Source of the DNA: Herbiconiux sp. VKM Ac-1786
Lineage (GTDB): Bacteria > Actinomycetota > Actinomycetes > Actinomycetales > Microbacteriaceae
Length of the DNA stretch: 64,000 nt
Reading direction: 5' to 3'
NCBI RefSeq assembly: GCF_015350805.1
Contig: NZ_JADKSG010000002.1
Coordinates: 310,001-374,000, forward strand
Below, piece by piece: positions 1 to 64,000 of this stretch. The stretch's first letter is position 1, and every line of letters starts with the position of its first letter. The position numbers were made by a program, and so were the translations under genes. The notes under the pieces are model-generated. The model worked only from the letters and a program-made list of their open reading frames with translations, did no database searches and was not told where the DNA came from.

Positions 1-1
1 C

Positions 2-967
2 GTCACCGGCAGCACCGCCCAGGTCACCGAGCAGCTGTTCGGCATCACCCAGTTCGACCACGACGCCCGCTACGACGTGGCCGACGAGTTCGTCGACCTC
101 GCGCGCAGCCTGCTCGAGGACGTCTGGGACGACGACGCCTGGGTCTTCGACCGCGAGAGCAACACGCTGATCGACCCCGTGCGGATCCGCCCCGTGTCGT
201 ACCGCAGCGAGCACTTCTCCAGCCACGGGCTGTTCAAGGTGCCGCCGGGTCGGCAGCGCACCCCGGTGCTGTTCCAGGCCGGCATGTCGGGGCGGGGCCG
301 CGACTTCGGCGCGCGAAACGCCGAGGCGATGTTCATCCAGGGCCAGACCGCCGAGCAGGCGCGCACGGCCTCGCAGGACATCCGTTCCCGGGTCGCCGCC
401 GCGGGCCGCGACCCGCACGACCTCAAGATCATCAGCGGCGTCACGGTCACGGTGGCCCCGACCCGCGAGGAGGCGCTCGCGAAGCGCAGGGAGCTCGAGG
501 AGCAGTTCTCGATGGACGACGCGGCGGTGCTGTTCGCGGGCTTCACCGGCATCGACCTGCGCGCCCTCGACCGCTCGATGCCGATCGCGGACATCGCCGG
601 CACCGACCAGGGCCACACCCCGCTCGACCGGTACCGCTCCATGCCCGGCATCGAGACGGTGCAGGACGTGCTCGACGCCTTCCGGGTGCAGGAGCGCGGC
701 TTCGTGATCACCGGCTCGCCGGCCGAGGTCGCCGAGGAGCTCATCGCCACGGCCGAGACCGCCGACCTCGACGGCTATCTGCTCGAGCCCACCTTCGGCG
801 ACTCCGGGGCCTACGAGGAGTTCATCGCCCTGGTGCTGCCCGAACTCGAGGCCCGCGGTGCGTGGCGGCAGCCCGACCGCTCGCTCACCCTGCGCGAACG
901 CCTCGGCTTCCCCGGCCCGCACCCGGGCTTCCGCCCCTCGACGAAGAACCTCGAGCAGGGCGCCTGA
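2..967 (+). CDS. LLM-class flavin-dependent monooxygenase, C-terminal part (NtaA/SnaA/DmoA group), 5' cut by window
   Basis: The frame is already open at the window edge, so only the last 321 residues are present and the start is outside. Proteins of this TIM-barrel group use FMNH2 made by a partner reductase to oxidise compounds such as aminopolycarboxylates, dibenzothiophene derivatives or organosulfur compounds. The blocks TPVLFQAGMSGRGR and GARNAEAMFIQG, and a C-terminal GSPAEVAEEL segment, match the group. A full-length paralogue lies at 41096..42466 with the same blocks. The gene ends 4 bp before the convergent gene at 972, and a peptide-type ABC importer is nearby, so it may belong to a nutrient-scavenging cluster. 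The substrate cannot be read from the sequence. Confidence 0.88.
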   Translation, partial: VTGSTAQVTEQLFGITQFDHDARYDVADEFVDLARSLLEDVWDDDAWVFDRESNTLIDPVRIRPVSYRSEHFSSHGLFKVPPGRQRTPVLFQAGMSGRGRDFGARNAEAMFIQGQTAEQARTASQDIRSRVAAAGRDPHDLKIISGVTVTVAPTREEALAKRRELEEQFSMDDAAVLFAGFTGIDLRALDRSMPIADIAGTDQGHTPLDRYRSMPGIETVQDVLDAFRVQERGFVITGSPAEVAEELIATAETADLDGYLLEPTFGDSGAYEEFIALVLPELEARGAWRQPDRSLTLRERLGFPGPHPGFRPSTKNLEQGA

Positions 968-971
968 GCCG

Positions 972-2357
<1,386 letters not shown>

Positions 2358-2375
2358 GGCGACCTCCGTGGCGGG

Positions 2376-2409
2376 CACGCGCACGTCGCGCGTGTTGCGC
2401 GAGAGTGTA
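2376..2409 (-). promoter_or_regulatory. Candidate -10 element and inverted repeat before the Tat-exported protein
   Basis: On the minus strand a good -10 hexamer TACACT (2404..2409) precedes a perfect inverted repeat CACGCGC-ACGTC-GCGCGTG (2376..2394) that sits between the -10 and the GGAGG ribosome site. It could be an operator or a 5' UTR hairpin. No convincing -35 is seen. Confidence 0.35.
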
Positions 2410-2440
2410 GCGGCGGAAGGCCCCCGGGGATACGGCGGGT

Positions 2441-4126
2441 TCAGCCGAGGCGGATGCGCGGGGCCGCTGCCAGCAGCGCCTGCGTGTACGGGTGCGCCGG
2501 GCTGTCGAAGACAGCGGATGCGCGTCCCTGTTCGAGCACGCGACCGTCCTTCATCACGGCGAGCGTGTCGCTCATGTGCTGCACCACGCCGAGGTCGTGC
2601 GAGATGAAGAGGTAGGCGACGCCGTGCTCGCGCTGCAGCCGGTCGAGCAGGTCGAGGATCTGCGCCTGGATCGACACGTCGAGCGCCGACACCGGCTCGT
2701 CGAGCACGATCACGCGCGGCGACGGAGCGAGGGCGCGGGCGATGGAGACGCGCTGGCGCTGTCCGCCCGAGAGCTCGAGGGGGCGGGCTCCGGCGAGCGA
2801 CGGTGAGAGCCCGACATTGTCGAGCAGCTCGGCGAGCAGTTCATCGACGGGGCGGGCGGCGGATGCTCCCCGGAGGGCATCCGCGAGGATCTGCCGCACG
2901 GTCATCCGCGGGTCGAACGACGAGAGGGCGTCCTGGTAGACGGCGCCGACGAGCGGACGTCGGGAGCGGCGGTCGCGCTCGGGGCCGGGCGCCCAGGGGA
3001 GCCCGTCGAGGCGCACGGTGCCCGCGTCGGGGTCGGCGAGGCCGAGGGCGATGCGGGCGAGGGTGGTCTTGCCCGATCCGGACTCGCCGACGAGGCCGAG
3101 GGTGGTGCCCGCGGGGAGTGTCAGCGTGACGTCGTCGACCGCGAGCCGGTCGCCGAACCGCTTCGAGACGCCCGAGATCTCCAGCACGGGAGCCGCCGAC
3201 ACAGGAGGCACCGGCCGAGCGGCCGTCGACGCGGCGGCGGGCACGGGTCGCGCCGGCGACGCTGCCGCCGCGCTCAGCGCCACCCCGCGCGGCACCCCCG
3301 TCGGCACCGCGCGCAGCAGCGCCTTCGTGTACTCGTGCTGCGGGTCGCCGAGCACCTGTGCCGCCGGCCCCGACTCGACGACGCGGCCCGCGCGCATCAC
3401 GAGCACGTCGTCGGCGATGCGGGACACGACCGCGAGGTCGTGGCTGATGAAGAGCAGCCCGGTTCCGGCGTCGCGCACGCCCTCGAGCAGCGCGAGGATC
3501 TGCGCCTGCACCGTGCTGTCCAGCGCCGTCGTCGGCTCGTCGGCGATCACGAGGCGCGGCGACGCGGCCAGCGCCGAGGCGATCAGCGCGCGCTGGCGCA
3601 GGCCGCCCGAGAGCTCGCCCGAGCGCTGGTGCACGCGCGAGGCGGGGTCGGGCATCCCGACCGACTCGAGCAGGGAGAGCACCCGCGCGCGCCGCTCGGC
3701 CGCCGAGAGCCTGGTGTGCAGCCGCAGCGCGTCGCCGATCTCGCGCCCGATCGGCCGCAGCGGGTCGAGCGACACGAGCGCGTCCTGCACGACCAGCCCG
3801 ACCTCCCGCCCGCGAAGCCGTCGCCAGGCGGCGCCCGAGAGGCCCCGGGCGATCCCGTCGGCGCCGACCGCTCCGAGAACGGATGCTCCGCCCACCTTCA
3901 GCGCCGTCGCCGACGTCCAGGCCCCGGCACCCGCCAGCCCCACCAGCGATCGCGCGGTGACCGACTTGCCCGACCCCGACTCGCCCACGATCGCGAGCGC
4001 CCGCCCGGCCTCGAGCGTGAAGGACACCCCGTCGACCACCGCCGGACCGCGCCGGGCCCCCCGCCCGCCGAACCCGACCCGCAGCCCCTCGACCCGCAGC
4101 AGAACCTCGCCAGGCACGCCGCTCAT
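2441..4126 (-). CDS. Peptide-type ABC importer, two ATPase domains fused (DppD-DppF arrangement)
   Basis: 561 residues. It powers uptake of the ligand brought by the lipoprotein encoded first in the operon. The first half has Walker A GESGSGKSVT, signature LSGGLRQRA and Walker B VIADEPTTALD. The second half has GESGSGKTTL, LSGGQRQRV and VIVLDEPVSALD, so both nucleotide-binding domains look active. A short Ala/Pro linker separates them. In many bacteria these are two proteins; the single-chain form is common in actinobacteria. The start overlaps the stop of the permease gene by 4 bases (ATGA), indicating translational coupling. It is the last gene of the four-gene operon. Confidence 0.93.
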   Translation of the reverse strand: MSGVPGEVLLRVEGLRVGFGGRGARRGPAVVDGVSFTLEAGRALAIVGESGSGKSVTARSLVGLAGAGAWTSATALKVGGASVLGAVGADGIARGLSGAAWRRLRGREVGLVVQDALVSLDPLRPIGREIGDALRLHTRLSAAERRARVLSLLESVGMPDPASRVHQRSGELSGGLRQRALIASALAASPRLVIADEPTTALDSTVQAQILALLEGVRDAGTGLLFISHDLAVVSRIADDVLVMRAGRVVESGPAAQVLGDPQHEYTKALLRAVPTGVPRGVALSAAAASPARPVPAAASTAARPVPPVSAAPVLEISGVSKRFGDRLAVDDVTLTLPAGTTLGLVGESGSGKTTLARIALGLADPDAGTVRLDGLPWAPGPERDRRSRRPLVGAVYQDALSSFDPRMTVRQILADALRGASAARPVDELLAELLDNVGLSPSLAGARPLELSGGQRQRVSIARALAPSPRVIVLDEPVSALDVSIQAQILDLLDRLQREHGVAYLFISHDLGVVQHMSDTLAVMKDGRVLEQGRASAVFDSPAHPYTQALLAAAPRIRLG

Positions 4127-4980
4127 CGCGCCCCCCGCGTCTGCAGCGCCCGCCCCAGCACCGTCGTCGCCGCGGCCGCCAGCACGATCGCGAGCCCTGG
4201 GAAGAACGTCATCCACCACGCCGTCGCCAGGTAGTTCTTGCCCGCGTAGAGCATCGCGCCCCACTCGGCGGCGGGCGGCGAGGCACCGAGCCCGAGGTAG
4301 CTGAGCGCGGCAGCCCAGACGATCGCCTGCCCGACGCCCAGCGTGACCAGCACGAACACGGGCAGCACGGCGTTCGGCAGGATGTGCCGCACCAGGATCC
4401 GCCCCCGCGACCGCCCCAGCACCACGGCCGCCTCCACGTACGGCGAGGTCGCGACCGAGCGCGCCTGGGCCCGGATGATCCGCGCGTACCCCGGCGCCGT
4501 CGCCAGCCCCACCGCGATGGTCGAGGTGACGATGCCCGGCCCGTAGACCGTGATCACGAGCAGCGCCAGCAGCAGCCCGGGGAACGCGAACAGCACCTCG
4601 AGCAGCCGGTTCACGCCGAAGTCGACGAACCGCCCGCCGAGCGCGGCGGCGAGTCCCAGCACGAGCGCGAGCACGATGCCGATCGCGGTCGCGGCGACGC
4701 CGATCACGAGCGAGGTGCCGGCGCCGTGCACGATGCGGGTGTAGATGTCCCGGCCCGATTCGTCGGTGCCGAGCGGATGCCCCCACCGCGGCGACAGGAA
4801 CGCGTCGACAGGGGCGATCGCGAACGGGTCTCCCGGTGCGAGCACCGCGGGCGCCACGGCTGCGACGACGAGCAGCGCCAGCACGGCGACGGCGACCCAC
4901 TGGGCGGGGCCGATCATCCGTCGCCCGCGCCGGTCGGCCGGAGCGACGGCGGCCACCGTCGACACGGGAGGAAGGCTCAT
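4123..4980 (-). CDS. ABC importer permease, DppC/OppC family
   Basis: 285 residues, an integral membrane subunit of the oligopeptide/nickel-type importer. Hydrophobic segments begin near residue 26, and the cytoplasmic coupling (EAA) loop reads EAAVVLGRSRGRILVRHILP. The N-terminal LGTDESGRDIYTRIVHGA stretch is characteristic of the C-type permease. I chose the ATG at 4980 because it gives a normal family N-terminus and overlaps the stop of the preceding permease by 4 bases (ATGA); the longer open frame upstream is a shadow of that gene. Confidence 0.92.
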   Translation of the reverse strand: MSLPPVSTVAAVAPADRRGRRMIGPAQWVAVAVLALLVVAAVAPAVLAPGDPFAIAPVDAFLSPRWGHPLGTDESGRDIYTRIVHGAGTSLVIGVAATAIGIVLALVLGLAAALGGRFVDFGVNRLLEVLFAFPGLLLALLVITVYGPGIVTSTIAVGLATAPGYARIIRAQARSVATSPYVEAAVVLGRSRGRILVRHILPNAVLPVFVLVTLGVGQAIVWAAALSYLGLGASPPAAEWGAMLYAGKNYLATAWWMTFFPGLAIVLAAAATTVLGRALQTRGAR

Positions 4981-5978
4981 GCTCGCACCCCCGCCAGCCG
5001 CGGGTCGGCGATCCGCGACACGACGTCGGTCAGCAGCGTCATCGCCACGTACCCCACCGCCACCACGAGCACGACGCCGATCACGAGCGGCACGTCCCGC
5101 AGTTGCACGGCGTTCAGCAGCGTGCGCCCGAGCCCCGGCCGGGCGAAGATCGTCTCGACCACCACTGCGCCGGAGATCAGCCAGCCGAACGCCCAGCCCG
5201 AGAGGGCGATGCCGGGCAGCGCCCCGTGCCGCAGCACGTGCCGCCACCGCACACCCGCCTCGCCCTCGCCGCGGGCGCGGGCCGAGAGCACGAACGGCGC
5301 CTCGAGGGCGTCGAGCACCGACTCGCGCATGACCTGGCCGAGGAATCCGGCGAGCGGCAGCGCGAGGGTCAGCACGGGCAGCACCAGCCCGGCCGGCGCG
5401 TCGGTGCTGACCGCGGGGAACCAGCGCAGGGTCGTGCTGAACACGAGCACCAGCACGGTCGCCAGCCAGAAGTGCGGCACCGCGGCGGCGACGATCTCGA
5501 GGCCCGAGCCGACGGCGGCGGCGACGCGGCCCCCGCGGGTCGACCACACGGCGAGCCCGAGGGCGAGCAGCCACGCGACGGTCAGGGCCAGCACGGCCAG
5601 CAGCAGGGTGCCGCCGATCTGGCTGCCGATGATCGATGCCACCGACTGCCGCTGCGAGTACGAGGAGCCGAGGTCGCCGGAGACGAGCCGGCCGAGGTAG
5701 CGCAGGTACTGCACCCAGATCGGCTGGTCGAAGCCGTACTCGGTGCGCACGGCGGCCAGCGCCTCGGCGCTCGCCTGCGATCCGGGCCCGCCCAGCACGG
5801 CCTGCGCCGGGTCGCCCGGGATCAGCCGCAGCCCGAAGAACGTCAGGGTCGCCGCCGCCCAGAGCACGAACACGGCGCCGCCGAGAGCGGCCGCGACGCG
5901 CAGGGCCCCGACGCGCAGGGCACCCCCGCGCAGGGCGCCGCCGCGCAGCGCGCCGCCGCGCATCCGCCCGCTACTCAC
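4977..5978 (-). CDS. ABC importer permease, DppB/OppB family
   Basis: 333 residues. The core is typical: a first membrane helix ending in LTFFGLRLIPGDPA, several further helices and an EAA-type loop near ALEAPFVLSARARGEGEAG. The odd part is the N-terminus, where residues 7-27 repeat RGGAL/RVGAL from a 15-base tandem repeat (about 5901..5960). The start at 5978 overlaps the stop of the substrate-binding gene by 8 bases. A second ATG at 5963 (MRGGAL) is an equally possible start, which would shorten the repeat-bearing leader only slightly. Confidence 0.9.
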   Translation of the reverse strand: MSSGRMRGGALRGGALRGGALRVGALRVAAALGGAVFVLWAAATLTFFGLRLIPGDPAQAVLGGPGSQASAEALAAVRTEYGFDQPIWVQYLRYLGRLVSGDLGSSYSQRQSVASIIGSQIGGTLLLAVLALTVAWLLALGLAVWSTRGGRVAAAVGSGLEIVAAAVPHFWLATVLVLVFSTTLRWFPAVSTDAPAGLVLPVLTLALPLAGFLGQVMRESVLDALEAPFVLSARARGEGEAGVRWRHVLRHGALPGIALSGWAFGWLISGAVVVETIFARPGLGRTLLNAVQLRDVPLVIGVVLVVAVGYVAMTLLTDVVSRIADPRLAGVRA

Positions 5979-7626
5979 TCACCCAGGTGTCGCCGAAGTA
6001 CGGGATCTGCAGCGTCGGCAGGAGCGACAGCCCCTGCACCCGGTCGCCGTAGCCGATCTTCTGCAGGTGGTCGTACAGCGGCAGCACGTACGCGCCGTCG
6101 GCCAGCAACTGCTGCGCCTTCTCGTACAGGGCGGCCCGCTCGTCGGGGTCGGTGGTCTGCCCCGCCGCGGTCACGGCGTCATCGAGCTCGGGGATCGACA
6201 CGTGCGCGTTGTTCGGGTGGTAGCCGCTCGGCGCCGGGATGATGTTCTCCGAGTCGTAGAGGATGCGCAGCACGTCGGGGGAGTTCTTCGTGTAGATCGC
6301 GCTGGTCAGGTCGAAGTCCCAGGAGCCGAGCGCGGCGTACCAGCTCGACAGGTCCATCGGGTGCAGCTCGACGTCGAAGCCGACCGCCTTCGTGGTGGCC
6401 TGGATCTGCTCGAACAGCGACACCTCCGCCGGGATCGACTGGTTCGTCGAGACAGGGAAGTCGACCGTCAGCCGCTCGCCGTCCTTGGTGCGGTAGCCCT
6501 CGGAGTCGCGCGACGTCCAGCCGGCCTCGTCGAGCAGCTGGTTCGCCCTGTCGGCGTCGATGGCGTAGTCGTCCTCGAACGAGGCGCCGAACGGCGTCGA
6601 CGACGACAGCACCGAGTACGAGCGCTCGACGGTGCCGAAGAACAGGCTCTGGATGCCCGGGTTCACGTCGGCCGCGGCGATGAAGGCCTTTCGCACCGAC
6701 TCGTCGTCGAACGGCGCGTAGCCCGAGTTCAGCTCGAGGCGGATCGAGGCTCCGGGCAGCGCGCCGGTGAGCACGTCGAGGCCGCTGCCGTCGGCGGTCG
6801 CGGCCACGACGTTGTCGGGCTGCATCTCGTCGATCACGTCGACCTCGCCCGACTGCAGCGCGGCGAAGCGGGTGGCCGGGTCGGGGATGAAGCGCCACTC
6901 GATCGTGTCGAGGTAGGCCGGGCCCTCGTGGGTCGCGCCCGCAGGCGCCGAGGTCCAGTCGTCGTTGCGGGTGAGGGTCACGTGGTCCTGCTTGACCCAC
7001 TCCGAGAACACGAACGGGCCGGTGCCGATCGGCGCCTCGCAGTTGGCCCCCATGCCGCGCTCGAGGCCGGCGGGCGACTCCATCGCGAGCCAGGTCTGGG
7101 CGAGCGACTCGAGCAGCGCGCTGTCGGGCTCGCTCAGCACGAAGCGGGCGACGGTGGGGGAGACGACCTCGACCGAGGAGACCTTGCCGAGCGCGAGGAT
7201 CGCGGTCGAGGAGGCGGTCTCCGGGTCCTTCATGTGCGCGACGTTCGCGGCGACCGCGGCGGCATCCATCGGCGTGCCGTCGGTGAACGCGATGCCGTCG
7301 CGGAGGGTGACGTCCCAGCTCAGGCCGTCCTCGGCCGCGACGCCCGACTCAGCGAGCCAGGGCACGATGGCGCCGGTCTCGTCCTGCGAGAACAGCGACT
7401 CGAGCACGTTGGTGCCCACGAGGGCCTGCGGCATGTTGCCTCCGACGTGCGGGTCGAGGCACGTGGGCTCGCCGAAGCCGGTCGCGTAGGTGAGGGTGCC
7501 GCCGGCGACGGGAGTCGCGGGGGTGTCCGACGGTCCGGCGTCGGCCGAGCATCCGGCCAGCAGCAGGGCGGAGGCGGTGGCCAGCCCGGCGAGGGAGAGG
7601 GCGAGGGAGCGGTGACGCAGGGGCAC
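5971..7626 (-). CDS. ABC importer substrate-binding lipoprotein, solute-binding family 5
   Basis: 551 residues with a GTG start. A lipoprotein signal ends in LLLAGC, so the mature protein is lipid-anchored on the outer face of the membrane. The family 5 fold binds peptides, nickel-peptide complexes or other small solutes. Conserved blocks include TLTYATGFGEPTCLDPH and FTDGTPMDAAAVAANVAHM near the N-terminus. It is the first gene of the operon with the two permeases and the fused ATPase, and it is divergent from the TetR gene at 7725. The ligand cannot be predicted. The nearby flavin monooxygenase suggests, weakly, a scavenged organic compound. Confidence 0.93.
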   Translation of the reverse strand: MPLRHRSLALSLAGLATASALLLAGCSADAGPSDTPATPVAGGTLTYATGFGEPTCLDPHVGGNMPQALVGTNVLESLFSQDETGAIVPWLAESGVAAEDGLSWDVTLRDGIAFTDGTPMDAAAVAANVAHMKDPETASSTAILALGKVSSVEVVSPTVARFVLSEPDSALLESLAQTWLAMESPAGLERGMGANCEAPIGTGPFVFSEWVKQDHVTLTRNDDWTSAPAGATHEGPAYLDTIEWRFIPDPATRFAALQSGEVDVIDEMQPDNVVAATADGSGLDVLTGALPGASIRLELNSGYAPFDDESVRKAFIAAADVNPGIQSLFFGTVERSYSVLSSSTPFGASFEDDYAIDADRANQLLDEAGWTSRDSEGYRTKDGERLTVDFPVSTNQSIPAEVSLFEQIQATTKAVGFDVELHPMDLSSWYAALGSWDFDLTSAIYTKNSPDVLRILYDSENIIPAPSGYHPNNAHVSIPELDDAVTAAGQTTDPDERAALYEKAQQLLADGAYVLPLYDHLQKIGYGDRVQGLSLLPTLQIPYFGDTWVSE

Positions 7627-7724
7627 GACGGAGCCGTTCTGTATGGGATGGTGGGAGGGCGATCTGCTGTGATCGTCACCCAGTCTAATTCTTGTACGCG
7701 ATCTATTTATTCCCGGGAGCGAGA

Positions 7725-8300
7725 ATGGCCGGTCGGCCCAGGGCCTCGTCGCAGCGGATGCTCGAGGAGGCCGCCTCCGAGCTCTTCCTCGAGCAGGGCT
7801 ACGCGAAGACCACCATCGAGCAGATCACGCGCCGCGCCGGGGTCAGCCGCAACACCTTCTTCAACTACTTCCCCGGCAAGGCCGATCTGCTCTGGGTCGA
7901 GCTCGACGCGAGCCGGGCGGTGCTGACGGATGCTCTCGCCGCAGCCCCCGCGAGCACCGACCCCCTGGCCGCCGTCGAGGCGGCCCTCGTCACGACGGCG
8001 GCCGCCCTCACCCCCGGCCGAGCGCCGCTCGTGCTCACCCAGTGGGAGGTGATGGGCATCGACGAGGAGCTGAAGGCCGCCGGACTCGCCCGCGCGCTCG
8101 CCCACGCCGGAGTCGTCGAGGCCTTCGTCCTCGGTCGCGGCCTCGACGCCCTGACCGCACGGGGGATCGCCCTCGCGGTGGTGGGTGCCGCTTCGGCCGC
8201 CGTGGGGCGGTGGGCCGCCGACGGACCGGAGCGCGCACCGCTCGAGACGTATCTGCAGAAGGTCGTGCATCCTGTGCTCTCGGGCTTCGGCATCGGTTAG
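7725..8300 (+). CDS. TetR/AcrR family transcriptional regulator
   Basis: 191 residues. The N-terminal helix-turn-helix is clear (ITRRAGVSRNTFFNYFPGKA, about residues 38-57). The C-terminal ligand domain is family-typical but unspecific. The ATG at 7725 is preferred to the in-frame TTG 33 bases upstream because it gives the usual N-terminus and has GGGAG upstream. It is divergent from the ABC operon with about 100 bases between starts, including an AT-rich patch around 7685..7711. Control of that operon is the simplest guess, but no clear palindrome was found to prove it. Confidence 0.9.
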   Translation: MAGRPRASSQRMLEEAASELFLEQGYAKTTIEQITRRAGVSRNTFFNYFPGKADLLWVELDASRAVLTDALAAAPASTDPLAAVEAALVTTAAALTPGRAPLVLTQWEVMGIDEELKAAGLARALAHAGVVEAFVLGRGLDALTARGIALAVVGAASAAVGRWAADGPERAPLETYLQKVVHPVLSGFGIG

Positions 8301-8309
8301 AATCGCCTA

Positions 8310-8531
8310 CTGAACGACTGTGAACCGGCCATCACCGGGGAGTCTTCGGAAGAACGGCGGCCGGGCGACCGGAGGCCAAGTAGAACCGAACGGGTCGGGC
8401 CCGTCACAGCCTATGAACGAGCGGCCATCCGGGGCGAACGCACCGGGCGGCAAGCGAGGTGGTACCACGGCGGGTGAGAGCCCACCGTCCTCGTGGAACA
8501 GGCAGCACCGATCAGGCCGTCCAGGAGAACC
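8310..8531 (+). promoter_or_regulatory. ileS T-box leader (translational, actinobacterial type)
   Basis: The leader senses uncharged tRNA-Ile. A short stem I region begins GAACCGGCC and carries the isoleucine specifier ATC at about 8330. The T-box core GCGAGGTGGTACCACGG lies at about 8453..8470, where GGTGG pairs with the tRNA acceptor end. A hairpin GGGTGAGAGCCC (8472..8483) and a CCGTCCTCGTGG block follow. No U-run terminator is present, and the ileS ribosome site AGGAG directly follows, which fits the known translational T-boxes of actinobacterial ileS rather than the attenuator type of Firmicutes. Confidence 0.85.
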
Positions 8532-11500
8532 ATGACGTACCCCAAAGACTCCGACGAGTTCAGCTCCGTCGTCCCGTCGCCGAGCTTCCCCGAGGTGGAG
8601 GAGGGCGTGCTCGCCTTCTGGAAGGGCGACGACACCTTCCGCTCGTCCATCGCGAACCGCGAGAGCGGCGCCGAGTGGGTCTTCTACGACGGCCCGCCGT
8701 TCGCCAACGGCCTGCCTCACTACGGGCACCTGCTCACCGGCTACGCCAAGGACGTGTTCCCGCGCTTCCAGACCATGCGCGGCAAGAAGGTCGACCGCCG
8801 CTTCGGCTGGGACACCCACGGCCTGCCGGCCGAGCTCGAGGCGATGAAACAGCTCGGCATCACCGAGAAGAGCCAGATCGAGGAGATGGGCGTCGAGGTC
8901 TTCAACGCCGCCTCCCGCAAGTCCGTGCTGAAGTACACCGACGAGTGGCGCGCCTACGTCACCCGCCAGGCCCGCTGGGTCGACTTCGACAACGACTACA
9001 AGACGCTCGACACCACGTTCATGGAGAGCGTGCTCTGGGCCTTCAAGCAGCTGCACACGAAGGGCCTCGCCTACGAGGGCTACCGCGTGCTGCCCTACTG
9101 CTGGAAGGACGAGACGCCGCTGTCCAACCACGAGCTGCGGATGGACGACGACGTCTACCAGATGCGCCAGGACCAGACGGTCACGGTCACCTTCCCGCTC
9201 GTCGGATCGCGCGCCGAGGCGCTCGGGCTCACCGCCGTGCGCGCCCTCGCCTGGACGACGACGCCGTGGACGCTGCCCACCAACATGGCGCTCGCGGTCG
9301 GCCCCGACATCGACTACGCCGTGGTGCCCGCCGGTCCGAACGGAACCGCCGACGCCGAGGTGGCGCGCGAAGGGGAGGGCGGGCAGACGGTGCTCGTCGC
9401 CGACTACCTGCTCGCGAGCGACCTGGTCGGCAACTACGCCAAGGAGCTCGGCTACGACTCGGCCGACGAGGCCCGCGCATCCGTCACCCGCACCCTGACG
9501 GGCCGCGAACTCGAGGGCGTCGCCTACGCGCGGCTCTGGGACTACTACGCCGACACCGAGAAGTGGGGCACCCAGAACGCCTGGCAGATCCTCGTGGCCG
9601 ACTACGTCTCGACCACCGACGGCACCGGCATCGTGCACCAGGCGCCCGCCTACGGCGAGGAGGACCAGAAGGTCTGCGAGGCCGCCGGCATCCCCGTGAT
9701 CATCTCGGTCGACGACGGCGGGCGCTTCCTCTCGACCGTCTCCGACGTGGCCGGGCAGCACGTGTTCGAGGCGAACAAGCCGCTCACGCAGCTGCTGAAG
9801 GCCGAGGGCCGGCTGATGCGCCAGGCGAGCTACGAGCACAGCTACCCGCACTGCTGGCGCTGCCGCAACCCGCTGATCTACAAGGCGGTGTCGAGCTGGT
9901 TCGTGCGCGTCACGAGCATCCGCGACCGCATGGAGGAGCTCAACCAGCAGATCGACTGGGTGCCCGAGAACGTCAAGGACGGGCAGTTCGGCAAGTGGCT
10001 CTCCGGCGCCCGCGACTGGTCGATCTCGCGCAACCGCTACTGGGGCTCGCCCATCCCGGTGTGGAAGAGCGACGACCCCGAGTACCCGCGCGTCGACGTC
10101 TACGGCTCGCTGGCCGAGCTCGAGGCCGACTTCGGCACGCTGCCGCTGAACCGCGACGGCGAGCCCGACCTGCACCGGCCCTTCATCGACGACCTCACCC
10201 GGCCGAACCCCGACGACCCCACCGGGCGCTCCACCATGCGCCGCATCCCCGACGTCTTCGACGTCTGGTTCGACTCGGGATCGATGCCGTTCGCCCAGGT
10301 GCACTACCCGTTCGAGAACCAGGACTGGTTCCGCACCCACAGCCCCGCCGACTTCATCGTCGAGTACATCGGTCAGACCCGCGGCTGGTTCTACGTGATG
10401 CACGTGCTCTCGACCGCGCTGTTCGACCGGCCGGCGTTCCGCAACGTGATCAGCCACGGCATCGTGCTCGGCTCCGACGGGCAGAAGATGTCGAAGTCGC
10501 TGCGCAACTACCCTGACGTGTCCGAGGTCTTCGACCGCGACGGCTCGGATGCGATGCGCTGGTTCCTGATGTCGAGCTCGGTGCTGCGCGGGGGCAACCT
10601 CGTCGTCACCGAGGAGGGCATCCGCCAGGGCGTGCGCGAGCTGCTGCTGCCGCTGTGGAGCACGTACTACTTCTTCACCCTCTACGCGAACTCGGCCACC
10701 GAGGGCGGGTACGAGGCGCAGTGGCGCACCGACTCGACCGACGTGCTCGACCGCTACCTGCTGGCCAAGACCCGCGAGCTCGTGCAGTCGGTGACCGCCG
10801 ACCTCGAGGCGCTGGACGCGACCGTCGCCTCGGCCAAGCTCCGCGACTTCGCCGACGTGCTGACCAACTGGTACGTGCGCCGCTCGCGCGACCGCTTCTG
10901 GTCGGGCGACGACCACGCCGCGTTCGACACCCTCTACACCGTGCTGGAGACCGTGACCCGGGTGGCCGCGCCGCTCATCCCGCTGGTCGCCGAGGCGATG
11001 TGGAAGGGCCTCACCGGCGGACGCAGCGTGCACCTGACCGACTGGCCCGACGAGAACGACTTCCCGGCCGACGCCGGCCTCGTGCACACCATGGACACCG
11101 TACGCGCCATCTCGTCCACCGCGCTGTCGCTGCGCAAGCAGAACGGCCTGCGCGTGCGCCTCCCGCTCGCCGGGCTCACCATCGTCACCGACGACGCGTC
11201 GAACCTGGCGCAGTTCGAGGCGATCCTCCGCGACGAGCTGAACGTGAAGAGTGTGAGCTTCGTCGACCAGCACGCCACGAGCGCCGCCGAGTTCGGCATC
11301 ACCTCGCGCCTCACGGTGAACGCCCGCGTGGCCGGCCCGCGCCTCGGCAAGAGCGTGCAGCAGGCCATCAAGGGCGCCCGCTCGGGCGACTGGAACGAGA
11401 TCAACGGCGTCGTGAACGCCGGCGGCATCGACCTGCTCGAGGGCGAGTACGAGCTCGTGCTCGAGGCCGCGGCCGACTCGGCCGAGGGGGAGTCGGGGCG

Positions 11501-11852
11501 GAGCACAGCGCTGGCGCTGCTGCCCTCCGGCGGCTTCGTGCTGCTCGACACCACGCTCACCGCCGCGCTCGAGGCCGAGGGTCTCGCCCGCGACGTCATC
11601 CGCGCGGTGCAGAGCCAGCGCAAGTCGAGCAACCTGCTCGTCACCGACCGCATCCGTCTCACCCTGAAGCTCGACGACGAATCGCGCAGCAGCTTCGCCG
11701 AGTTCCCCGAGCTGCTCGAGCTGGTCGGCCGCGAGGTGCTGGCGGCCGGTGTCCCGGTGCTCGCGGAGATCTCGGAGGAGGAGCGGGTGAAGCCCGTGCC
11801 GGTGGGGGCCTCTGGCCGCGTGTCGATCGAATTGGAGAACGCCCTTGTCTGA
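8532..11852 (+). CDS. ileS: Isoleucyl-tRNA synthetase
   Basis: 1106 residues; charges tRNA-Ile in the cytoplasm. The class I signatures are intact: the HIGH motif appears as HYGH at residues 63-66 ([14 protein letters not shown]), and KMSKS lies at about 652-656. Between them is the large CP1 editing domain with [15 protein letters not shown]. The HYGH variant and the length over 1000 residues match the eukaryote-like IleRS type found in actinobacteria. The ATG at 8532 is chosen because AGGAG lies 5 bases upstream and because it directly follows the T-box. The end overlaps folC by 8 bases. Confidence 0.97.
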
Positions 11853-13326
11853 CAACTTCTTCGGCGGCGACTTCGGCCCGCCCGCTGACGACCCCGACGA
11901 GAACGAGAACGGCACCGAGGCGGGCGTCTCGCCCGGCGACGACTTCGACCGCGTCGGTCTCGACGCGCCCGACGAGTACGTCGAGCAGGGCGACGCCGTC
12001 TACGAGGCGCTGCTCTCGCGCCTCGGGGAGGCGCAGCCCCAGCCCCGGCTCTCGGCCACGCGGCGGGTGGTCGAGCTGCTCGGCGATCCGCATCACGCGT
12101 ACCCGATCATCCACATCACCGGCACCAACGGCAAGACCTCGACGAGCCGGATGACCGAGAGCCTGCTGCGGGCACTCGGCCTTCGCACGGGCCTGTTCAC
12201 GAGCCCCCACCTCGAGCGCCTGAACGAGCGCATCATGATCGACGGCGTGCCCATCACGAACGAGGCGCTGGCGTCGAACTGGGGCGACATCGAGCCCTTC
12301 CTCGAGCTCGTCGACAGCGAGCTGGAGGCCGCGGGGGAACCGCACCTGACCTTCTTCGAGGCCCTCTCGGTGCTCGCCTTCGCCTCGTTCGCCGAGGCGC
12401 CGGTCGACGTGGCCGTGATCGAGGTCGGCATGGGCGGCGAGTGGGACTCGACGAACGTCGGCGACGGCCAGGTGGCCGTGATCACCCCCATCTCGCTCGA
12501 CCACACCAACCGGCTCGGCTCGACCGTCGCCGAGATCGCGCGCACCAAGGCCGGCATCATCAAGCCCTCGGCCCAGGTCGTCACCGCGGCCCAGCCGGCC
12601 GAGGCGCTGGCCGAGCTCGAGCGCGCCGCCGAGCTCTCCGAGGCGACCTTCGCCGTCGAGGGCACGGCATTCCGGATGCTCGACTCCACGGTCGCGGTCG
12701 GCGGCCAGCTCGTCACGATCCAGGGCCTCGCCGGCACCTACCGCGACGTGTTCCTGCCGCTCTACGGAACCCACCAGGGCCACAACGCCGCCGTCGCCAT
12801 CGCGGCGGTGGAGTCCTTCCTCGGTGGCGGCACCCAGGCCCTCGCCGACGACGTCGTGACCGAGGGGCTCGCCACGGCCACCTCGCCCGGCCGCCTGCAG
12901 CTCGTCGGCACCGAGCCCACCGTGCTCGTCGACGCCGCGCACAACCCCGGAGGCGCCGAGGCGCTGGCCACCGCCGTGGGGGAGTACTTCACCTTCGACA
13001 AGGTGGTCGCGGTCGTCGGCATCCTGGCCGACAAGGACGTGGCGGGCATCATCCGTGCGCTCGACCCCGTGGTGTCGGAGTTCGTCGTGACGTCGAGCTC
13101 CTCCGAGCGGGCGATCGATCCCGACGAGCTCGCCTCGGTGGTCGTCGGAATCGCCGGTGCCGATCGCGTGCTCGTCGAGCCGTCGCTCGAGGACGCGCTC
13201 GAGCAGGCGCGGGAGCTGGCCGGCGAGACCGAGAAGGGCGCCGTGCTCGTGACGGGCTCGATCACCCTCGTGGGAGAGGTCATCACGCTGGCCGCCCGTG
13301 AGGGCTGGAAGGGCGAGACCGAGTGA
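11845..13326 (+). CDS. folC: Bifunctional dihydrofolate synthase/folylpolyglutamate synthase
   Basis: 493 residues, TTG start overlapping the ileS end by 8 bases. It adds glutamate to dihydropteroate and to tetrahydrofolates. The Mur-ligase-like P-loop reads [14 protein letters not shown]. Other family blocks are [24 protein letters not shown] and [16 protein letters not shown]. About 60 acidic residues precede the catalytic core, a longer N-terminus than in E. coli. Co-transcription with ileS is likely, and the stop is overlapped by the next gene (GTGA). Confidence 0.95.
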
Positions 13327-13721
13327 GGGGATCATCCGTCCGCCGGAGCCTCGCCTCGATCGTCCTCGGCTTCGAGTCGATCGTGATGTTCTTCGCGGCG
13401 CTGGTGATCTTCGGGCTGAAGGCGCTGCCGGCGCCCGCCGCGCTGATCGGTGGCGCGGTGCTCTGCCTGCTGCTCGTCGCGAACGTCGCGCTGCTGCGCT
13501 TCCGCTGGGGCTACTGGCTCGGCTGGGCGCTGCAGGCCGTGATCGTGGCGGCCTGCTTCCTCGTGCCCTCGCTCGCGATCGTCGCGGCGATCTTCATCGG
13601 GCTGTGGATCTACTGCATGGTCAAGGGCGCCCAGATCGACCGCCAGCGCGCCGCCTGGCGGGCCGCGCAGGAGGCCGAGGAGCGCGACGCCCCCGACGGC
13701 CCCGCGGCGGAGACCGTCTAG
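13323..13721 (+). CDS. DUF4233 small membrane protein
   Basis: 132 residues, GTG start overlapping the folC stop by 4 bases. Four hydrophobic segments are visible (about residues 10-30, 36-56, 64-82 and 84-102), followed by a charged tail (QIDRQRAAWRAAQEAEERD). A DUF4233 protein between folC and ndk is a conserved actinobacterial arrangement, but no molecular function is known. It is translationally coupled to folC. Confidence 0.88.
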   Translation: MRGSSVRRSLASIVLGFESIVMFFAALVIFGLKALPAPAALIGGAVLCLLLVANVALLRFRWGYWLGWALQAVIVAACFLVPSLAIVAAIFIGLWIYCMVKGAQIDRQRAAWRAAQEAEERDAPDGPAAETV

Positions 13722-13744
13722 CTTCATTCGCTAGGGTTTACGGC

Positions 13745-14167
13745 ATGACCACCTACGTCGAAGAAACCCTCGTCCTCGTCAAGCCCGACGGCGTCGCCCG
13801 CAACCTGACCGGCGAGATCCTGCGCCGGATCGAGGCGAAGGGCTACCAGCTCGTCGACATCAAGCTGATCGAGCCCGACCGGGAGCTGCTGGCGTCGCAC
13901 TACGAGGAGCACCAGGGCAAGCCGTTCTACGAGCCCCTCGTCGAGTTCATGGAGTCGGGCCCGATCGTCGCGCTCCGCATCGCGGGCAACCGCGTGATCG
14001 AGGGCTTCCGCTCGCTGGCCGGCACCACCGACCCCACCACGGCCGCTCCCGGCACCATCCGCGGCGACCTCGCCCGCGACTGGGGCCTCGCCGTGCAGCA
14101 GAACCTCGTGCACGGCAGCGACTCGCCCGAGTCGGCGCAGCGCGAGCTCGCGCTCTGGTTCGGCTGA
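13745..14167 (+). CDS. ndk: Nucleoside diphosphate kinase
   Basis: 140 residues, standard length. It transfers phosphate from ATP to nucleoside diphosphates through a phosphohistidine. The catalytic histidine is in NLVHGSDSPESA; ETLVLVKPDGVARNL is the family N-terminus and GTIRGD is also present. The ATG at 13745 gives the expected N-terminus; the longer open frame upstream is a shadow of the DUF4233 gene. It lies 23 bases after that gene and converges on the VKOR gene with one base between the stops. Confidence 0.96.
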   Translation: MTTYVEETLVLVKPDGVARNLTGEILRRIEAKGYQLVDIKLIEPDRELLASHYEEHQGKPFYEPLVEFMESGPIVALRIAGNRVIEGFRSLAGTTDPTTAAPGTIRGDLARDWGLAVQQNLVHGSDSPESAQRELALWFG

Positions 14168-14168
14168 G

Positions 14169-14783
14169 CTAGAGCATCCGGAGGATCGTGGTGACGGCGT
14201 CCAGCCGCAGCTGCGCCAGCACCACGATCACCAGGAAGCTCAGCAGCACGAGCGTCCACATCCACGGGTAGACGAGCGCCCCGACCTCGCGGCTGCTCCG
14301 GCCGTTGCCGAAATGGCCCTGCTTCACGTTGTAAGCGGTGACGTACCAGAACATCGGGATCACCGAGGCCCAGACGAGCATGCAGTAGGGGCAGAGGGTG
14401 CCGAGCACGAAGATGCTGACGCCCATCAGCCAGACGATGAACGCCACGGCGCCCACGAAGCCCAGGTTGAACAGCACCCAGAACCACTTCGCGAAGCGCG
14501 CCCCGGCCAGGATGGCCATGCCCACCACGATCGGCGCGATGAAGGCCGCGACGCCGATGATCGGGTTCGGGAAGCCGAACACCGAGCCCTGCTCGCTCGC
14601 CATGTTCGGCCCGCAGGTGACCAGCGGCGAGATGTTGCAGCTCGGCACGTAGTCGGGGTTGATCAGCGTCTGGATCTTCTCGAGCGTCAGATCGAACGAG
14701 GAGTACCAGCCCAGCACCCCCGCCACGATGAGCAGAACGGCGAGGCCGATCGGGCGGCGGTATTCAGCTGTTTCGGCAGGCAC
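14169..14783 (-). CDS. Vitamin K epoxide reductase (VKOR) family membrane protein
   Basis: 204 residues. Bacterial VKOR proteins re-oxidise DsbA-like partners by passing electrons to menaquinone, supporting disulfide formation outside the membrane. Both cysteine pairs are present: CNISPLVTC in the loop and CPYC in the active site. About five membrane helices are visible. No DsbA domain is fused. I prefer the GTG at 14783 because a -10 hexamer GATACT (14790..14795) lies 6 bases upstream, consistent with a leaderless mRNA. An ATG at 14816 in the same frame is the alternative and has no ribosome site. Confidence 0.88.
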   Translation of the reverse strand: MPAETAEYRRPIGLAVLLIVAGVLGWYSSFDLTLEKIQTLINPDYVPSCNISPLVTCGPNMASEQGSVFGFPNPIIGVAAFIAPIVVGMAILAGARFAKWFWVLFNLGFVGAVAFIVWLMGVSIFVLGTLCPYCMLVWASVIPMFWYVTAYNVKQGHFGNGRSSREVGALVYPWMWTLVLLSFLVIVVLAQLRLDAVTTILRML

Positions 14784-14831
14784 CCGGCCAGTATCGCAGA
14801 GCGCGTTCGCGAGCATTCTGGGAATGCGTGC

Positions 14832-15090
14832 GATAATCGACGGAGGTTTCGGTGATCGTCATCGAAACCGCCAACGAAGGCTTTCCGGGCTCATCGTCCC
14901 GGGGCACCGCACGCGCGCTGCCCCACGAGGCGTCAGACCCCGACACGAAGACAGACAGAGCGACCGGGTCCGCCAGCGGGCGGGCCGGCGCATGAGCGAG
15001 ATCAGCGGAGGAGACGCGCAGGCGGACCTTCGCTCGTGAGAGTACCTGCCGGTGGGTGAGAGCCCCTGGCTGGCAAGGAGTGCACCAGAG
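14832..15090 (+). promoter_or_regulatory. Structured leader of the RNase E/G gene
   Basis: A -10-like GATAAT lies at 14832..14837. About 250 bases follow before the coding start. They hold an inverted repeat GGTTTCG/CGAAACC (14845..14869), a possible short ORF (14852..14995) and a strong hairpin at 15048..15074, with arms GCCGGUGGG and CCCC-UGGCUGGC. That hairpin abuts the ribosome site AAGGAG (15075..15080). RNase E genes are often autoregulated through their leaders in other bacteria; whether that holds here is inference. Confidence 0.45.
14852..14995 (+). CDS. Possible 47-residue leader peptide upstream of RNase E/G
   Basis: A GTG codon follows GGAGG by 5 bases and opens a 47-codon frame (begins MIVIETANEGFPGSSSRG, ends SGRAGA) that stops 95 bases before the RNase E/G start. 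The ribosome site and start lie inside the GGTTTCG/CGAAACC inverted repeat, so folding could hide them. The sequence resembles no family I know. It is rich in Ser, Arg, Ala and Gly, as random high-GC frames often are, so the good ribosome site is the main support. Confidence 0.35.
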   Translation: MIVIETANEGFPGSSSRGTARALPHEASDPDTKTDRATGSASGRAGA

Positions 15091-18000
15091 ATGGTGGAGA
15101 ACAGTTCACACAATGACAACGACGCGAACAACCAGGAGGGAACGGGCCGGCGCAAGACGCGGCTGTTCGGCGGCCGCCGGGCGGGCAAGAAGACGGATGC
15201 TCCGGTGACCTCGTACCGCGACGCCCCCACGACGCCCGAGCCGCAGCCCGCGGCGCCGGCCGAGCCCGAGGTGCCCGTAGAGGTACTTCAGGCCCAAGCC
15301 GAGGCGCCCGCGGACGTGGCCCCGGCCGAACCCGCTCCCGAGGCGCCCGCTCCCGAGGCGGCGGCCCCCGAGGCCCCCGCTGCCGAGCAGGCTCCCGACG
15401 CCCCTGTGCCCGACGCCCCTGCTCCCGACGCCCCCGTGCTCGACGCCGAGCCGCACGACGACGAGCCGGGCCTCGCCCCGTTCAGCGCCGCCGGTTCCGC
15501 GTTCCAGGCGCCCGAGCGCCCCCGGGCGCTGAGCACGACGTCGCTGATCTTCCAGGCGCCCGACCTGCCCGACCTCCCGCCGCTGCCGCCGCGTGACCGC
15601 GACCCGCGCGACCGTGACCGCGACCCCCGCGACCGCGACCCCCGCGACCGCGACGAGCAGGCCGCCGAGTCCTCGGTGCGCCGCCGCTCCCGCCGTCGCT
15701 CCGGCGAAGACACCCGCGGCGGCCAGGACGACCCCGAGAACACCGTCGTCAAGGTGCGCACCCCGCGCGAGCGCGAGGAGCGCCAGCCCGAGCTCATCAC
15801 CGAGCCGCAGCGCATCAAGGGCTCCACCCGCCTCGAGGCCAAGAAGCAGCGCCGCCGCGACGGCCGCGACGCCGGCCGCCGCCGCCCCGTGGTGACCGAG
15901 GCCGAGTTCCTCGCCCGCCGCGAGGCCGTCGACCGTCAGATGGTCGTGCGAGCCAAGAACGACAAGATCCAGATCGCCGTGCTGGAGGACGGGGTGCTCG
16001 TCGAGCACTACGTCGCCAAGGCGCAGGACGCCTCGCTGATCGGCAACGTCTACCTCGGCAAGGTGCAGAACGTGCTGCCGAGCATGGAGGCGGCCTTCGT
16101 CGACATCGGCCGAGGCCGCAACGCCGTGCTCTACTCCGGCGAGGTCGACTGGGACGCCGCGGCCGAGAACAACGAGGGCAAGGGCTCGCAGCCCCGCCGC
16201 ATCGAGCTCGCCCTGAAGTCGGGCGACACCGTGCTCGTGCAGGTCACCAAAGACCCCGTGGGCCACAAGGGCGCCCGTCTCACCAGCCAGGTCAGCCTCC
16301 CCGGCCGCTACCTCGTGTACGTGCCCAACGGCTCGATGAACGGCATCTCGCGGAAGCTCCCCGACACCGAGCGGGCGCGCCTGAAGCGCATCCTCAAGGA
16401 GGTGCTGCCCGAGAACGTGGGCGTCATCGTGCGCACCGCGTCCGAGGGCGCCACCGAGGAGCAGCTGACGCTCGACGTCAACCGCCTCACCGCGCAGTGG
16501 GCCCACATCAGCGAGCAGGTGCAGAAGCAGCAGGCCCCGCACCTGCTGCATTCCGAGCCCGACCTCCTGATCAAGATCGTCCGCGACGTCTTCAACGAGG
16601 ACTTCCACAAGCTCGTCATCTCGGGCGACGACGCCCAGGCGACCATCGAGAACTACCTGGCGGCCGTCGCCCCCGACCTGCTCGACCGCGTCGAGAAGTA
16701 CGAGGGCGAGAAGGACGCGTTCGACGAGTACCGCGTCTCGGAGCAGATCGAGAAGGCCCTCGACCGCAAGGTCTGGCTGCCCTCGGGCGGCTCGCTCGTG
16801 ATCGACCGCACCGAGGCCATGACGGTCGTCGACGTGAACACCGGCAAGTTCGTCGGCTCGGGCGGCAACCTCGAGGAGACGGTCACGAAGAACAACCTCG
16901 AGGCCGCCGAGGAGATCGTGCGCCAGCTGCGCCTGCGCGACATCGGCGGCATCATCGTGGTCGACTTCATCGACATGGTGCTCGAGTCCAACCGCGACCT
17001 GGTGCTCCGGCGCCTGATCGAGTGCCTCAGCCGCGACCGCACCAAGCACCAGGTGGCCGAGGTCACCTCCCTCGGACTCGTGCAGATGACGCGCAAGAAG
17101 CTCGGCCTGGGCCTCCTCGAGTCGTTCAGCGAGCCCTGCGAGCAGTGCGCCGGCCGCGGCATCATCGTGCACCACGACCCCGTCGTGAAGCACCGCTCGA
17201 GCCAGCAGTCCTCGGCCGGGTCGAACGGCGGCTCCGGCAACGGCGGGTCGAACGGCTCGAACGGCGCCGGCCGCCGCAACGGCCGAGGCGGCTCGAACGG
17301 CAACGGCTCCAACGGCAACGGCAACGGCTCCGGCTCGAACGGCAACGGCTCCACGGGCTCCGGTTCGCAGACGGCTCCCGTCGGCGGCACCCACGCCATC
17401 ACCGAGAACGCCAAGAACGCGCTCGCGCAGATCGCGGCCTCGACGATCGCCGCGGCCAAGCACGCCGACGGGCAAGCTCCGGATGCCGGTCCCGCCCCCG
17501 TGACCGAGCCGGCCGCCGCCCCGTCCGACGCTCCGGCGGCCGCCGCCGAGGCGCCCGCCGCCGAGCCCGCCCGTCGCCCCGACGCGGCGGTCGCGGCGGA
17601 GCGCTCGACGCGGCGCCGCAAGTCGCGCCACTCCCGCGGAGACGCCGAGCAGACCCCGGCCGCCGAAGCCGCCGAGGCGGAGGCCGCCACCGAGGTACCC
17701 GCTGCCCAGTCACCCGCCGAGGCGCCCGCCACCGAGGCCGCTCACGAGGCGTCGGAGCCGGCTCAGCCGGTCTCCGCCCCGTCGTTCGACGAGGTGTCCG
17801 CTCCGGTCGTCCTCGACGCACCGACCGAGCCGGCCGCACCGGAGCAGGCGCCCGTCGCCGAGCCCGCAGCCGCCGAGCCCCTGGCTGCGGAGCCCGCCGT
17901 CGCCGAGCCCGCCGCCGACGACGAGCCCGCGATCGCGATCCTCGACATCCCCGTCACGAAGGCCGCCCGCGCCCCGCGCGTGAAGCCCGAGGAGGCGTCG

Positions 18001-18126
18001 CACCTTCTCGACTCCGTGCTCGACGCCCTCCCGGCGCCGAAGCAGCCGGGGCAGGGCCGCTCGCGCAGCCGCCGCGTGTCGACGACCGCCGTCGTCTCGG
18101 CACCCGCGGAGTCGAGCGACTCCTGA
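15091..18126 (+). CDS. rne: Ribonuclease E/G
   Basis: 1011 residues. This endoribonuclease processes rRNA and tRNA precursors and degrades mRNA. The catalytic core is central: an S1 RNA-binding part (NVYLGKVQNVLPSMEAAFVD), metal-binding aspartates in TVVDVNTGKFVGSGG and GIIVVDFIDM, and the Zn-linker pair CEQC in EPCEQCAGRG. Around it are long low-complexity arms: Ala/Pro/Glu repeats and RDRDPRD repeats at the N-terminus, and a Gly/Asn/Ser tract plus Ala/Glu/Pro repeats at the C-terminus. Such arms are typical of actinobacterial RNase E and may scaffold RNA or partner proteins. The ATG at 15091 has AAGGAG 10 bases upstream. The mRNA has a structured leader. Confidence 0.95.
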   Translation: MVENSSHNDNDANNQEGTGRRKTRLFGGRRAGKKTDAPVTSYRDAPTTPEPQPAAPAEPEVPVEVLQAQAEAPADVAPAEPAPEAPAPEAAAPEAPAAEQAPDAPVPDAPAPDAPVLDAEPHDDEPGLAPFSAAGSAFQAPERPRALSTTSLIFQAPDLPDLPPLPPRDRDPRDRDRDPRDRDPRDRDEQAAESSVRRRSRRRSGEDTRGGQDDPENTVVKVRTPREREERQPELITEPQRIKGSTRLEAKKQRRRDGRDAGRRRPVVTEAEFLARREAVDRQMVVRAKNDKIQIAVLEDGVLVEHYVAKAQDASLIGNVYLGKVQNVLPSMEAAFVDIGRGRNAVLYSGEVDWDAAAENNEGKGSQPRRIELALKSGDTVLVQVTKDPVGHKGARLTSQVSLPGRYLVYVPNGSMNGISRKLPDTERARLKRILKEVLPENVGVIVRTASEGATEEQLTLDVNRLTAQWAHISEQVQKQQAPHLLHSEPDLLIKIVRDVFNEDFHKLVISGDDAQATIENYLAAVAPDLLDRVEKYEGEKDAFDEYRVSEQIEKALDRKVWLPSGGSLVIDRTEAMTVVDVNTGKFVGSGGNLEETVTKNNLEAAEEIVRQLRLRDIGGIIVVDFIDMVLESNRDLVLRRLIECLSRDRTKHQVAEVTSLGLVQMTRKKLGLGLLESFSEPCEQCAGRGIIVHHDPVVKHRSSQQSSAGSNGGSGNGGSNGSNGAGRRNGRGGSNGNGSNGNGNGSGSNGNGSTGSGSQTAPVGGTHAITENAKNALAQIAASTIAAAKHADGQAPDAGPAPVTEPAAAPSDAPAAAAEAPAAEPARRPDAAVAAERSTRRRKSRHSRGDAEQTPAAEAAEAEAATEVPAAQSPAEAPATEAAHEASEPAQPVSAPSFDEVSAPVVLDAPTEPAAPEQAPVAEPAAAEPLAAEPAVAEPAADDEPAIAILDIPVTKAARAPRVKPEEASHLLDSVLDALPAPKQPGQGRSRSRRVSTTAVVSAPAESSDS

Positions 18127-18136
18127 GCCGCTCCCG

Positions 18137-18439
18137 CTAGTGCGCGGAGCGCGCCCCCCGGTGGGCGCGCTCCGCGTCCCGGTCCCGCCCGCGCACCCGC
18201 AGCCCGCTGGCGCGCAGCCGCACCACGAGCTCGCGGTAGCTGACCGGCACCGCGCCCGCGGCCACCAGCTCGTCGTGCCGGTCGACGGGCACGTCGTAGT
18301 GGTCGAGATCGAAGCTCCGGGGTGGCAGTCCGGCCGCCCGGGCGAAGCGGTGCAGCTCCTCCAGCGAGTCGTCGCTTACGAGGTGGCCCCAGATGGTACC
18401 GTGGGCTGGCCACATCGGCTCGTCGATCAGCACGGTCAT
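18137..18439 (-). CDS. DUF4031 domain protein
   Basis: 100 residues, beginning MTVLIDEPMWPAHGTIWGHL with HLVSDDSLEELHRFA and PPRSFDLDHYDVP, the signature of DUF4031. These are small cytoplasmic proteins of unknown function, often near core genes in actinobacteria. The last codons overlap the strong hairpin at 18143..18176 shared with the convergent RNase E/G gene, so the C-terminus is shaped by the terminator sequence. Confidence 0.85.
   Translation of the reverse strand: MTVLIDEPMWPAHGTIWGHLVSDDSLEELHRFARAAGLPPRSFDLDHYDVPVDRHDELVAAGAVPVSYRELVVRLRASGLRVRGRDRDAERAHRGARSAH
18143..18176. terminator. Bidirectional hairpin terminator
   Basis: A perfect 14-base-pair stem with a 6-base loop (arms CGCGGAGCGCGCCC and GGGCGCGCTCCGCG). 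It lies 16 bases after the RNase E/G stop and inside the last codons of the convergent DUF4031 gene. There is no long T-run, as usual in high-GC actinobacteria. Confidence 0.75.
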
Positions 18440-18465
18440 GGTGCGAGTATCCCACTCGCCCCGGT

Positions 18466-18494
18466 TTGACCGAAATCACTCCGTCGAGTAGGCT
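18466..18494 (+). promoter_or_regulatory. Promoter of the rplU-rpmA operon
   Basis: TTGACC (18466..18471), 17-base spacer, TAGGCT (18489..18494): a good sigma-70 type match. It would give a 5' leader of about 95 bases before the L21 start, long enough for a ribosomal-protein leader structure, though no known L21 leader family was recognised. Confidence 0.65.
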
Positions 18495-18596
18495 TGACCG
18501 CTGGTGTGCGTGGAGCGTCGCTCCGCCGTTTGCCAAGACTTCCATGAGCTGCAGAGTGCGCTCGTGAGGGCCCCGAAGAAGAGTTAGGTACGTAAA

Positions 18597-18905
18597 TTGG
18601 TTTACGCAGTTGTGCGCGCCGGTGGTCGGCAGGAAAAGGTCGAGGTCGGCACGATCGTCACCCTCGATCGCATCAAGGCCGACGAGAACGGCAACATCGA
18701 GCTGGCGGCCGTGCTGCTCGTCGACGGTGACACCATCACCTCCGACGCGTCGTCGCTGTCCAAGGTGAAGGTCACCGCCGAGGTCCTCAACGACCTCCGC
18801 GGCCCGAAGATCGTCATCCAGAAGTTCAAGAACAAGACCGGCTACAAGAAGCGCCAGGGCCACCGCCAGGAGCTCACCCGCGTCAAGGTCACCGGAATCA
18901 AGTAG
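18597..18905 (+). CDS. rplU: 50S ribosomal protein L21
   Basis: 102 residues, the normal size. The family N-terminus [17 protein letters not shown] directly follows the TTG start, and the C-terminus has the L21 signature [20 protein letters not shown]. It binds 23S rRNA in the large subunit. The TTG start is accepted because it gives the exact family N-terminus. First gene of the rplU-rpmA pair with its own promoter at 18466..18494. Confidence 0.97.
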
Positions 18906-18917
18906 GGATCAGGAAAC

Positions 18918-19178
18918 ATGGCACACAAAAAGGGTGCGAGCTCCACTCGCAACGGTCGTGACTCCAACGCTCAGCGTCTGGGTGTCAAGCGCTTCGGCGG
19001 CCAGGTCGTCGGCGCCGGCGAGATCATCGTCCGCCAGCGCGGCACTCACTTCCACCCCGGCGTGAACGTCGGCCGTGGCGGAGACGACACGCTGTTCGCC
19101 CTCTCGGCCGGTTCGGTCGAGTTCGGCCAGAAGGGCGGCCGCAAGGTCGTCAACATCGTCGCGGCGGTCGCGGAGTAA
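18918..19178 (+). CDS. rpmA: 50S ribosomal protein L27
   Basis: 86 residues beginning [20 protein letters not shown], the standard L27 start with no cleavable Firmicutes-type extension. L27 reaches toward the peptidyl transferase centre. It lies 12 bases after rplU, with GGATCAGGA as ribosome site region, and is closed by a terminator hairpin at 19209..19234. Confidence 0.97.
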
Positions 19179-19208
19179 CCTCCCGGCGCTTCGGCATCAT
19201 CTTCGCGC

Positions 19209-19234
19209 GATGGGCGGGCTTCGGCCCGCCCATC
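19209..19234 (+). terminator. Hairpin terminator after rpmA
   Basis: Perfect 11-base-pair stem GATGGGCGGGC/GCCCGCCCATC closed by a TTCG tetraloop, between L27 and ObgE. It is followed by a moderately T-rich run (GTCGTTCGTTC). Some read-through into obgE is likely because no strong promoter is obvious in the remaining 38 bases. Confidence 0.75.
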
Positions 19235-19272
19235 GTCGTTCGTTCTCCAGAAAGATCGTGAGGTAACCGCAA

Positions 19273-20781
19273 ATGGTGACTTTCGTCGACCATGTGACCC
19301 TCCATCTCAAGGCGGGCAACGGCGGCAACGGCTGTGTGTCCGTGCGCCGCGAGAAGTTCAAGCCGCTGGCCGGCCCCGACGGCGGCAACGGCGGCCACGG
19401 CGGCGACATCGTGCTCGTCAGCGACCCGCAGACCACCACGCTGCTCGGCTTCCACCGCGCCCCGCACCGCTCGTCGCAGAACGGCGGGCCCGGCATGGGC
19501 GACCACCGCGCCGGGGCCAACGGCGAGGAGCTCGAGCTCCCCGTGCCCGTCGGCACGGTCGTGAAAGACGCCGACGGCGCCGAGATCATCGACATGAGCG
19601 AGCCCGGCATGCGCTTCGTGATCGCCGAGGGCGGTCAGGGCGGGCTCGGCAACGCGTCGCTCGCCACCACCAAGCGCAAGGCCCCGGGCTTCGCCCTGCT
19701 CGGCACCGACGGCTGGACCGGCGACGTGCTGCTCGAGCTCAAGACGGTCGCCGACGTCGCCCTGGTGGGCTACCCGTCGGCCGGCAAGTCGAGCCTCGTC
19801 GCCGCGATGTCGGCCGCGAAGCCGAAGATCGCCGACTACCCCTTCACCACGCTGCACCCGAACCTCGGGGTCGTCGAGTCGGGCGGCACGCGCTACACCA
19901 TCGCCGACGTGCCCGGTCTGATCGAGGGCGCCAGCGAGGGCAAGGGCCTGGGCCTGGAGTTCCTGCGTCACGTCGAGCGCTGCAGCGCCCTGCTGCACGT
20001 GCTCGACTGCGCCACGCTCGAGCCCGGCCGCGACCCGATCAGCGACCTCGACGTCATCCTCGGCGAGCTCGGCGCCTACCCGGTGCCCGAGGGCCAGGTG
20101 CCGCTGCTCGAGCGCCCCCAGCTGATCGCCTTGAACAAGATCGACGTGCCCGAGGCCCGCGAGCTCGCGGAGTTCGTGCGGCCCGAGCTCGAGGAGCGTG
20201 GCTACAAGGTCTTCGAGATCTCGACCGCGAGCCACGAGGGCCTGCGGCAGCTGTCGTTCGCCCTCGCCGAGCTGGTCGACCGCGCCCGCCGCGAGGCCGC
20301 CGAGAACCCGGCGCCCGCGAAGATCGTGCTGCGCCCCCGCGCCGTCAACGAGTCCGGCTTCCGCATCGAGGTCGAGGGCGGCAGCTACGGCGACGTCTTC
20401 CGCATCATCGGCACGAAGCCTGAGCGCTGGGTGCAGCAGACCGACTTCACCAACGACGAGGCCGTCGGCTTCCTGGCCGACCGGCTCGCGAAGCTCGGTG
20501 TCGAGGACGAGTTGTTCAAGAAGGGCGCCGTCTCGGGCTCGACCGTCGTCATCGGCCGCGGCAACGCGATCGTGTTTGACTGGGAGCCCACCCTCACCTC
20601 CACGGCCGAGCTCGTGGTCGCCCCGCGCGGCTCCGACCCGCGCCTGGACGGCGGTCGCCGCCGCACCAACGTGGAGCGCCGCGACGACTACTACGACTTG
20701 ATGGACGCGAAGGCGGAGGCCCGGGCCGAGCTCGTGCGCGAGAGGGAAGCGGGGCTCTGGAACGACGAGGACGAGTCGTGA
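19273..20781 (+). CDS. obgE: Obg family GTPase ObgE/CgtA
   Basis: 502 residues. It acts in 50S subunit maturation and stress signalling. Domains in order: the glycine-rich Obg fold (residues 1-158, with [16 protein letters not shown] and GGQGGLGN); the G domain with P-loop [10 protein letters not shown], switch block [23 protein letters not shown] and NKID; and the C-terminal OCT domain (about 350-435, [12 protein letters not shown]). The C-terminus ends in a charged tail. It sits after L27, the widely conserved position, and its stop overlaps proB (GTGA). Confidence 0.97.
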
Positions 20782-21584
20782 CCGACGGTCACGACGGCCG
20801 CGCCCGGGTCACGACCCGCAGCGGTATCCCGTCGGCCCGGCGTGTGGTCGTCAAGGTCGGCTCCTCGTCGATCAGCGGCGACAACGCGGGCCAGATCGAA
20901 CCCCTCGTCGACGCCCTGGCGGCCGCGCACGCGCGCGGCACCGAGATCATCCTGGTCTCCTCTGGCGCCATCGCGACCGGCATGCCGTTCCTGAAGCTCG
21001 ACGCGCGGCCGAACGACCTGGCGACCCAGCAGGCCGCCGCGGCCGTGGGCCAGAACGTGCTGATCTACCGCTACCAGAACAGCCTCCGCCGCTTCGGCAT
21101 CACCGCCGGTCAGGTGCTGCTCACCGCCGGCGACCTCGAGAACCCGACGCACCGCTCCAATGCGCAGCGCGCCATGGACCGGCTGCTCGGCCTCCGCATC
21201 CTGCCGATCGTGAACGAGAACGACACGGTGGCCACCCACGAGATCCGCTTCGGCGACAACGACCGGCTCGCCGCCCTCGTCTCGCAGCTCGTCGAGGCCG
21301 ACGCGCTCGTGCTGCTCTCCGACGTCGACGCGCTCTACACCCGCCCCCCGCAGGAGCCGGGGGCCGTGATGATCAGCGAGGTGCCGGTCGGCGACGACCT
21401 GGCCGGGGTGACCTTCGGCGACATCGGCGCGGCCGGCGTCGGCACCGGGGGAGCGGCCACCAAGGTCAGCGCCGCGCGGCTCGCGGCGGCCTCCGGAACC
21501 GCGGTGCTCGTCACCTCCACGGGCCGGGTGGCCGAGGCGCTCACGGGTGCCGACATCGGCACCTTCTTCGCACCCGCCCCGTAG
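20778..21584 (+). CDS. proB: Glutamate 5-kinase
   Basis: 268 residues, GTG start overlapping the obgE stop by 4 bases. It phosphorylates glutamate in the first step of proline synthesis. Amino-acid-kinase motifs are present: [31 protein letters not shown] and [10 protein letters not shown]. The PUA domain at the C-terminus of E. coli ProB is absent, so this is the short form. It pairs with proA, 10 bases downstream. Confidence 0.95.
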
Positions 21585-21594
21585 ACTCTCGGGC

Positions 21595-22845
21595 ATGCCC
21601 GACGCCTTCGACGAGAAGCTGGCCGCCGCCCGAACGGCCTCCCGCACGCTCGCCACCGCCACGTCCGACGCCAAGAACCGTGGCCTCGAGGCCATCGCGA
21701 CGGCCCTCGAGTCCGGGGCCGACGAGATCCTCCTGGCCAACGAGGCCGACCTCGCGAGCGGTCGCGAGAACGGCCTGTCCACCGCCCTGCAGGATCGGCT
21801 GCGCCTCACCCCCGAGCGCATCGTCGCCCTGGCCTCGGCGGTGCGCGAGATCGTCGCCCTCGCCGACCCGGTGGGCGAGAGCATCCGGGGCAGCAAGCTG
21901 CCCAACGGGGTGCGCATCGACCAGGTGCGGGTGCCCTTCGGCGTCGTCGGGGTCATCTACGAGGCGCGCCCGAACGTGACGGTCGACATCGCGGCCCTCG
22001 CCCTGAAGAGCGGCAACGCGGCCGTGCTGCGCGGCGGTTCCGCGGCCGAGAGCACCAACCGCGTGCTGGTCTCCCTGATCCAGGATGCCCTGGGCTCGGC
22101 CGGCCTCCCGCCGGCCTCCGTGCAGACCGTCGACGAGTTCGGGCGCGAGGGCGGCACCCGCCTGATGCGCGCCCGCGGCGGCGTCGACGTGCTCATCCCG
22201 CGCGGCAGCGCCGGACTGATCCAGGCGGTCGTCACGGAGTCGACGGTGCCCGTGATCGAGACGGGCGACGGTGTCGTGCACGTCTTCCTCGACGCCTCGG
22301 CGAACGAGGAGTGGGCGGTCGACATCGTGCACAACGCCAAGGTGCAGCGGCCGAGCGTCTGCAACGCGGTCGAGACGCTGCTGGTGCACGAGGCGGCGGC
22401 CGAGCGGCTGCTGCCGTCGGTGCTGGGGCGGCTGCGGGCATCCGGGGTCGCCGTGCACGGCGACGAGGCGACCCGTGCGATCTTCCCGGACGCGGTGCCG
22501 GCCACCGAGGAGGACTGGTCGACCGAGTACATGAGCCTCGACCTGTCGGTGCGGGTGGTGGCGGGCCTCGACGAGGCGATGGAGCACATCCGCCGCTACT
22601 CCACCCATCACACCGAGTCGATCATCACGAACGACCTCGGCAACGCCGAGCGCTTCCTGAACGAGGTCGACAGCGCCGTCGTGATGGTCAACGCCTCCAC
22701 CCGCTTCACCGACGGGGGCGAGTTCGGCTTCGGGGCCGAGGTCGGCATCTCGACGCAGAAGCTGCACGCGCGCGGCCCGATGGGGCTGCCGGAGCTCACC
22801 AGCACGAAGTGGACGGTGCGGGGGTCGGGCCAGTCCCGCGGTTAG
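21595..22845 (+). CDS. proA: Glutamate-5-semialdehyde dehydrogenase (gamma-glutamyl phosphate reductase)
   Basis: 416 residues, normal length. It reduces gamma-glutamyl phosphate with NADPH in the second step of proline synthesis. The catalytic cysteine lies in QRPSVCNAVETLLVH. The family blocks IYEARPNVTVD and LKSGNAAVLRGGSAA are present. The ATG at 21595 gives the family N-terminus; an earlier in-frame ATG would overlap proB by 38 bases and is less likely. The pathway partner ProB is immediately upstream. Confidence 0.95.
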   Translation: MPDAFDEKLAAARTASRTLATATSDAKNRGLEAIATALESGADEILLANEADLASGRENGLSTALQDRLRLTPERIVALASAVREIVALADPVGESIRGSKLPNGVRIDQVRVPFGVVGVIYEARPNVTVDIAALALKSGNAAVLRGGSAAESTNRVLVSLIQDALGSAGLPPASVQTVDEFGREGGTRLMRARGGVDVLIPRGSAGLIQAVVTESTVPVIETGDGVVHVFLDASANEEWAVDIVHNAKVQRPSVCNAVETLLVHEAAAERLLPSVLGRLRASGVAVHGDEATRAIFPDAVPATEEDWSTEYMSLDLSVRVVAGLDEAMEHIRRYSTHHTESIITNDLGNAERFLNEVDSAVVMVNASTRFTDGGEFGFGAEVGISTQKLHARGPMGLPELTSTKWTVRGSGQSRG

Positions 22846-22890
22846 CGGTATCGTAGAAGGGTCGTTCCGTCCGAAACACCGGGAGAAGCA

Positions 22891-23112
22891 ATGTCCGTAC
22901 TCGTGAGCACGCTCGCCGCCGTCAACGAGCCCGTCGCTCTTCCGATGCCCCCGATCGTCTTCGGCCTGATCGCCGCCGTCATCTTCATCGCGCTCGGCTT
23001 CGTCACCTGGAGCTACCGTGACGTCGCGAACCGTCACCCGCAGAAGTCGGCCAAGTTCGCCTCGTCGCACGACGTCCACGGCCACGCCGACCGCACGGGT
23101 GCGGATCACTAG
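22891..23112 (+). CDS. Small single-pass membrane protein, unknown function
   Basis: 73 residues. GGGAGAAGCA precedes the ATG. One clear membrane helix (about residues 22-43, [19 protein letters not shown]) is followed by a polar tail ending in His-rich [14 protein letters not shown]. It sits between proA and nadD, 8 bases before nadD, probably in the same transcript. I recognise no domain. A small membrane protein at this place seems to be a shared feature of related actinobacteria, but that is from memory. Confidence 0.75.
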
Positions 23113-23120
23113 TCCGGTCC

Positions 23121-23795
23121 ATGACCTCTTCGACGCCTGCGGGGCACCCGACCCGGGAGCCGGGCGACCCGACCCGGCAGCCTGAGGGCGAACCGACCGT
23201 CGAGCGCCAGGGCCGGCGCCGCATCGGCGTGATGGGCGGCACCTTCGACCCCGTGCACCACGGCCACCTTGTGGCCGCCAGCGAGGTCGCCACCTCCTTC
23301 GACCTCGACGAGGTCGTCTTCGTGCCCACCGGGCGGCCCTGGCACAAGGAGCCGGTGACCCCCGCCGAGCACCGCTACCTCATGACGGTCATCGCGACCG
23401 CCTCGAACCCCCGCTTCACCGTCAGCCGCGTCGACATCGACCGCGGCGGAGTGACGTACACGATCGACACCCTGCGCGACCTGCAGGCCGCGCACCCCGA
23501 CGCCGACCTCTTCTTCATCTCGGGGGCCGACGCGATCGCGCAGATCCTCAACTGGAAGGACGTCGACGCGCTCTGGGATCTCGCCCACTTCGTGGCGGTC
23601 TCCCGGCCCGGTCACACCTTCGCGGTTTCGTCTTTGCCACGGCACGACGTAAGCTATCTGGAAGTTCCGGCGCTTGCGATATCGTCCACTGACTGTCGCA
23701 GCCGGGTCGGCCGGGGTTTTCCGGTGTGGTACTTGGTACCCGACGGTGTCGTTCAGTACATCACCAAGCACCATCTATATCGGAGTGTTGAATGA
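23121..23795 (+). CDS. nadD: Nicotinate-nucleotide adenylyltransferase
   Basis: 224 residues. It adenylates nicotinic acid mononucleotide in NAD synthesis. The nucleotidyl transferase motif [12 protein letters not shown] and the C-terminal [10 protein letters not shown] block are intact. About 34 residues rich in Pro, Glu and Arg precede the catalytic fold; an internal ATG at 23233 (MGGTFDPVH) would remove them, but the RRIGVMGG lead-in is normal for the family. The stop is overlapped by the next gene (ATGA). Confidence 0.93.
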
Positions 23796-24862
23796 GCTTG
23801 TCACACGATGGTCAGCCGCTCACGCGGCGTCAGCTGCGTGAAATGGAGCGCCAGGGCCAGGCGCCCCTGCCCGAAGAGGGCGACGACGGCGCGCCCACCG
23901 ACGCCGCGGAGGGCGCCGCCGAGGCGGATGCCGCCGCCACCAACGCCCCCGTCTCCGCGGGCGGCTCCCGTCGCGTCGTGCGCGAGCAGGGCCCGGCCGA
24001 CACGGTGCAGAACACCGATACGCACGATTCCGACACGGTGCAGAATGCCGACACGGTGCACGAGGGCGTCGACGAAGACACCATCGTGCCCGAGGTCGTC
24101 TCGCCCGACGAGGCCGTCGACGACGCCGAGCCCGCCGGCTCCCCCCAGCCCATCATCGAGGTCGTGCCCATCTCCGACCCCGTGCTCGTGCAGTCGCCGC
24201 CCGACGAGGCGCAGCCCGACGACACGGCCGAGCACGCCGAGATCGTGCCGAACTCCGACACCGACGACTCCGACGACGACACGGTCGTCGAGGAGATGGT
24301 GATCGACGAGCCCGCCCCGGTCTCCGCCGGCACGCCGACGCCGGGAGCCGGTGACGAGCCGAACCTGGCCCCCGTGTTCCAGAGCCCGAACGACCGCGTC
24401 CACCCCTCGAGCGACGAGCTCCCCTCCTCGTTCGACGATCTCATCTCGCTGCGCAACACGGCGGCGACGAACTCGATCTCGACGACCAGCGCCTTGGTGC
24501 TGCCGACCGTCCCCGGTTCGGGCGACGTCGGCACCGCGCTCGACGAGACCGGCGAGGTCATCATCACCGGGTCGATCGACCTGCCCAAGAGCTTCGGCTC
24601 GCTCGGCGCACCCGCGTCGGGCCTCGAGTCCAACGACCTCGACACGCTCCTCGAGCGCTCCGAGGCCGAGCAGAGCGGCTCCGACGTCGCTCCGGTCAGC
24701 GCGAGCCGTGCCATCAGCACGAACACCTCCTCGACCTCGCTGATCGCCCCTCCGAAGCGGGCCAGGGCCAACGCGCCCGTGGTGCTCGCCATCACGGCGG
24801 GCGTGCTCGCCGTCGGCGTCGTCGGGCTGCTGCTCGCCGTCTTCGTCTTCCAGGTCTTCTAG
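23792..24862 (+). CDS. Acidic protein with C-terminal membrane anchor, unknown function
   Basis: 356 residues. It begins with an [13 protein letters not shown] motif that, from memory, recurs at the N-terminus of various actinobacterial membrane proteins. A long disordered-looking Asp/Glu/Thr/Ser/Pro-rich stretch follows (about residues 20-320), with imperfect repeats such as DTVQNADTV and DSDTVQ. A single hydrophobic helix lies at the extreme C-terminus ([20 protein letters not shown]), so it looks tail-anchored with the acidic part in the cytoplasm. It is translationally coupled to nadD and lies 38 bases before rsfS. No enzyme motif is visible. Confidence 0.78.
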
Positions 24863-24900
24863 ACCTGCCGTCTGCACCCCGCACTCATCAGAAAGTCTTC

Positions 24901-25272
24901 GTGACCGCTTCCACCGCATCCATCGAACTCGCCCAGCTGGCCGCCGAGGCCGCCGACTCCAAGCAGGCCGAGAACCTCGTCGCCCTCGACGTCTCGGGCC
25001 CGCTGCCCCTCGCCGACGTCTTCCTGCTGGCCTCCGGCCGCAACGAGCGCAACGTGATCGCCATCGCCGAGGAGATCCAGGACCGTCTGGGCGAGAGCGG
25101 CAGCAAGGTGCTCCGTCGTGAGGGCATGTCCGAGGGCCGGTGGATCCTGCTCGACTTCGGCGACCTCGTCGTGCACGTCTTCCACGAGGAGGACCGCATG
25201 TATTACTCCCTCGAGCGCCTCTGGAAGGACTGCCCGGTCGTGCCGCTGGCAGTCACCGCGCCCGAGGCCTGA
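24901..25272 (+). CDS. rsfS: Ribosomal silencing factor RsfS
   Basis: 123 residues, GTG start. It binds L14 and blocks subunit joining in starvation. Family blocks: ALDVSGPLPLADVFLLASG, RNVIAIAEEIQDRL and WILLDFGDLVVHVFHEEDR followed by YYSLERLW. The nadD-rsfS pairing is conserved across bacteria; here the acidic anchored protein is inserted between them. tRNA-Ala follows after 80 bases. Confidence 0.95.
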   Translation: MTASTASIELAQLAAEAADSKQAENLVALDVSGPLPLADVFLLASGRNERNVIAIAEEIQDRLGESGSKVLRREGMSEGRWILLDFGDLVVHVFHEEDRMYYSLERLWKDCPVVPLAVTAPEA

Positions 25273-25352
25273 TGTGGTCACAGCCGGTCTGAAGATGTAG
25301 TAACCTAGACAAGTTGTTTCAGCCGCAAGGCGGAAATGGCGCCCATGAGAAT

Positions 25353-25425
25353 GGGCCCGTGGCGCAGCTGGTAGCGCACCTGCATGGCATGCAGGGGGTC
25401 AGGGGTTCGAATCCCCTCGGGTCCA
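25353..25425 (+). tRNA. tRNA-Ala (anticodon GGC)
   Basis: 73 bases without an encoded CCA. Acceptor stem GGGCCCG/CGGGTCC, D arm GCGC-AGCTGGTA-GCGC, anticodon stem CCTGC/GCAGG with loop ATGGCAT (anticodon GGC reads GCC, alanine), T arm AGGGG-TTCGAAT-CCCCT and discriminator A. All stems pair. It is followed 9 bases later by a strong terminator. The accessory polysaccharide locus begins immediately after it, a typical island position, but no repeated tRNA 3' end was seen in the window. Confidence 0.97.
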
Positions 25426-25434
25426 CCGAAACGA

Positions 25435-25464
25435 GAAGCCCCCGGTCGAGAGACCGGGGGCTTC
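25435..25464. terminator. Strong hairpin terminator after tRNA-Ala
   Basis: A perfect 13-base-pair stem GAAGCCCCCGGTC/GACCGGGGGCTTC with a GAGA tetraloop, followed by GTCGTT. It can serve both the tRNA transcript and the convergent polysaccharide operon that ends at 25497. Confidence 0.85.
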
Positions 25465-25496
25465 GTCGTTCCCGGCGAGGCGGGGAGCGGGGCGCC

Positions 25497-26312
25497 TCAG
25501 CGCACCTGGCTCGTCGTCACGATGCGGGTCCACGGCCCCTCGGGAACGTCCGCCTCCTCGACGAAGCGCCACGAGACGCCCGCCTGCTCGCCGTTCAGCT
25601 CGTCGAAGCCGAGGCAGCCCACGACGGCCGGGGAGACGTCCATTCCGGCTCCGCCGTAGCGGTCGTTCAGCGGTCGCGGGTCGTCGTCGCCGAAGACGTA
25701 CTCCGCGTCGTCGTACTCGCCCGGACCGGCGTCCTCGATCTGGGCGTAGCAGGTGGCTCCGGCGTAGGAGAGCTCCACCCACCGGTTCTTCAGGTAGCTG
25801 AACAGCCGGTCGCCCTGGTGCGAGCGGTATGGCTCCTGCCCGGCCCAGGGCACGACCTCGTCGCGCCGGGCGAAGGCGCCCGGGTCGTTGACGTCGTCGA
25901 AGGGCAGGTCGAGGTAGAACGGATTCTCGAGCGGCACCGTCGCGCTGGGGAAGAAGTCGTCCTCCGCACTGCGGGGCTCGGTCTGGCAGACCCCGTCGAC
26001 CTCTGTGCCGTCGCAGCCGCCGAAGCTCTCCATCCAGAGCGAGTCATAGGTGGAGTAGACCTGGCTGCCGTCGGAGGCGGTCGGGTCGAAGACCTCGCCG
26101 ACCCAGAACGTCGTCGCGACGATGCCGGTGTGCAGCGGGTACCCGCCGGAGAGGTCCCCGTCGGGCAGCAGGCTGCAGCCGCCGAGGGGGAGTGCCGCCG
26201 CCGCCACGAGGGCGACGGCGGCGGGAAGGCGGTGCCGGGCGATGCGTCGACCGGTGGGGGGCCCGGGGCGACTGATCACCGCCCGGCACCGCGGCTTGGG
26301 GAGAGGGCTCAT
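25497..26312 (-). CDS. Lipoprotein with RlpA-like (double-psi beta-barrel) features
   Basis: 271 residues with a lipobox LPLGGC near residue 45, so it is anchored outside the membrane. The C-terminal half reads CYAQIEDAGPGEYDDAEYVF, then a GGAGMDVSPAVVGCLGF block. The paired blocks EDAGP and MDVSPAV...LG resemble the NDRGP...IDLSxAAA signature of RlpA/expansin-type double-psi beta-barrels, which bind or cut glycans. Other cysteines (GGCDGTEVDGVC) may form disulfides. It is the last gene of the polysaccharide operon, 7 bases after glmS. The fold assignment is inference; no catalytic residue is proven. The start is the first ATG; a GTG 33 bases in is possible. Confidence 0.72.
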   Translation of the reverse strand: MSPLPKPRCRAVISRPGPPTGRRIARHRLPAAVALVAAAALPLGGCSLLPDGDLSGGYPLHTGIVATTFWVGEVFDPTASDGSQVYSTYDSLWMESFGGCDGTEVDGVCQTEPRSAEDDFFPSATVPLENPFYLDLPFDDVNDPGAFARRDEVVPWAGQEPYRSHQGDRLFSYLKNRWVELSYAGATCYAQIEDAGPGEYDDAEYVFGDDDPRPLNDRYGGAGMDVSPAVVGCLGFDELNGEQAGVSWRFVEEADVPEGPWTRIVTTSQVR

Positions 26313-26319
26313 GGAGCGC

Positions 26320-28131
26320 TCATTCGACCGTGACCGACTTGGCCAGGTTGCGGGGCTTGTCGACGTCGCGGCCGAGCGCGAGGGCGAGGTCGCGGGCGAA
26401 GATCTGCAGCGGCACGACGGCCTCCAGCGGTCCCCAGCGCCGGGCTCCGGCCATCGGCCCGGCCGGCCGGCCGAGCCCGACCACGGGCACGGTGCTGCCC
26501 GGGCCGCCTATGCGCACGATCCGCCCGCCCCGCGCGTCGACCTCGGCGATGCTGCGGTCGATCCTCGGGTCGCCGGAGTCGATCACGAGCACCGGGGTGC
26601 CCCGATCGACGAGGGCGAGCGGACCGTGCTTGAGCTCGCCGGCGGGCTGGTGCTCGGCCCACCGGTAGCTCAGCTCCTTCAGCTTCAGGGCCCCCTCGGC
26701 GGCGAGCACGACTCCGGTGCCCTGGCCGAGGAAGAGGAACCCCGGCTCGTCGAGCACGTCGGCGACGATGGCGGGCAGCACCTCGTGCGACACCGCGATG
26801 GCGTGCGCGAGCAGCTCGGGCATCAGCCGGAGCTCGTCGCTGTGGCGCACGGCGTCGGAGCGGAGCATCCGCTCGCTCGCCACCAGGGCCGACAGGGCGG
26901 CGGCCACCCCGGTGATCACCTGCGCCACGAAGGTCTTCGTGGCCGCCACCCCGATCTCGGGGCCGGCGTCGCAGGTCAGCACCGAGTCGGCCCGCCTGGC
27001 GAGGGTGGAGTGCTCGTTGTTCGTGATGGCGACGAGCGAGGAGCGGGTCAGGTCGAGGTGCTCGATGGCGTTCAGCAGGTCGGCCGTCTCGCCGGACTGG
27101 CTGAGCGCGAGCACCAGGGTGCGCGGCTCCATCACGGCGTCGGCCGCCTCGCTGGCCACGAGGGTGCGCACGGGCACCCGGCCGAGCGACGAGAGGGCGC
27201 CGCCGATCATCCGCCCGGCGTTCAGCGAGGTGCCGCAGCCGAGCACGGTCACCCGGTCGAAGTGCGGCAGGGCGAGATCGGCCCAGAGCGAGCCGTCGAG
27301 CACGTGCGGCGCCAGGCGGTCGACGATGCGGGCCGCGACGTCGGGCTGCTCGGCGATCTCCTTGCTCATGAAGTCAGGATGCCCGTCGACGCCGATCGAC
27401 GCACCCGTCCAGACGGAATCGGCCATCGGCGGCTCCTCGCTCGCGAGCCCGCCGCGGCTCCAGCGGAGCTCGTCGGCGAGCTCGACGACGTCGCCGTCGC
27501 GCATGGCCTGGAAGTGCTCGACCCACTCGCCGATCGCGTTGATGTCGCTGGCGGCGAAGACCCCGCGGGCCGAGCGCGCCACGAGCAGCGGTGAACGGTG
27601 CGCGGCGGCGACGAGCCGATCGGTCTGCCCGTCGAGCACGACGACGGCCCAGGAGCCCTCGAGTCGCCCGACGGCGGCCGTGACGGCACGGGCGAGGTCG
27701 TCGTCGTGCCGGAGGCCTTCCTCGACCAGGTGGCCGATCACCTCGCTGTCGACCTCGGAGGCGAAGACGTGACCCTGCTCCTCGAGCTCGCGACGCAGTG
27801 CTCCCGCGTTCTCGATGATGCCGTTGTGCACGAGGCTGAGGCGCCCCGAGCAGTCCTGGTGCGGATGCGCGTTCTGCTCGGTCACGGCGCCGTGCGTCGC
27901 CCAGCGGGTGTGGCCGATGCCGGTGCCGGGCAGCTCGGCGCCCGACCAGGCGCCGACCCGGGCCTCGAGCGACTCGACCCGGTCGATGGTGCGGGTGGTC
28001 GCGGAGTCCCCGCCGCTCGTGCGGATGCTGACGCCCGCCGAGTCGTAGCCGCGGTACTCGAGCAGCTTGAGCGCGCCGAGCAGGATGGGCGCGACCGGCT
28101 CCGTGGTGCGGGCCGCGACGATGCCGCACAT
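26320..28131 (-). CDS. glmS: Glutamine--fructose-6-phosphate aminotransferase, in a polysaccharide operon
   Basis: 603 residues. It makes glucosamine-6-phosphate from fructose-6-P and glutamine, the entry to UDP-GlcNAc. The nucleophile Cys2 is in MCGIVAART. The glutaminase domain (about 1-220) has LEYRGYDSAGVS and HTRWATHGAV. Two SIS domains follow (GCGTSLNAG, SQSGETADLLNA), and the C-terminus ends KSVTVE as expected. Its start overlaps the epimerase stop by one base (TGATG), so it is coupled to nucleotide-sugar genes rather than to the usual glmM neighbourhood. This suggests a dedicated copy boosting amino-sugar supply. Whether another glmS exists elsewhere cannot be seen. Confidence 0.92.
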   Translation of the reverse strand: MCGIVAARTTEPVAPILLGALKLLEYRGYDSAGVSIRTSGGDSATTRTIDRVESLEARVGAWSGAELPGTGIGHTRWATHGAVTEQNAHPHQDCSGRLSLVHNGIIENAGALRRELEEQGHVFASEVDSEVIGHLVEEGLRHDDDLARAVTAAVGRLEGSWAVVVLDGQTDRLVAAAHRSPLLVARSARGVFAASDINAIGEWVEHFQAMRDGDVVELADELRWSRGGLASEEPPMADSVWTGASIGVDGHPDFMSKEIAEQPDVAARIVDRLAPHVLDGSLWADLALPHFDRVTVLGCGTSLNAGRMIGGALSSLGRVPVRTLVASEAADAVMEPRTLVLALSQSGETADLLNAIEHLDLTRSSLVAITNNEHSTLARRADSVLTCDAGPEIGVAATKTFVAQVITGVAAALSALVASERMLRSDAVRHSDELRLMPELLAHAIAVSHEVLPAIVADVLDEPGFLFLGQGTGVVLAAEGALKLKELSYRWAEHQPAGELKHGPLALVDRGTPVLVIDSGDPRIDRSIAEVDARGGRIVRIGGPGSTVPVVGLGRPAGPMAGARRWGPLEAVVPLQIFARDLALALGRDVDKPRNLAKSVTVE

Positions 28132-29153
28132 CAGTGTCGTCCGGCGGCGGCGGGCAGGCCGCCGGCGCGCAGTCCGCCGGCGCGCTCGTCGGAGCGGCCG
28201 CCGAGGTTCTCGGCCACGCGGCGGATGATCTCGTCGAGGTGCGTCGCGGGGTCGAAGCCCACGAGGGCGGCGGCCTTGCTGTAGTCCGGCACCCGGCGGC
28301 GCATGTCCTCGAAGCCGGCCGCGTAGGCGTCGGCATAGTCGACGTGCACGACGTCGCTCGAGCTGCCGGTGACCTGGATCACGCGACGGGCGAGGGCGTT
28401 GATCGAGACCTCCTCCGCGCCTCCGAGGTTGAAGGCGTCTCCGGTCGCGCTCGGCTCCTCGAGCAGCCGCACCATGGCGGGCACGACGTCGCCGACGTAG
28501 GAGAAGCAGCGGGTCTGCTCGCCGTCGCCGTAGACGGTGAGGGGCTCGCCGCGGAGGGCCTGACCCACGAGGTTCGGCACGACCATCCCGTAGCGGCCCG
28601 TCTGACGCGGCCCCACGGTGTTGAACGGGCGCACGATGGTGACGTCGAGGCCGTGCTCGCTCCAGTAGGCGTGGGCGAAGGCCTCGTCGATGCCCTTGGC
28701 GGCGGCGTAGGTCCAGCGGGAGCGCAGCGGCGAGCCGAGCACCCGGTCGGAGTTCTCGTGCAGGCGGTCGGAGGTGTTCTTGCCGTAGATCTCGCTGGTG
28801 GAGACCAGCAGCAGCGTGGCGCCGGTGGCCGAGCAGGCGTCGAGCACGTTCTCGGTGCCGTGGATGTTCACCCGGAGGCTCGCCAGCGGGTGGTCGACGA
28901 TCAGCTTCACACCGACGGCGGCGGCGAGGTGGAACACCCGGTCGGCGCCCTTCACCGTCTGGAGGAGCAGGTCGCGGTCGAGCACGGAGCCGTGCACGAT
29001 GCTGAGCCGGGGGTCGACGAGCGAGTCGAGCAGGTTGCGGGGGGAGCCGGTCGACATGTCGTCGAGCACGACGACCTCGTCGCCCGCGCGGAGGAGGTGG
29101 TCGACGAGGTGGCTGCCGATGAAGCCGGCGCCGCCGGTCACGATGGTACGCAT
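28131..29153 (-). CDS. NAD-dependent nucleotide-sugar epimerase/dehydratase (extended SDR)
   Basis: 340 residues. The Rossmann motif TGGAGFIGSHLVDHLL is at the N-terminus. The catalytic set is STSEIYGK and YAAAK, and the substrate-side block VRPFNTVGPRQTGRYGMV is typical of UDP-sugar SDRs. Candidates are a UDP-GlcNAc(A) 4-epimerase (WbpP/TviC type) or a UDP-uronate decarboxylase-like enzyme; the sequence alone does not decide. The last 20 residues are Gly/Ala/Arg-rich. It lies 34 bases after the dehydrogenase gene and one base overlaps glmS, so the three enzymes are made together. Confidence 0.85.
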   Translation of the reverse strand: MRTIVTGGAGFIGSHLVDHLLRAGDEVVVLDDMSTGSPRNLLDSLVDPRLSIVHGSVLDRDLLLQTVKGADRVFHLAAAVGVKLIVDHPLASLRVNIHGTENVLDACSATGATLLLVSTSEIYGKNTSDRLHENSDRVLGSPLRSRWTYAAAKGIDEAFAHAYWSEHGLDVTIVRPFNTVGPRQTGRYGMVVPNLVGQALRGEPLTVYGDGEQTRCFSYVGDVVPAMVRLLEEPSATGDAFNLGGAEEVSINALARRVIQVTGSSSDVVHVDYADAYAAGFEDMRRRVPDYSKAAALVGFDPATHLDEIIRRVAENLGGRSDERAGGLRAGGLPAAAGRH

Positions 29154-29187
29154 CAGTTCACTGTTCTTTCTGCCGGTGCGGCGGGGG

Positions 29188-30537
29188 TCAGAGGTTCACG
29201 CGGTGGGCCACGTCGACCCCGCGGTAGGTGGTGTCGAGCACGATCTGACGGTCGTCGATCCAGCTCAGGTCGGTGTCGCGGTGCCGGGTGTGCAGCAGCA
29301 CGAGGTCGGCGTCGAACGCGACCGGGTCGACGATGCCCGCGAGGGAGCTGCCGCCGGCAAGGGCGACGCTGTCGAAGTGCGCGTCGAGGTAGCCGACGCG
29401 CGCTCCGCGCCGGATCAGCTCGTCGAGGATCTCGAGGGCGGGCGACTCCCGCAGGTCCTCCACGTCGGGCTTGTAGGCGATGCCCACCACGAGCACCCGG
29501 GCGCCCGTCATGCCGCGCCCCTGCTGGGAGAGCACGGTCTGCACCCGGTCGACCACGCGGTGGGGCCTGGCCGAGATCTCGGTCATGGCCTGGGTGATCA
29601 TCGGCGCCGCGACCCGCGAGCGCTTCAGCTGCCACAGCAGGTAGTGCGGGTCGCAGGGGATGCAGTGCCCGCCGACCCCGGGGCCGGGGAGGAAGGGCAT
29701 GAAGCCGTAGGGCTTCGTCGAGGCGGCGTCGATCACATCGGCGACGTCGATGTCGAGCGAGCTGCAGATGTCTGCGAACTCGTTGGCGAGGGCGATGTTG
29801 ACGGCGCGAAACGTGTTCTCCAGGAGCTTGGTCATCTCGGCCGCGGCGAGCGAGCGCACCCGGTGCACCGTCGTGACGTAGCGCAGCAGCAGCCGGGTCG
29901 CCTCCTCCTCGCACTGCGGCGTCGCCCCGCCCACGACGCGGGGCACCTCGTCGTGCCCGAACGACGCGTTGCCCGGGTCGATGCGCTCGGCGCTGAAGGC
30001 CACGAACACGTCGTTGCCGACGCTGAGGCCCATCTCGGTGAGCGGCTTCACCAGCAGGTCGTCGGTGCAGCCGACGTAGGTGGTGGAGGTCAGCATCAGC
30101 GTCTGCCCGGGGGTGACCGTCGAGAGGATGGTCGTGCACGCCGCCCGCAGGATGGACAGGTCGGGAACCAGGTGCTCGTCGATCGGGGTCGGCACGCAGA
30201 CGATCACGGCGGCCGCCCGGCGCAGCTGCTCGGGGTCGCTCGTGAGCACGAAGTCGGGGCGGTCGAGCGCCTCGGCCAGCCGCAGCCGGTCGCTGTCGAG
30301 CAGATCGGCGCCCTGGGCGCGGATCGTGTCGATGCGGCGGGCCGAGACGTCCAGCGCCAGCACCCGGCTGTGGCTGGCGTGGTAGGCGAGCGCCGTGGGC
30401 AGCCCCACGTAGCCGAGCCCCACGATCGCGACGTCGAAGTCGAACTCGTGGCGGGCCGGCGCCGCCAGCGGCGGTGCCATGGTGGCGAGCCACGCCTCCT
30501 CGTCGGTCGGCCGGCTGATGCTCTCGAACGTCGTCAT
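29188..30537 (-). CDS. UDP-N-acetylhexosamine 6-dehydrogenase (WbpA/WecC/TviB clade)
   Basis: 449 residues. It should oxidise the C6 hydroxyl of UDP-GlcNAc or UDP-ManNAc twice to the uronic acid using NAD. The NAD site is VAIVGLGYVGLPTALAYH. The catalytic cysteine lies in GPGVGGHCIPCDPHYLLW. That GGHCIP form marks the amino-sugar dehydrogenases; UDP-glucose dehydrogenases carry GGSCFPKD instead. A third block GIAYKPDVEDLRESPALEI is intact. I chose the second of two nearby ATGs (30537) because GAGGGGA lies 6 bases upstream. It is the first gene of the operon and is divergent from the GT2 synthase. Confidence 0.88.
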   Translation of the reverse strand: MTTFESISRPTDEEAWLATMAPPLAAPARHEFDFDVAIVGLGYVGLPTALAYHASHSRVLALDVSARRIDTIRAQGADLLDSDRLRLAEALDRPDFVLTSDPEQLRRAAAVIVCVPTPIDEHLVPDLSILRAACTTILSTVTPGQTLMLTSTTYVGCTDDLLVKPLTEMGLSVGNDVFVAFSAERIDPGNASFGHDEVPRVVGGATPQCEEEATRLLLRYVTTVHRVRSLAAAEMTKLLENTFRAVNIALANEFADICSSLDIDVADVIDAASTKPYGFMPFLPGPGVGGHCIPCDPHYLLWQLKRSRVAAPMITQAMTEISARPHRVVDRVQTVLSQQGRGMTGARVLVVGIAYKPDVEDLRESPALEILDELIRRGARVGYLDAHFDSVALAGGSSLAGIVDPVAFDADLVLLHTRHRDTDLSWIDDRQIVLDTTYRGVDVAHRVNL

Positions 30538-30867
30538 CGTCATTCCCCTCGTTGTCCGTGCGGACCTCTGTCCGTGGTGCGGACCGCCCTGCAGCGGCTG
30601 CAGTCGTCCTGGTGGGCGGATGAGCGGAACGTCCGGCTCTGGCCCCCGGTCCTCACCATCCGCGGCGGCGGCTGGCGTCGTCAACGCGATCGGCGAGGAG
30701 TGCGGGTTCCCCCGCGGGGTTGGCGTGGGCTTGCGGTCGCGGTCGCGGGGTTTGCGGCTTCCCGCACGAGGACGGCGGGATCCGGGCCCGACCGCCCGCC
30801 CGGTCCGCCCCTACCGTGGAGGGACGCGAGGAGGCTTCTCCCCGCGCGAGGCGGGAGGGAGCCCTCG
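30538..30867. promoter_or_regulatory. Divergent control region of the polysaccharide locus
   Basis: 330 bases between the dehydrogenase and synthase starts. Next to the dehydrogenase are two inverted repeats: GTCCG-TG-CGGAC (30554..30565) and GTCCG-TGGTG-CGGAC (30570..30584). Both contain GTGCGGAC or GGTGCGGAC, related to the TGCGG half-sites before the deacetylase gene. The synthase has a strong ribosome site GGGAGGGA. No convincing -35/-10 pair was found on either strand; the region is GC-rich throughout. It carries no ORF that I believe. Confidence 0.4.
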
Positions 30868-32172
30868 ATGTCGGCGTTCGTGATCACCCTGCTGCTCGTC
30901 TTCGGGCTGAGCACCCTCATCTGGACGACCGCGGGCGTCATCCGCCTCGTCGCCGCCCGGCTGGCCCCGCTCCGCCGGGTCACCCACCGTCCCACCGGGG
31001 AGCCGCCCGTCACCACTCTCGCCGCGGGCCGGCCCGACCGCGACCGGGTCGCCGTGCTGATGGCCGCGCACAACGAGGAGCCCGTGATCGGCGGCACCCT
31101 GGCGGCGCTCCAGGCCCTGCAGGCGGGCGTGCAGCTCTTCCTGGTCAGCGACGGCTCCACCGACGCCACCGCCGACATCGCCCGCGAGCACGGCGCGACG
31201 GTGCTCGAGCTGAACCCGAACCGCGGCAAGGCGGGAGCGCTGGTGGAGGCCATCCGGCACTTCGAGCTCGCCGAGCGCTTCGACGTCGTGATGCTGCTGG
31301 ACGCCGACACCCGGCTCGCCCCCGACTACTTCGAGACGGGCCTCCGGGCCTTCGACGACCCCGGGGTGGTGGCCGTCGCGGGGCGGGCGACGACGCTGCT
31401 CACCCCGCGCTCGCCCACGCGGGCCGGGCGCATCCTCGTGGCCTACCGGGAGCGCGTGTACGTCGCCATGCAGTACCTGTTCAAGTTCGGCCAGGCGGGA
31501 CGCTTCGTGAACGTGGTGCCGATCGTGCCCGGCTTCGCCAGCATGTACCGCACGCGCATCCTGGCCGACATCGACATCGCGGCCCCGGGCCTGAAGATCG
31601 AGGACTACAACATGACCTTCGAGGTGCACGCCAAGCGCCTCGGCCGCATCGCCTTCCACCCGCACAGCGCCATCGCGCACACGCAGGACCCGGATGAACT
31701 CGTCGACTACGTCAAGCAGGTCGAGCGCTGGAACCTCGGCTTCTGGCAGACCGTGCTGCGGCACCGGTTCCGGCTGAGCGCGTTCTGGCTCTCGCTCGGG
31801 CTGTTCATCGTCGAGCTGCTGGTCTCGAGCGTCGTGCTCGTGCTCGTGCTGCCGGTGATCGCGGTGTCGACGGCGGTCACCCTCGCGGGCGGGCTCGGGC
31901 TCCCGGCGGGCGAGCCGCTCGACGGGCTGGCGGATGCTCTGCCCCCGCTCGCGCTGGTGCTCGGTGTCGTCGTGCCCGACTACCTCCTCACGCTGCTCGC
32001 CGCCGTCGTGTCGCGCCGGGTGGCCTATCTCGCCTACGGACTCGTCTTCCCGCTGCTGCGGGTGACCGACGCCCTGCTCTGCCTGGTGGCGCTGTACAAG
32101 GCGGCGTTCCGGCGGTCGACGGGGCAGTGGACGAGCCCGTCGCGGCGGCCGGTCGCCGCTCCCGTCGCCTGA
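30868..32172 (+). CDS. Processive family 2 glycosyltransferase (polysaccharide synthase)
   Basis: 434 residues. One N-terminal membrane helix (about residues 4-28), a cytoplasmic GT-A domain, then about four C-terminal helices (residues 300-420). The catalytic set is complete: DGSTDATADIA, the metal-binding LDADT, IEDYNMTFE, and the processivity motif QVERW. This layout is that of synthases such as hyaluronan or PNAG synthases, which polymerise UDP-sugars and pass the chain through their own membrane channel. The divergent operon makes amino-sugar and amino-uronate precursors, so a GlcNAc- and aminouronate-containing polymer is the natural guess. ATG at 30868 is chosen for GGGAGGGA 7 bases upstream. 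No separate flippase or polymerase gene is seen. Confidence 0.88.
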   Translation: MSAFVITLLLVFGLSTLIWTTAGVIRLVAARLAPLRRVTHRPTGEPPVTTLAAGRPDRDRVAVLMAAHNEEPVIGGTLAALQALQAGVQLFLVSDGSTDATADIAREHGATVLELNPNRGKAGALVEAIRHFELAERFDVVMLLDADTRLAPDYFETGLRAFDDPGVVAVAGRATTLLTPRSPTRAGRILVAYRERVYVAMQYLFKFGQAGRFVNVVPIVPGFASMYRTRILADIDIAAPGLKIEDYNMTFEVHAKRLGRIAFHPHSAIAHTQDPDELVDYVKQVERWNLGFWQTVLRHRFRLSAFWLSLGLFIVELLVSSVVLVLVLPVIAVSTAVTLAGGLGLPAGEPLDGLADALPPLALVLGVVVPDYLLTLLAAVVSRRVAYLAYGLVFPLLRVTDALLCLVALYKAAFRRSTGQWTSPSRRPVAAPVA

Positions 32173-32209
32173 GGGCGGCGGGCCGGCGTCAGCCCGCCGC
32201 GGGCGCTCG

Positions 32210-34858
32210 TCAGTTCAGCAGCGACGCCAGGTGCGAGCGCGAGCGGGCCCCCACCTTGCGGTAGATGTGCGTCAGCCGCAGCTCGACGGTGCGCAGCGAG
32301 ATGAACAGCTCGCCGGCGATCTCGCGATTGCGAAGACCCCGCCTGACCAACTCGGCGATCACCCGCTCCTCGGCCTTCAGGAGGGCCAGGATGCTGTCGG
32401 CGTCGCGCACGACGACCGGCTCACCGGCCGAGGCGCGGCGGGCCCAGAGGGTGGCGCCCGCCCGCTCGAAGGTGGCGGCGGCCATGGCGAGGGCGGCCTC
32501 GGACTCGCCCCGGAGGCCGAGCCGCGAGAGCCGGTCGCCCTGGACGGTGAGCATGCGGCCGAGCTCGTAGTCGCAGGCGCGCTCCTCGTGCAGGGTGACG
32601 GCGGCGGCGAGCTGCGCCGGCGCCTCGTCGTCGGGGGCGAGCATCGCGGCCGAGCGCGCCACCGCGAGCTCGAGCCACTCGCTCGGTCGTTCGTGCTGCT
32701 GCCGGAGCAGCCGCTGCATCACCGCCTCGGCCTCGGTGCGGCGGTCGGAGAGCACGTAGGCCTCGATCAGGTTCGCCGAGTGCCGCACCAGGCCGGGGTT
32801 CTCGATCTGCACCGAGCCCGCGTCGGCGAGGCCGAGCAGACGCACGGCCTCGTCGATGTCGCGCCGGAGCAGCGCGTCGGTGCCGAGGAAGGTCGACAGG
32901 CGCGCCAGCACCGCGGGGTTCCGCTCGGCCGAGGCGAGGGCCGAGCACTCCTCGGCGAGCTCCTGGGCCTCGTCGTGGAGTCCCAGCGTCAGGGCGTGCC
33001 AGGTCATCGCGAGGGTGCGTGCGGCGTGCGGCGGTTCGCTGTCGACGGGCTCGGCCGTCCAGTTATCGACCACGGCGTGCGCCCGGTGGAAGTCGCCGGC
33101 GCGGATCTCGTTGATCAGGGAGAGGCTCCAGGCCCAGGAGCGCGCGAGGTGCTCGGTGGGATGGTCGTGCAGGACGACGTTCACGACCCGCCGGGCCTGG
33201 GCGTAGCGCTCCTGGTAGCAGAGCACCGTCGCGAAGGCGATCAGCGAGCCGACGGGCAGGTCGTGCAGCTCGTCGGAGCTCAGCCGGGCGGCGACCGGAC
33301 GCACCTCCTCGCGGCCGTCGATCGCGTCGATCATGCCGCTCGCGTCGATGAACCCGGCCGGGGCCGCGCCGCCCGCTTTCGCCACGAACAGAGCGGCGAG
33401 GCGCTGCCAGCGGCGGGCCTCCTCGAGGTCCCACCGCCCGCTGTGGAACGAGGACACCATGCTGAGCAGCTCGGCCGCACCGACCGGGTCGTCGTCGCCG
33501 TACAGGCTCACGGACGACTCGACGTCGTCGGTCGGCACGACGTGACTGCGGGAGAGCTCGATGCCGATGCGGGTGGAGGCGAGCTTCAGGCTGAGCGCGG
33601 GGGACGGGACGTCGACGCGCACCCGGGCGAGGTAGCGGGAGGCGAGGTCGAGCATGCCCTGCAGCGCGAGCACCGACGCGAAGCGGTGCAGACCGCGGTG
33701 GGCGCGGCTCAGCTCGGGCTCGATCAGCAGTGCCCGTTCGGCGAACTCGACCGCGGCGTCGGTCTCGCCGTCCTCGGCGAGGGCCGAGGCCGCGTCGAGC
33801 AGGCCGCCGACCGCCGCCCGGCCCGTGGGGCTGAAGCTCTCGTGCCAGGCGCGGTTGCGTCCGCGGGGGCCGTCGGCTCCGGCGGCGAGGGCGGCGAGCT
33901 CCTGGTGCCGGTCGCGACGGCGGTGCGGTTCGAGGCTCCAGTACAGGTACGAGCGCAGCAGAGGGTCGTGCATCCGCACCACCTGACCGTGCACGTCGAC
34001 GAGGCCGGAGTAGAGCAGCTCCTCGAGCGCGTCGACGCGCGTGACGTCGTCGCCCGTGATGAGCCCCACGTCGCTGAGCGATGCCATGGCCACGTCGTCG
34101 GCGACGGCACGGGCGACGGGGGAGAGGGGGTCCAGGAGCTCGGCCGCGAGGGCTTTCGTGGCCTTCGGCGGCCGCATCGGCAGCACCAGCGCCTCGCGCC
34201 CGACGATCTGGTCGCGGGTCAGCGCGCGGGCCGACTGCTCCACCACGAGCGGGTTGCCGCCGCTGCGGGCGGCCAGGATCTGCACCGTGCCCGCGTCGGC
34301 GACCGGGCCGAGCTCGCCCTGCACCAGCTCGGCGGCCTCGGCGAAGCTGAGCGGCGCGAGCGGCGACTCGCGGAACGCGAGCATGTGGTCGCCGCCGAGC
34401 CGCTTGGCGGTCGCGACGAAGCGGAGGCCGGTGCCGGCGAGCCGCCCGGCCATGAAGCCGATCAGGGTCTGGCTGATCTCGTCCATGCGGTCGAGGTCGT
34501 CGATCAGGATGAGCAGCGGCGGCAGCCCGAGCCCGCGGAGCATCGTCAGCAGGTCGCGGGCCGCCGCGAAGACCTGCTGCGGCTCCGTCGAGCGCAGGGT
34601 GAAGCGGCCCGCGAACTCGACGGCGCGCGGATCGTCGATCGACGCGAACACCGCGGAGAAGCCCGAGAGCGGCCAGGCCGCCTCGGCGGGGTTCGTCTGC
34701 ACCAGCACGGCGTGCAGCACCGAGCGGTCGAGCGCCTCCTGCATGAGCCGCGACTTGCCGATGCCGTGCTCGCCGGTGAAGACGAGCGCCCCGCCGGCGG
34801 CCGACGCGGCGAGGCGCGCGATCGCATCGAGCTCGACGGCTCTGGCGAGGAATTTCAT
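32210..34858 (-). CDS. Large LuxR-family (LAL/MalT-type) ATP-binding transcriptional regulator
   Basis: 882 residues. An N-terminal AAA/NACHT-like ATPase has Walker A GEHGIGKSR and Walker B LLILIDDLDRMD. A long helical-repeat region of TPR type with Ala-rich helices (about 350-800) follows. The C-terminal LuxR helix-turn-helix (RRGLRNREIAGELFISLRTV) binds DNA. LAL regulators integrate a signal through the ATPase/TPR part. The ATG at 34858 is preferred to a TTG 12 bases upstream because GGAG lies 7 bases before it. It lies between the synthase and the deacetylase, convergent with the first and divergent from the second, so it is a likely local regulator of the polysaccharide genes. Confidence 0.88.
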   Translation of the reverse strand: MKFLARAVELDAIARLAASAAGGALVFTGEHGIGKSRLMQEALDRSVLHAVLVQTNPAEAAWPLSGFSAVFASIDDPRAVEFAGRFTLRSTEPQQVFAAARDLLTMLRGLGLPPLLILIDDLDRMDEISQTLIGFMAGRLAGTGLRFVATAKRLGGDHMLAFRESPLAPLSFAEAAELVQGELGPVADAGTVQILAARSGGNPLVVEQSARALTRDQIVGREALVLPMRPPKATKALAAELLDPLSPVARAVADDVAMASLSDVGLITGDDVTRVDALEELLYSGLVDVHGQVVRMHDPLLRSYLYWSLEPHRRRDRHQELAALAAGADGPRGRNRAWHESFSPTGRAAVGGLLDAASALAEDGETDAAVEFAERALLIEPELSRAHRGLHRFASVLALQGMLDLASRYLARVRVDVPSPALSLKLASTRIGIELSRSHVVPTDDVESSVSLYGDDDPVGAAELLSMVSSFHSGRWDLEEARRWQRLAALFVAKAGGAAPAGFIDASGMIDAIDGREEVRPVAARLSSDELHDLPVGSLIAFATVLCYQERYAQARRVVNVVLHDHPTEHLARSWAWSLSLINEIRAGDFHRAHAVVDNWTAEPVDSEPPHAARTLAMTWHALTLGLHDEAQELAEECSALASAERNPAVLARLSTFLGTDALLRRDIDEAVRLLGLADAGSVQIENPGLVRHSANLIEAYVLSDRRTEAEAVMQRLLRQQHERPSEWLELAVARSAAMLAPDDEAPAQLAAAVTLHEERACDYELGRMLTVQGDRLSRLGLRGESEAALAMAAATFERAGATLWARRASAGEPVVVRDADSILALLKAEERVIAELVRRGLRNREIAGELFISLRTVELRLTHIYRKVGARSRSHLASLLN

Positions 34859-35178
34859 GCAGCGCTCCAATGGGCTCGGATGAGCGTCACATCGAGCCGA
34901 GAGTTCCTCCGACGTCCCCCAACGAAGTGGAATCGACAGTCGCCACGAAGTAGGGACATTGTGCTCCTGCCGGGCGTGTCGGCGCGAGCAATCTCAGCGC
35001 CTGCACAGAAGTAGTGCGGATAACCGCATCGGAACCGCATCCCCGGGGTGCGGGAAAGGTGCGTGAGCGGGGCTCTCCGGCGCTGTTACCGTCGCCCCTG
35101 GAACGCCCTCCGCGTTCCGCCGTCGTCGCCGCCGTCTGGGGGCAGGGCGCCGGCTCCGGCAGCAACAGGGGGTCGAAG
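34859..35178. promoter_or_regulatory. Divergent region between the LAL regulator and the deacetylase, with clustered half-sites
   Basis: 320 bases. Four TGCGG/CCGCA half-sites lie within 40 bases: TGCGG-ATAA-CCGCA (35015..35028) and CCGCA-T-CCCCGGGG-TGCGG (35035..35053). A third inverted repeat GGAACGC-CCTCC-GCGTTCC lies at 35100..35118. The pattern suggests a dimeric regulator, possibly the adjacent LAL protein. No clear -35/-10 pair was found and no gene is believed here. Confidence 0.45.
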
Positions 35179-37725
35179 ATGACCGAGTCCACAGTCCATT
35201 CCCGGCGGTTCACCGCCGGCCTGCTCTCCATCGCGGTGGCGGCGGCGGCCCTCGTCGGGTTCGCCGTCGTCGCCCCGGCGGCCCCCGCGCAGGCGGCGGG
35301 CAGCACCGTCGTCTCGCTGACCTTCGACGACGGCAACGCCGACCAACTGGCGGCCGCCGCCACGATGAACGCGAAGGGCCTGAAGGGCACCTTCTACCTC
35401 ATCTCGGGCTACGTCGACCAGCCGGGCTACCTCACCCGCCCCGAGGTCGCCACCATCGCCGGTGCGGGCAACGAGATCGGCGGGCACACGGTGCACCACC
35501 TCGACCTCGCCACCCTCGGAGCCGACGACGTGAAGCGCGAGGTCTGCAACGACCGGGTGAACCTCACCAACTGGGGCTACTCGGTGACGAGCTTCGCCTA
35601 TCCCTTCGCCTCGTCGACGCCCGCGGTGCAGCAGACGGTCGCCGACTGCGGCTACAACACCGCCCGCGGCCTCGGCGACCTGAAGACGGCGCCCGGTACG
35701 CCCTGTGCCGACTGCGCGGTCTCCGAGACCCTGCCGCCGGCCGACCCGACGCTCACGGCCGCGGCCGACCAGGTCGACAGCACCTGGGACCTCGCCCGCC
35801 TGCAGTCCACCGTCACCGCGGCCGACGCGGTCGGTGGCTGGGTGCAGCTGACGTTCCACCACATCTGCGCCTCGACCTGTGACACCTCGCCCGAGAACGC
35901 CACGATCAGCTCGGCGCTGTTCGACGAGTTCACCACCTGGCTCGCCCAGTGGCAGGCGGGCGGCAACGGCACCGTCAAGACCGTGCAGCAGGCGGTCGGC
36001 GGAGCGGTCAAGCCCGTCGTCGCCGGCCCTCCGCTCGCTCCGGCCCCCGGCCCCGGCGAGAACGGTGTCACGAACCCGAGCCTGGAGACCCCGGGCGCCG
36101 TCGCGAACATCCCGCAGTGCTGGTGGGGCTCGAGCTTCGGCTCCAACACGCCCGTCTTCAGCACCGTCACCCCGGGTCGCACCGGGGCCACTGCCGAGAA
36201 GGTCACCGTGACCAACTACGTCGACGGCGACGCGAAGCTGCTCGCCCTGTTCGACGAATCCGGATGCTCGCCCACGGTCACCCCGGGCGCGACCTACTCC
36301 CTCCGGGCGTTCTACATGTCCACCGCGAACACCCAGTTCGCCGTCTACACCCGCGACACCCTGGGCGTCTGGAAGTACTGGACGTCGAGCCCCCTGTTCG
36401 CCCCCGCCACCATCTACACCGAGGCGAACTTCACCACCCCGGCCATCCCGGCCGACGTCACCGGCATCAGCTTCGGCCTGAACATCACCGCCAACGGCGA
36501 GCTGATCACCGACGACTACGCCCTCTACGACAGCAACGGTGCCCCGCTCCTGGCGATCAGCCCCGTGCTGCCGACCGTGGCCGGCACCGCGCAGGTCGGT
36601 GCGGTGCTCACCGCGACGGTCGCGCCCTGGGCTCCGGCCCCGGTGGCGCTGACCTACCAGTGGAAGCGCAACGGCACGGCGATCGCCGGTGCCACCGGCC
36701 TCAGCTACGTGCCCACCACCGCCGACGTCGGGGCCACGCTCACCATCGCGGTGTCGGGTACGAAGGACGGCTACGCGCCGCTGACCGCGACCTCCGCGGC
36801 CACGGCGGCGGTGCAGCCGGCGGATGCCAAGACGGTGCGCTACGACGGCCCCGACCGCTTCGCCACCTCGGCGGCGGCCTCGGCCGGCGTGTTCTCGCCC
36901 GGAGTGGCGGTGGCCTACATCGCCTCGGGCGAGACCTTCGCCGACGCGCTGTCGGCCGGTCCCGCCGCCGGAGCGCAGGGCGGCCCGGTGCTGCTCGTCA
37001 CCAAGAACGCCGTTCCGACGGTGATCGCGGCCGAGCTCGCCCGGCTGAAGCCGGCGAAGATCGTGGTGCTCGGCGGCACCGCGGCGATCGCGGAGAGCGT
37101 CGTCACCTCGCTCAAGGCGACCGCGCCGACCACCCGCATCGCCGGTGCCGACCGCTTCGCGGTCTCGGCGGCGGTGTCGAAGGCGGTGTTCGCCCCGAAC
37201 GCCCCCGTGGTCTACGTGGCCTCCGGCGCGAACTACCCCGACGCCCTGTCGGGCGGTGCCGCGGCCGGTCTGAAGAAGGCTCCGCTGCTCCTGGTGACGC
37301 CGACCTCGGTGCCCGCGGCCATCGCGACCGAGCTGGGGCGGCTGAAGCCCGCGAAGATCGTGATGCTCGGCGGCACCGTGTCGCTCTCGCCCGCGGTCGA
37401 GAAGGCGCTGAAGGCGATCGCCCCCACGACCCGCATCGCGGGTGCCGACCGCTTCGTGGTCTCGGCGGCGGTGTCGGCGGCGACCTTCACCCCGGGCGTG
37501 CCCGTGGTCTACCTGGTGTCGGGTCAGAACTTCCCCGACGCCCTGTCCGGCGCCGCGGCGGCCACCAAGCAGGGCGGGCCGGTGCTGCTCGTCACGCGGG
37601 ACAGCATCCCGGCGGCCGTGAAGGCGGAGCTCGACCGGTTGAACCCCGGCAAGATCGTCATCGTCGGTGGCACCCAAGCGGTGTCGGCGGCGGTGGCCAC
37701 GGCCGCGGGGTCGTACGTGTCCTGA
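35179..37725 (+). CDS. Secreted NodB polysaccharide deacetylase with cell-wall-binding repeats
   Basis: 848 residues. Signal peptide (about 1-41, ending APAQAAG). NodB deacetylase domain (about 45-240) with metal residues in LTFDDG, HTVHH (motif 2) and FAYPF (motif 3). A carbohydrate-binding-like beta domain (about 300-455) follows, then an Ig-like domain (about 460-550). Last come three CW_binding_2 repeats (about 555-848), each with a RYDGPDRFATSAA or RIAGADRF lead and an LLVT...KIVxLGG core, as in clostridial wall proteins. It should remove N-acetyl groups from a surface glycan while bound to the wall. Next to an amino-sugar polymer locus, the product of that locus is the likely substrate. 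The ATG at 35179 gives the signal peptide directly. Confidence 0.9.
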   Translation: MTESTVHSRRFTAGLLSIAVAAAALVGFAVVAPAAPAQAAGSTVVSLTFDDGNADQLAAAATMNAKGLKGTFYLISGYVDQPGYLTRPEVATIAGAGNEIGGHTVHHLDLATLGADDVKREVCNDRVNLTNWGYSVTSFAYPFASSTPAVQQTVADCGYNTARGLGDLKTAPGTPCADCAVSETLPPADPTLTAAADQVDSTWDLARLQSTVTAADAVGGWVQLTFHHICASTCDTSPENATISSALFDEFTTWLAQWQAGGNGTVKTVQQAVGGAVKPVVAGPPLAPAPGPGENGVTNPSLETPGAVANIPQCWWGSSFGSNTPVFSTVTPGRTGATAEKVTVTNYVDGDAKLLALFDESGCSPTVTPGATYSLRAFYMSTANTQFAVYTRDTLGVWKYWTSSPLFAPATIYTEANFTTPAIPADVTGISFGLNITANGELITDDYALYDSNGAPLLAISPVLPTVAGTAQVGAVLTATVAPWAPAPVALTYQWKRNGTAIAGATGLSYVPTTADVGATLTIAVSGTKDGYAPLTATSAATAAVQPADAKTVRYDGPDRFATSAAASAGVFSPGVAVAYIASGETFADALSAGPAAGAQGGPVLLVTKNAVPTVIAAELARLKPAKIVVLGGTAAIAESVVTSLKATAPTTRIAGADRFAVSAAVSKAVFAPNAPVVYVASGANYPDALSGGAAAGLKKAPLLLVTPTSVPAAIATELGRLKPAKIVMLGGTVSLSPAVEKALKAIAPTTRIAGADRFVVSAAVSAATFTPGVPVVYLVSGQNFPDALSGAAAATKQGGPVLLVTRDSIPAAVKAELDRLNPGKIVIVGGTQAVSAAVATAAGSYVS

Positions 37726-37751
37726 CACGCACGACTCGCGCGACGCGGCCG

Positions 37752-37784
37752 GCCGGCGGTCATCCCTGCGGGGGTGCCGCCGGC
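37752..37784 (+). terminator. Hairpin terminator after the deacetylase
   Basis: GCCGGCGG and CCGCCGGC form an 8-base-pair outer stem, with CCC/GGG pairing inside the loop, 26 bases after the deacetylase stop. Confidence 0.55.
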
Positions 37785-37915
37785 ATCCGCGTGTCCGGCC
37801 GACACCCGTCGACACCGGTTGGACCCCGGGCCCCCCGCGTGCCAGGATGCTGGTAGCGCTCTCAGCCTGTATCCGTGCCGGATCCAGGGAGACCGGGGCG
37901 CGAGAGGATCTCGGC

Positions 37916-38329
37916 GTGACCCCCAGCAGCATCCCGGTCACCGGCCGCACCGCTCTGGTGGTCGACGACTCCGCCGATCAGGGTGACCTGCTCCGCCTGC
38001 ATCTCGAGCGGCTGGGCTACGACGTCGTGGTCGTGACGACCGCCGAGGCCGCGATCGACTCCTACCGTCGTCTCGTGCCCGCGGTCGCGATCATCGACCT
38101 CCTGCTGCCCGGCATCGACGGCTGGCAGCTCGTGCGCACCATGAAGCAGGAGGTGCCCGACTGCGTGCTGGTCGTCACCTCCGTGCTGGGGCTCGAGGAG
38201 TTCCCGATCGTCGACGGGGTGCTGCCGAAGCCGTTCACCGCCGCCGACGTGGCGCGAACGCTCACTCCGCTCTTCCCGGCCGCGTCCGCGGCCGTCGAGG
38301 CCGATGACGATGGGGGACAGGGACGATGA
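37916..38329 (+). CDS. Receiver-only response regulator
   Basis: 137 residues, GTG start after GAGAGGATC. A single CheY-like receiver domain: acidic pair VVDDSADQ, phospho-acceptor aspartate in IIDLLLPGIDG, switch residue in VVTSV and lysine in LPKPF. There is no DNA-binding or enzymatic output domain. It overlaps the next regulator by 4 bases (ATGA) and is the first gene of a coupled trio with a second receiver and a histidine kinase. It may compete for phosphate or pass it on. Confidence 0.9.
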   Translation: MTPSSIPVTGRTALVVDDSADQGDLLRLHLERLGYDVVVVTTAEAAIDSYRRLVPAVAIIDLLLPGIDGWQLVRTMKQEVPDCVLVVTSVLGLEEFPIVDGVLPKPFTAADVARTLTPLFPAASAAVEADDDGGQGR

Positions 38330-38694
38330 AGGTTCTGATTGCCGACGACGACGCCGATCTGCGCGATCTCGTCTCGATCGCCGTGGAGAAGGCGGGCTAC
38401 GAGGTGGCCGCCGCCGTCGGCGACGGGCTCTCCGCGTGGGAGGCCCTGAAGGCCGACGAGATCGACCTCGCGGTGCTCGACATCTCGATGCCGGGCCTCA
38501 CCGGGCTCGAACTGGTGCAGCGCATCCGCGCCGATGACGAGCTGCGCGAGCAGCACGTGCTGATCATCACCGCGAACGCGCAGCCGAGCACCGCCGAGGC
38601 GGTGCACCTCGCCGGGGCCAACGGGCTGATCACGAAGCCCTTCCAGGTGCGCGAGCTGGTCGAGTTCATGCGCGGCGTCGCCGACCGAGTCTGA
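38326..38694 (+). CDS. Second receiver-only response regulator
   Basis: 122 residues, another lone receiver domain: LIADDDADLRDL, phospho-acceptor in AVLDISMPGLTG, IITANA and ITKPF. It is coupled by a 4-base overlap upstream and one base with the histidine kinase start (TGATG). With two receivers and no output domain in the trio, the final effector must be elsewhere or act through protein contacts. Confidence 0.9.
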   Translation: MKVLIADDDADLRDLVSIAVEKAGYEVAAAVGDGLSAWEALKADEIDLAVLDISMPGLTGLELVQRIRADDELREQHVLIITANAQPSTAEAVHLAGANGLITKPFQVRELVEFMRGVADRV

Positions 38695-40439
38695 TGGACG
38701 GTCAGAGGGACCCGGCGACCGTCCGGGTGGCCGCGGCCCGCACATCCGCTCATCGCCGCGGCGGTTCGTTCGGCTCGTGGTCGCCGCTGCTCAAGCAGGT
38801 CGCCGCGATCGTCGCCTTCGTGCTGGCGAACCTGGTGCTGCTCTCGCCCGTCGTGGTGGAGGTCGTGCCGGCCCTCGTGATCGTCGCCGACGTGCTCGTG
38901 CTGGCCGCGGCGGCCTTCGCCTTCGTGCTGCCGCGCACGACCCTCGCCCCGGGCTGGGAGCTCGCCGTCCCGGTGACGACGTTCGTCGCCGCCGCCCTGC
39001 TCCGCCTCGGCACCGACGGGCAGGGGTCGCCGTTCGGCGCCCTGATGATCATCCCGCTGGTCTGGATCGCGTCGGAGCCGGGCGTCCGCTCGGTGGTCAT
39101 CGCCGCCGCCGGCGTCGTGCTGACGATCGCTCTGCCGTTCCTGTTTGGCATCTCCGCGGTCACCAGCCCGGCGGATGCGGTGCGCCTGGTCTTCACCCCG
39201 GTCGCCTTCACGATCGCGGCCGTGCTGATCAACCAGATCGCCCGGGTGGTGAACCGCCGGCTGCAGCAGCTCGAGGAGCTGAACGCCGAACGCGACCGGC
39301 TGGTGGAGACCCTGGAGCGGGCCAACCGGGCCGCCCGCAAGCGCGAGCTGCAGGCGATCAACGCGAACGCGCTGCTCGACGGGGTCTGGAACGACATCAC
39401 GGGCCACGCCATCATCGGCACCGACCGGTCGGGGCTCGTCACCGTCTGGAACCCCGGTGCCGCATCGCTGCTCGGCTACACCGCGCAGGAGGCGATCGGC
39501 CGGCTGAACGTCACCGAGTTGCACCGGCGCGAGGAGCTGCGCGACTTCGCCGGCCTCGTCGGCACGGCCCGCGCCGGACTCCGCGACGTGCGCGACTGGA
39601 GCTACCTCCGCAAGGACGGCAGCGTCTTCCCCGCCCAGGTGTCGATCGCCGAACGGCTCGACGAGGAGGGTGAGCCCGCCGGCTTCGTCTTCGTCGCCAC
39701 CGACGAGACCGACGCCAAGGAGATCGAGCGCCTGAAAGACGAGTTCGCGGGGCTGATCTCGCACGAGCTGCGCACGCCGCTCAGCTCGATCCTCGGCTAC
39801 GTGGAGCTGCTCCGCTCCGACGACGACGAGCCGCTCAGCCGGCAGCAGGAGAAGTACCTCGGTGTCGTCGACCGCAACGCGCGCCGGCTGCTCCAGCTCG
39901 TCGGCGACCTGCTCTTCACGGCCCAGGTCGACTCGGGCGGCTTCCGGGTGCAGGCCGTCCCGACCGATCTGCCGGGTGTGCTGCGCGCCGCGCTCGAGAG
40001 CGCTCGGCCGGTCGCCGAGGCCGCCGGCGTCGAACTGCGCTCGGAGGTCGCCGCGGGAGAGCTCGTGCTCGGGGCCGACCCGGTGCGGCTCGGCCAGGCC
40101 GTCGACAACATCCTCTCCAACGCGGTCAAGTTCACGCCCCGCGGCGGATCGGTGACCGTGGCGCTCGAGTCGGCGCCCGACGAGGTGCGCATCGTCGTCG
40201 GCGACACGGGCTACGGCATCGCCGAGCACGAGCTGCACCGGCTGTCGGAGCGCTTCTTCCGGGCGGGCACCGCCACCAAGAACGCCGTGCAGGGGGTTGG
40301 CCTCGGCCTCACCATCACGAAGGCCATCGTCACCGCGCACGGTGGCCGGATCGACATCTCGAGCGTGCTCGGCGAGGGCACCTCGATCGCGATCGCCCTG
40401 CCGCGCGCGAGCGTCAGTGGGAGTGCCGTCCGGACGTGA
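38694..40439 (+). CDS. Membrane histidine kinase with PAS domain
   Basis: 581 residues. The N-terminal third is a multi-helix membrane region (about six helices, residues 32-185). A short coiled coil follows (QLEELNAERDRLVETLERAN), then a PAS domain (about 230-345, GTDRSGLVTVWNPGAASLLG). The HisKA phosphorylation site is LISHELRTPLSSI, and the ATPase has NILSNAVKF, DTGYGIA and GVGLGLTI. All catalytic boxes are intact. It should sense a signal in or at the membrane and phosphorylate the two receivers encoded upstream. Its last 26 bases overlap the convergent regulator gene at 40414. Confidence 0.92.
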   Translation: MDGQRDPATVRVAAARTSAHRRGGSFGSWSPLLKQVAAIVAFVLANLVLLSPVVVEVVPALVIVADVLVLAAAAFAFVLPRTTLAPGWELAVPVTTFVAAALLRLGTDGQGSPFGALMIIPLVWIASEPGVRSVVIAAAGVVLTIALPFLFGISAVTSPADAVRLVFTPVAFTIAAVLINQIARVVNRRLQQLEELNAERDRLVETLERANRAARKRELQAINANALLDGVWNDITGHAIIGTDRSGLVTVWNPGAASLLGYTAQEAIGRLNVTELHRREELRDFAGLVGTARAGLRDVRDWSYLRKDGSVFPAQVSIAERLDEEGEPAGFVFVATDETDAKEIERLKDEFAGLISHELRTPLSSILGYVELLRSDDDEPLSRQQEKYLGVVDRNARRLLQLVGDLLFTAQVDSGGFRVQAVPTDLPGVLRAALESARPVAEAAGVELRSEVAAGELVLGADPVRLGQAVDNILSNAVKFTPRGGSVTVALESAPDEVRIVVGDTGYGIAEHELHRLSERFFRAGTATKNAVQGVGLGLTITKAIVTAHGGRIDISSVLGEGTSIAIALPRASVSGSAVRT

Positions 40440-41040
40440 CGGTCACGGCCCGGAAGCCCTCCGGGCCGTCCGCGCGCCAGCGGTGGCGCACCCCCGCGCC
40501 GAGGGCGAGGGTGTCGCCGGCCGAGAGCCGGTGCACGGTGCCGTCGCCGAGCTCCACCTCGAGCACCCCCGCCAGGAGGTAGAGGAACTCCTCCTCGTCG
40601 TGGTCGGCGAACTCCGCGAAGCGCTGCCCCCCGTCCCCGGCGGCCTCCCCGACGATCTCGGTCGCGAACAGTCCGCCGGGCAGCTGCGCGAGCTGCCACA
40701 CGGTGAGCTCTCCCGGGTGACCGGCGGATGCCCTGCCCTCCGCCTCGACGTGCACCACGTCCACCCCGGCCGCCGTGACGCGGCTCGCGGCCGGCCGGGC
40801 GAGCAGCGATCCCGACGGCACGCCGAGCGCCTCGGCGAGGCGGGCGAGCGTCGCGAGGCCGGGACGCGCGTGCCCCCGTTCGACCAGGCTCAGGAACGGC
40901 TGCGACACCCCGGTCGCCGCCGCCAGCCGCACCATGGTCAGGCCGGCCTCGTGCCGGAGGGCCCGGATGCGCGCCCCCATCGCGACGGCGTCGTCATCGA
41001 GCGGCCGCGTCGAGCGCTCCACCCCGCCGCCATCGTTCAT
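40414..41040 (-). CDS. XRE-cupin transcriptional regulator
   Basis: 208 residues. Helix-turn-helix of the XRE/Cro type at about residues 20-75 (AGLTMVRLAAATGVSQPFLS), then a C-terminal cupin sensor domain (about 110-200, HDEEEFLYLLAGVLEVELGD). Such regulators bind a small ligand in the cupin barrel. It is divergent from the flavin monooxygenase gene at 41096, with a perfect 19-base palindrome between them, so it very likely controls that gene and itself. Confidence 0.92.
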   Translation of the reverse strand: MNDGGGVERSTRPLDDDAVAMGARIRALRHEAGLTMVRLAAATGVSQPFLSLVERGHARPGLATLARLAEALGVPSGSLLARPAASRVTAAGVDVVHVEAEGRASAGHPGELTVWQLAQLPGGLFATEIVGEAAGDGGQRFAEFADHDEEEFLYLLAGVLEVELGDGTVHRLSAGDTLALGAGVRHRWRADGPEGFRAVTVTSGRHSH

Positions 41041-41072
41041 CCGCCTGACACCTCCGGTAACACCGTGGAAAG

Positions 41073-41091
41073 ATATTTATGTCATAAATAT
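41073..41091. promoter_or_regulatory. Perfect palindromic operator between cupin regulator and monooxygenase
   Basis: ATATTTATG-T-CATAAATAT: 9-base arms around one central base, an AT-rich island in GC-rich DNA. It starts 33 bases before the regulator's start codon and ends 4 bases before the monooxygenase ATG (41096). TAAATA (41085..41090) is positioned as the -10 of a leaderless monooxygenase mRNA, so occupancy would block transcription directly. Confidence 0.7.
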
Positions 41092-41095
41092 AGCC

Positions 41096-42466
41096 ATGCA
41101 GCCTCTCCTCCTCGGCATCTTCCAGTACATCGGCCCGAACGGCACCGTCGGATCGGCATGGCAGCATCCCGACGACACCTCGGCGGAGTTCACGAAGCTC
41201 TCGCACTGGACCGGGCTCGCGAAGAAGTTCGAGGACGCGCGCCTGGACTTCCTCTTCCTGGCCGACAGCTACGGCTTCCCGGCGCTGGACGGGCAGCTGA
41301 TCCCGGCGTCGGTGCGCGAGGGCCGGGGCATCCCGCACGGTGACCCGATGCCGCTGATCTCCGCCCTCGCGGCCGTGACCGAGCGGCTCGGCTTCATCCT
41401 GACGACGTCGACCACCGTCGAGCCGCCGGCCGCGAACGCCCGCCGCTTCGCGACCCTCGACCACTTCACCGACGGCCGGATCGGCTGGAACATCGTCACC
41501 GGCTCCTCCGGCGCCACGGCCGCGGCGCTGATGGGCAAGGAGCTGATCCGGCACGACCTCCGCTACGACATGGCCGACGACTACGTCGACGTCAGCCTCA
41601 CCCTCTGGGAGGGCTCCTGGGAGGACGACGCGCTCGTGCTCGACAAGGCGACGGGCGTCTACGCCGACCCGGAGAAGGTGCATCTCGTGCACCACGAGGG
41701 CCCGTACTTCCGCACCGACGGCATCCTGAACCTGCCGCCGTCGCCGCAGCGCACGCCGCTGCTCGTGCAGGCGGGGGCCTCGGGCCGCGGGCGGGAGTTC
41801 GCCGGGCGCAACGCGGAGGCGGTGTTCGTCGGCGGGGGAGAGCCCGCCACCGTCGCGGCGAACGTGACGGGCATCCGGCAGAGCGCCGTCGCCGCAGGGC
41901 GCCCGGCCGACGCGATCAAGATCCTGGTCGGCGCCCTGTTCATCACGGCCCCGACGAGCGAGGAGGCGTGGGCGAAGCACGCCAGGATGCTGGAGCTGTC
42001 GAGCGACGAGGGCGCCGCGGCGATCTACGCCGGCAACACCGGCATCGACCTGCTGGCGCTCGACCCCGACAAGCCGATCGCCCAGACCGAGACCGAGATG
42101 GGGCAGTCGAACCTCGAGCGCTACCTCGGCAAGGACGGCACGCCGGCCCCGCTGGTGCGCGACATCCTCGAGAACTTCCGCCGCACGGGCATCAACGGCA
42201 GCGTCTTCGTCGGCAGCCCCGACGAGGTCGCCGACCAGATCGAGGAGTTCGTGGCGGCCACCGGCGTCGACGGCTTCCTGATCCAGCCGCACCTGACGCC
42301 CCAGACCTACGACGACCTGATCGAGCTGCTTCTTCCCGTGCTGCGGGAGCGGGGGCTCGCCCGCGACGAGTACACGGGCGACACGCTGCGCGAGCGCTTC
42401 TTCCCCGAGGGCGGGCCGCACCTGCCCGCGACGCACCGGGGGCACGCCTTCCGCGCGGGGCGCTGA
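41096..42466 (+). CDS. LLM-class FMN-dependent monooxygenase (NtaA/SnaA/DmoA group)
   Basis: 456 residues, full family length. It oxidises an unknown organic substrate with reduced FMN from a partner reductase. Family blocks: LLLGIFQYIGPNGTVGSAW at the start, FLFLADSYGFP, TSTTVEPPAANARRFATLD, GRIGWNIVTGSSGATAAALM, TPLLVQAGASGRGREFAGR and GSPDEVADQIEEF. It is a paralogue of the partial gene at 2..967. The start at 41096 gives the family N-terminus; no ribosome site fits because the palindromic promoter abuts it, so a leaderless mRNA is likely. Controlled presumably by the divergent cupin-XRE protein. Confidence 0.93.
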   Translation: MQPLLLGIFQYIGPNGTVGSAWQHPDDTSAEFTKLSHWTGLAKKFEDARLDFLFLADSYGFPALDGQLIPASVREGRGIPHGDPMPLISALAAVTERLGFILTTSTTVEPPAANARRFATLDHFTDGRIGWNIVTGSSGATAAALMGKELIRHDLRYDMADDYVDVSLTLWEGSWEDDALVLDKATGVYADPEKVHLVHHEGPYFRTDGILNLPPSPQRTPLLVQAGASGRGREFAGRNAEAVFVGGGEPATVAANVTGIRQSAVAAGRPADAIKILVGALFITAPTSEEAWAKHARMLELSSDEGAAAIYAGNTGIDLLALDPDKPIAQTETEMGQSNLERYLGKDGTPAPLVRDILENFRRTGINGSVFVGSPDEVADQIEEFVAATGVDGFLIQPHLTPQTYDDLIELLLPVLRERGLARDEYTGDTLRERFFPEGGPHLPATHRGHAFRAGR

Positions 42467-42483
42467 CCGCGTGCGGGCGGCGC

Positions 42484-43440
42484 CTAGGGGGCGAGGCCCT
42501 CGAGCACGTCGTTCGACGGCACGAAGAAGGTCGTGCCCGTGACGGGGATCGAGACGTCGAGCATCCGGTCGTACGACCCGACGGGGTCGCCCACGTACAT
42601 CTGGCGCAGCATCTGCTCGATCACCCAGAGCTCGCGGGCGTAGCCGATGAAGTAGGTGCCGAACTCCCCGGCCCCGGGCCGCCCGAACGGCATGTTGTCG
42701 CGCAGGATGTCGTGCTCCACCCCGTTCGCGTCGACGACCGTCGCGAGCCCCTTGTGCGACTTGCGCGCACCGGGCTCGTCCTCCAGCTCGACGTTGTCGA
42801 GCTTCGTGCGGCCGATGATCTTCTCCTGCAGCTCGACCGGCAGCGTGTTCCAGGCGGTGAGGTCGTGCAGGTACTTCTGCACGACGACGTAACTGCCGCC
42901 CGCGAAGGCCTCGTCCTCCTCGCCGACGATCGACCAGTGCGCCATGCCGGCGCCGGTCGGGTTCTCGGTGCCGTCGACGAAGCCGAGCAGGTCGCGCGAG
43001 TCGAAGTAGCGGAAGCCCGTGGTCTCGTCGACCACCGTCACGGCGTCGCCGAGCTTTCCGAGCAGCAGCCGCTCCAGCTCGAAGGCGAGATCGGCCCGCT
43101 CGCTCCGGATGTGGAACAGCAGGTCGCCCGGGGTCGAGGGAGCCGTGTGCACCGGCCCGCGCACCTCGAAGAAGCGGCGCAGCTGCGCGGGACGGGCATC
43201 CTGGCCGAACCGGTCCCAGGCGTCGGAGCCGATGCCGACGTTGCAGGAGAGGTGCCCGTTGAGGTCGCGGAAGCCGACGGCGCGCACGAGCCCGCCGATG
43301 TCGGAGATCACGTCCCGCACCCGCTCGGCCGCCTCGTCGCCCTCGGCGATCGAGACCACCAGGAAGATGGCCGAGGTCGACAGGGGCGCGTCGACGCTCT
43401 GCGGCTGGATGGGGGTGCGGTCCCACGCTTCGTCGTGCAT
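42484..43440 (-). CDS. DyP-type heme peroxidase
   Basis: 318 residues, class B-like size. It oxidises dyes, phenolics or porphyrin-like compounds with hydrogen peroxide. The distal aspartate is in GFVDGTENP. The proximal heme histidine is in RKSHKG, and the distal arginine and asparagine are in ILRDNMPFG, at the spacing seen in the Rhodococcus DypB enzyme. No Tat or Sec signal, so it is cytoplasmic unless loaded into an encapsulin; no encapsulin gene is in the window. It is divergent from a PadR regulator. Confidence 0.94.
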   Translation of the reverse strand: MHDEAWDRTPIQPQSVDAPLSTSAIFLVVSIAEGDEAAERVRDVISDIGGLVRAVGFRDLNGHLSCNVGIGSDAWDRFGQDARPAQLRRFFEVRGPVHTAPSTPGDLLFHIRSERADLAFELERLLLGKLGDAVTVVDETTGFRYFDSRDLLGFVDGTENPTGAGMAHWSIVGEEDEAFAGGSYVVVQKYLHDLTAWNTLPVELQEKIIGRTKLDNVELEDEPGARKSHKGLATVVDANGVEHDILRDNMPFGRPGAGEFGTYFIGYARELWVIEQMLRQMYVGDPVGSYDRMLDVSIPVTGTTFFVPSNDVLEGLAP

Positions 43441-43457
43441 GACGAAATCCTATTGGC

Positions 43458-43509
43458 TTGACAGCCGAACAGTACCGATATATCGTAAAGCTATCGCGAA
43501 CAGTCGCGA
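43458..43509 (+). promoter_or_regulatory. padR promoter with overlapping palindromes
   Basis: TTGACA (43458..43463), 17-base spacer, TATCGT (43481..43486). The palindrome CGATATATCG (43476..43485) covers the -10, and two TCGCGA sites (43494..43499 and 43504..43509) lie around the start point. The layout fits PadR autorepression and control of the divergent peroxidase gene. Confidence 0.65.
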
Positions 43510-43535
43510 CATTCAGATTTGACAACGAAAGGCGG

Positions 43536-44123
43536 ATGCTCATGCGACGCATTCATCACACCCCCTCCTTCGAGCGCTCTCCCCACGGGCACGGCCCCGG
43601 CAGCGGTTTCGGTCCGGGCTTCGGCCCCGGCGGTTTCGGCGGCGGCTTCGGCCCCGGTTTCGGGCCGCGCGGCGGTCGTGGAGGCCGGGCCCAGCGCGGA
43701 GACGTGCGGGCGGCCATCCTGTCGCTGCTCGCCGAGTCGCCCTCGAACGGCTACGGCCTGATCAAGGCCATCGCCGAGAAGACCGGCGGAGTCTGGCGCC
43801 CCAGCCCCGGCTCCATCTACCCCACTCTTCAGCAGCTCGTCGATGAGGAGCTGATCGTCTCCACCGGAGACGGCCGGCGCACCGAGTTCGAGCTGAGCGA
43901 CTCCGGGCGGGCCTACGTGGCCGAGCACGGCGAGGAGCTGGAGCGCGCCTGGCAGGCCACCGCCGGTCAGTCGCCTGCCGACCAGGAGTTCCAGGCCAGC
44001 GCCGCGAAGCTCCTCGGCGTGCTGCACCAGTTCCGCACGGCGGCCACCGACGAGCAGCGCGCTCAGGCCGTCGAGAAGATCGACGAGGCGCGCCGCGCCC
44101 TCTACCTCATCCTGGCCGAGTAG
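43536..44123 (+). CDS. PadR family transcriptional regulator
   Basis: 195 residues. A Gly/Phe/Pro-rich low-complexity N-terminus (about residues 15-50, FGPGFGPGG repeats) precedes the winged-helix domain (GDVRAAILSLLAESPSNGY, then WRPSPGSIYPTLQQLVDEEL). A C-terminal dimerisation helix pair follows. The ATG at 43536 has AAAGG a few bases upstream; an ATG two codons later is possible. It likely represses itself and the divergent DyP peroxidase. The stop is 3 bases from the convergent hydrolase stop. Confidence 0.92.
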   Translation: MLMRRIHHTPSFERSPHGHGPGSGFGPGFGPGGFGGGFGPGFGPRGGRGGRAQRGDVRAAILSLLAESPSNGYGLIKAIAEKTGGVWRPSPGSIYPTLQQLVDEELIVSTGDGRRTEFELSDSGRAYVAEHGEELERAWQATAGQSPADQEFQASAAKLLGVLHQFRTAATDEQRAQAVEKIDEARRALYLILAE

Positions 44124-44126
44124 CGG

Positions 44127-45137
44127 CTAGCCTCCGGCGCCCGCGCAGACCGACGAGCCGAGCTCGTCGAGCACCGCGAAGGGCGCCTCGAGGTGGGCGA
44201 AGTGACCCGCGGTCGGGAGCACCGTCAGCGTCGAGCCGGGCAGCAGCCCGGCCAGGCGCGCGTCGTCGGTCTCGGCCGCGAAGGCGTCCCGGCGCCCGCG
44301 GAGCACCCGCACCGGCGCGGTGATGGTGCTCCATCGCTCCGGGTCGTAGCCGGCCGCCAGGCGGGCCGCGATCGAGAACGCCTCCGGGCGCACCTCGCGT
44401 GCCAGCGCCGAGGCGACGCCGGGCGGGATCTGGGACGGCCGGGCGAACAGGGGCGCGACCACGGGGCGCAGCACGTGCATCCGGTCGAGCGCCCGCAGCA
44501 GCACCGAGGCGGTGCGGCCCCCGCGGGAGAAGGCCGACATCACGGCGCGGAGGCAGACGAACGCGGGCTCCCGGGTGAACGAGCGCACCGGGTGCGCGGC
44601 CGCCTCCAGCACCGACGGACCGGTCGGGGACACCACGACGACGGACTCGGTGCGGGCCGGCTCGCGCGCCGCGAGGTGCAGGGCGATCAGCCCGCCCATC
44701 GAGTGGCCGACCAGGTGCCAGGAGCGGTAGCCGAGGGCTTCGACCGCATCCCGCACCGCGCCGGCGTAGGCGTCGATCGTCAGCGCCGAGCGGCCGTTGG
44801 ACAGCGGACGGTCGGGCAGCGGCGACTCGCCCCAGCCGGGCAGGTCCAGCACGACGATGTCGGTGGGACGGCAGCCCTCGGCCGCCGCGGCCAGCAGCAG
44901 GGGCGTCCACGTCGTCCACGATCCCGCGGCACCGTGCAGGAGCACGGTGGCCGGGCCGTCGCCGCGACGCTCGCCGGCGTGCAGCACCACGGGCCCCACC
45001 CGCGTGCGCACCTCCCGGCGTCGCAGTCCGACCCGCGCGGGGTCGTGGACGAGCTCGAAGGGCGCGTAGAACGCGCGCAGGGTCGACGACCCGGGGCCGG
45101 AGCGCGGTGGGTCGTCGTCTGAGTCGTGTCGGGTCAT
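44127..45137 (-). CDS. Alpha/beta hydrolase
   Basis: 336 residues. Catalytic triad visible: nucleophile in GHSMGG, aspartate in GRRDAF and histidine in AGHFAHLE. The oxyanion block is LLHGAAGSWTTW. It is an esterase, lipase or epoxide-hydrolase-like enzyme of unknown substrate, without signal peptide. The ATG at 45137 gives a sensible N-terminus; no strong ribosome site is visible, so the start is uncertain. Downstream it converges on padR. Confidence 0.88.
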   Translation of the reverse strand: MTRHDSDDDPPRSGPGSSTLRAFYAPFELVHDPARVGLRRREVRTRVGPVVLHAGERRGDGPATVLLHGAAGSWTTWTPLLLAAAAEGCRPTDIVVLDLPGWGESPLPDRPLSNGRSALTIDAYAGAVRDAVEALGYRSWHLVGHSMGGLIALHLAAREPARTESVVVVSPTGPSVLEAAAHPVRSFTREPAFVCLRAVMSAFSRGGRTASVLLRALDRMHVLRPVVAPLFARPSQIPPGVASALAREVRPEAFSIAARLAAGYDPERWSTITAPVRVLRGRRDAFAAETDDARLAGLLPGSTLTVLPTAGHFAHLEAPFAVLDELGSSVCAGAGG

Positions 45138-45366
45138 GCCGGAGCGCCGGGTGGGTTCGACCGGCTCAGCAGGGTTCTGATCGGGTCGTCCGGGCTCGTG
45201 GGCATCGTGCAATGGAGCCACGTCGATTCTTCGGAGCCGGCGGCTCGACCGGATTGCCCACCAGGGCGCCGGGCGGCCCGGGCGACGGGCCCTCCGGCCA
45301 CGAGCGACTAGCGTAGATGCACGACCGGCCGGAGGCCCCGGCATCCTTCCGACGATCGGAGCCCGC

Positions 45367-46026
45367 GTGCGACGTGCTGCCGCCCTCGTCCGACTCGCGG
45401 TGGCGGTCGTCGCGGTGGTGGCCCTGGTCTTCGACGTCGAGTACACGCTCGGCTTCAGCACCTTCTCGACGGTCAACTACTTCCTCTACTTCACCTTCCA
45501 GAGCAACGCCGTGAACGTGCTGGTGCTCGCCGCCTCGGGGCTCGCGATGCTGCGCCCGTCCCGCCGGCGCCTCTCCGCCTGGGCGGGCGGCATCCGTGGG
45601 ATCGTGACGACCTACGTGATCGTCTCGGGCATCGTCTTCGGCACCATCGTCACCCAGGCCTCGAGCCACCAGTACCGCATCGAGGTGCCGCTCTCCAGCC
45701 AGGTGCTGCACTTCTGGATCCCCGGCTACCTGATCCTCGACTGGATCGTCGGCATCGGCCGCCCGCGCCTGCTCTGGCGCACGGTGCCGATCTCGCTCGG
45801 GTTCCCGATCGTCTGGGGCGTGTTCACGCTCATCCGCGGGTCGATCGTGGGCTGGTACCCGTACTTCTTCCTCGACCCCGGCCAGGTCACGCCGCCCGAG
45901 TTCGTCTTCTACGCGGGCATCGCCCTGGCGCTGTTCGCGGGCATCACCGCCCTGCTCGCCTGGATCAGCCGGCTGCCGTCGGCTCCGGAGTGGCGGTCGG
46001 GGTGGCGACGGCGTCGGGGTCGATGA
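45367..46026 (+). CDS. Pr6Pr family membrane protein
   Basis: 219 residues, GTG start. About six membrane helices. The segments YFLYFTFQSNAVNVLVL, PLSSQVLHFWIPGYLILDW and RGSIVGWYPYFFLDP are characteristic of Pr6Pr/FAR-17a-AIG1-like membrane proteins; some animal relatives hydrolyse fatty acid esters of hydroxy fatty acids, but the bacterial role is unknown. A -10-like TAGCGT lies shortly upstream. Its last 62 bases overlap the convergent amine oxidase gene, giving a basic tail SGWRRRRGR. Confidence 0.85.
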   Translation: MRRAAALVRLAVAVVAVVALVFDVEYTLGFSTFSTVNYFLYFTFQSNAVNVLVLAASGLAMLRPSRRRLSAWAGGIRGIVTTYVIVSGIVFGTIVTQASSHQYRIEVPLSSQVLHFWIPGYLILDWIVGIGRPRLLWRTVPISLGFPIVWGVFTLIRGSIVGWYPYFFLDPGQVTPPEFVFYAGIALALFAGITALLAWISRLPSAPEWRSGWRRRRGR

Positions 46027-47473
46027 ACGGCACGAGGGTCGCGAGGGCCGCCTCGACGAACTCGTCGTCGCCGAGGGCAGCTCCCACGGGCACGTCGTCG
46101 GCCGCGGTCAGCCCCACGAGGATCGCCTGACCCGTCGAGGGCAGCAGGTTGATCCACTCCGCCACCACGGCGGTGTCGTCGATCACCGAGAGAACGGTCG
46201 CCTCGGTCGACCAGAACGGCTCGTCGAAGCGCAGCCAGAGCTGCTCGAGCTCGCCCACCCCCAGGGCGTCGATGGCGTCGAGGGTCGGCTGCGGCAGCGC
46301 CGGGGCGAACTCGATCGCCCCGGTCTTCAGCACACCCAGCGGCACGGTCACCACCACGCGGTCGACGTTCAGCGACTCGCCGCGGCCGAGCCGGAGGCTC
46401 ACCCCGTCGTCGTCGTACCCGATGCGGATGACCGTGCTCGAGAGCACCACGTCGAGATCGTCGAGCGCGGCCTCCACGACGGCGTCGAGCCCGCCCACGA
46501 CGAGGCGGGGGGCGTCGGGCCCGTCGCCGGACGGCGGCTCGGCGACACCGTAGGACGCCGAGAGCTCGAACGCGCTGGCGCCCGCCCGGGTGGCCACCGC
46601 GGTGTCGAGGTAGTGCGCCAGCCGGTCGGCCGGCGAGACGCCGTCGGCGTCGGGCGCGGTCGGCACCGCCTCGGCGCCGGAGGCCGACAGGGCCGAGGCG
46701 AGCGAGACGTCGGCGGGCTGGGCGCGGGCCCACGCCACGGCGGCGGACACCGCATCCGGCCCCACCGTGCTCGGCGGGTCGACCTCGCCCGAGGCCGTGC
46801 GCACCTCGGAGTCGCCCGCGAGGCTCAGCGTGTCGACGTCGGAGGCCAGCAGCGCGTCGTCGATGTCGGCGCCCGACACGGTGGGGGAGCCGAGCTCGAC
46901 CGGGAACGGCCATCCGCTCTCCTCCCGGGTCAGGATGCGCCCGCCCACCCGATCGCGCCCCTCGAGCACCACCACGTCGAAACCGGCGTCGGCCAGTGCC
47001 CGGGCCGCCGTCGCCCCCGCGAGCCCGGCCCCGATCACGGCGATGCGCTCACCGTCGTCGGCGATCGCGCGCACCCGCTCGGCGGCCGAGGTTCCCGACT
47101 CGAGGGCGCCCTGCAGGGTTCCCGGATGCTCGGACGCCACCGCCTCGCCGGCGAAGACCACCCGGTCGCCCACGGTCTCGCGGAGCGTCGCCCGGTCGCC
47201 CGGGCCCGCGCCGACCGGCGTGCTGCTGAACGAGCCGAGCGAGAACGGGTCGGTCGACCAGGAGCTGCGGAGGTACCCGGCCGGGCGCGGAACGGGGGAG
47301 AGCGGCGTCGGGGCGGGCGATCCGGTCGGCGTGGGCGTCGGCCGGGGGGCGTCGGGCGTGCACGCCGTCAGCGCGGCCAGCGACAGGGCCGACACGGCCC
47401 CTGCGAGGAAGGTTCGTCGCTCGATTGCCAATTCTGCGGTGCCGTTTCTGCCTCGGTGAGCCCGTGCGGTCAC
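45965..47473 (-). CDS. Exported flavin amine oxidase-like protein with permuted domain order
   Basis: About 502 residues. A Tat/lipoprotein signal ERRTFLAGAVSALSLAALTAC is followed by a Pro/Thr linker. Then comes SSWSTDPFSLGSFSSTPVGA and DRVVFAGEAVASEHPGTLQG, the segment that in monoamine/polyamine oxidases lies at the C-terminus and completes the FAD site. Only after it comes the Rossmann motif IAVIGAGLAGATAARALADA with GRDRVGGRI, normally at the N-terminus, then TVPLGVLKTGAIEFAPALP. The chain ends soon after, with no second FAGEA block. The order is thus circularly permuted. All FAD elements are present, so activity is plausible. The GTG at 47473 and a TTG at 47431 are possible starts. Its 3' end overlaps Pr6Pr. 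Confidence 0.85.
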   Translation of the reverse strand: MTARAHRGRNGTAELAIERRTFLAGAVSALSLAALTACTPDAPRPTPTPTGSPAPTPLSPVPRPAGYLRSSWSTDPFSLGSFSSTPVGAGPGDRATLRETVGDRVVFAGEAVASEHPGTLQGALESGTSAAERVRAIADDGERIAVIGAGLAGATAARALADAGFDVVVLEGRDRVGGRILTREESGWPFPVELGSPTVSGADIDDALLASDVDTLSLAGDSEVRTASGEVDPPSTVGPDAVSAAVAWARAQPADVSLASALSASGAEAVPTAPDADGVSPADRLAHYLDTAVATRAGASAFELSASYGVAEPPSGDGPDAPRLVVGGLDAVVEAALDDLDVVLSSTVIRIGYDDDGVSLRLGRGESLNVDRVVVTVPLGVLKTGAIEFAPALPQPTLDAIDALGVGELEQLWLRFDEPFWSTEATVLSVIDDTAVVAEWINLLPSTGQAILVGLTAADDVPVGAALGDDEFVEAALATLVPFIDPDAVATPTATPEPTAAG

Positions 47474-47506
47474 CTCAACGTTAGCCGACGCTGTAATGAT
47501 GGGGAG

Positions 47507-47959
47507 ATGATCTCCATCGAGCTCGCCCGCGCGCTCCGCACCGCCGGGCTCCGCTGGCACCCCCGCTCGGGCGACGGCTTCGTCATCGAGACGGCCGAGG
47601 CCGGCGGCGAGGTGTACACGGTCAGCGAGATGACCGTCGAGGTGCACGAGCATCCGGGTGGCAGCCTGATCGGCTTCAACGGCACCACCGAGTGGGCGCT
47701 CGACTCGGTCGATCTCGGCGACACGCTCTGGCTGCCGCGGGAGGACCAGCTGCGGGAGCTGCTGCGCGACGGCTTCGTCTCGCTGACCACCGAGCGGGTC
47801 GACGGCGACACGCTCTACCTCGTCACGGCCGTGATCCGGGGCGACGAGCGACGGTACGAGGCGCTGAGCGCGGCCGACGCCTACGGCGAAGCTGTGCTCG
47901 ACCTGATCGTCCGCAGTCTGGTCGCTGACGACGAGGCGGGTGTCGGCGGGGAGTCATAG
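47507..47959 (+). CDS. Conserved actinobacterial protein of unknown function
   Basis: 150 residues. Begins MISIELARALRTAGLRWHP and contains IGFNGTTEWALDSVDLGDTL and WLPREDQLRELL. From memory, close relatives in actinobacteria are sometimes labelled pilus assembly protein CpaE, but no ATPase or receiver motif is present, so I do not adopt that name. The ATG follows GGGGAG without spacing, and TAATGA lies 7 bases upstream, so a leaderless mRNA is likely. It lies 9 bases before the aldo/keto reductase, probably in one transcript. Confidence 0.8.
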   Translation: MISIELARALRTAGLRWHPRSGDGFVIETAEAGGEVYTVSEMTVEVHEHPGGSLIGFNGTTEWALDSVDLGDTLWLPREDQLRELLRDGFVSLTTERVDGDTLYLVTAVIRGDERRYEALSAADAYGEAVLDLIVRSLVADDEAGVGGES

Positions 47960-47968
47960 GGTGAAGGG

Positions 47969-48799
47969 ATGACGGAGAACTCAGTCCCCACAGTCACCCT
48001 GAACAACGGCACCACCATCCCGCAGCTCGGCTTCGGCGTCTTCAGGGTCGATCCCGACAAGACGAACCGCGTGGTGCGCGACGCCCTCGACGTCGGCTAC
48101 CGCCACCTCGACACGGCCCGCATCTACCAGAACGAAGAGGGCGTCGGCCACGCCGTGCGCGAGTCCGGCATCGCCCGCGACGACCTCTTCATCACCACGA
48201 AGCTCTGGAACGACGACCAGACCCGGCCCCTCGAGGCCTTCGAGAAGAGCCTGGCCCGGCTCGGCACCGACTACGTCGACCTGTACCTCATCCACTGGCC
48301 GACCCCCGAGCGCGACACCTACGTCGACGCCTGGCGCGGGCTGATCGAGATCGCGCAGTCCGGCCGCGCCAAGGCCATCGGCGTCTCGAACTTCACCATC
48401 GATCACCTCGAGCGCCTGATCGCCGAGACCGACGTGGTGCCGGCCGTCAACCAGGTCGAGCTGCACGTCGACTTCCAGCAGGCCGAGCTGCGCGCGTTCG
48501 CCGCCGAGCAGGGCATCGCCATCGAGGCCTGGGGGCCGCTCGGCCAGGGCAAGATCAACGAGTCGCCCGAGCTCGCCGCGATCGCCGAGGCGCACGGCAA
48601 GTCGGTTCCGCAGACGATCATCCGCTGGCACCTCGACGTGGGCAACATCGTCATCCCGAAGAGCAACGACAAAGGCCGCATGGCTCAGAACTTCGACGTC
48701 TTCGACTTCGAGCTCTCGGCCTCCGAGATCGCCACCATCGCGACGCTCGACCGCGGAGAAGACGGCCGCAACGGCACCAACCCGCTCGAGTTCAACTAG
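47969..48799 (+). CDS. Aldo/keto reductase (2,5-diketo-D-gluconate reductase type)
   Basis: 276 residues. NADPH-dependent reductase of aldehydes and ketones with a TIM barrel. Catalytic tetrad present: Asp in DTARIYQNEEGVG, Tyr in the same block, Lys in TTKLW and His in YLIHWP. GVSNFTIDHLERL and IVIPKSNDKGRM complete the family signature. The substrate is unknown. Ends by overlapping the convergent DUF1295 gene by 8 bases. Confidence 0.94.
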   Translation: MTENSVPTVTLNNGTTIPQLGFGVFRVDPDKTNRVVRDALDVGYRHLDTARIYQNEEGVGHAVRESGIARDDLFITTKLWNDDQTRPLEAFEKSLARLGTDYVDLYLIHWPTPERDTYVDAWRGLIEIAQSGRAKAIGVSNFTIDHLERLIAETDVVPAVNQVELHVDFQQAELRAFAAEQGIAIEAWGPLGQGKINESPELAAIAEAHGKSVPQTIIRWHLDVGNIVIPKSNDKGRMAQNFDVFDFELSASEIATIATLDRGEDGRNGTNPLEFN

Positions 48800-49601
48800 C
48801 GGGCTCGGCGCTCGTCCTGCGGGGGAACCACGGGACGAGCGCCGACGTCGTCCGGCGATAGGCGTCGTACTGGGGGTACTTCCCGCGGGAGATGCTCTCG
48901 GTGAAGATCGTCGAGCCGATGAAGACGACGGTCAGCAGCAGGGGCCCGAGCGCCGAGAACTGCAGCACGGTGCCAGCGGCCACCGCGCCGACGCCGAAGA
49001 AGAGGTACCACTGGGCCAGCTCGAAGAAATAGTTCGGGTGGCGGCTCACGCGGAACAGCCCGGTCGTGAGGAATGGCATCTGCGCCGTGCCCGCCTGCTT
49101 CCGCCGGTGGAAGCGCCACTGCTGCTCGTCGGCGATCGACTCGCCCACGAGCGCGGCCGCGAAGAGCACGAGCAGCGCGATGTCCAGCAGCCCGAACGGG
49201 GTCGCGCGATGCTGGTAGGCGAAGTAGGCCGGCATCGCGATGAGCCAGAGCACGAGGTTCTGGAAGCCCGCGATGAACAGCAGGTCGAACACCTGGAACG
49301 CGGCTGCGGGCATCCGCTTCTTCAGGATGCCCCAGCGGTAGTCCTGGCCCCCGCGGCCGTAGCCGCCCTTGCGGGCGAAGTTGAACGTCAGGCGGGCGCC
49401 CCAGAGCGTCACGACGGAGGCCATCAGCACCAGCCGGAGGTCGGTGAAGCCGGTCGCGCCGGCGAAGATCCAGACGTAGAGCACCGGCACGATCGACCAG
49501 ATCCGGTCGACCCAGGAGTACTCGCGGGTGACGAGGGAGAGCACCCAGGTGACCAGCACGCTCGCGATCAGCACCCAGACCGAGGCCAGCAACGGGATCA
49601 T
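48792..49601 (-). CDS. DUF1295 / steroid 5-alpha-reductase-like membrane protein
   Basis: 269 residues with about six membrane helices. The family core RVSRHPNYFFELAQWYLFFG near the C-terminus and SWVDRIWSIVPVLY near the N-terminus are diagnostic. Relatives reduce double bonds or methylate membrane substrates; the role here is unknown. I chose the ATG at 49601 because TACTAT (49608..49613) lies 6 bases upstream, the spacing of a leaderless mRNA; a GTG 18 bases further out is the alternative. Confidence 0.87.
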   Translation of the reverse strand: MIPLLASVWVLIASVLVTWVLSLVTREYSWVDRIWSIVPVLYVWIFAGATGFTDLRLVLMASVVTLWGARLTFNFARKGGYGRGGQDYRWGILKKRMPAAAFQVFDLLFIAGFQNLVLWLIAMPAYFAYQHRATPFGLLDIALLVLFAAALVGESIADEQQWRFHRRKQAGTAQMPFLTTGLFRVSRHPNYFFELAQWYLFFGVGAVAAGTVLQFSALGPLLLTVVFIGSTIFTESISRGKYPQYDAYRRTTSALVPWFPRRTSAEPAS

Positions 49602-49701
49602 GGTCGAATAGTAGGGCACGGGTGCCCGGCCGCTCGGCAGATTCGCGGGTTCTGCACCCCTCCCGATCGACTACGCTGGACGGAGCAAGGAGGGCAGCAG
49701 G

Positions 49702-50184
49702 ATGACGAGCAACGTGAACGACGACCGCACGACCCGGATCACCGTGCCCACCCCCACCGGTGACACGACCCTGTCGTTGACCGGCGAGTTCGCCGCGCAG
49801 CTAGCGGCCCTCGAGGGCGGTGTCAGCGGCGAGGAGCTCGACTCCATCGCGGCGCTGCCGTCCGGTTCGGCGCTCTTGATCGTGCGCCGCGGGCCGAACG
49901 CCGGTGCGCGCTTCCTGCTCGACACCTCCACCACCACGGTCGGCCGGCACCCCAACGCCGACATCTTCCTCGACGACGTCACCGTCTCGCGGCGCCACGC
50001 GGAGTTCTCCCGCCACGGCCACACCTTCATCGTGCGCGACCTCGGGTCGCTGAACGGCACCTACGTCGGCGGGGCCCGGGTCGAGGAGGCCCTGCTCGAC
50101 GACGGGGCCGAGGTGCAGATCGGCAAGTTCCGGCTCACGTTCTACCCGTCGCGCATCGACGTCGTCACCGCCGCGGGAGAGTAG
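49702..50184 (+). CDS. garA: FHA domain regulator, GarA/OdhI type
   Basis: 160 residues. In mycobacteria and corynebacteria this protein, when unphosphorylated, inhibits 2-oxoglutarate dehydrogenase and controls glutamate metabolism, and is switched by PASTA-type kinases. The FHA domain (about 55-145) is very close to GarA: GSALLIVRRGPNAGARFLLD, VGRHPNADIFLDDVTVSRRH and GSLNGTYVGG. The N-terminal phospho-site region ETTS of GarA is here GDTTLSLTGEF, so a Thr-Thr pair is kept but the motif is altered. Ribosome site AAGGAGGG. One base overlaps the MerR gene that follows. A PASTA kinase lies at the end of the window. Confidence 0.92.
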   Translation: MTSNVNDDRTTRITVPTPTGDTTLSLTGEFAAQLAALEGGVSGEELDSIAALPSGSALLIVRRGPNAGARFLLDTSTTTVGRHPNADIFLDDVTVSRRHAEFSRHGHTFIVRDLGSLNGTYVGGARVEEALLDDGAEVQIGKFRLTFYPSRIDVVTAAGE

Positions 50185-50885
50185 TGCCGAACGCCGCTCC
50201 CGCGCCCGGGCAGCAGCCCGGCGCGCCGCTCCTCGGCATCGGTCAGGTGCTCGCGAGGCTGACCACCGAGTTCCCCGACCTCACCCCGTCGAAGCTGCGC
50301 TTCCTCGAGGAGCGCGGGCTCGTGCATCCGGCCCGCACCCCGTCGGGCTACCGCAAGTTCTCGCAGAACGACCTGAGCCGGCTGAAGCTCATCCTGACGC
50401 TGCAGCGCGACTGCTACCTGCCCCTCGCGGTGATCAAGGACTACCTCGCCGACGTCGACGCGGGGCTGAACCCGCCGATGCCGGGGGCGGCGCTGCCGGG
50501 TGGCGCATCCATTCTGCAGACGGGGCGGCGACTCAGCCGCGAGGAGCTCACGCGCGAGGCTGGTGCGACGCCGATGCTGGTGCAGGATGCCTTCTCGGCG
50601 TCGGTGATCACGCCGGCCGAGACCTACGGCGAAGACTCGCTGATCGTGCTGAAGGCGCTCGTCGAGCTGCAGCGCAGCGGCATCGAGCCCCGGCACCTGC
50701 GCGGGTTCCGGCAGGCGGCGGAGCGCGAGCTCGGTCTCATCGAGAGCGCCCTGATGCCGGTGGCGCGTCGCCGCGACCCGTCGAGCCGCGTCAAGGCCGC
50801 CGAGCTGGCCGTCGAGATCGCGGGGCAGCTCGAGGTCGTGCGGTCGAGTCTCATCCGGTCGGCGCTCAGCCGCATCGTCCCGTGA
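50184..50885 (+). CDS. MerR family regulator (Rv1828-like)
   Basis: 233 residues, GTG start overlapping the FHA gene stop by one base. The N-terminal winged helix reads LTPSKLRFLEERGLVHPART and GYRKFSQNDLSRLKLIL. A C-terminal dimer and regulatory region follows (about 110-233). It corresponds to the MerR gene after garA in Mycobacterium tuberculosis, a conserved neighbourhood. Targets are unknown here; co-transcription with the FHA gene is clear. Confidence 0.9.
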   Translation: MPNAAPAPGQQPGAPLLGIGQVLARLTTEFPDLTPSKLRFLEERGLVHPARTPSGYRKFSQNDLSRLKLILTLQRDCYLPLAVIKDYLADVDAGLNPPMPGAALPGGASILQTGRRLSREELTREAGATPMLVQDAFSASVITPAETYGEDSLIVLKALVELQRSGIEPRHLRGFRQAAERELGLIESALMPVARRRDPSSRVKAAELAVEIAGQLEVVRSSLIRSALSRIVP

Positions 50886-50947
50886 CACGATCCGGTCACG
50901 ATCTCTCGCGCGTCCGCGACACGCCGGGGGTGCAAACGGCGCGGTCG

Positions 50948-50976
50948 TTGCCCCGGGGGGTCTGCGTCGATAGCGT
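50948..50976 (+). promoter_or_regulatory. Promoter of the second MerR gene
   Basis: TTGCCC (50948..50953), 17-base spacer, TAGCGT (50971..50976). The predicted start point is about 40 bases before the coding start at 51025. Confidence 0.6.
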
Positions 50977-51024
50977 TGACGTGATGCATCCGGTTCCGGG
51001 TGCGCCCGACGACGGAAGGCCCCG

Positions 51025-51573
51025 ATGAGCGAGCTCAGCCAAGGCGACGATTCTCGCTACGACCTCGGCCTCCTGTTCACCGACGGACTGCCCGACCTCG
51101 ACGACGCCAACGGCTACCGCGGTGCCGTCGCCGCCCGTGCCGCCGGCATCACCTACCGTCAGCTCGACTACTGGGCGCGCACCGCGCTCGTCGAGCCCAC
51201 CGTGCGCGGGGCCGCCGGATCCGGTTCGCAGCGCCTGTACGGGTTCCGCGACATCCTCGTGCTGAAGCTCGTGAAGCGGCTGCTCGACACCGGCATCTCG
51301 CTGCAGCAGATCCGCACGGCGATCAACCAGTTGCGCGAGTCCGGCATCAACGACCTCGCCCAGACGACGCTCATGTCCGACGGCGCCAGCGTCTACCTCT
51401 GCACCTCCAACGACGAGGTCATCGACCTCGTCAGCCGCGGCCAGGGCGTCTTCGGCATCGCCGTAGGCAAGGTCCTCCGCGAGGTCGAGCACTCGCTCGT
51501 CGACCTCGACTCGGTCGTCACCGACCCGGCCGACGAACTCGCGGCCCGCCGCGCCTCCCGCAAGATCAGCTGA
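51025..51573 (+). CDS. MerR family regulator (Rv1830-like)
   Basis: 182 residues. The helix-turn-helix AAGITYRQLDYWARTALVEP and the block GSGSQRLYGFRDILVLKLVK mark the second MerR of the garA neighbourhood; the C-terminal part has SDGASVYLCTSNDEVIDLV. In mycobacteria a bifunctional nuclease gene lies between the two MerR genes; it is missing here. It has its own promoter at 50948..50976. A cluster of palindromic repeats follows its stop. Confidence 0.9.
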   Translation: MSELSQGDDSRYDLGLLFTDGLPDLDDANGYRGAVAARAAGITYRQLDYWARTALVEPTVRGAAGSGSQRLYGFRDILVLKLVKRLLDTGISLQQIRTAINQLRESGINDLAQTTLMSDGASVYLCTSNDEVIDLVSRGQGVFGIAVGKVLREVEHSLVDLDSVVTDPADELAARRASRKIS

Positions 51574-51656
51574 CCGCCCCTCCCCGGCGGCGGCCCGCCG
51601 CGCGGCGCCGCGCCGCGCCTCGGCGCACCTCACCCTCCGTGACGCGCCCCCGCCCC

Positions 51657-51712
51657 CGAGTGGTCACTTCCGGCGCGAACCCACCGCCTTCGGCGCAAAT
51701 ACTGACCACTCG
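51657..51712. repeat. Palindromic repeat copy 1
   Basis: 56 bases with perfect 10-base outer arms CGAGTGGTCA/TGACCACTCG. It differs from copy 2 at six positions, mostly in the loop, so it is the most diverged copy. Confidence 0.85.
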
Positions 51713-51760
51713 CCGAAGCCCCGCGGCGCGCCTCCCGCTCAGCGACGCGTCCCCCGCCCG

Positions 51761-51816
51761 CGAGTGGTCACTTTCGGCGCGAACGCGGCGCCTTTGGCGC
51801 AACTACTGACCACTCG
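51761..51816. repeat. Palindromic repeat copy 2
   Basis: 56 bases, same outer arms. An inner stem GGCGC/GCGCC lies between them, giving a two-stem cruciform or hairpin. Differs from copy 3 by one base. It begins 104 bases after copy 1. Confidence 0.85.
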
Positions 51817-51883
51817 GGCGAACGAGCGACCAGTCGCGGGAGCCCCGCGGCGCAGCACGCCCGAAGTGACGCGTCTCCGCTCG

Positions 51884-51939
51884 CGAGTGGTCAGTTTCGG
51901 CGCGAACGCGGCGCCTTTGGCGCAACTACTGACCACTCG
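51884..51939. repeat. Palindromic repeat copy 3
   Basis: 56 bases, same arms. The eleventh base is G instead of C, which lengthens the outer stem to 12 base pairs. It begins 123 bases after copy 2. Confidence 0.85.
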
Positions 51940-52166
51940 GGCGCGTGAGCGAACAAGGGCGCGAGCGAGCGACCACTCGCGGGGGAGGGCGGTCGCGAGT
52001 GGGGGCCGCGGGCCGTACCCGGTGACCACCGGTGAGGGCGCGGCCGCGTGAGCGACCGCACCCGAACACGTCGCGCGGCGCCGGGCAGGGACCGGCGACG
52101 CCTGAGCGCGCCGGCGCGGCACGGCGGCGCAGCCGTCGCGCCGCACCGGCCCGCGAAGCAGCTAGC

Positions 52167-52976
52167 TCAGGCCTTGAGGTCGGCGTATTCGCCGACGCGG
52201 CCCGTGCGCATGACGCGCTCGAGGAGGAGGTCGAAGTTGCGGGCCATCTCCTGGGCGCCCTCGCCCGGCCAGACGTGCAGGGGCTTGGCAGCGCCCTGCG
52301 CCTGCTGGAGGGAGGTGCGCTCGGGCAGCTGGGGCGAGAGCACCAGCGGGCCGAACATGTCGCGGAGCTCCTTGATGCGGAACTGGTGCTCGAGCGACTG
52401 CGACCGCACGCGGTTCACGATGATGCCGAGGGGCTGCAGTCGGGGGGAGAGGCCGCGCCGGATCTCTTCGATCGCGCGCAGGGCGCGGTCGGCGGCGGCC
52501 ACCGAGAACAGTCCGGGCTCGGTGACGACCGACACGCGGTCGGAGGCCGCCCAGGCGGTGCGCGTGAGCGCGTTCAGCGACGGGGCGCAGTCGATCAGCA
52601 CGAGGTCGTACTCGCTCTCGACGGTGGCCAGGGCCTCCTCGAGCTTCCAGATGTCGCGGATCGACGGGTGCGGCCCGTCGAAGTTGAGGGCCGAGGGGCT
52701 GCCGATCAGGACGTCGATCTTGCCGCCGCGGTCTTTCGTCCAGCCCGAGGGCGCGATCGCCGCGCGCACGACCTTCTCCTTGGGAGAGGCCAGCACGTCG
52801 GCCACGTTGAGGTGGCCGGCGACACGGATGTCCATGCCCGTGGACACGTCGGACTGGGGGTCGAGGTCGACCACGAGGGTGCGGAGACCCTTGGCGAACG
52901 CGGCGGAAGCGAGTCCGAGCGTCACTGTGGTCTTGCCCACACCCCCCTTGAGGGAAGAGACGCTGAGTACATGCAC
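52167..52976 (-). CDS. ParA/MinD-family ATPase
   Basis: 269 residues, GTG start. Deviant Walker A SSLKGGVGKTTV with the signature lysine, switch block VVDLDPQSDVSTG and Walker B YDLVLIDCAPSLNAL identify a ParA-type ATPase that dimerises on ATP and positions DNA or protein cargo. No parB or parS is adjacent, so it is an orphan copy, not the oriC pair. The first codon is preceded by TAACGT 8 bases away, which might be a -10 of a nearly leaderless mRNA. Divergent from pyruvate carboxylase with 75 bases between starts. Confidence 0.9.
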   Translation of the reverse strand: MHVLSVSSLKGGVGKTTVTLGLASAAFAKGLRTLVVDLDPQSDVSTGMDIRVAGHLNVADVLASPKEKVVRAAIAPSGWTKDRGGKIDVLIGSPSALNFDGPHPSIRDIWKLEEALATVESEYDLVLIDCAPSLNALTRTAWAASDRVSVVTEPGLFSVAAADRALRAIEEIRRGLSPRLQPLGIIVNRVRSQSLEHQFRIKELRDMFGPLVLSPQLPERTSLQQAQGAAKPLHVWPGEGAQEMARNFDLLLERVMRTGRVGEYADLKA

Positions 52977-53051
52977 AGTCGACAACGTTACCTTCACTAG
53001 GCTTTGACTACCTAACTGTTCGCTGTACGCGCATGCGCCTGAAAGGTCTCC

Positions 53052-56000
53052 ATGTTCACGAAGATTCTGGTCGCCAACCGCGGGGAGATCGCGATCCGTG
53101 CGTTCCGGGCCGCGTACGAGCTGGGTGCGAAGACCGTCGCGGTGTTCCCCTACGAAGACCGCAACTCGATGCATCGCTTGAAGGCGGACGAGGCGTACCA
53201 GATCGGTGAGGTCGGGCATCCGGTGCGCGCCTACCTCGATGTGAGCGAGATCATCCGGGTTGCGAAGGAGTCGGGCGCCGACGCGATCTACCCCGGCTAC
53301 GGCTTCCTGTCGGAGAACCCCGAGCTGGCCAAGGCCGCCGCCGAGAACGGCATCACCTTCATCGGCCCGGGTGAGCACGTGCTCGAGATGGCGGGCAACA
53401 AGGTCACCGCGAAGGAGCACGCGATCGCGGCCGGGGTGCCCGTGCTGAAGTCCTCGCCGGCGACGACCGACCTCGACGTGCTGGTCGCCGCGGCCGACGA
53501 GATCGGCTTCCCGGTCTTCGCCAAGGCCGTCGCGGGCGGTGGCGGCCGGGGGATGCGCCGGGTCGAGACCCGCGAGGAGCTCCGCGGTGCGCTCGAGGCC
53601 GCCATGCGCGAGGCCGACAGTGCCTTCGGCGACGCGACGATGTTCCTCGAGCAGGCGGTGCTCCGGCCCCGTCACATCGAGGTGCAGATCCTCGCGGATG
53701 CGACGGGGGAGACCCTGCACCTCTTCGAGCGCGACTGCTCGGTGCAGCGCCGCAACCAGAAGGTCGTCGAGATCGCCCCGGCCCCGAACATCTCCGACGA
53801 GCTGCGCGCGGCCCTGCACTCGGATGCGATCAAGTTCGCGAAGTCGATCGGCTATGTGAACGCGGGCACCGTCGAGTTCCTGGTCGACACGGTCGGCGAG
53901 CGGGCCGGGCAGCACGTGTTCATCGAGATGAACCCGCGTATCCAGGTCGAGCACACGGTCACCGAGGAGGTCACCGACGTCGACCTCGTGCAGTCGCAGA
54001 TGCTGATCGCGAGCGGCAGCACCTTCGACGAGCTCGGCATGCACCAGGACGACATCGTGCTGCACGGCGCCGCCCTGCAGTGCCGCATCACGACGGAGGA
54101 CCCGACCGCCGGGTTCCGCCCCGACACCGGCAAGATCGCCGCCTACCGCTCACCCGGTGGCGCGGGCGTGCGCCTGGACGGCGGCACCGTCGACGTCGGC
54201 GCGCAGATCAGCCCCCACTTCGACTCCATGCTGGCGAAGATGACCTGCCGCGGCCGCGACTTCCCGGCCGCCGTGCGACGGGCGCGCCGCGCGCTGGCGG
54301 AGTTCCGCATCCGGGGCGTGTCCACGAACATCCCGTTCCTGCAGGGCGTGCTCGACGACCCGTCGTTCGCCGCCGGCGACCTCAGCACGAGCTTCATCGA
54401 GGAGCGGCCGCAGCTGCTGGCCGGGCATCCGTCGAAAGACCGCGGTACGAAGATCCTGAACTGGCTCGCCGACGTCACCGTGAACCAGCCGAACGGGCCG
54501 CGCACGGTGACCGTGCACCCGGTCGACAAGCTCCCCGCCGTCGACCTCACCGTGCCTGCCCCGGCCGGCAGCCGGCAGAGGCTGCTCGAGCTCGGCCCGG
54601 TCGGGTTCGCCGAGGCGCTCCGGGCGCAGACCGCCCTCGCAGTGACCGAGACGACGATGCGGGATGCCCACCAGTCCCTCCTGGCGACCCGCGTGCGCAC
54701 CCGCGACCTCGTCGCGGTCGCGCCCTACGTCGCCCGGCTCACGCCCGAGCTGTGGAGCGTCGAGGCCTGGGGCGGCGCGACCTACGACGTGGCGCTGCGC
54801 TTCCTGGGGGAGGACCCGTGGGAGCGCCTCGCCGTGCTGCGCGAGGCCCTGCCGAACGTGGCGATCCAGATGCTGCTGCGCGGCCGCAACACCGTCGGCT
54901 ACACCCCGTACCCGACCGAGGTGACCGACGCCTTCGTGCGCGAGGCCGCCGCGACCGGCGTCGACGTCTTCCGCATCTTCGACGCCCTCAACGACGTGAA
55001 CCAGATGCGCCCCGCGATCGAGTCGGTGCTGGCCACCGGCACCACGATCGCCGAGGTCGCCGTCTGCTACACCGGCGACCTGCTCGACCCGGCCGAAGAC
55101 CTGTACACCCTCGACTACTACCTGCGCCTGGCCGACGAGATCGTCGCGGCCGGCGCGCACGTGCTGGCGATCAAGGACATGGCGGGCCTCCTGCGCCCGG
55201 CCGCCGCCGCCAAGCTGGTGTCGGCCCTCCGGGAGCGGTTCGACCTGCCGGTGCACGTGCACACGCACGACACCGCCGGCGGGCAGCTCGCGACGCTGCT
55301 GGCCGCCAGTGCGGCGGGCGCGGACGCGGTCGACGTGGCCAGCGCACCGATGGCGGGCACCACGAGTCAGCCCAGCGCATCCGCTCTGGTCGCCGCCCTG
55401 GCCCACACCGAGCGCGACACGGGGCTGTCGCTTGCGGCCGTCAGCGACCTCGAGCCCTACTGGGAAGCGGTGCGCCAGGTCTACCGGCCGTTCGAGTCGG
55501 GCCTCGCGGGCCCCACCGGGCGCGTCTACAACCACGAGATCCCGGGCGGGCAGCTGTCGAACCTGCGCCAGCAAGCCATCGCGCTGGGTCTCGCCGACGA
55601 CTTCGAGCGGGTGGAGGACCTCTACGCCGCGGCGAACAAGATCCTCGGCCGCATCCCGAAGGTCACCCCGTCGTCGAAGGTCGTGGGCGACCTCGCCCTG
55701 CACCTCGCCGCGGTGAAGGCCGATCCGGCCGACTTCGAAGAGAACCCCGGCAACTACGACATCCCCGACTCGGTCGTCGGCTTCATGGCCGGCGAGCTCG
55801 GCGAGCTGCCGGGCGGCTGGCCCGAGCCGTTCCGCACCAAGGTGCTCGCGGGCCGAGACGTGAAGGTCGGGGTCACCCCGGTCGACGACGCCGACCTGGC
55901 CGCGATCGCACCGGATGCGGACGGCCGCGAACGGCGCGCGACCCTGAACCGGCTCCTGTTCCCGGCCCCGACCCGCACCTTCGAGCAGCTCCGCGAACTG

Positions 56001-56465
56001 TTCGGCGACCTGTCCGTGGTCGACACGGTCGACTACCTCTACGGGCTGCAGCAGGGCACCGAGCACGTGGTCGAGATCGACCGCGGCGTGCGCCTGTTCG
56101 TCGGACTCGAGGCGATCGGCGAGGTCGACGACAAGGGCGAGCGCACCGTCATGACCACCCTCAACGGGCAGTTGCGCCCGGTGAACGTGCGCGACCGCTC
56201 GGTGAAGGTCGAGACCAAGACGGCCGAGAAGGCGGATGCGGCCCAGCCCGGGCAGGTGCCGGCTCCGTTCTCCGGCGTCGTCACCGTGAAGGTCGCCGTG
56301 GGCGACACCGTCGAGGCCGGCGCCCCCGTCGCGACCATCGAGGCGATGAAGATGGAGGCGGCGATCACCACCCCGATCGCCGGCACCGTCTCCCGCCTTG
56401 CCATCCCCACCACCCAGCAGGTCGAGGCCGGTGACCTGATCGCCGTGGTGACCCCCGCATCCTGA
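53052..56465 (+). CDS. pyc: Pyruvate carboxylase
   Basis: 1137 residues, complete single-chain enzyme. It makes oxaloacetate from pyruvate and bicarbonate to refill the TCA cycle. Biotin carboxylase domain (1-450): [20 protein letters not shown], the ATP loop GGGGRGM and the [10 protein letters not shown] block. Carboxyltransferase domain (about 535-810): [20 protein letters not shown] and [12 protein letters not shown]-terminal biotinyl domain with biotin lysine near 1100 in IEAMKMEA. Normal length. Divergent from ParA. Confidence 0.97.
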
Positions 56466-56523
56466 ACCCGACCGGGGTCGCCCCGCCGACCCCGCCCGAA
56501 GACACCGAAAGAGAACCACCGCT

Positions 56524-57015
56524 GTGACTGTTCGCGAGATCCGCCTGTTCGGCGACCCCGTGCTGAAGACCGTGTCCGACCCGATCGTGGAGATCGACGA
56601 CCGCGTGCGCGCCCTCGTCGAGGACCTGCTCGACAGCGTGATGGTGCCCGGCCGCGCCGGCGTCGCCGCCGCGCAGATCGGGGTGAACCTGCGCGCGTTC
56701 AGCTACAACGTCGACGGGCAGGTCGGCTACATCCTGAACCCGGTGCTGGTCGAGACCTCGGGCGAGCCCGAGCTCGTCGACGAGGGCTGCCTCTCGGTGC
56801 CCGAGCTCTGGTTCAAGACGAGCCGCTACCCCTACGCGAAGGCCCGCGGCACCGACCTCGACGGCAACGAGGTCGTCGTCGAGGGCACAGGCGTGCTCGC
56901 CCAGGCGCTGCAGCACGAGACCGACCACCTCGACGGCCTGCTCTACCTCGACCGGCTCGACAAGCCCACCCGCCGCGAGGCCATGCGGCAGGTGCGCGAG
57001 TCGAACTGGTTCTGA
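56524..57015 (+). CDS. def: Peptide deformylase
   Basis: 163 residues, GTG start. It removes the formyl group from nascent proteins. The three motifs are present: [21 protein letters not shown] with the metal cysteine and QHETDHLDG with the metal histidines. The second motif reads EGCLSVPE, normal for this enzyme. Lies 58 bases after pyc and converges on the acyl-CoA synthetase gene. Other def copies may exist elsewhere. Confidence 0.95.
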
Positions 57016-57034
57016 CCGTCGCGGGTCGGAAGGC

Positions 57035-58858
57035 TCAGAATACCAGCGACTGGCCCTCGGTGGCCGGGGCCGCCGAGTAGATGCCGTCGACGACCGCCGC
57101 GTAGTCCTTGAGGATCACGTTGCGCTTGATCGACATCTTGGGCGTGAGGTGCCCGCTGTCCTCGGTGAACTCGTCGGTGAGCACCACGAACTTGCGGATG
57201 GACTCGGCCCGCGAGACGAGGGCGTTGGCCGTGTCGACGGCCCGCTGGATCTCGGCCAGCACCGCCGGGTTGACGGCCGCCTCGGTGAGGCTCATCGTCG
57301 CATCCTGGCCGTTGTTGTTCAGCCACACGGGAAGCATCTCGGAGTCGAGCGTGATCAGCGCCGAAATGAACGGACGCTGGTCGCCGACCACGACGACCTG
57401 CCCCACGACCGGGTTCGCGCGGATCGGATCCTCGAGCACGGCCGGGGCGACGTTCTTGCCGCCGGCGGTGACGATGATCTCCTTCTTGCGGCCGGTGATG
57501 GTGAGGAAGCCGTCGTCGTCGAGGGTGCCGATGTCACCCGTCTTGAACCACTCTCCGTCCATCACCTCGGCGGTCGCCTCGGGGTTGTTCCAGTAGCCCG
57601 CGAAGACGTTGACGCCCTTGATCAGGATCTCGCCGTCGCCCGCGAGCTTCACCGCGACGCCCGGCAGCGGGGGGCCGACGGTGCCGATCTTGAACTGCTC
57701 GGGCACGTTCACCGTGGCCGGCGCGGTGGTCTCGGTGAGGCCGTAGCCCTCGAGGATCTTGACGCCGAGGCTGCGGTAGAAGTGGCCGAGGTGGTGACCG
57801 AGCGGGGCCGAGCCCGAGACGGCGTACTTGACGCGCCCGCCGAGGGCGGCCCGGAGCTTGGAGAGCACCAGGCGGTCGAGCACGGCGAAGCGCAGCTTCA
57901 GCCCGAGCGGCACGTGCCCGGCGTCGAGCGCCTCGGAGTGCTGCACGGCGACCGCCGCGGCGGCACGGAAGATCTTGCCCTTGCCGCCGGCCTCGGCCTT
58001 CTGCTCGGAGGAGTTGTAGACCTTCTCGAACACGCGCGGCACGGCGAGCAGGAAGGTCGGCTTGAACGACCCGAGCGCCGGAAGCAGGTTCTTCGTGTTC
58101 GACTCGTGGCCGACCTTCACGCCGCCGTGCACCGAGAGCACCGAGATGAACCGGGCGTAGACGTGGGCGGTGGTGACGAACAGCAGCGTCGACGACCCGG
58201 GGGCGAGCACGTCGGCCATCGAGACCGCGGCGTTGCGGCTCAGCTCGACGAAGTTCGAGTGGGTCAGCACGCAGCCCTTGGGCCGCCCCATCGTGCCCGA
58301 GGTGTAGATGAGCGTGGCGAGGTCGGAGCCCTGCGCGAGGTTGCGGCGGCGCTCGACCTCGTCGTCGGACACCGCACCCCCCGTCGCGGCGAGCTTGTCG
58401 AGGTCGCCCAGGTCGACCTGCCAGACGCGGGTGACCAGCGGCAGGTCGGCGTGGATCTCGTCGAAGCGGGCGAAGTGGTCGGCCGTCTCGACGATGATCG
58501 CGGTCGCGCCCGAGTCGCTGAGGTTCCACTGCACCTGCGCGGGGGAGGAGGTCTCGTAGATCGGCACGAGCACGGCACCGGCGAACCAGGTGGCGAAGTC
58601 GATCAGCGTCCACTCGTAGCGGGTGTGGCACATCAGGCCGATCTTGTCGCCCGGCTCGATGCCGGCCGCGATCAGGCCCTTGGCCACGGCCTTCACCTGG
58701 GTGAGGAACTCGGCGGCGGTGATGTCACGCCAGCCGCCGTTCTCGGGAACCGCGAAGAGCGGTTGGTCGGGGGTCTGGCGCACCCGCTCCACGAGCAGAT
58801 CGGTGACGTTCGCCCCGGGGTCGGCTGTGACGGCGGGAGGGTTCTCGTACTGGTCCAC
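57035..58858 (-). CDS. Long-chain fatty acid--CoA ligase (FadD15-like)
   Basis: 607 residues. It activates fatty acids with ATP and CoA through an acyl-AMP. Motifs: the phosphate loop TLIYTSGTMGRPKGCVLTH, EGYGLTETTAPATVN, EWFKTGDIGTLDDDGFLTI and the C-terminal KEIIVTAGGKNVAPAVLE. Length and blocks match the actinobacterial FadD15 group. A -10-like TACACT lies in the divergent region shared with the ROK kinase. Context with an acyltransferase downstream on the other strand points to phospholipid synthesis. Confidence 0.94.
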   Translation of the reverse strand: MDQYENPPAVTADPGANVTDLLVERVRQTPDQPLFAVPENGGWRDITAAEFLTQVKAVAKGLIAAGIEPGDKIGLMCHTRYEWTLIDFATWFAGAVLVPIYETSSPAQVQWNLSDSGATAIIVETADHFARFDEIHADLPLVTRVWQVDLGDLDKLAATGGAVSDDEVERRRNLAQGSDLATLIYTSGTMGRPKGCVLTHSNFVELSRNAAVSMADVLAPGSSTLLFVTTAHVYARFISVLSVHGGVKVGHESNTKNLLPALGSFKPTFLLAVPRVFEKVYNSSEQKAEAGGKGKIFRAAAAVAVQHSEALDAGHVPLGLKLRFAVLDRLVLSKLRAALGGRVKYAVSGSAPLGHHLGHFYRSLGVKILEGYGLTETTAPATVNVPEQFKIGTVGPPLPGVAVKLAGDGEILIKGVNVFAGYWNNPEATAEVMDGEWFKTGDIGTLDDDGFLTITGRKKEIIVTAGGKNVAPAVLEDPIRANPVVGQVVVVGDQRPFISALITLDSEMLPVWLNNNGQDATMSLTEAAVNPAVLAEIQRAVDTANALVSRAESIRKFVVLTDEFTEDSGHLTPKMSIKRNVILKDYAAVVDGIYSAAPATEGQSLVF

Positions 58859-58960
58859 GGCAGCTCCTTCGGTACCGGTCAGGTTCTTCTCCTCTACACT
58901 CTACTTGGTGCGCCCGGGGCTTCCCGGGGGCGCCGTTTCGCCCGGTCGGAAGGAACCTCC

Positions 58961-59908
58961 ATGCGCGCCATCGGCATCGACATCGGCGGCACGAAGATCG
59001 CCGGAGCGGTCGTCGACGAGTTCGGCACGATCGTCAAGCACGATCGCACGCCCACCATCGCGGCCGAGCCCCAGGTCATCGAGGACTCCGTCGTCGCGAT
59101 GGTGCAGAGCCTGGCCGAGGGCGAGGAGATCGCCGCGGTCGGGGTGGCCGCCGCCGGCTTCATCGACGCCTCGCAGTCGGTCGTCTACTACGCGCCCAAC
59201 ATCAACTGGCGCAACGAGCCGTTCCGCGAGAAGCTCCAGGACCGTTTGGGCATGCACATCATCGTCGAGAACGACGCGAACGCGGCCGGCTGGGCCGAGT
59301 TCCGCTTCGGCGCCGGCCGACTGGTCAGCGACATGGTCATGCTCACCATCGGCACGGGGGTCGGCGGGGCGATCGTCAGCGGCGACCGGCTGTTCCGCGG
59401 CGGCTTCGGCGCCGGCGCCGAGCTCGGGCACATGCGGGTGGTCCCCAGCGGCCTGCCCTGCGGATGCGGGGCCCACGGCTGCATCGAGCAGTACGGCTCC
59501 GGCCGAGCGCTGCTCCGGCTCGCGAACGAGCTGGCCGACGCGGGCGGCATCGGTCAGGTGCTGGCCTCGGTGCGGCAGCGGAAGGGCGTGCTCACCGGTC
59601 AGGACGTCAGCGAGCTGGTGACCATCGGCGACCCCGGCGCCCTGTCCGCACTCCGTACCCTCGGCACCTGGATCGGCCAGGCCTGTGCGAGTCTCGGCGC
59701 GGTGCTCGACCCGCAGCTGTTCGTGATCGGCGGCGGGGTCGCCCAGGCCGGCGACCTGCTGCTCGACCCCATCCGCCAATCGTTCCTCGAGAGCCTGCCG
59801 GCCCGGGGGTACCACCCCGAACCCGCCTTCGCGATCGCCGAGCTCGTCAACGACGCCGGTGTCGTCGGCGCGGCCGACCTCGCCCGTCAGTACGCCGAAT
59901 CGATCTGA
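58961..59908 (+). CDS. ROK family sugar kinase, probably glucokinase
   Basis: 315 residues. N-terminal phosphate block IGIDIGGTKIAGAVVDEFG, catalytic aspartate in ENDANAAGWAE, and the ROK zinc motif CGCGAHGCIEQYGSG. Length fits the actinobacterial ATP- or polyphosphate-using glucokinases. Sugar specificity is not fixed by sequence, but the ESD-like patterns favour glucose. AGGAA ribosome site 6 bases upstream. The acyltransferase gene follows after 2 bases. Confidence 0.92.
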   Translation: MRAIGIDIGGTKIAGAVVDEFGTIVKHDRTPTIAAEPQVIEDSVVAMVQSLAEGEEIAAVGVAAAGFIDASQSVVYYAPNINWRNEPFREKLQDRLGMHIIVENDANAAGWAEFRFGAGRLVSDMVMLTIGTGVGGAIVSGDRLFRGGFGAGAELGHMRVVPSGLPCGCGAHGCIEQYGSGRALLRLANELADAGGIGQVLASVRQRKGVLTGQDVSELVTIGDPGALSALRTLGTWIGQACASLGAVLDPQLFVIGGGVAQAGDLLLDPIRQSFLESLPARGYHPEPAFAIAELVNDAGVVGAADLARQYAESI

Positions 59909-59910
59909 CC

Positions 59911-60609
59911 GTGTTCTACTTCCTCGCGAAATACCTGCTCATCGCCCCGGTGCTGAAGACGCTGTTCCGGCCCTGGGTGATCGGGCTCGAGAACATCCCC
60001 GCCTCGGGCGGCGCGATCCTCGCCTCGAACCACCTCTCGTTCAGCGACTCGGTGTTCCTGCCCGTGGTGGTCGACCGGCAGGTGTCGTTCCTCGCCAAGA
60101 GCGAGTACTTCACCGGCAAGGGCATCAAGGGCTTCCTGGTGCGGCTGTTCTTCATCGCGTCCGGGCAGCTGCCGATCGACCGCGCGGGCGGCAAGGCCTC
60201 CGAGGCGTCGCTGAACACGGGCCTCCGGGTGCTGGCGCGCGGCGACCTGCTGGGCATCTACCCCGAGGGCACCCGGAGCCCCGACGCGAAGCTCTACCGC
60301 GGACGCACCGGCGTCGCACGGATGGTGCTCGAGGCGCATGTGCCGATCATCCCGGTCGCCATGATCGACACCGAGAAGGTCATGCCCATCGGCACGAAGC
60401 TGCCGAAGATCAGGCGGATTGGCATCGTCATCGGGGAGCCACTAGATTTCAGTAGGTTCGAGGGACTGGAATCAGACCGGTTCATCCTCCGCTCCGTGAC
60501 CGACGAGATCATGTACGAGCTGCACCGCCTGGGAGGCCAGGAATACGCGGACGTCTATGCGACTTCGGTCAAGGAGAAACGCGTGCGACCGCGCGCCACC
60601 GCCAAATAG
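59911..60609 (+). CDS. 1-acyl-sn-glycerol-3-phosphate acyltransferase (PlsC family)
   Basis: 232 residues, GTG start 2 bases after the ROK kinase stop. It transfers an acyl group to lysophosphatidate or related lipids at the membrane. Motif 1 is NHLSFSD (H-x4-D), motif 3 is YPEGTRS, and FLAKSEYF and VPIIPVAMIDTEKVMP are further family blocks. One or two N-terminal hydrophobic segments anchor it. Part of the ROK-PlsC-aroG run on the plus strand. Confidence 0.92.
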   Translation: MFYFLAKYLLIAPVLKTLFRPWVIGLENIPASGGAILASNHLSFSDSVFLPVVVDRQVSFLAKSEYFTGKGIKGFLVRLFFIASGQLPIDRAGGKASEASLNTGLRVLARGDLLGIYPEGTRSPDAKLYRGRTGVARMVLEAHVPIIPVAMIDTEKVMPIGTKLPKIRRIGIVIGEPLDFSRFEGLESDRFILRSVTDEIMYELHRLGGQEYADVYATSVKEKRVRPRATAK

Positions 60610-60627
60610 ATACGGGAATCCAAACCA

Positions 60628-62013
60628 GTGGTAGATCCAACAGAGCAAATCGTCGAAGCGGATGAATCGGTGATCGCGGGTCTGGACTATTGGCGCACCC
60701 TCCCGGTGAAGCAGCAGCCGTCCTGGCCCGACCAGACCGCGGTCGAGGCCGTCTCGCGCGAGATCGCCACGCTGCCGCCGCTCGTCTTCGCGGGCGAGGT
60801 CGACAACCTGCGTTCCCGGCTCGCCACGGCGGCCCGGGGTGAGGCCTTCCTCCTGCAGGGCGGCGACTGCGCCGAGACCTTCGCGGGCGCCACGGCCGAC
60901 CAGATCCGCGACCGGGTGAAGACCATCCTGCAGATGGCCGTCGTGCTCACCTACGGCGCCTCGATGCCCGTCATCAAGATGGGCCGGATGGCCGGGCAGT
61001 TCGCCAAGCCGCGCTCCAGCGACACCGAGACCCGCGACGGCATCACGCTGCCCGCCTACCGCGGCGACATCGTGAACGGCTACGACTTCACGCCCGAGTC
61101 GCGCACCGCGAACCCGAAGCGCCTGCTCGACGGCTACCACATGGCCGCCTCGACGCTGAACCTCATCCGCGCCTTCACGCAGGGCGGCTTCGCCGACCTG
61201 CGCCAGGTGCACATGTGGAACAAGGGCTTCACCTCGAACCCCGCCAACGTGCGCTACGAGCAGCTGGCCGGCGAGATCGACCGCGCCGTGAAGTTCATGG
61301 TCGCGTGCGGCGCCGACTTCGAGGCGCTGAAGCGCACCGAGTTCTACGTCAGCCACGAGGGTCTGCTGTTCGACTACGAGCGGCCTATGACGCGCATCGA
61401 CTCGCGCACGGGCACGCCGTACAACACCTCGAGCCACTTCATCTGGATCGGGGAGCGCACGCGCGAGCTCGACGGCGCGCACGTCGACTTCCTGTCGCGG
61501 GTGCGCAACCCGATCGGCGTGAAGCTCGGCCCGACCACGACCGCCGACGACATGCTGCGCCTGATCGACAAGCTCGACCCCGAGCGCGAGCCCGGGCGGC
61601 TGACGTTCATCACGCGCATGGGCGCGGGCAAGATCCGGGATGCGCTGCCCCCGCTGCTCGAGGCGATCAAGTCGAGCGACGCGCTGCCGCTCTGGGTCAC
61701 CGACCCCATGCACGGCAACGGACTGACGACGCCCAATGGCTACAAGACGCGTCGCTTCGACGACGTGGTCGACGAGGTCAAGGGCTTCTTCGAGGCGCAC
61801 CGGGCGGCGGGGACGCACCCGGGCGGCATCCACGTCGAGCTCACCGGTGACGACGTCACCGAGTGCCTCGGCGGGTCGGAGCACATCGACGAGGCCACCC
61901 TCTCGACGCGCTACGAGTCGCTCTGCGACCCGCGCCTGAACCACATGCAGTCGCTCGAGCTCGCCTTCCTCGTGGCCGAGGAGCTCAAGGTCTCGAGCGC
62001 CGCCCGCGCCTGA
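60628..62013 (+). CDS. aroG: Class II 3-deoxy-7-phosphoheptulonate (DAHP) synthase
   Basis: 461 residues, GTG start. First step of the shikimate pathway from phosphoenolpyruvate and erythrose-4-phosphate. Class II (plant/Mycobacterium type) signatures: FLLQGGDCAETFAG with the metal cysteine, RMAGQFAKPRS, FITRMGAGKIRDALPPLLEA and VTDPMHGNG. The length equals that of M. tuberculosis AroG. Starts 18 bases after the acyltransferase gene. A long inverted repeat lies between its stop and the convergent kinase. Confidence 0.96.
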   Translation: MVDPTEQIVEADESVIAGLDYWRTLPVKQQPSWPDQTAVEAVSREIATLPPLVFAGEVDNLRSRLATAARGEAFLLQGGDCAETFAGATADQIRDRVKTILQMAVVLTYGASMPVIKMGRMAGQFAKPRSSDTETRDGITLPAYRGDIVNGYDFTPESRTANPKRLLDGYHMAASTLNLIRAFTQGGFADLRQVHMWNKGFTSNPANVRYEQLAGEIDRAVKFMVACGADFEALKRTEFYVSHEGLLFDYERPMTRIDSRTGTPYNTSSHFIWIGERTRELDGAHVDFLSRVRNPIGVKLGPTTTADDMLRLIDKLDPEREPGRLTFITRMGAGKIRDALPPLLEAIKSSDALPLWVTDPMHGNGLTTPNGYKTRRFDDVVDEVKGFFEAHRAAGTHPGGIHVELTGDDVTECLGGSEHIDEATLSTRYESLCDPRLNHMQSLELAFLVAEELKVSSAARA

Positions 62014-62033
62014 CGCCCAGGCCACCCGGCGAC

Positions 62034-62081
62034 TTGCCGAAAAACGCCCTTCCGGAGCTCGGATAGGGCGTTTTTCGGCAA
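62034..62081. terminator. Long inverted repeat between convergent genes
   Basis: Perfect 16-base arms TTGCCGAAAAACGCCC/GGGCGTTTTTCGGCAA with a 16-base loop, between the aroG stop and the kinase stop. Each strand presents a GGGCG stem followed by TTTTT, so it can terminate both transcripts. Confidence 0.75.
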
Positions 62082-62099
62082 CTCGCCTGGGGTGGGCCG

Positions 62100-64000
<1,901 letters not shown>

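Follow-up and report, generated by a model that had tools for sequence, protein, structure and literature searches.

Flavoprotein amine oxidoreductases of the PF01593 superfamily (MAO, PAO, LSD1/LSD2 and NicA2) canonically begin with the Rossmann segment and end with the FAGE block. In the accessible parts of PMC3184146, K661A abolishes the activity of LSD1, in which Tyr761 is a cage residue, and Lys300Met slows flavin reduction by maize PAO 1400-fold. According to the accessible text of PMC12224317, almost all members of the superfamily conserve the catalytic lysine, and a substitution of it in one enzyme is suggested as a possible cause of that enzyme's slow O2 reaction. NicA2 and Pnao, the subject of the same paper, are Tat-exported amine dehydrogenases of this superfamily, nearly all of which keep the lysine according to the portions available and which have a cytochrome c gene as neighbour; no word beginning with “permut” occurs in the paper. 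Permuted FMN-bind1 proteins (PMC11334425) are likewise extracytosolic flavoproteins with a permuted domain, but in the accessible text that domain is FMN-bind1 and the flavin is attached by flavinylation; the term “amine oxidase” is absent from the main text. At the level of titles and abstracts, a literature search (subscription papers and preprints mostly outside its reach) turned up no paper that describes a permuted amine oxidoreductase, in agreement with an earlier note on this DNA, which knew of no amine oxidase with such a topology.

Here we describe such a protein, encoded in a 64,000-nucleotide stretch (the window) of Herbiconiux sp. VKM Ac-1786 (contig NZ_JADKSG010000002.1, positions 310,001 to 374,000). 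Sequence comparison identifies it as a natural circular permutant of the flavoprotein amine oxidoreductase (PF01593) fold, with the last ~75 canonical residues at the front. It shares with the superfamily the profile matches at both ends and in the second half, together with the GxGxxG, GGR, FAGE and WSTDP motifs, and differs in having the last block first and Gln in place of the catalytic Lys. The best solved match by sequence is LSD2/KDM1B (4gu0), a histone demethylase which differs in its normal order and in the Lys at the aligned position.

The last block of the fold at the front of the chain

The gene (45965-47473, minus strand) is a single open frame that starts with GTG and runs for 502 codons before the stop; the composition profile has no abrupt shift there. 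Its parts and the neighbouring gene are listed below in window coordinates, with the basis of each assignment in brackets.

45965..47473, minus strand: permuted flavoprotein (PF01593 / FAO superfamily), 502 aa (ORF list, Pfam, 22 relatives)
47360..47473, minus strand: predicted Tat signal with lipobox, residues 1-38, RR 19-20, Cys38 (sequence; columns of alignment A1)
47297..47359, minus strand: Pro/Thr-rich linker, residues 39-59 (sequence)
47066..47296, minus strand: relocated C-terminal block, residues 60-136, WSTDPF..GSFS..FAGEA..GTLQGA..SG (Pfam 369-442 of 443; LSD2 chain 699-775)
46874..47065, minus strand: junction (137-141) and start of the Rossmann dinucleotide-binding segment (142-200) (NAD_binding_8; LSD2 337-394)
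46505..46873, minus strand: putative substrate-domain region, residues 201-323, poorly conserved (alignment A1; domain named after the canonical fold)
46019..46504, minus strand: second half of the FAD and substrate domains, residues 324-485 (Pfam 198-366 of 443; LSD2 528-692)
46241..46243, minus strand: codon of Gln411, which aligns with the catalytic lysine (LSD1/LSD2 Lys661) (LSD2 alignment; column counts)
45367..46026, plus strand: Pr6Pr family membrane protein, 219 aa (NCBIfam NF038065, 112 bits)

The signal segment reads RRTFLAGAVSALSLAALTAC, with the twin Arg at 19-20 and the lipobox Cys at 38; a hydrophobic stretch completes the motif within residues 19-38, so that the predicted Tat/lipoprotein export of the earlier note holds. 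The relocated block (residues 60-136) contains GSFSSTPVGAGPGD and VVFAGEAVASEHPGTLQG, the Rossmann motif IAVIGAGLAGATAARALADA begins at residue 144, and a Thr/Pro tail, TPTATPEPTAAG, closes the frame ahead of the stop. This 502-aa ORF departs from the canonical order, in which the Rossmann segment leads and the FAGE block closes the chain: each of these motifs occurs once, in the order claimed, and inspection of the translation, including a search for an overlooked normal copy, found no FAGEA block at the C-terminal end.

Three lines of evidence bear out the permuted order: i) Against PF01593 (443 positions), the native protein scores 182.4 bits (gathering cut-off 19.8; E=2.5e-53) in three stretches, the best of which places residues 324-485 on profile positions 198-366, while residues 59-138 alone match positions 369-442 (63.8 bits, E=2.4e-17), far beyond chance; the trimmed native chain gives 181.7 bits, again in three stretches, and the rotated chain (front block placed last) gives 197.8 bits in two, the best one spanning 198-442 unbroken. 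ii) In a phmmer search of the PDB, residues 142-200, 324-481 and 60-136 match LSD2 chain positions 337-394, 528-692 and 699-775 respectively; after rotation the stretches are collinear and the score rises from 104.5 to 116.4 bits. iii) The relatives described below share the order. Thus the rotation test and the PDB match indicate that no matched part of the profile is repeated and that the parts follow one another in rotated order, the cut falling near positions 366-369.

The spacing between the SG of the old last helix and the Rossmann GxG was 20 residues in 46 of the 60 permuted sequences parsed (five more were unparsed), 17-20 in 57 of them and 17-25 overall; the old termini are thus connected via a short link of near-constant length. 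In a 23-row alignment of permuted proteins (A1), all 23 members match PF01593 at E<=1e-5 and the FAD-site residues (GAG..G, the E of VLE, GGR and the GE of FAGE) are invariant; the permuted flavoprotein would bind FAD, and its front block would pack as in the canonical fold. A junction profile of 139 positions (A2) matches 230 PDB sequences; among the 60 listed, every match is split in two, and none is a permuted solved structure.

Distribution and origin of the permuted order

A close-relative search of species genomes with the protein as query returned 22 loci, and alignment of these homologues found the same permuted order in all 22; their titles are those of Microbacteriaceae or its genera, except for one “Corynebacterium-like bacterium”. 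The A2 junction was spanned (start <=45 and end >=105 of 139) in 135 of 398 Microbacteriaceae genomes. Outside the family it was spanned in a total of 24 genomes: 4 from an order sample (396 genomes, cut-off E 1e-20), 14 from a class sample (394 genomes, 1e-20; one match on a contig edge) and 6 from a phylum sample (396 genomes, 1e-23), all three samples lying within one phylum and also including family genomes. By eye, the chains of the permuted proteins inspected open at the same place. Plasmid records gave nine matches, none covering 80% of the query; four were retrieved, and all four have the normal order and were used as controls. The permuted order is a real, widely conserved rearrangement.

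In total 90 permuted and 27 normal-order proteins were collected, and 91 (65 + 26) remained after 80% clustering; two short permuted ORFs (L081 and L093) and the window's own duplicates (L001 and L030) were left out of the tree set. A quick tree of the 91 rows needs five changes of order. Without three long-branch controls (88 rows) it needs two, and a single permuted clade is not rejected (p-AU 0.399); one origin of the permuted proteins is possible. A hidden second FAGE block was also considered and rejected, no permuted ORF of the tree set having a second A2 match above 10 bits. The four proteins L082-L085, from two other families of the order, are permuted, carry no Tat signal, have Trp at the cage column and form a separate long-stemmed branch. 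In six close pairs dN/dS (NG86) was 0.10-0.19; therefore these genes do not look like decaying genes, and purifying selection keeps the protein.

Loss of the catalytic lysine on a protein with an export signal

Gln411 aligns with a lysine, chain residue 615 of 4gu0, which we take to be Lys661; the cage column of the alignment is presumably that of LSD1 Tyr761. In the lysine column all 26 normal-order controls have K (clustered rows, mostly picked because they match the C-terminal half of A2 strongly, and hence not a random sample), and the 21 permuted proteins outside Microbacteriaceae have K in 19 and R in two, counting among them one from a family genome that was placed in another clade (L088). 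The 44 Microbacteriaceae representatives are far more varied (K 11, T 11, Q 7, L 5, V 4, R 3, S 2 and A 1), so that the catalytic lysine is absent from 33 of them, as it is from the window protein. On the 88-row tree the K state requires at least six changes, four of them forced by starred branches. The cage column is aromatic in 26/26 controls, in 21/21 permuted proteins outside the family and in 24/44 Microbacteriaceae representatives (Phe in the window protein); K and an aromatic cage residue occur together in only ten of the 44. The Trp of WINL and the Thr of GT are each kept in 43 of the 44 (one gap for the Thr). Thus, with Gln411 at the site of the flavin-N5 lysine, the label “amine oxidase” is unproven for the window protein, and the active amine oxidase of the earlier note was not borne out.

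Export calls were made from sequence motifs, by script or by eye. Among the permuted Microbacteriaceae representatives a Tat signal with lipobox was called in 39/44 by script and in the other five by eye, and the RR and Cys columns are almost invariant in A1. A Tat signal was called in 9/21 permuted proteins outside the family by script (16 by eye) and in 3/26 controls by script (8 by eye). The Cryobacterium breve protein (L014) lacks the in-frame Tat signal that its near relatives L011 and L012 carry; a start-proximal frameshift is possible.

The Pr6Pr neighbour and competing explanations

The Pr6Pr gene is convergent with the permuted gene, and their 3' ends share 62 nt. By tblastn, Pr6Pr lies tail-to-tail within about 1.6 kb or less in all 22 relative loci (L003-L024) and in L086 and L087. 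In a search of 199 genomes, of which 62 bear a permuted gene, a convergent Pr6Pr gene was present within 4 kb downstream in at least 50 of the 62. Pr6Pr itself was found in 168 of the 199, in one to five copies, including genomes in which no permuted gene was found, such as the family genomes G001 and G008, with no junction-spanning A2 match listed. At E 1e-5 no Pr6Pr gene was found next to L088 or next to the permuted loci retrieved from other families, where contig ends truncate some of the loci. Lysine-bearing members (e.g., L010, L011, L015 and L021) also adjoin Pr6Pr; the neighbour is therefore not tied to lysine loss. Most sampled Microbacteriaceae versions have lost the usual catalytic lysine and adjoin a conserved membrane-protein gene. 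Being convergent, the Pr6Pr and flavoprotein genes are not one operon, and adjacency is not proof of interaction.

The Pr6Pr profile has no PDB match by sequence, and our literature search found no paper containing the word Pr6Pr. Kinship with AIG1 was considered and rejected, as only 1/19 members matches PF04750 (E=0.34). Of the remaining window neighbours, the whole block is conserved only in the Herbiconiux-like loci L003-L009; the FHA-MerR-MerR set is present in L013 and an aldo/keto reductase in L020. Outside Microbacteriaceae, two clusters of neighbours recurred in at least three loci, but both were ORFs antisense to the permuted gene or alike, and none was accepted. Three genomes (G076, G139 and G191) have Pr6Pr copies flanking the permuted gene on both sides. 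A few kb from the flavoprotein, the window has a Dyp-type peroxidase gene (42484-43440, minus strand) beside a PadR-type regulator (43458-44123, plus strand). A Pfam scan of eight nearby window genes found no cytochrome c family; Pr6Pr stands here where NicA2 and Pnao have a cytochrome c gene (PMC12224317, accessible text).

By sequence, the canonical last helix continues into the first Rossmann strand via a short, near-constant link, and the cut falls directly ahead of the canonical last block. In the explanation that we prefer, the chain would fold around FAD in the cytosol, leave folded via Tat, and become a lipoprotein on the outer face of the membrane, anchored through the former C-terminal block, where it would act as a redox flavoprotein. 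Family members without the lysine would most likely still oxidise a substrate, with a poor O2 reaction, and electrons might be passed to, or work shared with, a membrane partner, for which our guess, and leading candidate, is Pr6Pr. We give this account, taken whole, an even chance of being right. A further-reaching version, in which a single ancient permutation founded its own Actinomycetota branch and Microbacteriaceae mostly gave up the lysine and formed with Pr6Pr a two-part cell-surface redox system that sends electrons into the membrane and not to O2, is quite improbable as a whole.

Other explanations deserve weighing against this redox lipoprotein. The protein may be a non-catalytic, FAD-dependent structural or sensory lipoprotein, which kept the fold and the FAD site while the active site drifted; the invariant FAD-site residues beside variable lysine and cage columns, the rarity of K with an aromatic cage residue, the low dN/dS and the conserved membrane neighbour are all consistent with it, but the near-universal retention of the WINL Trp and the GT Thr points to continued maintenance of a substrate pocket, and we regard this explanation as somewhat unlikely. 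That the protein is an ordinary exported amine oxidase, its chain merely permuted, with the same chemistry, O2 as acceptor and Gln411 tolerated, is unlikely: the strong PF01593 match and the Phe at the cage column would fit, and the permuted proteins outside the family, which nearly all keep the Lys and always an aromatic cage residue, indicate that permutation is compatible with normal active-site residues, but this explanation has to face the lysine missing from the window protein and three quarters of the family representatives, and the effects of K661A in LSD1 and Lys300Met in maize PAO (PMC3184146, accessible parts). An assembly artefact or local inversion mimicking the permutation is vanishingly improbable, being refuted by independent assemblies: the check for a misjoin was negative, the order recurs in all 22 loci, from several genera, and in the 135 family genomes, and no evidence in support of an artefact was found.

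That a two-domain FAD enzyme occurs in permuted form in nature, and has conserved that form in many genera, indicates that a short link can connect the canonical termini of this fold, and the chain open elsewhere, with the FAD-site residues invariant. Annotation by PF01593 alone would miss both the permutation and the lost lysine, because the profile still matches strongly in pieces. Pr6Pr is a conserved membrane neighbour that is apparently unstudied. Such permuted proteins can serve as a test, set by nature, of how modular the fold is and in which order it folds, and the family supplies natural variants (K, T, Q, L, V, R, S and A) at the position to which control of amine and O2 chemistry is attributed.
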